From a virus: DNA of 29,294 bases. Below, one piece after another: positions 1 to 29,294 of the stretch (its first letter is position 1; each line of letters opens with the position of its first letter). The position numbers were made by a program, and so were the translations under genes. The stretch spans positions 1 through 29,294 of the IMG/VR virus record IMGVR_UViG_3300000595_000004, one strand, 5' to 3'. The notes below the pieces were generated by a model. The model worked only from the letters and a program-made list of their open reading frames with translations, did not search any database and was not told where the DNA came from.

Positions 1-1366
1 GTATTTGTTGGATATATTTTGTGGCTTGTGCCGTTGGTTCGGGGTCTTTTGCCCATCCTGAATTATCCCATGAGTATTGATTAGCGGCCAATTGATTTTG
101 TATTGCATACCGTGCAGCATCTAATAAGTGATTGAAAAAATCTATTGGAGTACCTGATTTTTTATCGTTCCATGCGTAATTATTTAACTCTTTTATCAGG
201 TTAATACTTTCGGGGTCTATAATTAATTCGTAGTCTTGCAATATTGCTATTCCAGCTGTAATAGAACCTGGGCCTTTTATTGCCTCAATTATATTTAATC
301 CTTTGGCTAATATTTCCGTTATTAATCGAGGTTCTGCACTATCTGCAACAATTAAACTATCCCCTGCATGAAATTTGTTTCTATCGGCTATTTCCGATGT
401 GGTTAACCGCGCTTCATAGAAACATTCTTTTAGATATATCTTTTTATTTGCATGGTCTATTGATGTTTTTATTAGCGTAGTGGGATCGACACTAAAACCA
501 AAATCCTGCCCAAATACCGGAACTGTAATTTCTTTAAATTCCCCTATGCTCCAATTTGTGTAAATTACACCCTCTGCTTTATCAAGCCATCCCCCTTTAA
601 TGATGTGTTTATAGTAATTTGCTTTTTTTAAAATCTTTGGCGGTAATGTTTCTCTTTCGGCAGGTTTAGTATTTAGCCAAATTTCATATCCTTTTCTTTT
701 ATCTTCAAAATCATTCCAAATATTTTCAGGTATAAATTCTCTTTCAATATCTCTATATTCTGCATGGATATAAAGCACGTTATCTTTTATTCCGTTATAT
801 CCCTCTGCTACCCCGTTTGCCTCGAATAATTCTTTGTATATCCAATGCTCTTTCGTTGCAGGGTTAAGTAATAGTATATTTAAGTTTCTTACGTCAAGGG
901 CGCGAATTGACTTTTTAATTTTGTCCCAATTTTCAAAAGATGGCATTTCTTCGGCCTCTTCTAAAATGAACATCGAAAAGTTTTTTAATGACTTTAGATT
1001 TGCGGTTTGATTTCCTGCACTTGTCTTTATGCCCTTGAAAACTATTTTACTATTGTTGAAATTACCGGTTATGCGGTCTTTATTTACTTCAAATGAATTG
1101 TAGCATTCAAGTATATCTATCTTCTCGTTAAATTCGGGTATTATGCTGTCTTCTGCGCTTGTTAAGGTGTAACGGGTATAAAGTATTCTATGGTTAAAGT
1201 CTTTCGCTGCAATGCAGGAAAATAGCCCTGTAGCAAATGATTTTTGACTATATCTACCACCTGTTATGATTACGGTATCAACCCCGAATAACTCATTATC
1301 AGGCAAACAAGAAAGCCACTCAAAAAGTGGCTCATATTTTTCGCTAATTTTTATTTTTTCAGACAT
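1..1366 (-). CDS. terL: Phage terminase large subunit (C-terminus outside window)
   Basis: This is the DNA-packaging motor ATPase and nuclease that loads phage DNA into proheads. The ORF starts at the ATG at 1366, overlapping the small-subunit stop by 8 nt, and stays open to the window edge (455 codons). A Walker A variant GGRYSQKS lies near residues 36-43, and a Walker B with catalytic Glu (FILEEAEE) near 133-140. The RNase H-like nuclease core has FGQDFGFSVDPT near 285, IVADSAEP near 340 and LLDAARYA near 415. The pattern fits the PBSX/Terminase_6 type. At over 450 residues it is probably close to complete. The stop codon is not in the window. Confidence 0.95.
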   Translation of the reverse strand, partial: MSEKIKISEKYEPLFEWLSCLPDNELFGVDTVIITGGRYSQKSFATGLFSCIAAKDFNHRILYTRYTLTSAEDSIIPEFNEKIDILECYNSFEVNKDRITGNFNNSKIVFKGIKTSAGNQTANLKSLKNFSMFILEEAEEMPSFENWDKIKKSIRALDVRNLNILLLNPATKEHWIYKELFEANGVAEGYNGIKDNVLYIHAEYRDIEREFIPENIWNDFEDKRKGYEIWLNTKPAERETLPPKILKKANYYKHIIKGGWLDKAEGVIYTNWSIGEFKEITVPVFGQDFGFSVDPTTLIKTSIDHANKKIYLKECFYEARLTTSEIADRNKFHAGDSLIVADSAEPRLITEILAKGLNIIEAIKGPGSITAGIAILQDYELIIDPESINLIKELNNYAWNDKKSGTPIDFFNHLLDAARYAIQNQLAANQYSWDNSGWAKDPEPTAQATKYIQQI

Positions 1367-1790
1367 TTGCGCCCTTGGTAAAAACTATAGATGTTGGTGT
1401 AAATTTCTCACCGCCTGTAGTATGGTCAATAGATTGATTGTCTTTCCATCCAAATCTATTTTTCATATTCATATACCATCCTGTGTAATTGAAATCCTTA
1501 TTTGATAGATTAGTACGCCCGTTTTTATGCCACCATGTTTCGGATAGTAAACGTCCAATTTTTATTACTTGATTAAATTCTTCTTCTTCCTCAATCCATC
1601 TACTCCAAAGCGTATAAGAGCCAAATCCACATTCATTATATATCAATGCTCTTACCTCTACGTCAGATGCACCTTGTGAATATAGTAATAAAATATCATC
1701 ATGCCATTTATCCCAAAGTAAACTAAGTCCTATTTTTGGTCTTCCACCATCATTATTTACAGCATTTTTATTATCAATTGGCGCTCCCAT
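1359..1790 (-). CDS. terS: Phage terminase small subunit
   Basis: The 143-residue protein probably recognises phage DNA and hands it to the large subunit, whose start codon it overlaps by 8 nt. The N-terminal half (about 17-82) contains GRPKIG, then a helical segment QGASDVEVRALIYNE and LWSRWIEEEEEF, which looks like a helix-turn-helix DNA-binding region. The C-terminal part has NMKNRFGWKDNQSIDHTTGG, a sequence typical of small subunits in Bacteroidota phages. The N-terminal domain is clearly related to the first 72 residues of the gene just upstream, including a 23-nt identical DNA stretch (1654-1676 against 2298-2320). The gap to that gene is 2 nt, so the two are probably co-transcribed. 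Confidence 0.88.
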   Translation of the reverse strand: MGAPIDNKNAVNNDGGRPKIGLSLLWDKWHDDILLLYSQGASDVEVRALIYNECGFGSYTLWSRWIEEEEEFNQVIKIGRLLSETWWHKNGRTNLSNKDFNYTGWYMNMKNRFGWKDNQSIDHTTGGEKFTPTSIVFTKGANV

Positions 1791-1792
1791 AA

Positions 1793-2395
1793 CTACAACC
1801 TGCTACCCTTACTTAAATTGTCAAATGCCCATAATGGATTTAAATTAGATAAACTCCAACATTTACGTAATTCGTTTTCATCTGTTAAATTAAATTTACT
1901 AACGGGTTTAATGTGGTCAATATGCCATGAGCCATAATTGTCAAATGACATGCCATCTTTTAGACTATTTTCTATATGTTGTATATACTCTTGTTTTGAA
2001 TATCCTAAAAGATTAAATGTTTTTTTATTGAATTTACCACTTTTATTTTTTGTATGGTAATTTAGCATTGACCTAAGCGATTGAATAATTTTATTTTCTC
2101 CTTTATATTCAGACTTTCTGTTTTTTCTTCTAATTTCTAATTTTTCAATTAGTTTGCTATTTGTAGGTTTTCTTATATTTGAGCCTCTCAATATCCTGCC
2201 GTTTTTTATGGTTTCACTAAACTCAATTTCTTGTTCCATCCACCGTACCCATAAATCATTTGAAAATGTGCCTCTTAACTCATATATATATGCTTTCACC
2301 TCTACGTCAGATGCACCTTGCTTATATAATTGCAATACTTGTATCTGCCAATCTTTGGGCAAATCAAATTTTTCTAAAGGTCTTCCTGCACTCAT
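1793..2395 (-). CDS. TerS-like DNA-binding domain fused to HNH endonuclease
   Basis: The product is 200 residues from the ATG at 2395; a TTG at 2404 would add three residues. Residues 1-72 match the N-terminus of the small terminase next door: GRPLEKF, QGASDVEV, LWVRWMEQEIEFSETI. A basic linker (73-125) and an LGYSKQEYIQHIE segment follow. The C-terminus is an HNH domain: WHIDHIKPVSKF (His158, Asp160, His161), SLSNLNPLWAFDN and a final Lys. The small-terminase C-terminal signature is absent. It could be a homing endonuclease that captured a terminase DNA-binding domain, or a packaging-associated HNH nuclease like those encoded beside terminases in other phages. The domain calls are firm, but the function is inference. 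Confidence 0.85.
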   Translation of the reverse strand: MSAGRPLEKFDLPKDWQIQVLQLYKQGASDVEVKAYIYELRGTFSNDLWVRWMEQEIEFSETIKNGRILRGSNIRKPTNSKLIEKLEIRRKNRKSEYKGENKIIQSLRSMLNYHTKNKSGKFNKKTFNLLGYSKQEYIQHIENSLKDGMSFDNYGSWHIDHIKPVSKFNLTDENELRKCWSLSNLNPLWAFDNLSKGSRL

Positions 2396-2401
2396 GTAAA
2401 T

Positions 2402-2433
2402 CAAAAGTACCTAAACATTTACCAATTGTCAAA
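2402..2433 (-). promoter_or_regulatory. Candidate Bacteroidota promoter for the terminase genes
   Basis: On the minus strand TTTG (2433-2430) is followed by 20 nt and TACTTTTG (2409-2402), matching the TTTG/TAnnTTTG consensus. It lies just after a terminator and just before the TerS-HNH gene. The -7 box ends only 6 nt before the ATG at 2395, so the transcript would be nearly leaderless. Confidence 0.45.
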
Positions 2434-2453
2434 ATCTAAAATGTTTTTTAATG

Positions 2454-2480
2454 AAAAAAGCCCCCTTAATTGGAGGCTTA
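2454..2480 (-). terminator. Rho-independent terminator upstream of terminase operon
   Basis: On the minus strand AAGCCTCC, a 6-nt loop and GGGGGCTT (one G-T pair) are followed by a T run. It ends the transcript of the small genes to the right and separates them from the terminase genes. Confidence 0.8.
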
Positions 2481-2534
2481 AATTTCGCTTGCCGGGCTTT
2501 TAATTCAGGGAGTGTTTGGCTATATAACGTATCC

Positions 2535-2585
2535 TTAACTGTGTTTTTTTACTGTTCGCGCCAACGAATTACCGGTTGTTTTCAT
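2535..2585 (-). CDS. Possible 16-residue peptide
   Basis: A short ORF (MKTTGNSLARTVKKHS) starts at an ATG overlapping the stop of the preceding 21-codon ORF as ATGA. The coupling and the Met-Lys-Thr start seen in many genes here are the only support. It lies between the last clear gene and the terminator, and could be untranslated 3' sequence. Confidence 0.25.
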   Translation of the reverse strand: MKTTGNSLARTVKKHS

Positions 2586-2647
2586 GCGTTATAATCGTTT
2601 AAGTTGTTCCAAAGTCTTTTTAGGTATGCTATTATTCGCTTTTTCAT
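2582..2647 (-). CDS. Possible 21-residue basic peptide
   Basis: A short ORF (MKKRIIAYLKRLWNNLNDYNA) is preceded by AAAGGA 5 nt before the ATG, one of the few Shine-Dalgarno-like sequences in the window. The peptide is basic and could form an amphipathic helix. It follows the 75-residue gene by 16 nt. No family is recognised, and chance is not excluded. Confidence 0.35.
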   Translation of the reverse strand: MKKRIIAYLKRLWNNLNDYNA

Positions 2648-2663
2648 AATTCCTTTATTTGGG

Positions 2664-2891
2664 TTAAAAGTTCGGTTGTTTTGATAGATATTTTTCCCAT
2701 TTTGAACTAAGGCTATTTTCACGGATAAAGTTTCTGAACAACTCATCCTTTCCTTCTGTAGCGGCGGTGTGCCCAGCGATGAAAGCGTTACGTTTTTTTC
2801 GAGTGTCCGACTTGGTTTCCATATTTAAAAACGGGTATCTTTCTTTCGCTAATTCCTCAACACTTTTCTGCTCGTTATTGCTGTTTTCCAT
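2664..2891 (-). CDS. Small hypothetical protein, 75 residues
   Basis: A hydrophilic protein without membrane segment or signal peptide. The middle reads RNAFIAGHTAATEGKDE, resembling the NAFIAGA-type helix seen in many small proteins of Bacteroidota phages, preceded by ELAKERYPFLN. The start overlaps the end of the preceding gene by 17 nt, so the two are probably translationally coupled. It is the last clear gene before the terminator at 2454-2480. No function can be assigned. Confidence 0.7.
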   Translation of the reverse strand: MENSNNEQKSVEELAKERYPFLNMETKSDTRKKRNAFIAGHTAATEGKDELFRNFIRENSLSSKWEKYLSKQPNF

Positions 2892-3327
2892 CGTTAATTG
2901 TTTTTAAAATTTGGGTGAGGTTGATGTCATTTATTCCAGATATTCTAATACCTTCTTTATAGTGCCTTGATTTGTTCATCGCCTTACGCTTAACTGCCTC
3001 CCCCATAGCTAACATATCAGCCTCGGTGTAGAAACAGGGCTGGTTAAAGTCGCTTTCGGCGGTTGGGTTAAGGATATTGCCGATGTGAATAGTAAGCGGG
3101 TTACTGCTGCCAGATATAACCTGCTCAATCATTAGTAATCGTTTCCCCATAGCCTCCATTGTTTGCTTTTGGCTTTCAATTACACCGGATAGCCCGTCGA
3201 TGATTTTCTGCTGGTTGGTGTGTACGGCGTGCATACAATCAAAATAAGTGCCTTTTTTGCCGTTATATTCTGTTTCAAATATTTTCCAATAAGCATCTTT
3301 TTGCTCGTCTGTCATTTCAGTTTTCAT
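2875..3327 (-). CDS. Hypothetical protein, 150 residues
   Basis: I place the start at the ATG at 3327 (MKTEMTDEQ) rather than at an upstream non-ATG codon, because the 30-codon ORF before it ends at 3329, one nt away, and because Met-Lys-Thr is a common start here. The protein is mostly helical, with a central stretch QKQTMEAMGKRLLMIEQVI that could form a short coiled coil. The C-terminal half contains EADMLAMGEAVKRKAM. No known domain or catalytic motif is visible. It is part of a tightly packed row of coupled small genes running from 3927 to 2664. Confidence 0.72.
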   Translation of the reverse strand: MKTEMTDEQKDAYWKIFETEYNGKKGTYFDCMHAVHTNQQKIIDGLSGVIESQKQTMEAMGKRLLMIEQVISGSSNPLTIHIGNILNPTAESDFNQPCFYTEADMLAMGEAVKRKAMNKSRHYKEGIRISGINDINLTQILKTINDGKQQ

Positions 3328-3328
3328 C

Positions 3329-3421
3329 TCAAATAATTTTTTGTTTCCAATCACAAAATAAAGCAATACCAATCAAAGGTATGAGGATTAATAGAGTGAT
3401 TAAAAGGGTTATGCGTTTCAT
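3329..3421 (-). CDS. 30-residue single-span membrane peptide
   Basis: The peptide starts MKRITLLITLLILIPL and continues through a hydrophobic helix of about 20 residues, ending in DWKQKII. Its ATG overlaps the stop of the preceding gene (ATGA), and its stop lies one nt before the next ATG. That double coupling makes real translation likely. The form is a positive N-terminus plus one membrane helix. Small phage membrane peptides of this sort can serve in lysis, host takeover or exclusion, but nothing here decides which. Confidence 0.55.
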   Translation of the reverse strand: MKRITLLITLLILIPLIGIALFCDWKQKII

Positions 3422-3643
3422 ATAATTTCGCCGGTTTTTATGTAGGTGTTAAACGCTAAATCCTGAAATTCCCCCTCACAGTGAAACTTAATGTCGCGTT
3501 CCAAATCTTTATCGGCCTCAACTTCTTTCAGTCGGTCAATCCCGCTTTCATCGATTGCGCTTTGCAACATGCGCCCCGTCAACATCTCCCTCTATCTCGT
3601 AGGTTACTGTTAAGTTATCGTATTGGTAAGTGTAGGTTTTCAC
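3418..3643 (-). pseudogene. Small gene split by a one-base frameshift
   Basis: Reading starts at a GTG at 3643 that overlaps the stop of the preceding gene (GTGA): MKTYTYQYDNLTVTYEIEGD, ending early at 3548. A second frame from about 3585 reads SAIDESGIDRLKEVEADKD, then FHCEGEFQDLAFNTYI, ending at 3418 and coupled as ATGA to the next gene. The whole interval is 226 nt, one base more than 75 codons. Dropping one G from the run of four on the coding strand (gacggggcgc) joins the halves. It could be a true mutation, an assembly error or programmed frameshifting. Both halves look like real protein; the family is unknown. Confidence 0.6.
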
Positions 3644-3927
3644 AATGATTTTAGTTTTTCGGTGCTTTCTTTCAATTGTTTTTCGTAATAATGTTTTATA
3701 TTACTTTTTTCTTTTTTCAACAATTCAGCCGCATCCTTAGCAGTATAAACAACTTGTTTTGCATCAATTATTTCAGGTAAACTTTGGCCATTTTCTATGA
3801 AAAATGCTTTTTTTACTTCATACCAATCTATGTAAGACAAAGTAAATGCAATGCCATGTTTTATATCTTGCCCCCATGAACTTACATAGTATGCTCTTTG
3901 ATATTTAATTATTTCCGGTGTTTTCAT
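3640..3927 (-). CDS. Hypothetical protein, 95 residues
   Basis: Starts MKTPEIIKYQRAYYVSSW. The first two thirds are mixed with many aromatic residues (SYIDWYEVKKAFFIE), and the last third is a charged helix (DAAELLKKEKSNIKHYYEKQLKE) likely to form a coiled coil. The leader contains AACACTTTAAAG and AAACACATAACAATG, the AACAC-rich leader found before many genes here. Its stop overlaps the next start as GTGA. It follows the terminator at 3964-3992. No function is recognised. Confidence 0.7.
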   Translation of the reverse strand: MKTPEIIKYQRAYYVSSWGQDIKHGIAFTLSYIDWYEVKKAFFIENGQSLPEIIDAKQVVYTAKDAAELLKKEKSNIKHYYEKQLKESTEKLKSL

Positions 3928-3963
3928 TGTTATGTGTTTTTTTTCTTTAAAGTGTTTTGCCTG

Positions 3964-3992
3964 AAAAGCCCCGCTATGTTTGGTAGCGAGGC
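3964..3992 (-). terminator. Rho-independent terminator after the 91-residue gene
   Basis: On the minus strand GCCTCGCTA, a 7-nt loop and TAGCGGGGC (one G-T pair) are followed by TTTTC. It lies downstream of the gene at 4302-4027. A second perfect 6-bp hairpin (CCGTGA/TCACGG, 3996-4014) sits just before it, without a T run. Confidence 0.75.
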
Positions 3993-4026
3993 AAGCCGTG
4001 AATCTATCTCACGGAACACGGTGTTT

Positions 4027-4302
4027 TTATAAAAACGGATTCAAAGGCCTCAAAACATAATCCTCATCAACCCTTTTGAATTTAAAGTTTTTTGTCCAAA
4101 CTTTTGCCCTAACAAAATATTTTTCATTAGTGGTTCTGCCAGGCCTGTTAATCCACATTATTTTATCATCTACATAAGACTCAAAAAAGTATTCATCACC
4201 AGTAGAATCAATGGCAACCAAAACAGGTTTAATTTCCAAGTTCCTTTTTACAGGGTTGTTGTAGATACTTTCCGAAGCTGATAACATTTTAACTAAGCCC
4301 AT
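4027..4302 (-). CDS. Hypothetical protein with its own promoter and terminator, 91 residues
   Basis: No domain is recognised. The sequence is mostly beta-like and charged: IKPVLVAIDSTGDEYFFESY, then KIMWINRPGR and KYFVRAKVWTKNFKFKRV. The gene is flanked by a copy of the repeated promoter (4345-4376) and by the hairpins at 3964-4014, so it appears to be expressed as a single-gene unit. A single gene with a strong dedicated promoter is often needed early or in quantity, but that is inference. The AAAGGA before it is about 24 nt from the ATG, too far to be a normal Shine-Dalgarno site. Confidence 0.7.
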   Translation of the reverse strand: MGLVKMLSASESIYNNPVKRNLEIKPVLVAIDSTGDEYFFESYVDDKIMWINRPGRTTNEKYFVRAKVWTKNFKFKRVDEDYVLRPLNPFL

Positions 4303-4344
4303 GATTTTTGATAGTTTTTAAAATTCCTTTGTGTTATTGCTCAA

Positions 4345-4376
4345 CAAATGTATATTTTATTTTTAATACATCCTAA
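4345..4376 (-). promoter_or_regulatory. Repeated promoter, copy 1
   Basis: The minus strand has TACATTTG (4352-4345) preceded by GTATTAAAAATAAAATA. The 25-bp core (4345-4369) is identical at 10878, 18657 and 23867. The -33 box here is TTAG instead of TTTG, 20 nt upstream. It drives the gene at 4302. Confidence 0.75.
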
Positions 4377-4394
4377 TATTATTTCACTTTTTTT

Positions 4395-4676
4395 TCAAAA
4401 ACTTCTATTCACTCTTTTATGGTCTTTTATTTCGGCCTCTTGAATGGCTTCTAAGCCGCTGTTTGTCAGGCAGTAAGACGTGAAATTTAGGGATGGTGCG
4501 CATCCTGTATCAATCAACCCGTTATTATATAGCTTTCGGTATGTAGGGTAAATTATTCTGTAATCGTTGCCGTCTACATCGCTAAAAAATAATTCGTTCG
4601 CTATATCGTCTGTAATTAGCTTGCCTCCATCTCTTAATGTTTTTAAAATAAAAAGCTGGGTGTCGGATAGTTTCAT
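4395..4676 (-). CDS. Winged-helix DNA-binding protein, 93 residues
   Basis: The fold of a small winged-helix regulator is suggested by LSDTQLFILKTLRDGGKLIT (helix 1), TDDIANELF and IYPTYRKLYNNGLIDTG (recognition helix region), then a beta wing ending YCLTNSGLEAIQEAE, as in MarR/PadR-like proteins. The start overlaps the stop of the secreted-protein gene by 4 nt (ATGA). It sits directly before promoter copy 1, so it is a candidate regulator of the repeated promoters, though nothing shows binding. Family assignment is by pattern only. Confidence 0.6.
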   Translation of the reverse strand: MKLSDTQLFILKTLRDGGKLITDDIANELFFSDVDGNDYRIIYPTYRKLYNNGLIDTGCAPSLNFTSYCLTNSGLEAIQEAEIKDHKRVNRSF

Positions 4677-5074
4677 CTTTTGAAAACCAAAAGTACAACA
4701 TTTGTGACGCGTCGTTTATCTTCGTAAAGATAGGTTTCAGTTCGGCCTATATTAGGTTTAAAATCATCTTTGTAATATTCAGGTGTATTGTAGGTACCGG
4801 CAACGTCGGTACCAAATGCGTATGATTGTATGGCTGTCTTTTTATAAGTTTGCCAAATTACATATCCGCTGCGCCATTGTTCCCACGGAACCCGGTATTT
4901 AGGATCGTCATCTTTAGCTGGCATGACAAGTTCCTTAAAGTAGACAGGTATTGTATCAGGCAGATAATCAATTCTCTTATTTATTACGGTGTCGTAAATA
5001 ACGTGTGTTTTCGGCTGTGTAAATCCCGCCAATGCTACAAAGGCAAAGATTAATGTTAAAATTGTTGTTTTCAT
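4673..5074 (-). CDS. Secreted hypothetical protein, 133 residues
   Basis: The N-terminus MKTTILTLIFAFVALAGFTQ is a typical Sec signal peptide, with likely cleavage after residues 18-20 and no lipobox Cys. The mature part is rich in Tyr, Asp and Thr (KTHVIYDTVINKRIDYLPDT, WEQWRSGYVIWQTYKK) and ends with a short hydrophobic strand VTNVVLLVFKR. A secreted or periplasmic protein among early phage genes could alter the host envelope, for instance in superinfection exclusion; this is inference. The leader carries AACTTAAACACG before the ATG. No family is recognised. Confidence 0.68.
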   Translation of the reverse strand: MKTTILTLIFAFVALAGFTQPKTHVIYDTVINKRIDYLPDTIPVYFKELVMPAKDDDPKYRVPWEQWRSGYVIWQTYKKTAIQSYAFGTDVAGTYNTPEYYKDDFKPNIGRTETYLYEDKRRVTNVVLLVFKR

Positions 5075-5103
5075 TTTTTCGTGTTTAAGTTGTTGTTACT
5101 ACT

Positions 5104-5463
5104 TTAAATGCCCAAACTATTATCGGCGTAGTCGCGTTGTTTAAATCCATCTCTCCAATCTTGCATTAAGCGTGGGTTTTCAATCAGTTTATCAACCGAC
5201 CGCCAAGCGTCATTATATTGTTGTTTTGTGAGTAGCGTTTTTATTACCGCTGCGAACGTTTTTAATTCAACATACCTGATACTTTCGCTTAATAGATGTC
5301 GCTTTGCTTTAAGTTCCCTAATCGGTTTTGAATAGGTTGCAACTAAAACGTTATCATTTGCTTTAATGGCAAATAGTTTTAGATTTTCGAGTGTATCAAT
5401 TTCTTTTGTGATAGCATCAACCTCTTTCAAAATTGCTGATGCTTGCTCTAATTCAGTTATCAT
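5104..5463 (-). CDS. Hypothetical helical protein, 119 residues
   Basis: Mostly helical. The N-terminal two thirds look like a coiled coil: MITELEQASAILKEVDAIT and SKPIRELKAKRHLLSESIRY. The end, LMQDWRDGFKQRDYADNSLG, is more polar. The start overlaps the stop of the HNH/zinc protein gene by 4 nt, so the two are coupled and may work together. No catalytic motif or membrane segment is seen. Confidence 0.68.
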   Translation of the reverse strand: MITELEQASAILKEVDAITKEIDTLENLKLFAIKANDNVLVATYSKPIRELKAKRHLLSESIRYVELKTFAAVIKTLLTKQQYNDAWRSVDKLIENPRLMQDWRDGFKQRDYADNSLGI

Positions 5464-5951
5464 AATCCTAAATATTTGTTTGCTTTGATAATTTCGGCCT
5501 CCGTTAACAAGTGTTTGAATTTATTGAACCGCTGAATTGCTAAATCATATACTTTCATGTTTAGACGGTCTTCAACTCCTTTGTTATCCCATTTGGAATG
5601 ACAGCCGCCCTTTGCACATAGGAATAGTTTATTTTGAGGGTGAGTTGATACTGTTGGGAAACCCACTGATTGCTTCATGCTCTTTGGTAGGATATGGGCA
5701 ATACATGCCCGTTTATCGCTTGCACTGAATGCGTATAAAGGCAAATCGCAATTATCACAAATATATGGCATCACCAAAGTTTCAGAGGCAAAGAATACAT
5801 TCAATTCTTTTTTAAATGTTTTTTCGGCCTCTGTTAATGGTTTGTTGCTATTTGCTTTACCGGCGCAATCCTTACATAATTTCGGGCTTGCTTTCCACAA
5901 CTTGCATTGCTTATGGCATACGCTACACTCTTTTAGTTTTGTTTGTATCAT
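5460..5951 (-). CDS. Zinc-binding HNH nuclease-like protein, 163 residues
   Basis: Two cysteine pairs at the N-terminus (CSVCHKQC near 9-16 and LCKDCAGK near 25-32) form a likely zinc ribbon. A second part has ICDNCDLPLYAF, then AHILPKS, HPQNKLFLC and GCHSKWDN, which gives the spaced His, Asn and His of an HNH (treble-clef) fold. It recalls phage HNH recombination nucleases such as NinG, but the match is only by layout, so a structural zinc protein is also possible. It is coupled to the helical protein downstream. Confidence 0.6.
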   Translation of the reverse strand: MIQTKLKECSVCHKQCKLWKASPKLCKDCAGKANSNKPLTEAEKTFKKELNVFFASETLVMPYICDNCDLPLYAFSASDKRACIAHILPKSMKQSVGFPTVSTHPQNKLFLCAKGGCHSKWDNKGVEDRLNMKVYDLAIQRFNKFKHLLTEAEIIKANKYLGL

Positions 5952-5996
5952 ATTGCTTTTTTGTTTTCGGGGTGTTTGCTTAATTGTTTTCCTTTT

Positions 5997-6914
5997 TTAA
6001 AATAATTGTGTTGTGTTTACCGAACCTTTACCATTCCAAAATATTTTTTCAATGGTTTTCTTTTTGTTATTTGTGGCTGATAAACTGGATCGGTGCGTAA
6101 AGGCCATTACTTCAGTAAATGGTGTGGCGTACTCTGAAATATAAACAGGGTAATGCATATCATTTGCCCATTCATAAAACTTTTCATGGTCAAAACCTCC
6201 CTCTTTATATTCCCCTGTTCCTTTGTATGGAATATCGCAGTATATCACAGGATTGTTACCTGAAATTAAAACATTTTCATAACTACCATTTGTTATTTGC
6301 AGGTTTTGCAGGTTTTGCAGTCTTGCAAGGCTTTCTATAAACGCTAAACTTTCTAAGTTCTGCATATCAAACCTATTTTTAGTTAATTTTTCTATGTAAT
6401 CGCAAAATACAACCCTCCTTTTTTGAATGCCTTTTATATTAAATAAGTTAGGTATATCAATATTCAATTTAGTCATAGATTCGGAACAGCAATTAACAAC
6501 TATTTCATGCCCCAATCTTTTTGTTTCTTCAATGTCAGCACCGTAGATATATGAGGATTGTTTATTACCGAAACTCCAGCAACTCATAACAAAACCTGAA
6601 TACCAATCAGCATCGGTACGTTCACACTGTTTAAAGAACTCTTCACGTGTCACCCATTCAAAGAATTTAGGCTCTAATGTTCGATGTGAGCGTAAATAAT
6701 CAACTAAGTGGTATATGTGGCTGTTTAATTCGTTATAATGAACTGTAAATCGGTAATCACGTACAGCAGTAAATGATATAGAACCCCCACCACCAAACAA
6801 ATCATAAAAATCTGATATACCATTATGCCTACTCGTTATAAAATGCAAAATTTCGGATGCCAACTTTCTTTTTGACCCCATGTAACCAATACCTAATTTT
6901 TCTTTAGATGACAT
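5997..6914 (-). CDS. D12-class DNA adenine N6-methyltransferase (Dam-like)
   Basis: The protein transfers a methyl group from S-adenosylmethionine to adenine in DNA. The N-terminus has GYMGSKRKLASEI (residues 10-22) and the SAM-binding loop DLFGGGGSISF (38-48). Motif IV, normally DPPY in Dam enzymes, reads CDIPYKGTGEY (DIPY at 227-230). The length of 305 residues suits the D12 class. Its start overlaps the HNH endonuclease gene upstream by 11 nt. It could protect phage DNA from restriction or mark it for packaging. The target is not known; GATC, the usual Dam site, is scarce in this window. A 9-bp tandem repeat at 6296-6320 encodes LQNLQNLQ. Confidence 0.88.
   Translation of the reverse strand: MSSKEKLGIGYMGSKRKLASEILHFITSRHNGISDFYDLFGGGGSISFTAVRDYRFTVHYNELNSHIYHLVDYLRSHRTLEPKFFEWVTREEFFKQCERTDADWYSGFVMSCWSFGNKQSSYIYGADIEETKRLGHEIVVNCCSESMTKLNIDIPNLFNIKGIQKRRVVFCDYIEKLTKNRFDMQNLESLAFIESLARLQNLQNLQITNGSYENVLISGNNPVIYCDIPYKGTGEYKEGGFDHEKFYEWANDMHYPVYISEYATPFTEVMAFTHRSSLSATNNKKKTIEKIFWNGKGSVNTTQLF
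6296..6320. repeat. Short 9-bp tandem repeat inside the adenine methyltransferase gene
   Basis: The unit aggttttgc occurs twice in a row (6301-6309, 6310-6318) with partial copies on both sides. It is in frame and encodes Leu-Gln-Asn repeats. Copy-number change would keep the frame. Confidence 0.7.
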
Positions 6915-7422
6915 TTTTATATGATTTTAAAGAGCGTATCCGACTTATTATAGCTAATGACACATTATATTCAGCAGCTATATTTGTAACTGTTTCTTTA
7001 GATTTTCTAATATCAAGTATTTGTTGGGGTGAAAATTTAGCCATTTTATTATAACTACCTATGGAATTATTTAACCCTAAATCACGGGCATGTTTAAGGT
7101 TTTCGGCGGCGGTACACCATTCCAAATTCCAATCGTTATTATTATCCTTATCGCCGTCAATATGATTGACCTGCGGCTTATTTTCAGGGTTAGGAATGAA
7201 GTATAAAGCAACTAATCTATGTAAGCTAAATCTTTTAACATTCCCATCGACCGATACATCTATGTAATTATAGCCATTCGGTGTTCGCCAAACATTTAAA
7301 TATCTTTCAGGATGTGTTTTTGTTTGATTTCCAAAAGCGGTAATAATTTCTTCTGCTTTAATTCTGCCAAAATTAGAGACAAAATACCCTTCAAAATTTT
7401 CTATCTGTTTCCAAATTTCCAT
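6904..7422 (-). CDS. HNH homing endonuclease with NUMOD4-type N-terminus
   Basis: The first part, EIWKQIENFEGYFVSNFGRI, is the NUMOD4 DNA-binding element. It is followed by a beta region (YNYIDVSVDG) and the HNH core LHRLVALYFIPNP, QVNHIDGDKDNN and NLEWCTAAENLKHA. The C-terminus (FSPQQILDIRKSKETVTNIA, AEYNVSLAIISRIRS) is a helix-turn-helix. This is the layout of free-standing phage HNH endonucleases of the SPO1/I-HmuI type. Such genes spread by cutting an allele that lacks them, usually close to their own position, so the adjoining methyltransferase region is the likely target. The 172-residue length is typical and the gene looks intact. Confidence 0.9.
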   Translation of the reverse strand: MEIWKQIENFEGYFVSNFGRIKAEEIITAFGNQTKTHPERYLNVWRTPNGYNYIDVSVDGNVKRFSLHRLVALYFIPNPENKPQVNHIDGDKDNNNDWNLEWCTAAENLKHARDLGLNNSIGSYNKMAKFSPQQILDIRKSKETVTNIAAEYNVSLAIISRIRSLKSYKNVI

Positions 7423-7423
7423 T

Positions 7424-7675
7424 TCATTCAGGATTTTTTATATTATCCCCTAAATGCCCCTCAAAATCGTTTTTAAAGGCTGTTAAAGCGCCGTCAACCT
7501 TAGTTTTTTCTTCGGGTGAAAGGAATGTTCGTTTGTCCCTTTTATTACTCCCCCGACCGTTAAGACGCGCTGTAACGATATTTACATTTTTCAAGTCGGT
7601 ATAGTCCTCTAAAACATTTGAGGTTTTAATGTACCTTTTTATGAACTCTTTTTTTTCCAGTTTTTCTTTTTTCAT
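7424..7675 (-). CDS. Small basic hypothetical protein, 83 residues
   Basis: Highly charged with many Lys residues (MKKEKLEKKEFIKRYIKTSN) and no membrane segment. The middle LNGRGSNKRDKRTFLSPEEK is basic and could contact nucleic acid. The stop is one nt before the start of the HNH endonuclease gene. No family is recognised. Confidence 0.65.
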   Translation of the reverse strand: MKKEKLEKKEFIKRYIKTSNVLEDYTDLKNVNIVTARLNGRGSNKRDKRTFLSPEEKTKVDGALTAFKNDFEGHLGDNIKNPE

Positions 7676-7688
7676 GCTTTGCTTTTTT

Positions 7689-8000
7689 TTAGTTGGTTTT
7701 TAATTTATGTTTTGGGCAATTAATACAGAGGCTTTTTGTGGTATCATTTTGTGCTTGTGTATAATGTAAATCATAATTCCAATCAGGGTTTTTACAATCC
7801 CATTGTCGCCATGTTTGTAAATATTGTGGTTCATCTTCCATGCCGTTGCTATCCTTTATGAACTCACCGAATTTGCATGATATACAAGTTTTTTGATTTG
7901 GATTACTCCAACATTTACAAATAATTTCATGCCGTTTAGCGGTTTGTTTATTAAAGAACTTTTTACCACAATCTGATTGATAAGCCTCAATTTTTTTCAT
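7689..8000 (-). CDS. Cysteine-rich zinc-finger protein, 103 residues
   Basis: I choose the ATG at 8000 (MKKIEAYQSD), which is preceded by AACACTATAAAGTAAAACAC, the leader common in this genome. The longer ORF from 8069 would overlap the upstream gene. The start resembles a C2H2 finger: CGKKFFNKQTAKRHEIIC. Further cysteines follow in CISCKFGEF, QWDCKNPDW and LCINCPKHK, so two or more zinc sites are likely. Single zinc-finger proteins in phages often bind DNA or host proteins, and the role here is unknown. Confidence 0.68.
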   Translation of the reverse strand: MKKIEAYQSDCGKKFFNKQTAKRHEIICKCWSNPNQKTCISCKFGEFIKDSNGMEDEPQYLQTWRQWDCKNPDWNYDLHYTQAQNDTTKSLCINCPKHKLKTN

Positions 8001-8028
8001 GTGTTTTACTTTATAGTGTTTACTTTTT

Positions 8029-8238
8029 TTAATAAAGTTTAAATTCCTTGTATTTTTCGCGGAATGCAATTGAACCGCCGTCTTTATATTCGGTTACTAA
8101 TTTCCAAACTTCATCGAGTATAGTATCTCGTTCGTCTCCTTTAAATTCATAAAGGTCATCACCATATTTAAGAGTTTCATAACTCCAACCTTTTTCAGCG
8201 GCCTTACTTGCCAACCAAACTAAATCTTCTTTTTCCAT
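8029..8238 (-). CDS. Small acidic hypothetical protein, 69 residues
   Basis: A soluble protein: MEKEDLVWLASKAAEKGWSY, then YGDDLYEFKGDERDTILDEV and a C-terminal helix. No domain is recognised. The leader AACACTATAAATTAAAAAAC before its ATG overlaps the end of the 58-residue gene upstream. Confidence 0.66.
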   Translation of the reverse strand: MEKEDLVWLASKAAEKGWSYETLKYGDDLYEFKGDERDTILDEVWKLVTEYKDGGSIAFREKYKEFKLY

Positions 8239-8246
8239 TTTGTTTT

Positions 8247-8423
8247 TTAATTTATAGTGTTTTGAAGTTCTTTTAAATCGGCAATAAAATCACAATAAGA
8301 AGTTACTTTACCGACAAGATATTTTACATCTGACACGGGATGAAGCACTATACTTTCTTCAATTCGATATATTTTATCCTCATATTTTTCAATTAGTTTA
8401 GTTATTGTTTCTTTAGTGGTCAT
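8247..8423 (-). CDS. Small hypothetical protein, 58 residues
   Basis: An ATG at 8423 opens MTTKETITKLIEKYEDKIYR, followed by SIVLHPVSDVKYLVGKVTS and FIADLKELQNTIN, stopping 8 nt before the next ATG. It fills an otherwise empty gap between two clear genes, has a coiled-coil-like helical pattern, and follows the gene at 8617-8432 by 8 nt. The tight fit supports translation. No function is known. Confidence 0.62.
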   Translation of the reverse strand: MTTKETITKLIEKYEDKIYRIEESIVLHPVSDVKYLVGKVTSYCDFIADLKELQNTIN

Positions 8424-8431
8424 GGCGGGGG

Positions 8432-8617
8432 CTATTTATGCGTTGATAAAATTTTATCCATTTTCCATTTCAGTATGCGTTGACATACTGATACGTATTG
8501 CCAAAACTCACTCCCATTTAATGTTTTAAGTTTCGCAAATGATTTGGCATATATACGCTCAATTTCTGAAACGGTTATTTTGCATGGTGTTTCGGTGGTG
8601 TGTGTTTCTGTTTTCAT
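8432..8617 (-). CDS. Small hypothetical protein, 61 residues
   Basis: Starts MKTETHTTETPCKITVSEIE and continues with a helix YAKSFAKLKTLNGSEFWQYV, ending in Lys-rich sequence. The leader AAACACAGCTAAAAATG is of the common kind. Lies 2 nt after the zinc-binding gene at 8979-8620. No family is recognised. Confidence 0.65.
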   Translation of the reverse strand: MKTETHTTETPCKITVSEIERIYAKSFAKLKTLNGSEFWQYVSVCQRILKWKMDKILSTHK

Positions 8618-8619
8618 TT

Positions 8620-8979
8620 TTAGCTGTGTTTAATGTGAGTACTGCAATATCTATCGCAACGAAGGCATAGTTTAAATGACCTTCCTGCCATTTGGTCAAA
8701 TGAGTCCATAATTTCAGCATCGCAACAGTTTGATAACTCCCTAACTGAATTAACAGCCATTTCAATATCTTTTTTATGTTGTTTTTGTAAGTCTGAAATT
8801 ATATTAGATGCACTTGGCCCCGAATCGAAATTCATACTCATGCAATCGATAGATATTTCTAAAGAACGTGCGATTGCATCTTGTTTTTCAATAGGTAACG
8901 TATCGAATAGTTCAGCTATACCCTCTTCATAAAATGCCTCTGATATAGCTTCTTTTATATATTGTGTTTTAGCGTCCAT
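8620..8979 (-). CDS. Hypothetical protein with C-terminal zinc site, 119 residues
   Basis: The N-terminal part is helical and acidic (YIKEAISEAFYEEGIAELF, QDAIARSLEISIDCMSM). The C-terminus has CCDAEI followed by LCLRCDRYC, a spacing that suits one zinc ribbon. The leader TTAAAACACTTTTAAAAAT precedes the ATG. Probably a soluble accessory protein; no enzyme motif is visible. Confidence 0.66.
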   Translation of the reverse strand: MDAKTQYIKEAISEAFYEEGIAELFDTLPIEKQDAIARSLEISIDCMSMNFDSGPSASNIISDLQKQHKKDIEMAVNSVRELSNCCDAEIMDSFDQMAGRSFKLCLRCDRYCSTHIKHS

Positions 8980-8994
8980 ATTTTTAAAAGTGTT

Positions 8995-9201
8995 TTAAAC
9001 GTATATTGGTTGGCAGTCTATTTTAACAGACACATTATCGTTTGAATAATCGTCACAATCAATAACAATCATAGGCTTTGTTATCCACTGCTCGGACATC
9101 ATACCTATATATGAGCCTTGTGGGTGATATATCGCTCTACCTATCTCAAGTTTGCCGCCATTTTCTAAAAATTCGGCTACAGTTACAAATATCTTTTTCA
9201 T
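8995..9201 (-). CDS. Small hypothetical protein, 68 residues
   Basis: Starts MKKIFVTVAEFLENGGKLEI, then YHPQGSYIGMMSEQW and a beta-rich end (MIVIDCDDYSNDNVSVKIDC). Likely a small beta-barrel-like soluble protein. The leader AAAAAACACTAAAACATG fits the common pattern. No family is recognised. Confidence 0.64.
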   Translation of the reverse strand: MKKIFVTVAEFLENGGKLEIGRAIYHPQGSYIGMMSEQWITKPMIVIDCDDYSNDNVSVKIDCQPIYV

Positions 9202-9214
9202 GTTTTAGTGTTTT

Positions 9215-9445
9215 TTAAATAGCGTGTACATTAACTCTTTTTGGTTTCCTGCGTTCTGACATTTGGTCGGAGTAAAATTCCGCACAGTCATTATAAAGTT
9301 CATGCGTCATTAAATCCTCGCTTAGTTCTTCGCCGGAATGAACATCAACTATTTTAACTACGTCAACGTCTCCGTTTGTCATATCGAATTGGATGCAGAT
9401 TTCGGTTTCTAATTCCTCAATTTCAATGGTGGTTGTGTATTTCAT
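9215..9445 (-). CDS. Small acidic hypothetical protein, 76 residues
   Basis: I choose the ATG at 9445 (MKYTTTIEIEELETEI) because the longer ORF begins with a TTG inside the promoter at 9470-9501, upstream of the expected transcription start. The first half is beta-rich and the second half has an acidic helix ending SDQMSERRKPKRVNV. The leader ACTTTAAAACACACACGAAAG fits the common pattern. It is the first gene after that promoter. No function is recognised. Confidence 0.64.
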   Translation of the reverse strand: MKYTTTIEIEELETEICIQFDMTNGDVDVVKIVDVHSGEELSEDLMTHELYNDCAEFYSDQMSERRKPKRVNVHAI

Positions 9446-9469
9446 CTTTCGTGTGTGTTTTAAAGTTAT

Positions 9470-9501
9470 CAAATGTATTATTTAAATTAATACAATGCAA
9501 G
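9470..9501 (-). promoter_or_regulatory. Repeated promoter, divergent copy
   Basis: The minus strand has CTTG (9501-9498), 20 nt, then TACATTTG (9477-9470). The spacer GTATTAATTTAAATAA differs from the other four copies in the middle but keeps GTATTAA at the far end. It drives the gene at 9445 and those after it. Confidence 0.65.
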
Positions 9502-9520
9502 TGTTTTAGCAAATTTATTT

Positions 9521-9748
9521 TTATGGGTCTTTATGATTTAAAATTGCAGGTAACATTTCATCGGGGAGTCCCTGGATTTGCTTACATATAAAAGCCGAAC
9601 CGTATTTTCTAACGTTAGTTAAAATATCCATTAGTTGTTGTTTTTCGACTTCATCCCAATTATATTTTTTTGTTAATTCTAATATGTGTTTTTGCGCTTC
9701 CGGTGGCGTATATCTGAATTGAAAGTCTTTAGGAATGATTATTTTCAT
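9521..9748 (-). CDS. Small hypothetical protein, 75 residues
   Basis: Starts MKIIIPKDFQFRYTPPEAQK, followed by helices (HILELTKKYNWDEVEKQQLM, DILTNVRKYGSAFICKQI). It lies 2 nt after the stop of the cytosine methyltransferase gene and before the divergent promoter copy, so it closes the methyltransferase unit. The leader TTTAAACACTTGTAAAAATG lies inside the methyltransferase end. No function is recognised. Confidence 0.65.
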   Translation of the reverse strand: MKIIIPKDFQFRYTPPEAQKHILELTKKYNWDEVEKQQLMDILTNVRKYGSAFICKQIQGLPDEMLPAILNHKDP

Positions 9749-9750
9749 TT

Positions 9751-10611
9751 TTACAAGTGTTTAAATATGTGTTTTATAGAACCGATAGTCCAACCATCTC
9801 CTAATAATGAAGCAGCATCGTTTCTGCTTAAAATATTCGTCCAACCGTCAGGAACATTCTGCAATCGTTCCATTTCTAATTGGCTCATATATCTAATTCC
9901 TTTTTTCCAATCGAGTGAGGCATCTTCAAATATGTAAGTAGTAAAGCCTTTTTGATGGCGTTTAAACATGCGCTCTTGACTTTTAATTGAATTTGGCCTA
10001 CTCCATCCCTCCATTATGCAAGTTGACTTTAAACGGTCTGTATAACCATGTTCCAAAATGTCCTGTAGTTTTATTCTTAAATCTTTTGGCTGACTTATAC
10101 CGCACATGTTATCATTGAAAAAACCGCCTTTAATCAACCCAATATCAGTCCAATATAATCTATCTCGTTGCTGTGCCGAAACTAACCTGCTATCAATATT
10201 AATCGGCAATACGTTCATATATTTTGATATTACCCAATAATCAGCATCGGTCATAATTACGTTTTCAAGCAAAAATTTCATGTTTGGATTGATGGCTTTC
10301 AATTCATTGTATAGCCTTAAATAATGAAAAAATAGAATACTTTTTTCACCAGCTAAACCCAATCTGTCTTTATTTGCGCGGCTTAAATCTTGACATGGTG
10401 AACCGCCTACATATAAATCAATATGGCCAATATCTTCGCCTTTTATTAATTTAATATCCCCTAATTGAATTGTATTTGGGAACTTGTGCTGCGTTAATTG
10501 TATAGCCTTTGGTTTTATTTCACTTGCATAGTAAACATCGGGTATAATTCCCAATTCCATTAATGCGATTTGAGCGCATGACATCCCGTCGAATCCACTA
10601 AATACTCTCAT
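9751..10611 (-). CDS. DNA C5-cytosine methyltransferase
   Basis: The enzyme methylates cytosine at carbon 5 using S-adenosylmethionine. Motif I is FSGFDGM (residues 4-10), motif IV GGSPCQDLS with catalytic Cys73 (69-77), motif VI LLENV (114-118), motif VIII SAQQRDRLYW (145-154), motif IX RYMSQLEMERLQNVPDGW (240-257) and motif X GDGWTIGSI. The target-recognition part is short and the total of 286 residues is compact, resembling DNMT3-like phage enzymes. Its start overlaps the upstream stop by 4 nt. No restriction partner is near, so self-protection or regulation is more likely than a full restriction system. Target unknown. Confidence 0.93.
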   Translation of the reverse strand: MRVFSGFDGMSCAQIALMELGIIPDVYYASEIKPKAIQLTQHKFPNTIQLGDIKLIKGEDIGHIDLYVGGSPCQDLSRANKDRLGLAGEKSILFFHYLRLYNELKAINPNMKFLLENVIMTDADYWVISKYMNVLPINIDSRLVSAQQRDRLYWTDIGLIKGGFFNDNMCGISQPKDLRIKLQDILEHGYTDRLKSTCIMEGWSRPNSIKSQERMFKRHQKGFTTYIFEDASLDWKKGIRYMSQLEMERLQNVPDGWTNILSRNDAASLLGDGWTIGSIKHIFKHL

Positions 10612-10853
10612 GAAATCTTATAGAAATAATCAAATGAAGATAACATTGTTATTGCAACTGTATCTATTCCGAATAAATTAATGTTTGTTATAGGGTCAAT
10701 TAAATTTTCAATTCCTTTAACCTTAATTTTATCAGATTCAATGTGGGTAATCTCAACTTTTACCCATTCATTAAACATTGAACCGCCCTTACGCATGGCT
10801 TTTACATTATGTAATAAAATTTGCCCTACTTCTATTTTCTGTGTAGATTTCAT
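10608..10853 (-). CDS. Small hypothetical protein before the cytosine methyltransferase, 81 residues
   Basis: Beta-rich protein: MKSTQKIEVGQILLHNVKAM, then FNEWVKVEITHIESDKIKVK. The pattern could be a small SH3- or PUA-like barrel. It is coupled to the methyltransferase by a 4-nt overlap and is the first gene after promoter copy 2, with leader ACACTTTAAGAAACACATATT. A role with the methyltransferase is possible but unproven. Confidence 0.66.
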   Translation of the reverse strand: MKSTQKIEVGQILLHNVKAMRKGGSMFNEWVKVEITHIESDKIKVKGIENLIDPITNINLFGIDTVAITMLSSFDYFYKIS

Positions 10854-10877
10854 AATATGTGTTTCTTAAAGTGTCGC

Positions 10878-10908
10878 CAAATGTATATTTTATTTTTAAT
10901 ACTACAAA
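10878..10908 (-). promoter_or_regulatory. Repeated promoter, copy 2
   Basis: The minus strand has TTTG (10908-10905), 19 nt, then TACATTTG (10885-10878). The core 10878-10902 is identical to copies 1, 3 and 4. It lies just after a strong terminator and drives the methyltransferase unit. Confidence 0.82.
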
Positions 10909-10932
10909 ATAAAAGTGAAAATAAATTGAAAT

Positions 10933-10963
10933 AAAAAACCCCGCCTTGTTACAGTACGGGGTT
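10933..10963 (-). terminator. Rho-independent terminator before the methyltransferase unit
   Basis: On the minus strand AACCCCG, a 13-nt loop and CGGGGTT are followed by TTTTT. It ends transcription from the replication and small-gene unit that finishes at 11054. Confidence 0.85.
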
Positions 10964-11053
10964 CAAATTTTGAGTTATCGACCTGCTTCGTCTACTTTTT
11001 ACGTCTCTACAACGCTTGTCTGCTTTTCATTGCCACTATGGCGGTTTATATTT

Positions 11054-11371
11054 TTACGCTACTTTTCTATGTTTTGCCCTTTGCTTTATGGTAGGAGTTT
11101 TTATTTTAGCCTCGTATTCCAAAAGCATTTTTAGGACTAATTTCACGTCCGGTTTTTTATATGAGAATGCCATAAATGAAACGTTTCCATCTGAATAAAT
11201 TTTATAGCGGTTCAAATATGCCCACTTATTTAGATAGATTGTCCCGGTTGGTAAGCGTATTTCAAGTGTTAGTGAATGGTGGTCAAAATAAGAAGTCAGC
11301 AAAGCCGTAAGATTATAATTCAATATTACCTTACCACCTATAGAACGAAGTGATAGTAAAACGATCTTCAC
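11054..11371 (-). CDS. Hypothetical protein, 105 residues
   Basis: The reading frame opens at a GTG at 11371; stops lie just upstream in this frame. An overlapping short ORF starts at an ATG nearby (MKIMQGREDRFTITSFYRW), so the true start, or a frameshift, is uncertain. The body is beta-rich (HHSLTLEIRLPTGTIYLNKW, RYKIYSDGNVSFMAFSYKK) and ends with a basic helix. A TACCTTTG box at 11396-11403 with a weak -33 (TTTA) could be a promoter. The last gene before the terminator at 10933. Confidence 0.6.
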   Translation of the reverse strand: MKIVLLSLRSIGGKVILNYNLTALLTSYFDHHSLTLEIRLPTGTIYLNKWAYLNRYKIYSDGNVSFMAFSYKKPDVKLVLKMLLEYEAKIKTPTIKQRAKHRKVA

Positions 11372-11427
11372 GGCCTTGCATAATTTTCATTAGGCCAAAG
11401 GTAGCAAATATTAAACCATTTTTAAAA

Positions 11428-11757
11428 TCACGGCTTTTGTAAAAGTCTATCTGCCTCTGATGATAAAAAAGCAGACGCTATAATTGCTTTTTCAATTTCT
11501 GATTTTATTAATATTTTATCTTTATAATGTCTATCCCATCCTATAGGCCATGTATAAACATGTGGTTGTAAGCAAAATAATGCAGCTTGAACCAATTCGC
11601 CATTTTCATAGAATTTAGCATCAAGTTCAATACTAAACCCATGTTCAACAACTTGCTCATATCTTTCAAGCCCTGATAATTTAGCGCCATCGCTAACAGA
11701 CATTATAACCTCAATTCCTATTGTGGCTATTTTTTTTAATTTTTGTTCAATTTTCAT
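11428..11757 (-). CDS. Phage accessory protein, paralogue of the gene at 25630, 109 residues
   Basis: The core GLERYEQVVEHGFSIELDA, then NGELVQAALFC, WPIGWDR, KILIKSEIEKAII and ASAFLSSEADRL matches a small family spread through many phages (ER.EQ...HG, GEL..AA, W, AAE.DR). The gene at 25630-25935 has the same order. No biochemical role is known to me. The leader TAAAACACATGAATTATG precedes the start. Part of the accessory run after the HAD phosphatase. Confidence 0.72.
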   Translation of the reverse strand: MKIEQKLKKIATIGIEVIMSVSDGAKLSGLERYEQVVEHGFSIELDAKFYENGELVQAALFCLQPHVYTWPIGWDRHYKDKILIKSEIEKAIIASAFLSSEADRLLQKP

Positions 11758-11791
11758 AATTCATGTGTTTTAATTCAGTGAGCCTTAATTT

Positions 11792-12268
11792 TTAAACTTT
11801 TTTTATAACTGCTTTTACTTTATGAACTGGATTAATTGGGAATAGCATATCTTCAATTCTAAACCAATCAGCAAATACCCTTTGGCTTAATTCTAAATCA
11901 TATGTTAATGGACACCCTAAGGCATCATCCCCAATATACATATGAGCGTAACATTTAGGAGATGAAGTCCATGTATCTTGTTCAGGATTACGCTGTATGC
12001 CAAATAATGGTATTTCACGTTCTTTAAACCAGTTCACAGCTTCATCTAAATAATTACGAATATCACAATGTATATCAGGGTCATTTGAAATTGGCATTTC
12101 TGTATGATTGCTTCTCATTGTAGACAATATTATTCTTGCACCGGCATCAACCAATCTTTTTAAAGTCAAAACACAGTTATCAATCTCAATACCTATTTCA
12201 GGAAATTCATGCGTTACAACAGTTCCATCAAAATCTAAAGCAATAATTAAATGTTCAAGTTTTTTCAT
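11792..12268 (-). CDS. HAD-superfamily phosphatase, 158 residues
   Basis: Motif I is ALDFDGTVVTHEFP (residues 10-23) with the two catalytic Asp. Motif II is ILSTMRSN (Ser/Thr at the strand end), a Lys near FKEREIPLFG may serve motif III, and motif IV is YIGDDALGCP. No cap domain is visible. Phages of several groups carry such short HAD proteins, thought to act on phosphate groups such as nucleotides or DNA 3' ends, but the substrate here is unknown. The leader AAACACTTTAAAATAAATAA precedes the start. Confidence 0.85.
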   Translation of the reverse strand: MKKLEHLIIALDFDGTVVTHEFPEIGIEIDNCVLTLKRLVDAGARIILSTMRSNHTEMPISNDPDIHCDIRNYLDEAVNWFKEREIPLFGIQRNPEQDTWTSSPKCYAHMYIGDDALGCPLTYDLELSQRVFADWFRIEDMLFPINPVHKVKAVIKKV

Positions 12269-12300
12269 TTTTGTTTTTATTTATTTTAAAGTGTTTAAAA

Positions 12301-12519
12301 TTAGTCTTTTATGGTTTTTACTTCCCAATAAATACGACACATATCTTCAAAACTATCTGTTTTACAATCGGGGCAATGACAATTCCAGTCGTAATCCCAT
12401 GCCATAAATGTGCCTTTATTTGTTTTACAAATATGGTGGTCAAAATGTCCACTTTCTTTTAAGCATCCGGTTTCATCTTTAAAATCATCCCTGCTGAAAA
12501 TTATACTGCATTTTCCCAT
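12301..12519 (-). CDS. Small Cys/His-rich protein, 72 residues
   Basis: Contains GHFDHHICKTNKGTFMAWDY and CHCPDCKTDSFEDMC, so one zinc site is likely (two His plus CxC..C). Starts MGKCSIIFSRDDFKD after the leader AACACTAAAACACAATG. Follows the small gene at 12776-12579 and precedes the HAD phosphatase. No family is recognised. Confidence 0.65.
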   Translation of the reverse strand: MGKCSIIFSRDDFKDETGCLKESGHFDHHICKTNKGTFMAWDYDWNCHCPDCKTDSFEDMCRIYWEVKTIKD

Positions 12520-12578
12520 TGTGTTTTAGTGTTGTTTATTTATTCAGTTTCAAAATAAGTCTGTTAAAAGTTGTTTAT

Positions 12579-12776
12579 TCACATTGGTATTGATTTTTCA
12601 AATTCATCAAGTCCTACCTTTGGCGGCGTATAACCTGTTAACCTAAGCATAAATTTTCCGTACTTGGTTTCAATAAAAGTAGCGGTCGTATGATAATAAA
12701 CAACCCGTTTTGGGTCACCGCCATTGGCATCAATCATTTTATCAATGGCTTCGTGTAGCTTCTCTCTATTTGTCAT
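12579..12776 (-). CDS. Small hypothetical protein, 65 residues
   Basis: Starts MTNREKLHEAIDKMIDANGG, then beta-rich VVYYHTTATFIETKYGKFML. Lies 10 nt after the 263-residue replication-region gene. No family or motif is recognised. Confidence 0.64.
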   Translation of the reverse strand: MTNREKLHEAIDKMIDANGGDPKRVVYYHTTATFIETKYGKFMLRLTGYTPPKVGLDEFEKSIPM

Positions 12777-12786
12777 CTCTAAATAT

Positions 12787-13578
12787 TTAATTATTAGTGT
12801 CGAATAAGTCTGTTATTTCCATATCAATTTCAGCAAATTCTTTGAACAAATGATTTAATGCACACCTTTTGGCCTCTGAAACAACCCTTAAATTTTTAGG
12901 CTGTTCGATTATCTCATTCAGGATCAACTTAAATTCATTTGCTTTAATCATGTTTCCCACGTGCTGTAATGGGTTAAATTCGTTTTTTAGGTTGATTAAT
13001 GCCATTCTCATAAAATCTTCTTTTTGCTCAACTGTGAAGTTTATTTTCCCTTTTTTGTCGAGGTAATTATAAACCGCATTACCGAAATCACTAAACGTTC
13101 CTTTCTCTTTGAATATCTCAAAGGCGTTAATCAGGTTTTCGAAATATAGCTTTTCCTTTTCTTCATCGGTGGGTTCTTTTACTTCTGTTTGTTCTTTTTG
13201 CAAGCGTTCCTGATTTTCCCGCCGTTCGTTTGAAATTGAATAAGCGTTAATCCAATTGTAAACATCTTTGGGAGATAAGCCCACAACGTTGCCATATTTG
13301 CCGTGTACGCCATTATCTATTGCAATTGCGAGTTCATCTACAGTCAACAATGGAAAATGCCTCTTAACGTCTGCAATTACGTTTAACTTAATTAAATCCC
13401 GGTCGCTATCTTCTGTTTTCAATCCCAAGTAAAAAATAGCCTTATCAACCGCCGCCGAAATAGCCCCGCCAATCTCATGCGGTAAAGCCTGATTTATTTT
13501 TGTTGCTTGCAATGCCTGTTTAACTAAATTGTTTTCAGATTGTAAATCGGGGTTTATTTTACTTAATTCCGTTTCCAT
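12787..13578 (-). CDS. Replication-region protein, 263 residues
   Basis: No Walker motif or nuclease motif is visible, so it is not a helicase or a classical DnaC-type loader. It is helical, with a charged middle (NERRENQERLQKEQTEVKEP), IGGAISAAVDKAIFYLGLK near the N-terminus, and YGNVVGLSPKDVYNWINAYS. The start overlaps the replication initiator gene by 20 nt, so the two are coupled and may act in the same step, for example as an accessory or loading factor. Function is inferred from position only. Confidence 0.72.
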   Translation of the reverse strand: METELSKINPDLQSENNLVKQALQATKINQALPHEIGGAISAAVDKAIFYLGLKTEDSDRDLIKLNVIADVKRHFPLLTVDELAIAIDNGVHGKYGNVVGLSPKDVYNWINAYSISNERRENQERLQKEQTEVKEPTDEEKEKLYFENLINAFEIFKEKGTFSDFGNAVYNYLDKKGKINFTVEQKEDFMRMALINLKNEFNPLQHVGNMIKANEFKLILNEIIEQPKNLRVVSEAKRCALNHLFKEFAEIDMEITDLFDTNN

Positions 13579-14101
13579 ACATTTTATCCATAAAGTTATT
13601 GTGACTGTTAATTGCGGCCTCGGCTTTTGATTTTGGTTTTACCGCCTCTTTTTCAGCTGTGTTAATTACCCAATTATTTGCGGTCGCTTGCCAATCTACC
13701 ATTTTAGTTTTGCCGACTACCCACCCATTACCCTCGTAATGATTGTAAAACTTTTGGGCTAAAACCTTATCCTTTATTATGAGCGCTATTTCGGATAACA
13801 ACGGCTTTACAAATCGTTTTCGCCTATCCTTTAGTTCCTGTTCATCAAACGGTAACTTTCCAACGTCATTTAAGGCGATTAGAGACAGTTTTGTTTTTTC
13901 GGGCATACATATATACAAATTCTTTAATCCTTTAAATGCGGTCTTTATTTCAGCCTCTGTCAAAGGATTTAAAGCCTTTTGTATTGCTTCACGGTCAATT
14001 GTGAAATATCCCTCTTTATCCCTGTTTTCTGAAATGTAGATGTAGAGCAATTTTGAATGCGCATCTAATTTTTTAAAGTGTGTGTTTTGCCAACGGTTCA
14101 T
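13559..14101 (-). CDS. Phage replication initiation protein (replisome-organiser type)
   Basis: The N-terminus (MNRWQNTHFKKLDAHSKLLY, then DREAIQKALNPLTEAEIKTA) looks like a winged-helix region. Residues 117-144 carry KFYNHYEGNGWVVGKTKM and VDWQATANNWV, a signature found in many phage replication proteins. The C-terminus is flexible and basic. Such proteins bind the origin and recruit the host replicative helicase. It overlaps both neighbours, by 4 nt upstream and 20 nt downstream, forming a three-gene replication unit. The nearby 451-bp non-coding region is a candidate site of action. Confidence 0.8.
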   Translation of the reverse strand: MNRWQNTHFKKLDAHSKLLYIYISENRDKEGYFTIDREAIQKALNPLTEAEIKTAFKGLKNLYICMPEKTKLSLIALNDVGKLPFDEQELKDRRKRFVKPLLSEIALIIKDKVLAQKFYNHYEGNGWVVGKTKMVDWQATANNWVINTAEKEAVKPKSKAEAAINSHNNFMDKMYGNGIK

Positions 14102-14532
14102 ATATTATCAGCTTGAATTTTTTTTAATTCAGGCAATAAAATATTATAAAAATCATTGCCATTATTTTCTTTGATGAAATTTGAAAGTAAATCCCGTTCC
14201 TTTTGCAACCTTGCTAATTCTTTTTTTTGACGTTCGCATATATCATCTCTCTTTTCGCTATTAAGCGCGATTCTCAATTCAGTCCTTTTATTTTTATTTG
14301 CAGCTATTTTTAATCCAAATTCTAAATATCTTTTTGAACCAACATGTAAAGATTGCTCTGCGACTAATTCAGAATATTCTTTTTCATATAAATTTATTCC
14401 ATCTTGCAATAATTCTTTATTCATAAGTTTAAAATATGGCATTATAACTTTTACAATTTCATCTACCTCATATAACCTATAGTGTGAAATCTCTTTTGCC
14501 AATTCAAATGCAAATTTTTCTTTAATGTTCAT
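14098..14532 (-). CDS. Helical hypothetical protein at the head of the replication unit, 144 residues
   Basis: The N-terminal part (FELAKEISHYRLYEVDEIVK) is followed by a long charged helix (KRDDICERQKKELARLQKER, DLLSNFIKENNG), likely a coiled coil. The stop overlaps the initiator start by 4 nt. The leader TTAAATAAAAACATG lies at the edge of the 451-bp non-coding region, from which a promoter at 14836-14866 would give a leader of about 300 nt. Function unknown; a replication accessory role is suggested by position. Confidence 0.68.
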   Translation of the reverse strand: MNIKEKFAFELAKEISHYRLYEVDEIVKVIMPYFKLMNKELLQDGINLYEKEYSELVAEQSLHVGSKRYLEFGLKIAANKNKRTELRIALNSEKRDDICERQKKELARLQKERDLLSNFIKENNGNDFYNILLPELKKIQADNI

Positions 14533-14835
14533 GTTTTTATTTAATTAAAAGGCTTTATTCCTGCATTCCTATAGAATGTTAGACTTCAGCCATTTTGTTT
14601 ACAGTTAGGCGCTCTACCTTTAATACATTAACCCTCCTGCGTATTGGTTAATCACGACAAATGACATAGAAAAATAAAAACGACTTTCGATATTATGCAG
14701 TCGGGTTTGGTTGTGAGCCTTAACACAGTGCCCCCTTGCCGTTCTTATACTATGGTATTACAGTAGCTTGTTTTTGTGTGAAATTTCTGACGTTTCTACC
14801 TGTACAAGAAATACAACAGGTAATTAATAATAGTT

Positions 14836-14866
14836 CAAATATAAAATAAGATTTTTGAATTTCAAA
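14836..14866 (-). promoter_or_regulatory. Candidate promoter for the replication unit
   Basis: The minus strand has TTTG (14866-14863), 19 nt, then TATATTTG (14843-14836), fitting the Bacteroidota consensus. The word ttcaaatataaa is repeated here (14835-14846, 14861-14872). The transcript would carry a leader of about 300 nt before the gene at 14532. Confidence 0.55.
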
Positions 14867-14907
14867 TATAAATTATAATTTTGCCTATCTGACGTTTCAA
14901 AATATTA

Positions 14908-14940
14908 AAGTCCGGCACCCCAAAATGTCGGGCTTTTCTT
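14908..14940 (+). terminator. Plus-strand terminator-like hairpin
   Basis: A 10-bp stem (AAGTCCGGCA/TGTCGGGCTT), an 8-nt loop and a T-rich tail. Two of the pairs are G-U as plus-strand RNA but become A-C mismatches as minus-strand RNA, so the element is better suited to a plus-strand transcript, although no plus-strand gene precedes it. Confidence 0.55.
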
Positions 14941-14983
14941 ATTTTTTATCAAAGTACTAAAACATAGGGGGTATTAATTTTTT

Positions 14984-15256
14984 TTAATGTTCAGTCATTC
15001 CGTATTCTCCACACTCAATGCAATAATGGTTGCCGTATTCATCTTTAAATATTGCTGAAACTTCTTCATCATCTTCAAATATTGGCTTATCGCATCCCTC
15101 ACAAAAATGGATTGTACTTGAATTGTAATCTTCATCCCGTATGTACCTCGGAATGAAATTTTCATTTTGTTCTTTGGATTTTGAAATTGCTTCTAATCTA
15201 CTTTCGGCCTCGATAGTAGTTTTTATTCGCCTTGTTAATTCTATATTATATTTCAT
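14984..15256 (-). CDS. Zinc-ribbon protein, 90 residues
   Basis: The N-terminus IELTRRIKTTIEAESRLEAI is a strand and helix. The C-terminus has CEGCDKPIFEDDEE and HYCIECGEYG, two CxxC pairs of a zinc ribbon. Acidic overall. The leader ACTCACACAACACACACAATG precedes the start. It is the last gene of the unit that begins at promoter copy 3, just before the non-coding region. No function is recognised. Confidence 0.7.
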   Translation of the reverse strand: MKYNIELTRRIKTTIEAESRLEAISKSKEQNENFIPRYIRDEDYNSSTIHFCEGCDKPIFEDDEEVSAIFKDEYGNHYCIECGEYGMTEH

Positions 15257-15277
15257 TGTGTGTGTTGTGTGAGTTAT

Positions 15278-15694
15278 TTAATTACTTCCTACGGTTGGAA
15301 TTTCGGGTTGAGTATGAATATCTTTTGATATTGATTGGAGCAAGTTTTCAATTTCTGAAACAGTTTTAGCAAATCTCCTGTCAGTTTCCATTAAGTCGTT
15401 AACGGTCTGTATTGCATAAATTACTGTGCTATGGTCACGCCCATCGAATAAGCCGCCTATGCACTTTAAAGATAGCGTTGTTTTATGCTTTATCCAATAC
15501 ATGCTCAACTGCCTTGCTACTGTATTGTTTCGTTTCCTGCTTTGGCTTTTAACGTCTTCAGGTGGAATTTTTAAGTACTCACAAATCATATCTGTAATGG
15601 CGTTTGCCTTATGAAATTTATCTGGGTTAAGTGAGTCTATTACCTGTCTTTTAGTTTGAAAACTAAGCCCGGTAAATGCGTATGCTGAAATCAT
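15278..15694 (-). CDS. Stand-alone DnaA domain IV-like DNA-binding protein
   Basis: Residues about 32-115 match the C-terminal DNA-binding domain of the bacterial initiator DnaA: ITDMICEYLKIPPEDVKSQS, RKRNNTVARQLSMYWIKH, LSLKCIGGLFDGRDHSTVIY. The signature FDGRDHSTV is close to the canonical GGRDHSTV. There is no ATPase domain, and the total of 138 residues is about one third of DnaA. It could bind DnaA boxes in the host or phage origin, either to recruit or to block initiation. No cluster of DnaA boxes was seen by eye. The leader holds AAAACACTTCACACCAATAA. Confidence 0.87.
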   Translation of the reverse strand: MISAYAFTGLSFQTKRQVIDSLNPDKFHKANAITDMICEYLKIPPEDVKSQSRKRNNTVARQLSMYWIKHKTTLSLKCIGGLFDGRDHSTVIYAIQTVNDLMETDRRFAKTVSEIENLLQSISKDIHTQPEIPTVGSN

Positions 15695-15731
15695 AATTTT
15701 TTGTTTTGTTATTGGTGTGAAGTGTTTTAAC

Positions 15732-16253
15732 CTAATATTTTAATTCTGTGAAGTGAATTATTTTGCCGGTGTAATCAGTGTCAAACCATTTGAAAAAATC
15801 AAGTAAACTATCAAAACCATCGTTTTTAGCAATCTGTTCCGAAATATCTTGGTGAACATCTTTGCCATCAACAAAAACCGTTATAATAAATCCAGTATGT
15901 TTTATTTCAATTTTTTGAGTAGATATAACCGGGAAAGGTGGAGCAAAACCAAACATGTTTTTAGTTCTGTTATTTATAAACGGATGGATTAATTTATCCG
16001 GCTGATACCTGTTTTTTTCATCGCGTCTTATTGTGTGCAATTTTGGATTAACAGGGTCATGCCACATATCCCCGGTTCCGTCCCAATATTTGCCAAACTT
16101 TTCTAAATAGGCTTGCTGGTACTGTAAATATTGTTCGCTACAAAGTGAACCGTGTTTATCTGCTATTCGAGGTAAAATACATTCCCATATCTTCTCAATG
16201 AAAAATGTGCTTTGCCCTGTTTTTGGATTAATTTCTGAAAATGGTACTATCAT
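15732..16253 (-). CDS. ASCH-like phage protein, 173 residues
   Basis: Contains NPKLHTIRRDEKNRYQPDK and ends DSLLDFFKWFDTDYTGKIIH. A THTIR-like strand followed by a basic stretch and a final KIIHFTELKY is typical of ASCH/PUA-like proteins that bind nucleic acid or modified nucleosides. This particular type is common in Bacteroidota phages, without a tested role that I know of. The family call is inference from motifs. The leader TTAAAAAACACGAAATTATG precedes the start. Confidence 0.68.
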   Translation of the reverse strand: MIVPFSEINPKTGQSTFFIEKIWECILPRIADKHGSLCSEQYLQYQQAYLEKFGKYWDGTGDMWHDPVNPKLHTIRRDEKNRYQPDKLIHPFINNRTKNMFGFAPPFPVISTQKIEIKHTGFIITVFVDGKDVHQDISEQIAKNDGFDSLLDFFKWFDTDYTGKIIHFTELKY

Positions 16254-16300
16254 AATTTCGTGTTTTTTAATTAGAGATTAATTAGACTTTTATTAGAGGG

Positions 16301-16891
16301 TTAATTAGAGATTTTTTTTGATAGTTCACTAATTAAGCTGTCAGTCATTGTCACTATCATTCTACTTGTTTCGTCAATGGTAGCAGAATCGCCGGGATTA
16401 ACTATGTATGGCAATGACTTTCCGAAAACAGCCCCGGCAATATGTTTAGCAATATCAACCCTCATATTTTGCTTACTATCTACTTCACTGAATAGATTTC
16501 CATTTGAGGGCATTGCCGTTTGTTTTAAGACACTTTCTCGCCTCTGTATGTAGTTATTTACAGTTTCTGACAAAGAACGAAGCACCGCGTTTGTTTCCTC
16601 AAGCCCTGCTATTACAGTAGCCCTTGACTTTTTGGAACGTTCTAAGAGGTAATTTAAAACTGACAAAGCCAAAGGTTTATTTGGTTCAAACGAAAGGTAA
16701 TTCCAATAGGCGTTATCTTTTAAATCAATTATGGCAAGGTCAATCAATGCCCGTCTTACTGATTTGTTTATCCCATGCTTTGCAATCAGTTCAGATAGTT
16801 CTGTATGTTCAAATACATCGTAACATTGAACATCTTTGAGGAACTCTATGTAACGATTTACAACTAAATCCCTCGCGGTTTTTTCTCTCAT
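16301..16891 (-). CDS. Hypothetical protein, 196 residues
   Basis: Helical protein without membrane segments. The N-terminus ARDLVVNRYIEFLKDVQCYD and ELSELIAKHGINKSVRRALI could be a helix-turn-helix-like region. The middle SRATVIAGLEETNAVLRSLS and YIQRRESVLKQT is long helix, and the C-terminus has PGDSATIDETSRMIVTMTDS. The leader has three AACAC words within 45 nt of the ATG. A DNA-binding regulator is possible but cannot be claimed. Confidence 0.68.
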   Translation of the reverse strand: MREKTARDLVVNRYIEFLKDVQCYDVFEHTELSELIAKHGINKSVRRALIDLAIIDLKDNAYWNYLSFEPNKPLALSVLNYLLERSKKSRATVIAGLEETNAVLRSLSETVNNYIQRRESVLKQTAMPSNGNLFSEVDSKQNMRVDIAKHIAGAVFGKSLPYIVNPGDSATIDETSRMIVTMTDSLISELSKKISN

Positions 16892-16940
16892 GTTTTCTAA
16901 TTTTAAAAAGTGTTTGTGTTTTGTGTTTTAAATTTAATTT

Positions 16941-17282
16941 TTATTCCGGGTTTTCATCTAAATGTTTCCAATGTGTTACACTACATATTTCATCATTCGA
17001 TGCTGTGAAAACAGAGGCACACCATTCTTTTTTTTCTGAATTATACCATCCAACAAATTGTCGTGTTAATTCTGAATAGCACAATACTTCTTCGCTTTCA
17101 TTATGTTTGTCTGTCTCCGGTAAACGTTCGGTAACTGAAATCCATTTACTTTTATATTGGTCGGCATATTCTTCCATTGCCTCAATAACTATATTCTTAG
17201 CCGCTGAATTAATTATCATCATTCTATCTAACCAATAGTCAGATCTGAAATTTTGGTCTACAATATTTTCTGCTGTTTTCAT
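16941..17282 (-). CDS. DUF551-type phage protein, 113 residues
   Basis: The C-terminal two thirds match the DUF551 pattern: KWISVTERLPETDKH, then EVLCYSELTRQFVGWYNSE, EWCASVF and a final VTHWKHLDENPE. DUF551 is widespread in phages and prophages and has no established function known to me. The N-terminal helix (SAAKNIVIEAMEEYADQY) is like those in many fused forms. The leader AGCTAAAACACAATG precedes the start. Follows the ATPase gene by 89 nt. Confidence 0.82.
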   Translation of the reverse strand: MKTAENIVDQNFRSDYWLDRMMIINSAAKNIVIEAMEEYADQYKSKWISVTERLPETDKHNESEEVLCYSELTRQFVGWYNSEKKEWCASVFTASNDEICSVTHWKHLDENPE

Positions 17283-17371
17283 TGTGTTTTAGCTAATTGT
17301 TTTTTAAATCGTATTCTTACTACCAACAAAGGCCAAATTAATGGCCAATGTTATCGGTAGTGTAGGGGTTT

Positions 17372-18628
17372 TTATTGAATGTCGCTACGTAATTCGTAGG
17401 TTATTTCGCCGCCCTCAAAGTCAGGGCGTTCTATCAGCAATTGCAAATCGTTTTCGTTTGCCCACTTTTCAATTTCAGCAAGTGAGTTCTTATCCAAAAA
17501 TGAAGCGTCAAAGTGTAGCGTTTTAACTTCGCCTATATTCATAGCTGCAAGTTTTAGCGCGGCAATATAAATGCCTGATGAACTTAGTTGATCCTTTGTG
17601 AACGGGAACCCTTTGTATAAAATTCCGTCATCGGTAAAATCAAATCCCTCCGGCAAATTGGATTGCTGAATTAATTTAACCTTTTCCAGTTCAATCGCCT
17701 TAACTTTTTTGTCGTGTTCTTTGGCGTTAATTTCAAGCTGTAAAATATCTTCTTTTTGTTTGATTGCAAGATTGTTTTTCTTAATCGCGTCGTTCTTATC
17801 GATTGTATCTTGTAATTTTTTGTTAAGCAAAAATGAAGCGTCATCGCCTTTAGGTTGATTTTCTTTTTCATTAAGCCATTTTTCACCAGCCTCAATGCTT
17901 TTGGTTATTGCTTTGTGTTCTATTTCAGCGGTATTTAATAAGGCTTTTAAACGCTTTATTTCAGTTTCCTGTGCGGTTAATGACTTCTTTAAGTCGGCAA
18001 CTTTTTGCACACCATTATTATATTTGTGGTTATGCAAATCAAGTCCGGCTATTTCCTGCTGAATATCAAAAACGTCTGTTTCATTTGTTTCTAAGTTAGG
18101 ATTAACAGGCGTTGGATTTGCTTTTGCATCAGCTAATTTCTTATTAGCAAATGTCCTGTCATCGTAGGCAACTTTAAAGCGGTCGTTAATGCTTGACAAA
18201 TCCAAACCGGATAACTTTTCAAGCATATTTTTTTGTTTTTGTGGTGATGCTTGCAAAAAGGCATCAACGTCGAATATTTCAGGGAAATAGCGTTTCATTA
18301 TTTCCTGTGTAATCGAGCCTTTTAATTCGTTACCATGATTGTCTTTTGTAATGAAAATTAACCGCTCACCTTTGGCAGTTTTTGTATCAAACGACCAGTG
18401 GAATTTTTCGCCGGTTGTTAGTTCCCATTCTGCAAACCCCTCGCTTTCGCCTGACTTTACAATAATATCAGGTTTAATGCCGCGTAAACGGTCGGGGAGG
18501 CTTCTTAGGAAACTTGACTTCCCTGCATTGTTTCGACCGGTAATAATAGCAGTAGCGCCATTAAAATCGGCTGTGAGGCCTGAAATAGCCTTTAGATTTA
18601 ATACTGTGATTGTTTTAACTTTTGACAT
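17372..18628 (-). CDS. Rad50/SbcC-like AAA ATPase, 418 residues
   Basis: The Walker A motif GRNNAGKSS lies at residues 31-39 after ATAIIT, as in SMC/Rad50/RecF-type ATPases. Residues of about 190-320 form a coiled coil (YNNGVQKVADLKKSLTAQET, KRLKALLNTAEIEHKAITKS). The C-terminal lobe has FTKDQLSSSGIYIAALKLA, likely the signature helix, and TLHFDASFLDKNSLAEIEKW in the Walker B position, where the usual Asp-Glu is Asp-Ala. It is shorter than Rad50. It follows the YqaJ nuclease gene and probably acts with it in end processing or recombination. Promoter copy 3 lies just upstream. Confidence 0.85.
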   Translation of the reverse strand: MSKVKTITVLNLKAISGLTADFNGATAIITGRNNAGKSSFLRSLPDRLRGIKPDIIVKSGESEGFAEWELTTGEKFHWSFDTKTAKGERLIFITKDNHGNELKGSITQEIMKRYFPEIFDVDAFLQASPQKQKNMLEKLSGLDLSSINDRFKVAYDDRTFANKKLADAKANPTPVNPNLETNETDVFDIQQEIAGLDLHNHKYNNGVQKVADLKKSLTAQETEIKRLKALLNTAEIEHKAITKSIEAGEKWLNEKENQPKGDDASFLLNKKLQDTIDKNDAIKKNNLAIKQKEDILQLEINAKEHDKKVKAIELEKVKLIQQSNLPEGFDFTDDGILYKGFPFTKDQLSSSGIYIAALKLAAMNIGEVKTLHFDASFLDKNSLAEIEKWANENDLQLLIERPDFEGGEITYELRSDIQ

Positions 18629-18656
18629 GATTTTTAAGTGTTTTTAAGTATAGGAA

Positions 18657-18688
18657 CAAATGTATATTTTATTTTTAATACTTGCAAA
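18657..18688 (-). promoter_or_regulatory. Repeated promoter, copy 3
   Basis: The minus strand has TTTG (18688-18685), 20 nt, then TACATTTG (18664-18657). The 25-bp core 18657-18681 is identical to copies 1, 2 and 4. It lies between the nuclease and ATPase genes, so the ATPase has its own promoter. Confidence 0.82.
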
Positions 18689-18699
18689 TAAAAGTTGAT

Positions 18700-19431
18700 T
18701 TAAATAGCTATTCTAAGCGTTCTGTTATATTCCTGCATCCTGATTATGTTATCAATGTTTTCAATCATTATTTCGGTTGCAAAATCTAATCGCTCTAATC
18801 CCTCATTGATAAACATATCATCCCTGTAAATTCTGATTATTTTAACCTGACTTGATACGTCAAATTCTTTTTGCCCGTATTTATCATAGCCTTTAAAACC
18901 CATACGGGGGTCAAAATAGATTAGGTCACATATATCCGCGCACGTAACCAATAAATTGCCTTGACATTGCGCATATTTTTCTTGGTCGTATTTTTTATAT
19001 TCTTCGCCGCTATTTATTTTACATACCGCTATGAAGTTACTTGATACATGGGGGCATTTTATTTCGCTGATTATTTTGGTTGTTATTTCGCGATCCGGTG
19101 TCCCTCCAAATACCTTTGAGTATTCATAAAAACCGCTTTCTTTTGAAACATACCCCGTTATTTCGTCATAGGCTTGCGCTGCATATGGTTCATTATAAAC
19201 GCCCCAATCAATAGCAGGAACGCCCCGTATTATCTCTTTACATTGACCTGTCATTATTTCGGCAACCTTTTCGTTAATGTAGGTGTAGGCCCCTTTTCCG
19301 AAATATTCATCCTTTGAACGACCGCTAACAAATAGCCTGTTCCATTCAGATGAAGTAAAATGGCCGTTACGTATTTTTACCCATTCATCGGTATGTGGTT
19401 CGATGAAATTACCTTTTACATATCCGCTCAT
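18700..19431 (-). CDS. YqaJ/lambda-exonuclease-type recombination nuclease
   Basis: The PD-(D/E)XK nuclease core is visible: WGVYNEPYAAQAYDE (Glu81), GGTPDREI (Asp113) and SEIKCP (Glu123, Lys125), then KYAQCQGNLLVTCADICDL, as in YqaJ-like exonucleases. The N-terminus EWVKIRNGHFTSSEWNRLFV suits the family. At 243 residues it has the usual length. It would resect DNA ends from 5' to 3' for recombination. A single-strand annealing protein, the usual partner, is not recognised next to it; the Rad50-like ATPase gene follows instead. Confidence 0.88.
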   Translation of the reverse strand: MSGYVKGNFIEPHTDEWVKIRNGHFTSSEWNRLFVSGRSKDEYFGKGAYTYINEKVAEIMTGQCKEIIRGVPAIDWGVYNEPYAAQAYDEITGYVSKESGFYEYSKVFGGTPDREITTKIISEIKCPHVSSNFIAVCKINSGEEYKKYDQEKYAQCQGNLLVTCADICDLIYFDPRMGFKGYDKYGQKEFDVSSQVKIIRIYRDDMFINEGLERLDFATEIMIENIDNIIRMQEYNRTLRIAI

Positions 19432-19434
19432 AAC

Positions 19435-19776
19435 CTATTTGTTTTTAGGTTTGTACTCCGGCATTTTTTTAATGGCTTCAATTATTTCAGGTTCGGCGGC
19501 TTTCTCTTGCTTTTTAACCTCAACCATTTGTTTAATATCAGCTATTTTATCATAGCTAATGGTTTTTACATCTTCCGGCATATCAGCCCTGTAAGCCTTA
19601 AATTCATTAACTGCATCCGTTGCTAATTTTTGGCAGTCTTTACGCGCTATTTCAATATCTTCAATAGATACCCCGTTAGCATTTTCCAATGTTGTTGCAA
19701 TCTCAAAATTGCAATATAGGTAACTAAGCATAATTCTTACGTTTGCGCTTGTCCTGATAGTTTCGTTTTGTGACAT
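19435..19776 (-). CDS. Hypothetical protein beside the exonuclease, 113 residues
   Basis: Helical protein (SANVRIMLSYLYCNFEIATT, EIARKDCQKLATDAVNEFKA) with a Lys/Pro-rich tail (KKMPEYKPKNK). It stops 3 nt before the exonuclease start, so the two are co-transcribed. It is too short and lacks motifs for a RecT or Erf annealing protein. It could be an accessory factor for the nuclease, but only position suggests so. Confidence 0.68.
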   Translation of the reverse strand: MSQNETIRTSANVRIMLSYLYCNFEIATTLENANGVSIEDIEIARKDCQKLATDAVNEFKAYRADMPEDVKTISYDKIADIKQMVEVKKQEKAAEPEIIEAIKKMPEYKPKNK

Positions 19777-19808
19777 AATTTTTTAAATTTTTAAAAAGTT
19801 AATGAAAT

Positions 19809-20027
19809 TTATTTAGGATAGCATGTGTTTTTGAAGTTTCGCAATGCCTTTATGAAAGGTTCTACAGCGTCCGGTAATAATAAAATATTTTCATCACCTT
19901 GATTAATTGTTATGCAATCCACCCATGCTTGAAATTGCAAGGGATTTTCAAAATCTACTTCGCCCAATTCTCCCTGCTCAAATATTTGAGTCTGTCTACT
20001 TATAATTTCCCGTGTTTTTGTTTTCAT
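19809..20027 (-). CDS. Small hypothetical protein, 72 residues
   Basis: Starts MKTKTREIISRQTQIFEQGE, continues FQAWVDCITINQGDENILLL and ends with EPFIKALRNFKNTCYPK. The leader AAAAACACTAAAAATTATG fits the common pattern. No domain is recognised. Confidence 0.65.
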   Translation of the reverse strand: MKTKTREIISRQTQIFEQGELGEVDFENPLQFQAWVDCITINQGDENILLLPDAVEPFIKALRNFKNTCYPK

Positions 20028-20041
20028 AATTTTTAGTGTTT

Positions 20042-20281
20042 TTATATATTGTTTTTAAAATAGTCGTAAAATTCCTTTTTAGCCTGATTTAAAAGCCTTT
20101 CGTTTTCGGCTAAATTATCGGCCTTAGTTCCTTTGTTTAAGTAGACGCTTTTCATGTGGTCGTGAATTTGCCGGGAAACTTAACGTAATTTATGCCAGTC
20201 TTCCCCACAAGCACCCCAAGCCAAGCAATCAAACCAAAGCATAGAAGCGTATGAGCTGATTAATTTGAGTCTGATTTTCAT
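20042..20281 (-). pseudogene. Small gene interrupted by an in-frame stop codon
   Basis: An ATG at 20281, overlapping the previous stop (ATGA), opens MKIRLKLISSYASMLWFDCL and runs 33 codons to a TAA at 20182-20180. The same frame continues without further stops as RQIHDHMKSVYLNKGTKADN and ERLLNQAKKEFYDYFKN to a TAA at 20044-20042. The whole is exactly 80 codons. A restart at the ATG at 20155 would give a 37-residue protein. Either the gene is broken, or two small proteins are made, or there is a sequence error. The C-terminal half looks strongly coding. Confidence 0.6.
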
Positions 20282-20469
20282 GGTTTAAATGGGATTATTT
20301 TACCGCCGACTATGTTTAGGTTTTCATCTACAATTAATTCGACTGAACCATATTCACCATACTCAAATATGTCGCTTATTTCATCTTCGGTTTTCCCTAA
20401 CTCAAAACCAAGTTCGCCCCAACCATCGCAACTCTTAATAGAGTCTAAAGTAATTTTTGCTGTTTTCAT
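20278..20469 (-). CDS. Small acidic hypothetical protein, 63 residues
   Basis: I choose the ATG at 20469 (MKTAKITLDSIKSCDGWGEL), matching the Met-Lys-Thr starts of many genes here; the longer ORF uses a non-ATG start and overlaps the upstream gene. Acidic middle GKTEDEISDIFEYGEYG and a beta-rich end. Its stop overlaps the next start. No function is recognised. Confidence 0.65.
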   Translation of the reverse strand: MKTAKITLDSIKSCDGWGELGFELGKTEDEISDIFEYGEYGSVELIVDENLNIVGGKIIPFKP

Positions 20470-20498
20470 TTTAGTAATTATGTTTTTAAAGTTTAAAA

Positions 20499-20687
20499 TT
20501 AATTCAGTTTTTTCCCGCAAATAGGGCAGTAGTTTATATGTATTGATGTATCGAATGAACTGTCACATGAATAAGCATCATACGTTAACTCTAATGAGTT
20601 GCCATTTATAATTAATTTTAGCGAACTAAATTCAGCATCCAATTCAGCATTGGTTTCACAATTGCATTTTTGTTGTTTTTGTGCCAT
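20499..20687 (-). CDS. Small zinc-ribbon protein, 62 residues
   Basis: The ATG at 20687 (MAQKQQKCNCETNAEL) is preceded by AACACTTTAAAAACA, the common leader; the longer ORF would begin with TTG inside the upstream gene end. CNC near the start and YCPICGKKL at the end form one zinc ribbon around a beta-rich middle (SLKLIINGNSLELTYDAY). The final YCPICGKKL pattern is common in small phage proteins. Role unknown. Confidence 0.68.
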   Translation of the reverse strand: MAQKQQKCNCETNAELDAEFSSLKLIINGNSLELTYDAYSCDSSFDTSIHINYCPICGKKLN

Positions 20688-20700
20688 TGTTTTTAAAGTG

Positions 20701-20973
20701 TTATTCAATTATTAATTCAGAATCATATTCTTTATTAATGGGAATCATATCAACAATATCGGATTTTGTTATCAATCCTTTCCTATACAGGATTGTTAAT
20801 ATACTGTCAACTACACCAGCTATTTCATAAGCCCTTTGTGTTGCCCTATCAAGCTGATTGCATACATGATATTGATTATCTGCGTGCTCAATTATGCATT
20901 CCTGTATTGAATGGTCTGATATTTTATCAGAATACCAATTATTTTCTTTAAACCTTAAATTTAAATTTTTCAT
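20701..20973 (-). CDS. Hypothetical protein, 90 residues
   Basis: Starts MKNLNLRFKENNWYSDKISD, then a helical region (RATQRAYEIAGVVDSILTIL) and an acidic end. The leader AACACTTTAAAACACGGG is among the clearest examples of the repeated kind. No domain is recognised. Confidence 0.66.
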   Translation of the reverse strand: MKNLNLRFKENNWYSDKISDHSIQECIIEHADNQYHVCNQLDRATQRAYEIAGVVDSILTILYRKGLITKSDIVDMIPINKEYDSELIIE

Positions 20974-20988
20974 TGTATTTCCCGTGTT

Positions 20989-21357
20989 TTAAAGTGTTAT
21001 ATTTAATTCAGTTCCAACTAATGCGAAATAAATATTTTGCAGTTGATGGACATATTTTATTTCAGCTATTTTTAAATATTGACCGCCGCATTTAATGCAA
21101 AATGATGGGTTGATACATGACAAAGCAAATATTTTAAATTTATCCCTTACAAACGACCGTTTAATTAATTCAAATCCGGATTTAATAAGTATATCAGATG
21201 ACAATTCGATTGGGGTAATAGCTATTCCTTTGTTGAATAGATTACCGTTTTCAATATCTGCAATATCCTTTGCTCTTATTGGATGCCAATATGGTAAAAC
21301 GTGGTTATCATCAACCAAAACATAATTACCAATTCTTAATTCGTTTGCAAAATTCAT
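20989..21357 (-). CDS. Phage protein of the NELRIGNYV type, 122 residues
   Basis: The start FANELRIGNYVLVDDN, the middle NGIAITPIELSSDIL-like stretch (GIAITPIELSSDILIKSGFE) and the end IKYVHQLQNIYFALVGTEL form a pattern I recognise from many small proteins of Bacteroidota phages and prophages. No function is established to my knowledge. The leader ACTTTAAAACACGGAAAACAC precedes the ATG and resembles that of the upstream gene. Confidence 0.74.
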   Translation of the reverse strand: MNFANELRIGNYVLVDDNHVLPYWHPIRAKDIADIENGNLFNKGIAITPIELSSDILIKSGFELIKRSFVRDKFKIFALSCINPSFCIKCGGQYLKIAEIKYVHQLQNIYFALVGTELNITL

Positions 21358-21405
21358 GTGTTTTCCGTGTTTTAAAGTTCTGTTAAGTTACTAAATTATA
21401 GTTAG

Positions 21406-21807
21406 CTATGCAATGTTCAAAGCCTTTTTAATTGCGTTTTCGATGTAATTATTTTCCTCACTATTGAGCGTTTCAAGTAAATCACATTCGACTGCTATTT
21501 TATAAACCTTTTGCAGGGCTTCGAACAAATCCGGCGCTGAACCTATTAAATTAGCGTTTGCTTCATATGGTATTTCAGAACAATTGTACCATCCGGTTCC
21601 ATTTTCTTTATCTTCAAATGCGCCATGATGCTGATACATTTCACGCTGTGAAATTGATATTATATTGGGCTCTGTTGTTTCAAGCGTTTGGCTATTGTTA
21701 ATTACCTTATGACCGGTATTGCCTTTGATGTTATAAATGTAATGTCCATTACCGTCATACCATTTTTCGCTTAATGTCCACGGCCCCGGTGTAAATTCTG
21801 TTTTCAT
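21406..21807 (-). CDS. Phage accessory protein of the TPGPW type, 133 residues
   Basis: Begins MKTEFTPGPWTLSEKWYDGN and has EANANLIGSAPDLFEALQKV near the C-terminus. The combination of an N-terminal TPGPW and a later ANA.LI..AP.L.EAL is found in a widespread group of small phage proteins related in layout to Ead/Ea22-like proteins. No biochemical role is known. The gene follows the AT-hook protein by 12 nt. Confidence 0.76.
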   Translation of the reverse strand: MKTEFTPGPWTLSEKWYDGNGHYIYNIKGNTGHKVINNSQTLETTEPNIISISQREMYQHHGAFEDKENGTGWYNCSEIPYEANANLIGSAPDLFEALQKVYKIAVECDLLETLNSEENNYIENAIKKALNIA

Positions 21808-21819
21808 CTTTATATAAGT

Positions 21820-22200
21820 TTATTTACGTTTAGTGTATTTTCTTTTCTGTACAATTGGTTTAACTTCTAACTTTGGTTTCCTACCACGTTTTTTGGGTTC
21901 TGATTTTTCAAGCGAAGCAACAACATTTTTAATGCCCATTTTTGAAATAGCTTTTATTTTTGCCGGGGTTAATTCGTCTGTATTTATTTGTTTGGCTGTT
22001 TCGCTTGATTTTAAGGCCTGTGGCGCGTTGTTTTGTTTGAGTTGATACTCATGTTTAGGTAAAAGCCAAAATCCACCGTAATCGGCTAATTCTATCATTG
22101 CGCGTCCTGTTTGCTCGTTTACCTCAACTATAGTTCCGGTTATGCCATTTAGTATTCCCGGCTTAGTTATAGTTACTTCTATTGGTTTATCTGTTTTCAT
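21820..22200 (-). CDS. SH3/KOW-like protein with AT-hook tail, 126 residues
   Basis: The N-terminal 50 residues are a beta-barrel-like stretch: ITKPGILNGITGTIVEVNEQ, then GRAMIELADYGGFWLLPK. The tail is strongly basic, with KKRGRKPKLEVKP, an AT-hook core (GRKP), and RKYTKRK at the end. It probably binds AT-rich DNA in the minor groove, and could act as a small nucleoid-like or regulatory protein for this AT-rich phage. The middle (ELTPAKIKAISKMGIKNVVA) is a likely helical linker. Confidence 0.72.
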   Translation of the reverse strand: MKTDKPIEVTITKPGILNGITGTIVEVNEQTGRAMIELADYGGFWLLPKHEYQLKQNNAPQALKSSETAKQINTDELTPAKIKAISKMGIKNVVASLEKSEPKKRGRKPKLEVKPIVQKRKYTKRK

Positions 22201-22204
22201 AATG

Positions 22205-22348
22205 TTAATTTACTTTATATCTACCTGCCCTATCTGTATTTTGCAATTTGTCAATTTCGCGCTGTAAATGCCTTTGCCAAAGATTGAACTTTCTCCCGTT
22301 CCATTCCGGTGGGGTAACTGTTTTCTGAATGTTTAGTGTTTTTTTCAT
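22205..22348 (-). CDS. Small basic hypothetical protein, 47 residues
   Basis: An ATG at 22348 opens MKKTLNIQKTVTPPEWNGRK, then FNLWQRHLQREIDKLQN and a basic end, stopping 4 nt before the next ATG. It fills a gap between two clear genes and is preceded by ACTTTAAGCAC, a form of the common leader. No function is recognised. Confidence 0.6.
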   Translation of the reverse strand: MKKTLNIQKTVTPPEWNGRKFNLWQRHLQREIDKLQNTDRAGRYKVN

Positions 22349-22352
22349 GTGC

Positions 22353-22601
22353 TTAAAGTAAAAAATAGTTAGTTAATGTGAATGCTGTAATCGAATCAGG
22401 GGAATTAAATTCTGACACCTTATTAATCGGCAATTCGAAAAATACCGTTCCAATAGTTATATCAGCGTAGTAACGCCAATTGTAAACGCCTTTTACAATC
22501 ACCTTTGCCATTGGCCTTTCACGAAGTATGGCGTTTTTGTAAATCCGCTTCCTTTCGTTTTCATTTGCGTACGGTTCGGGGATAAAATAGTTATTTCTCA
22601 T
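22353..22601 (-). CDS. Small hypothetical protein, 82 residues
   Basis: Starts MRNNYFIPEPYANENERKRI. The middle AKVIVKGVYNWRYYADITIG is beta-rich and the C-terminus hydrophobic (FTLTNYFLL). There is no leader of the common kind; instead AAGGAAAATAAATTGAAAC lies before the ATG, so a weak Shine-Dalgarno site is possible. A start at the later Met (MAKVIV) cannot be excluded. Confidence 0.6.
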   Translation of the reverse strand: MRNNYFIPEPYANENERKRIYKNAILRERPMAKVIVKGVYNWRYYADITIGTVFFELPINKVSEFNSPDSITAFTLTNYFLL

Positions 22602-22604
22602 GTT

Positions 22605-22715
22605 TCAATTTATTTTCCTTAAATTTGCTCTTACTAAATAATCAAAGTGGCGTTCTGCTGCTTTCCTTTCAGCGAGTGATTGGTTTCTGTTATTTCGTGT
22701 TTTAAAAAGTGTTTT
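22605..22715 (-). pseudogene. Coding-like frame without a normal start codon
   Basis: One frame reads NQSLAERKAAERHFDYLVRA and NLRKIN up to a TGA 3 nt before the next start. It looks like real helical protein, and the common leader (AACACTTTTTAAAACACG) lies at its head, but there is no ATG, GTG or TTG in frame; ATA appears, out of frame, where the start would be expected. It may be a small gene that lost its start, or chance. Confidence 0.35.
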
Positions 22716-22721
22716 TCAGTG

Positions 22722-22754
22722 AGGCCGGTTGTGTTTACCGGCCTTATTTTTTTT
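22722..22754 (+). terminator. Hairpin with T run on the plus strand
   Basis: A perfect 8-bp stem (AGGCCGGT/ACCGGCCT) with a 7-nt loop and TTATTTTTTTT on the plus strand. On the minus strand it follows the stop of the gene at 22753 but has no T run. It may shield the 3' end of that mRNA or end an unknown plus-strand transcript. Confidence 0.5.
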
Positions 22755-23019
22755 ACATAGCCAAAGAGAACCTTTCCCCTCTGCCATAACCTTTTATTTT
22801 CGCCTGTCTTTTTGCTTTCCATTTTTCCCAACTGTACCATTCAGGCAATGGCGTGTATATTTTGAGATATTCCGACAGTTCCACATCAGTTAAATATGTT
22901 TCTTCTGTTAAGAAGTTAAACCAATAATGACTATCTATGCGGTTTTCAAACATATTTTCACGTGAAACTATATGAGTCGGAATCTTCGCTCCGTTGGGTA
23001 GTTGCTTTTCTAAATCCAT
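22753..23019 (-). CDS. Hypothetical protein, 88 residues
   Basis: Starts MDLEKQLPNGAKIPTHIVSR, contains SHYWFNFLTEETYLTDVELS and WYSWEKWKAKRQAKIKGYGR near the end. Aromatic-rich and soluble. It begins 2 nt after the stop of the upstream gene. I prefer this frame over the overlapping one at 22634-22840 because of its fit with the neighbour and its more protein-like composition. No family is recognised. Confidence 0.64.
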   Translation of the reverse strand: MDLEKQLPNGAKIPTHIVSRENMFENRIDSHYWFNFLTEETYLTDVELSEYLKIYTPLPEWYSWEKWKAKRQAKIKGYGRGERFSLAM

Positions 23020-23021
23020 TG

Positions 23022-23348
23022 CTAAATAAATTCGACGTTTTTCTCTATATAATTTGCAATCTCTATGAACGGCTTTTTATGAGTATCATTCATCCTAAAA
23101 ATATCTTTAGGAAAATCAAGAGTTTGATTTGTTAAATCCATTTTAGTATAAATTGAAATTCCGTCTTTATACGCTAATTGGCCTTCACCTTGAAATTCAA
23201 AATCATTAACCAATGCACAAACTCCTATTGCACAATAGCAATCTCCCCTCTTTAATTGCCCTGTAGTTTGTTTAAAATCCCCACTTCTCAAAGCCTCTAC
23301 CCATTTAGTAGCAAACTCTTTTGGTAATTGATATTTTTTTGTTTCCAT
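23022..23348 (-). CDS. Phage accessory protein of the ALRSG/C-x-GV type, 108 residues
   Basis: KWVEALRSGDFKQTTGQLKR followed by CYCAIGVCALVNDF and, near the end, FRMNDTHKKPFIEIANYIE matches a group of small proteins found in phages of many hosts (WV.ALRSG.Y.Q, YC.LGV, LND, F.EIA..IE). Function is not established to my knowledge. The leader contains AACACTTTAGTTAAAACACAC before the ATG. Confidence 0.74.
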   Translation of the reverse strand: METKKYQLPKEFATKWVEALRSGDFKQTTGQLKRGDCYCAIGVCALVNDFEFQGEGQLAYKDGISIYTKMDLTNQTLDFPKDIFRMNDTHKKPFIEIANYIEKNVEFI

Positions 23349-23371
23349 TGTGTGTTTTAACTAAAGTGTTT

Positions 23372-23560
23372 TTAAAGTTGGTTTGATTTTTCTAATTGAA
23401 ATAATAACTGTCTTATATCTGTAGCTAATTTCATTTCTTCATTAGCAACAAAACTTTCTCCGTCATGGTCGGCATCTTGCCTATCTTCCATGTATTCTAA
23501 TAATGCAATCAATACATCTTCGGTATTAACTGTAAATGGGGTTATGCGTTCGTATTTCAT
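23372..23560 (-). CDS. Small acidic hypothetical protein, 62 residues
   Basis: Starts MKYERITPFTVNTEDVLIAL, then acidic YMEDRQDADHDGESFV and a C-terminal helix. The leader AAAACACTAACATTTTTATG precedes it. A hairpin at 23589-23614 lies between it and the upstream gene. No function is recognised. Confidence 0.64.
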   Translation of the reverse strand: MKYERITPFTVNTEDVLIALLEYMEDRQDADHDGESFVANEEMKLATDIRQLLFQLEKSNQL

Positions 23561-23588
23561 AAAAATGTTAGTGTTTTGTACCTAATAT

Positions 23589-23614
23589 GCCCCGACAATC
23601 GAAACTGTCAGGGC
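23589..23614. other. Intergenic hairpin without T run
   Basis: GCCCCGACA and TGTCAGGGC pair with one mismatch around an 8-nt loop. There is no T run on the minus strand, so partial termination or mRNA processing between the genes at 23625 and 23560 is more likely than full termination. Confidence 0.5.
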
Positions 23615-23624
23615 TGTGCGTGTT

Positions 23625-23837
23625 TTAAACGCGATTCCTTATTACTGTTGTAAATGGAGGCGAAGTAAACATTGTTTGCCCCATAAATTCGTGTGATGCT
23701 ACTATAGTGGTGTTTACCACCTTTCCGGTAGTCATACTTGTATGCTCAATAAAATCAACTACGGTCGAAACCCTTTTGCTTTTACGGTGGCAGGTATCTA
23801 TAAATTTATCCCCGATTGTTACGTTTCTAATTGTCAT
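23625..23837 (-). CDS. Small hypothetical protein, 70 residues
   Basis: First gene after promoter copy 4. Starts MTIRNVTIGDKFIDTCHRKS, with a beta-rich pattern (VSTVVDFIEHTSMTTGKVVN, SHEFMGQTMFTSPPFTTVIR) suggesting a small barrel. The leader TTAAACACTTTTAAACATG fits the common pattern. No family is recognised. Confidence 0.65.
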   Translation of the reverse strand: MTIRNVTIGDKFIDTCHRKSKRVSTVVDFIEHTSMTTGKVVNTTIVASHEFMGQTMFTSPPFTTVIRNRV

Positions 23838-23866
23838 GTTTAAAAGTGTTTAATTACTTAACAGAA

Positions 23867-23898
23867 CAAATGTATATTTTATTTTTAATACATGCAAA
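23867..23898 (-). promoter_or_regulatory. Repeated promoter, copy 4
   Basis: The minus strand has TTTG (23898-23895), 20 nt, then TACATTTG (23874-23867). The 25-bp core 23867-23891 is identical to copies 1-3. It lies directly after the terminator at 23928-23958 and starts the long accessory-gene unit. Confidence 0.85.
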
Positions 23899-23927
23899 TG
23901 TTTTTGAAAATAAATTTTAATCCAATA

Positions 23928-23958
23928 AAAAAACCTCATGTTTTAAGTGAGGTTTTTA
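23928..23958 (-). terminator. Rho-independent terminator after the holin gene
   Basis: AAACCTCA, a 9-nt loop and TGAGGTTT with T runs on both sides, so it can work in both directions. It ends the lysis unit just before promoter copy 4. Confidence 0.82.
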
Positions 23959-23979
23959 ATGGGTAAAAGATGTAGGGCG

Positions 23980-24279
23980 TTACGTGTTTGTGTTAGTTGG
24001 TTGTTCGGGTGCAGGGGTTACGTTTACCGTTGGTGAGTCTCCCGTTACAGACGTTGCCGCCGCATCGGCCTTTTTAGCCGCTGTAGGGCTTCCAAAGTAT
24101 GGAGACAGTAAAACATTAGCCGTCCCGGTTAACCATCCTAATATAAGCGTTAAAACCGCTAAAATATGCCCATATTCAAATAAGCAATAGCCTATCATTA
24201 TTGCAATAACAGCTAAAAGACCGTATGCAAGGTTGCCACGGGTTCGCGTTTCAAAGTCGGGTGTGTGATTGTCTGCCAT
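23980..24279 (-). CDS. Holin-like membrane protein, 99 residues
   Basis: Two hydrophobic helices: NLAYGLLAVIAIMIGYCLFE (about 15-34) and ILAVLTLILGWLTGTANVLL (about 39-58), followed by SPYFGSPTAAKKAD and an Ala/Thr/Pro-rich tail. LGWLTGTA..LLSPYFG resembles phage holins with two membrane spans. It lies directly downstream of the endolysin gene (85-bp gap), the expected context for the protein that permeabilises the inner membrane at lysis. The family call is by pattern. Confidence 0.74.
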   Translation of the reverse strand: MADNHTPDFETRTRGNLAYGLLAVIAIMIGYCLFEYGHILAVLTLILGWLTGTANVLLSPYFGSPTAAKKADAAATSVTGDSPTVNVTPAPEQPTNTNT

Positions 24280-24364
24280 TTTTTTAAGGAATTAAATATT
24301 TATATGCTTTACAACGTGATTTATTTAGTTCTTCGGATGTGCGGATTTTGAGGTTTAAAGTCAG

Positions 24365-24817
24365 TCAGTAACGTTTAAATCCTACCATATCAGCAATTTT
24401 ACGGGTATGTCTAACTACTGTCGTACCTTCGCGTGAACCGTTTGAATTACTGTTGCCTTCGATGCTATGAAACGTTCCATCGGCAAAAACACCTGTTACG
24501 ATTCCTGTATGCCAACCACCTGGATGATGCAAAAAGAAAACAGCCCCCGGTTCCGGTTCGGTTATGCGTGTCCCGTTTTTGCTTTCCCATTCAACCTCAA
24601 CCCCTCCGGTTTGATATAGTGGGTTTTTAATACCACATATAACGGCTGCATTCTTAGCACACCAATAAACGAACGCCATACACCATGCGTAACCTTTTCC
24701 AAGCCCTACGGACTTTAAATACGCCTCTACTGCCACACCATCGTTATGCCCCGTTGCTTCGGTAACGCCTAACTGACTTCCGGCCTGTTTTATTAGTTCT
24801 GATTGAAATTGTGTCAT
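24365..24817 (-). CDS. CHAP-type endolysin, 150 residues
   Basis: The N-terminal QAGSQLGVTEATGHNDGVAV leads to GYAWCMAFVYWCAKN with the likely catalytic Cys46. Then PGAVFFLHHPGGWHTGIVTG carries His103, and FHSIEGNSNSNGSREGTTVV completes the CHAP core. CHAP enzymes cleave peptidoglycan as amidases or endopeptidases. There is no signal peptide, which agrees with export through a holin, and no separate wall-binding domain. At 150 residues it is a minimal one-domain form, usual for phages of Gram-negative hosts. Confidence 0.85.
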   Translation of the reverse strand: MTQFQSELIKQAGSQLGVTEATGHNDGVAVEAYLKSVGLGKGYAWCMAFVYWCAKNAAVICGIKNPLYQTGGVEVEWESKNGTRITEPEPGAVFFLHHPGGWHTGIVTGVFADGTFHSIEGNSNSNGSREGTTVVRHTRKIADMVGFKRY

Positions 24818-24831
24818 CCTTATTTTAGTTT

Positions 24832-25026
24832 TTAGCCAATATCTAAATTAGTGACCGTTGTTATTTCAGTTACTTTAGCTTTTTTACTCAATAACCACGG
24901 CTTAACCTCCTGTAATGTCTTATCCTTCATCCACGCGGCTATCGGGGCTGTCATAGTTATAGTTCCGTTAGTTGCCTCTATTCCAAAGCAAGCGTAAACT
25001 ACATCTATGTGAAATAAGCGACTCAT
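24832..25026 (-). CDS. Small hypothetical protein before the endolysin, 64 residues
   Basis: SRLFHIDVVYACFGIEATNG is beta-like, then AAWMKDKTLQEVKPWLLSKK and a short end. Starts in a 4-nt overlap with the preceding gene and ends 14 nt before the endolysin start, so it belongs to the lysis unit. The KTLQEVKPWLL stretch resembles small proteins from other Bacteroidota phages. Function unknown. Confidence 0.66.
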   Translation of the reverse strand: MSRLFHIDVVYACFGIEATNGTITMTAPIAAWMKDKTLQEVKPWLLSKKAKVTEITTVTNLDIG

Positions 25027-25265
25027 CTTTTTAATCCTTTATCCCCATTATCGAAAGGACTTCGCTTTATTTGCTTGTCAAACCATTTATCCAATGGTGA
25101 TTGAGCGCAAATAGATTTAACAGGCTCTCTTGAATGTTCGGAACCCTTTCCGTTTATTCTCCCATATTCTGCATCAATCTCCCATTGTGCAAAAAGCTCC
25201 TTAGTTGTTGGCATAGGTTCAAATGTAGGTAAAATATGAGATAAAAAAGTGTAACCCGAATGCAT
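25023..25265 (-). CDS. Small hypothetical protein, 80 residues (start uncertain)
   Basis: From the ATG at 25265 it reads MHSGYTFLSHILPTFEP; a second ATG at 25214 gives MPTTKELFAQWEIDAEYGRI. The TACATTTG at 25227-25220 just before the second ATG is a possible -7 box but has no good -33. The body is polar, with SICAQSPLDKWFDKQIKRSP. Its stop overlaps the next start by 4 nt. The upstream end abuts the plus-strand gene by 10 nt. No function is recognised. Confidence 0.58.
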   Translation of the reverse strand: MHSGYTFLSHILPTFEPMPTTKELFAQWEIDAEYGRINGKGSEHSREPVKSICAQSPLDKWFDKQIKRSPFDNGDKGLKR

Positions 25266-25275
25266 ATATAATAGT

Positions 25276-25482
25276 ATGGAAGCAATTTATTCAGAAGCCT
25301 TACAGTGGCTCATAAACACAGAAAAGATTTACAACGGTACAAATCGCCATGAAATGAAATTAGCCCTTAAAAGTTATGTAGAAAACTGCGAACGGACATT
25401 ACTTGAATGTTGCCCTTTGTTTGTTGGTTTAGTAATGGCTTCGGCTCTAAAAATGTTAGATGAATGCCCTGACTATGAGTAA
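25276..25482 (+). CDS. Small hypothetical protein, 68 residues, only plus-strand gene
   Basis: The ORF reads MEAIYSEALQWLINTEKIYN, then ALKSYVENCERTLLECCPLF and ends KMLDECPDYE. Composition and helical pattern look genuine, and the overlapping minus-strand frame does not. TATAAT lies a few bases before the ATG, but no TAnnTTTG box is seen, so expression is unsure. A promoter directed opposite to the surrounding genes would transcribe into the minus-strand terminators that follow. It may be an independently expressed accessory gene. No family is recognised. Confidence 0.5.
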   Translation: MEAIYSEALQWLINTEKIYNGTNRHEMKLALKSYVENCERTLLECCPLFVGLVMASALKMLDECPDYE

Positions 25483-25483
25483 T

Positions 25484-25508
25484 AAAAAAGCCCCGAATAA
25501 ACGAGGCT
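25484..25508 (-). terminator. Terminator between the small-protein gene and the lysis unit
   Basis: On the minus strand AGCCTCG, a 6-nt loop and CGGGGCT (one G-T pair) are followed by TTTTTTATT. It ends transcription coming from 25935 and lies at the 3' end of the plus-strand gene. Confidence 0.78.
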
Positions 25509-25573
25509 AATAATGCTGCAAGGTGATCAGGCTTGCTTAAAAACGGGTACATCAACCCGCCCTGCAAATGTAA

Positions 25574-25602
25574 TAAAAAAAGCACCACTTGTTTAAGGTG
25601 AT
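25574..25602 (-). terminator. Weak terminator-like hairpin
   Basis: On the minus strand CACC and GGTG enclose a 10-nt loop and are followed by CTTTTTTT. The stem is short, so it may only back up the stronger hairpin at 25484-25508. Confidence 0.4.
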
Positions 25603-25629
25603 ACTTTACTAACCGCATAGAAAATGCGA

Positions 25630-25935
25630 CTAAACTATTTGGTTAACTTTTTCTAATGAATTAATCCTATCTATCTCCGCTGCCAACAATGCAGCGGCGA
25701 TAATTAAACGTTCTTTATAGGACTTTGTTAGTATTTTCATTTTAAAATTGGTACTCCATTGTTGCGGATAATAATTAGCGCTCGGCCAAATACAATGAGT
25801 TGCTGCATATGCCAAATCACCATGAGTATGATGTGCATTTTTATCATTATAAATCTCATCATGTTTAGCATCAAATCCGTGCTTTTCAATTTGCTCTTGC
25901 CTTTCAATGGCAATTAATTCAATTCCTGTTTTCAT
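25630..25935 (-). CDS. Phage accessory protein, paralogue of the gene at 11428, 101 residues
   Basis: I choose the ATG at 25935 (MKTGIELIAIERQEQIEKHG); the longer ORF begins with TTG inside a TACATTTG box at 25982-25975. The order ERQEQIEKHGFDAKHDEIYN, HGDLAYAATH, WPSANYY, KMKILTKS and AAALLAAEIDRIN matches the gene at 11428-11757 and a small family spread through many phages. Function unknown. It stands alone between the terminator at 26018 and those at 25484-25602, so it forms a single-gene unit. Confidence 0.74.
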   Translation of the reverse strand: MKTGIELIAIERQEQIEKHGFDAKHDEIYNDKNAHHTHGDLAYAATHCIWPSANYYPQQWSTNFKMKILTKSYKERLIIAAALLAAEIDRINSLEKVNQIV

Positions 25936-25974
25936 TTTGTCGCTTTTTACACCGTCTGAATTAACGGGGTAAAG

Positions 25975-25982
25975 CAAATGTA
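25975..25982 (-). promoter_or_regulatory. Possible -7 box for the 101-residue gene
   Basis: The minus strand has TACATTTG, the same -7 box as the repeated promoters, right after a terminator. The -33 region is poor (TCGG at 19 nt). Its position makes the ATG at 25935 the likely start. Confidence 0.4.
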
Positions 25983-26017
25983 AAAAGATTAATCGGTAAT
26001 TCCGATTTTACTAAGCA

Positions 26018-26053
26018 TTAAAAAAGGGCACATTCCTCGCGAACAGCCCTTTT
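26018..26053 (-). terminator. Rho-independent terminator after the membrane-protein genes
   Basis: AAAAGGGC, a 16-nt loop and GCCCTTTT with a T run on the minus strand. It ends the unit that comes from the tail and membrane-protein genes. Confidence 0.78.
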
Positions 26054-26094
26054 GATTTGTAAATTATTTGAAAGATTTGTGAGTGCTAATGTAA

Positions 26095-26421
26095 TTATTT
26101 AACTGGGATCCTGACAAGTTTATCATTAACCCACCGTTCGGTAAAATAGCCCTGATGCGTTGGTTTGTTACGATAAAAAACCTTTGTTTGTGACGGGGAA
26201 TCAATTGATTTTATAGCTTTCCAAAGGTCTTTAAATTCTATTTTATTATCGTGGTGCAAACTATCAACGTATCTTTTTAAAGACACGTTTTCCGTATGTG
26301 ATTGCTGCCTTCCGTCTTTTATATCTCCCCTGATAGCCATAACTCCGGCCGTTCCGCTAACTATTAACGGGATTATACACATTACGATCCATACAATCAA
26401 TCGTCCTTGCAGTTTAGTCAT
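26095..26421 (-). CDS. Single-span membrane protein, 108 residues
   Basis: I choose the ATG at 26421 (MTKLQGRLIVWIVMC), which overlaps the upstream stop by 8 nt; a GTG at 26460 would add 13 residues. One membrane helix (LIVWIVMCIIPLIVSGTAGV) is followed by a polar domain of about 75 residues (SLKRYVDSLHHDNKIEFKDL, KVFYRNKPTHQGYFTERW). One span plus a soluble tail would suit an inner-membrane spanin or an exclusion protein, but no coiled-coil proof or outer-membrane partner is seen. Confidence 0.66.
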   Translation of the reverse strand: MTKLQGRLIVWIVMCIIPLIVSGTAGVMAIRGDIKDGRQQSHTENVSLKRYVDSLHHDNKIEFKDLWKAIKSIDSPSQTKVFYRNKPTHQGYFTERWVNDKLVRIPVK

Positions 26422-26614
26422 GTGGGCATTCAGAAATGCCGTTAAGTCGTCGTTGCTCACAGTCTTTTAATTTTTGTTCCAAAGTGGTAATTTTCAATTC
26501 ATTTAACTTATCCTTAATAGATAATGCCTTGTAGTCTTTGTACTTCCACACATTAACCATAGCAAGTATCGTGCTAATTAAAATTAATGAGTAGTATAAA
26601 TCATTTTCGTTCAT
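26414..26614 (-). CDS. Small membrane-anchored coiled-coil protein, 66 residues
   Basis: A membrane helix near the N-terminus (LYYSLILISTILAMVNVW) is followed by a charged helix (ALSIKDKLNELKITTLEQKL, KDCEQRRLN) that could form a coiled coil in the periplasm. This layout recalls i-spanin-like proteins. It overlaps both neighbours (14 nt upstream, 8 nt downstream), so three membrane-protein genes are translated as a block. Confidence 0.64.
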   Translation of the reverse strand: MNENDLYYSLILISTILAMVNVWKYKDYKALSIKDKLNELKITTLEQKLKDCEQRRLNGISECPHD

Positions 26615-26951
26615 GGTTTAGGCAGTAAAAAATTAATGTTATAAGTACAAATGCAGCAACTTGCCAATTATGACTATAAACCCATTTTGGCATTGAAAAC
26701 ACGCATATACAATAATACGAATAAATGAATAATAAATTCCAAAGAAAGTAATTAAGGCAAAATCTTTCAAACCGGTTAAGCCTGACATTTGAAGTATTTA
26801 CCCAAATGTATATTAAGCCACCAAACACCATTAAAGGGGCTACGTTGAATAATATCTGACAACTCCTACACCAGTCCCCAAAATACAAATGCACGGCTAA
26901 AAACAAAGGATAGCCGTGCGTAAGTATAAATATGGCGCGTTGCCTAACCAT
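26601..26951 (-). CDS. Multi-span membrane protein, 116 residues
   Basis: Four hydrophobic stretches are visible: AIFILTHGYPLFLAVHLYF, ILFNVAPLMVFGGLIYIWV, YFLWNLLFIYSYYCICVF and WQVAAFVLITLIFYCLNH, with a basic end. It overlaps the upstream gene by 8 nt. It is rich in aromatic residues and Cys. It could be a holin-like or superinfection-exclusion protein, and the sequence does not decide. Confidence 0.68.
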   Translation of the reverse strand: MVRQRAIFILTHGYPLFLAVHLYFGDWCRSCQILFNVAPLMVFGGLIYIWVNTSNVRLNRFERFCLNYFLWNLLFIYSYYCICVFSMPKWVYSHNWQVAAFVLITLIFYCLNHERK

Positions 26952-27189
26952 TAGGATGCGTCGGGTCTGGGGGAACAGGGTCGGGCTGACAACTTCCGTC
27001 TGCTGCGCGTGTATAACCCGCCGGGCACGGTGCTAATAATGACGTTAATATCGCATCCTTTTTAGGGTGGATAATCGCCTCTATTTCATCCACACCTATA
27101 GTTAACCATGGAGGGACGCGGCTTGCGATGTCCTGCGCCAATACCGGCTTAATCAGCCCCCAAATTCTTTCGATTTCTGTTGTTTCCAT
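26944..27189 (-). CDS. Small hypothetical protein with Cys/Pro-rich tail, 81 residues
   Basis: The first 50 residues are soluble and helical (METTEIERIWGLIKPVLAQD, IGVDEIEAIIHPKKDAILTS). The tail CPAGYTRAADGSCQPDPVPP is unusual, with two Cys and repeated Pro-Asp, like the tails of some secreted or virion-surface proteins. It follows the tail-fibre region and may be virion-associated, but that is only context. Confidence 0.64.
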   Translation of the reverse strand: METTEIERIWGLIKPVLAQDIASRVPPWLTIGVDEIEAIIHPKKDAILTSLLAPCPAGYTRAADGSCQPDPVPPDPTHPNG

Positions 27190-27200
27190 TTTATTTTATT

Positions 27201-27350
27201 TTATGATTTTAATTTATTTAAAAACGCCTCGCTTGCGGCATACAATGCCGCTTTTCTTTTAGTTTTTTTGTCGTTCAATTCAATTAGCCTGTTCAACTCA
27301 TTGATGATCTTTAATTGAGATGGCGTTAATTTTTTGGTTAGTTTATTCAT
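27201..27350 (-). CDS. Small basic protein, 49 residues
   Basis: An ATG at 27350 opens MNKLTKKLTPSQLKIINELN, then RLIELNDKKTKRKAALYAAS and EAFLNKLKS. It begins 3 nt after the tail-fibre stop and ends 11 nt before the next ATG, filling the gap between them. Lys-rich and helical. A small chaperone or assembly factor for the tail protein is possible by position. No family is recognised. Confidence 0.64.
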   Translation of the reverse strand: MNKLTKKLTPSQLKIINELNRLIELNDKKTKRKAALYAASEAFLNKLKS

Positions 27351-27353
27351 TGT

Positions 27354-29294
27354 TTAATACCAAGTTGTTGTGCCGCTATCATAAGTTAAATGATATTGGC
27401 CGCCCTGTGCGATAGTTGTCAACCCACCTACAACAGTTCCTCCTGAGTAATTGATAGTTGTAACTGATTGTGTAAATGTAATGTCTACCTTGTCGTTATT
27501 TGAAGGTGATGAAGGTAAAGCAAGTGTAACGGTAACTAATGAACCTGCCGGATTAATAATATTTTCCTGGTTATTAACAAGCGTAACAGTACCTCCCGTA
27601 GTCGGGGTAAAAATAGTATGAGACCTAGATGTATTTAGGGTAGTTCCGCTAAAACTTAAACCATTCCCAAGAGTTATTTCAGCTACAGCCGTACCACTAC
27701 CTGAACCCAATAACTTGTTTGTTGTCATTGCCTGCATCTTTGCATAGGTAACAGCATTAGCCAACAGGTTACTTGTTGCTACAGTAACCGAACTTGGCAG
27801 CGTGGTAACCGTTGCGCCAGTGGCATCAAACATTTGTGAGGCTGTACCTGTTCCTAAAATAAATGGATAATTTGTTCCGGAAATATTGGCCCAATATTTT
27901 CCGCTATAATGGTACACAGCACCATCGGTTATTACCGTTGGTAGTGAAGTGAGTGTTGTTAAATATATAGGAGCACTATCAAATGTCGTATTGATGATTT
28001 GAATCCCAGTAAGCCCTACAGTATTTACAATTACACTGAAACCGGTAGTCCCACCAATATTAGCTGACGAAGCGCTCAGTATATCAGTCGCTGTATATCC
28101 AGTTCCTCCAACTACAGGAGTTACAACAGTTACACCTCCGGCTGATACTGTAATGTCTGCTGTCGCGCCAGTGCCTGTACCTCCGGTAAGGGGCACTTTA
28201 AGATAGCTCCCGCTTGTTCCACCTGACCCTGCTGTTATTGCCCCGTAGGTAGACACCGCCGTAGTTCCAAGATTGAATACAGGTGATATATTAGCCCCTC
28301 TCAATACATCGTTATTCTTAGCTGCTGTGAGTGTTGTATTTACTCTAACCGCCTGCGCAAGTGCCGAACTTGCTGTTACTGATGACTGTACTTGCAATGG
28401 ATATAAACCAGCACCAGCACCACCTATAAAAAGCGAACCATTTGATGCAAATCCAAACTTATTGGATCCGGAAAACGCTCCTGATAGGATATTGCCAGTG
28501 CCTTGATTGTTATTGATTGTAAACGTTGCATTTGCGTCATTAATGTTTCTGCTCGCGATGATACCTGTTGAATTGAGCAGTATCTGCCCGTTGCTTATTG
28601 ATGAGTTATTGAATATCCCCGGCAATGCAGTTAGACCAGTTGGATTAACCCTAAACAGGTTGTTACCTAAGTAATCCTGAACTAAAACATGGTCTGATGT
28701 TTGCCCTTGAACGGATTGAATATACACGCCTGTATTATTTAAACTGCCTGTGTTTACCGATAATGCCGGTGTGGATAAGGTATTTATGCCAGTGAACTTA
28801 CCGGTAGTTGCGGTAATACTTTTATGTGTAACATCTGAAAATGTGCCTAAATCTTGATTGAGATAAACATTCCCGCCAGCCGTTTCTATTACAGGGGTTG
28901 AAGTAGATGCTGTAAATGTTACACCTGAATAAATAGCAGTTCCTAAGGCAGCGCCTCCAGTGCTATTGTAGTGCAAACCATCGCCGCTATCATACGCAGG
29001 ATTAAGATTGGCTGTATGCGCAGGATCAGCTTCTACGGTTGCTGCATCTATAACGTAATTAACACCTGTAATCGTTCCGCTTGTTATCGCTGTGTTTACG
29101 GCTAACCTCGCTGTTTCCAGTCCAGCTGTCCAACTTACATTGGTCCCAAATGGCATTATGGTCATTAATATAACTTTGTATCCGGCAGAGGTAGCCGATG
29201 TACACATTGACTGCAAGTATGACTGTATTTGCACAGCAGAATACCCTCCAACTAAGTCATTAACGCCACCCATTATTATAACATATTCTCCGCC
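27354..29294 (-). CDS. Tail fibre/appendage protein with SGNH hydrolase end (N-terminus outside window)
   Basis: The frame is open to the right edge, so the N-terminus is missing; at least 646 residues are present. The first part has VIIMGGVNDL (block III of SGNH/GDSL hydrolases) and DSGDGLHYNSTGGAALGTAI (block V with DxxH). The missing N-terminus should carry the nucleophile Ser block. Beta-rich tail-fibre sequence follows, with GGTGTGATADITVSAGGVT and VGGTGYTATDILS, then NKLLGSGSGTAVAEITLG and GLSFSGTTLN, familiar from phage fibres. The end DSGTTTWY is typical. It may bind and deacetylate or de-esterify a surface polysaccharide. Confidence 0.85.
   Translation of the reverse strand, partial: GGEYVIIMGGVNDLVGGYSAVQIQSYLQSMCTSATSAGYKVILMTIMPFGTNVSWTAGLETARLAVNTAITSGTITGVNYVIDAATVEADPAHTANLNPAYDSGDGLHYNSTGGAALGTAIYSGVTFTASTSTPVIETAGGNVYLNQDLGTFSDVTHKSITATTGKFTGINTLSTPALSVNTGSLNNTGVYIQSVQGQTSDHVLVQDYLGNNLFRVNPTGLTALPGIFNNSSISNGQILLNSTGIIASRNINDANATFTINNNQGTGNILSGAFSGSNKFGFASNGSLFIGGAGAGLYPLQVQSSVTASSALAQAVRVNTTLTAAKNNDVLRGANISPVFNLGTTAVSTYGAITAGSGGTSGSYLKVPLTGGTGTGATADITVSAGGVTVVTPVVGGTGYTATDILSASSANIGGTTGFSVIVNTVGLTGIQIINTTFDSAPIYLTTLTSLPTVITDGAVYHYSGKYWANISGTNYPFILGTGTASQMFDATGATVTTLPSSVTVATSNLLANAVTYAKMQAMTTNKLLGSGSGTAVAEITLGNGLSFSGTTLNTSRSHTIFTPTTGGTVTLVNNQENIINPAGSLVTVTLALPSSPSNNDKVDITFTQSVTTINYSGGTVVGGLTTIAQGGQYHLTYDSGTTTWY

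Follow-up and report, generated by a model that had tools for sequence, protein, structure and literature searches.

The WHO elements of the yeasts Torulaspora and Lachancea are nuclease genes situated inside an essential gene, with no need for intron or intein splicing. At each integration they replace the 3′ end of FBA1 with a version that confers resistance, and the old end is left as a fragment (PMC7282813). Mobile ORFs in the mitochondrial genes atp6, atp9, cox2 and nad3 of the fungi Allomyces and Glomus also combine an endonuclease ORF with a foreign replacement terminus, in this case the C-terminus, and the native terminus is displaced; the nuclease in Glomus is of the LAGLIDADG or GIY-YIG type (PMC3630166). 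Intronless homing is known from T4 SegF and MobE, sporadic nuclease genes located by essential genes and characterized by co-conversion and overlapping start and stop codons (PMC2988022). In Odn of phage ICP1, a T5orf172 nuclease acting on satellite origins is fused to a RepA_N DNA-binding domain that is also found in a protein of another element, while HNH genes of the HK97 gp74 type are placed directly upstream of terminase genes, as the same paper describes (PMC10448857).

The element described in this study, located in the small terminase gene (terS), has features in common with each of these systems. As in WHO, a nuclease gene lies inside an essential gene, a replacement for one end of that gene is brought in and the old end remains. 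By analogy, the terS element is the mirror image of the yeast WHO elements and the fungal mitochondrial mobile ORFs, with the 5′ end of the gene being replaced; unlike in WHO, the displaced terS fragment is fused in frame to the nuclease. The WHO nuclease is intein-derived and carries zinc fingers, whereas the terS element encodes an endonuclease VII-like HNH protein. Because this protein is of the phrog_1035 type and Pfam gave no zinc-finger match in the fusion, the terS element is not a WHO member by descent. SegF and MobE differ in lying between intact genes, with no split target gene and no replacement half, and Odn has no reconstituted target gene beside it. No TerS domain is described for the gp74-type genes in PMC10448857, and the fusion gene differs from them in its sporadic occurrence. 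In the literature searched, which was limited in extent, we found no paper linking WHO elements with phages and no description of half-gene replacement for terS.

Organization of the terS locus in the window

The analyzed DNA (the window) is an IMG/VR virus contig of 29,294 bases. The HNH fusion gene (ATG at 2395), terS and the large terminase gene terL follow one another on its minus strand (Table 1), and the ATG of terS lies 2 nt past the nuclease stop codon.

Table 1. Features of the terS locus in the window and their proposed origin.
Feature	Position	Strand	Basis	Proposed origin
HNH fusion gene, 200 aa, TerS-like N-domain and endonuclease VII-like HNH domain	1793..2395	-	ORF list; phrog_1035, E 1e-13; BLASTP	
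Fusion residues 1-70, an N-domain of TerS type with three helices and the start of helix 4	2186..2395	-		Putative displaced 5′ half of the earlier terS at this site (analogy with L180 and MPK9)
HNH nuclease part, WHIDHI...N...N at residues 157-193	1796..2185	-	Profile; conserved residues	Start of the putative inserted cassette, border set by analogy with L180
terS, 143 aa	1359..1790	-	phrog_309, E 1e-5; AlphaFold model weakly Sf6 TerS-like	Putative reconstituted chimera
Putative replacement TerS N-domain	1545..1790	-	≤62% identity to relatives among the matches listed	Would have arrived with the cassette
Putative inherited TerS 3′ half	1362..1544	-	Conserved core with 89% aa identity to L003; nt alignment with L003	
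23-nt stretch in terS, identical to 2298-2320	1654..1676	-		
23-nt stretch in the fusion gene, identical to 1654-1676	2298..2320	-		
terL, cut by the contig end	1..1372	-	phrog_5653, E 9e-36	

The first-pass annotation had described the fusion as an HNH nuclease joined to a copy of the phage's own small-terminase domain. The likeness of the N-domain to TerS is real: residues 2-68 of the fusion align with TerS residues 15-82 at 51% identity (BLASTP, E 4e-18), and for the window fusion the link to TerS was made through this BLASTP match, not directly by the profile. The phrog_309 (TerS) profile was found directly in the N-parts of three other fusions, L391, L404 and MPK9; the E-values obtained on fusion N-parts were 7.5e-8 (L391), 2.5e-6 (L404) and 9e-5 (L084). 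As a description of its origin, however, a copy of the phage's own domain is too simple, because the fused domain is closer to the TerS proteins of other phages (L045, 73%; L057, 70%; L064, 69%; the top among the matches listed) than to its neighbour. The 23-nt identity between the two genes, also noticed earlier, was confirmed as exact, while the aligned flanking DNA is 58% identical (95/164). Under independent codon choice for the same peptide such a match has P ~0.0014, and all family relatives are at least 3 mismatches away from the stretch. It is possibly a short gene-conversion tract.

Assignment of the remaining part to the HNH nucleases was borne out by the phrog_1035 ("endonuclease VII") match, which spans residues 88-198, but the Pfam HNH score fell below the cut-off and Foldseek returned no HNH-nuclease match. 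The WHIDHI...N...N residues are largely invariant among relatives, and the catalytic motif is intact, with H158, D160, H161, N184 and N193 invariant in five fusions. AlphaFold predicts for the fusion (pLDDT 88) three N-terminal helices and the start of a fourth, followed by the nuclease part with a β-hairpin, and for TerS (pLDDT 81.5) three helices that precede a long helix and one more helix. The break in the Bacteroidota-type fusions falls between the three-helix N-domain and the core. The best PDB matches of the TerS model were to Sf6 TerS, a weak similarity since E was 0.2 despite a probability of 0.97; a search of solved structures by sequence gave no matches. An intein or a group I intron was set aside, as each of the two genes has a start and a stop codon of its own and no Rfam match was found in the window.

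The nearest phage by terL is L003 (79% aa identity; 73% nt identity over terL-terS), which has an uninterrupted terS; the search among relatives turned up none that is both close to the window and empty. The window TerS looks mosaic, because the core of its C-terminal half shares 89% identity with L003 but the N-terminal half only 57%. With weak support, the affinities of both the fused domain and the TerS core lie on the L003/L045/L057 side of the family, and those of the present TerS N-domain lie elsewhere in it.

Elsewhere in the window, a second HNH gene unrelated to the fusion (6904-7422, minus strand; phrog_59) directly precedes a DNA methyltransferase gene (5997-6914), and another methyltransferase is encoded at 9751-10611. 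A 639-aa ORF (27354-29273, minus strand) gave no PHROG match at E 0.001.

Recurrence of the fusion in two HNH clades

A search for the same domain order revealed that the fusion recurs in two separate HNH clades and in at least 14 lineages; the lineage and locus counts are lower bounds among the matches listed. Used alone as a query, the window fusion had no close relatives in IMG/VR or GTDB, and profile scans were needed to find them. With TerS as the query, at least 80 loci with a related TerS were distinguished among the matches listed, none of them with the window-type HNH domain. The first set comprises the full-length relatives obtained by the profile scan (L174-L180). The second set has the Proteobacterial TerS type and includes MPK9, L097, L105, L231-L233, L391, L404, L470 and the genomes of a Bordetella and a Stenotrophomonas, the latter with an unrelated terS adjoining its fusion. 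In a tree of 219 HNH domains, computed before L391, L404 and L470 were found, each set forms one clade (SH-aLRT 91 each; 0/500 shuffles) and the two clades lie apart; by its HNH domain, the window fusion is a member of the first.

In nine measured loci the start of terS overlaps the nuclease stop by 4-20 nt. Among 252 distinct HNH ORFs surveyed, nearly all cases of an N-part similar to the next gene downstream, itself not HNH, were terS fusions. In L321, L297 and L124 the likeness between N-part and neighbour is zinc-ribbon-like and concerns genes other than terS, and these cases were discarded. Another candidate, the "HNH homing endonuclease" of ON470594 and ON470589 (L455 and L456, both 3483-3923), matches TerS and is too short for a fusion; this gene, in the TerS position, is probably misannotated.

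The partner of the nuclease varies. In L176, L178 and L180 the TerS encoded behind it has an N-domain of a different type (giving Pfam HTH matches in L176) and a conserved C-terminal half. In L174/L175 and L306 the gene downstream of the fusion is not of the window TerS type; the fusion can therefore persist after its first neighbour has gone, and the L174/L175 fusion has lost its original terS partner. This window-type fusion (3113-3772 in L175) is followed by a small ORF of another type, with terL some 1.8 kb downstream. The N-domain of the Proteobacterial clade is a distinct conserved variant, and it persists even in L306, where the adjacent TerS is unrelated. The N-domain tree tests, which are underpowered at 65 columns, did not reject monophyly for the five fused N-domains of Bacteroidota type (p-AU 0.36).

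Insertion of HNH cassettes into terS

Comparison of relatives with and without the fusion, which had been suggested at the outset, yielded two independent pairs of occupied and empty loci, and in both the HNH cassette lies inside terS. The first pair consists of the occupied IMG/VR contig L180 (and L179) and the empty contigs L081, L082, L224, L225 and L227. On the 5′ side, L180 3778-4270 corresponds to L081 1-493 (97% nt identity), and on the 3′ side L180 4849-6519 corresponds to L081 477-2147 (94%), through terS and terL. At the 5′ junction identity breaks off sharply around terS codon 66. On the 3′ side it is regained no more than 90 nt further on, inside the conserved GWYMNMKNRF core, in the manner of a co-conversion tract; the net insertion is 595 bp. 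Since the upstream DNA through codon ~66 is 97% identical, the N-terminus of the L180 nuclease is the displaced 5′ half of the resident terS. In the tree, the fused N-domain of L180 pairs with the L081 TerS (support 100/80). The displaced domain differs from that of L081 by four synonymous changes and one non-synonymous change in 66 codons, a dN/dS that covers the time before and after displacement together.

The second pair comes from cultured Pseudomonas phages: MPK9 is occupied (as is the IMG/VR contig L232), whereas terS is uninterrupted in YA3, which is temperate on PA14 (PMC7326022), and in HB2107-3I. In the MPK9 nuclease gene, codons 1-30 correspond to codons 1-30 of YA3 terS (85/91 nt), after which identity ends abruptly; the upstream DNA through nuclease codon 30 is 98.7% identical to HB2107-3I. 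The 3′ part of MPK9 terS resumes near codon 70, with a net insertion of +514 bp. Most of the IMG/VR loci are metagenome assemblies, the first pair being present in two occupied contigs and the second in GenBank genomes.

Insertion with one half of terS displaced and replaced by another has thus been shown to have occurred at least twice, independently. In the relatives, a cassette of roughly 0.5-0.6 kb contains the HNH nuclease domain, a stop codon and, beginning with a start codon of its own, an entire TerS N-domain that differs from the resident one. The 5′ part of the resident terS is left where it was and now encodes, in frame, the N-terminus of the nuclease, as in L180 and MPK9. An intact TerS is still encoded, because the resident 3′ part is joined to the new N-domain of the cassette; in both pairs the present TerS is a chimera of cassette N-domain and resident 3′ core. 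A replacement part that rebuilds the interrupted terS is present in L180 relative to L081 and in MPK9 relative to YA3, and by analogy it may be assumed for the window. Clade membership suggests an insertion in the window too, where the copy of the element would be an older one.

Exchange at this position also takes other forms. In the TerL relatives of the window (L358-L386), the TerS body upstream of terL is swapped for unrelated types, and in several of them the C-terminal tail (DHTT.GE...IVFTKG) stays with terL. The Pseudomonas phages Shamal, FBPa42 and FBPa19 (L458, L459 and L462) share the YA3/MPK9 locus and have a wholly unrelated 211-aa TerS between matching flanks. The terS gene is an exchange hotspot even without the nuclease. 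In L105 (6927-9233) and L321 (2476-5679), large terminase ORFs are seemingly interrupted by intein-like sequence (CLAGDTLIAMADG... and CSLKGTYISTPSG..., respectively); terL may thus harbour selfish elements too.

Proposed homing and alternative explanations

The best explanation for these loci, to which we assign a probability of about 0.76, is a homing-endonuclease element living inside terS, with a displaced 5′ fragment and a replacement 5′ half. For this element we infer cleavage, mobility, homing driven by double-strand breaks, immunity and translational coupling. The nuclease would cut empty terS alleles near the boundary between N-domain and core, and repair would copy the cassette in, with the terS 5′ fragment and the conserved 3′ core serving as homology arms. 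The replacement 5′ half, proposed to lack the cut site, is probably uncuttable, and the occupied allele would therefore be immune. Nuclease and new TerS would be expressed from the old terS promoter and start, TerS being translationally coupled to the nuclease stop, and the displaced 5′ fragment would provide the nuclease with promoter, start and homology arm. The earlier idea of a homing endonuclease that took over a packaging domain came close to this, but it missed the insertion and the replacement: in the two relatives with an empty counterpart, the nuclease carries the 5′ part of the recipient's terS because the element sits inside that gene, and the neighbouring "intact" terS is the chimera.

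The first-pass annotation had also considered a packaging factor. As such, the nuclease would help TerS and TerL to cut pac or cos by means of the same DNA-binding domain, and its position directly upstream of terS, usually overlapping it, is in keeping with this, as is HK97 gp74, an HNH protein upstream of the terminase that aids cos cleavage (as described in PMC10448857). However, none of the 28 TerL relatives examined has the gene, and it is also missing from the viable sister phages YA3 and HB2107-3I. Being sporadic at a fixed site, it is not a conserved part of the packaging module, and the related HNH family adjoins primase, capsid and helicase genes in other phages. We regard a packaging accessory as highly improbable. 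A domesticated nuclease comparable to Odn, in which the TerS DNA-binding domain of a rival directs the HNH domain against the packaging site of a competitor, either phage or satellite, is unlikely, although there is a precedent in ICP1 Odn and Gp5, which carry the RepA_N domain of the attacked satellite (PMC10448857). It would account for the near identity of the L180 domain to the TerS of sister phages, for a fused piece that in the window is the whole three-helix N-domain, and for the conserved variant in the Proteobacterial clade. It leaves unexplained why one and the same sister phage is matched both by the DNA preceding the nuclease and by the 3′ half of the terS next to it, and why the TerS N-domain has been replaced; in MPK9 the freshly acquired part, at only 30 codons, falls short of a full domain. 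Such a weapon is conceivable as a secondary role, because the conserved N-domain of the Proteobacterial clade is kept beside an unrelated terS, and the fused domain may be used to find a DNA site. Both the packaging role and the Odn-like weapon are compatible with an origin by homing.

For the window copy, an alternative without homing is that a duplicate of the 5′ half of terS arose within this phage and was taken up by an adjacent HNH gene. Since the tree does not reject the two N-domains of the window as sisters (p-AU 0.18), this origin keeps a slight chance there, and the 23-nt identity could be its remnant. It is nevertheless the least probable of the explanations considered: the fused domain shares 73% identity with the TerS of other phages vs 51% with its neighbour, in L176, L178 and L180 the neighbouring TerS has another type of N-domain, and the empty/occupied pairs show insertion with replacement. 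Plain gene duplication was likewise set aside.

In some phages the TerS DNA-binding domain reads a pac site in or near terS. A tentative and rather doubtful extension of the homing explanation is that each insertion re-aims the nuclease: fusion to the DNA-binding domain of the recipient's TerS would target it to the terS or pac of the population just entered, and the carried-in half would change the packaging specificity of the host, resulting in immunity.

In bacteriophages, the terS element appears to represent a new way in which a selfish gene can reside within an essential gene and leave its host unharmed. Within the limited literature searched, it is the first phage case in which one gene half is displaced and a spare is brought along, with no intron, intein or damage. 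Homing of this kind would explain part of the rapid exchange of TerS N-domains and would make TerS specificity a by-product of selfish-gene spread. MPK9 and YA3 on PA14 constitute a cultured, directly testable pair. Convergence with the yeast WHO elements would make half-gene replacement a general homing strategy.
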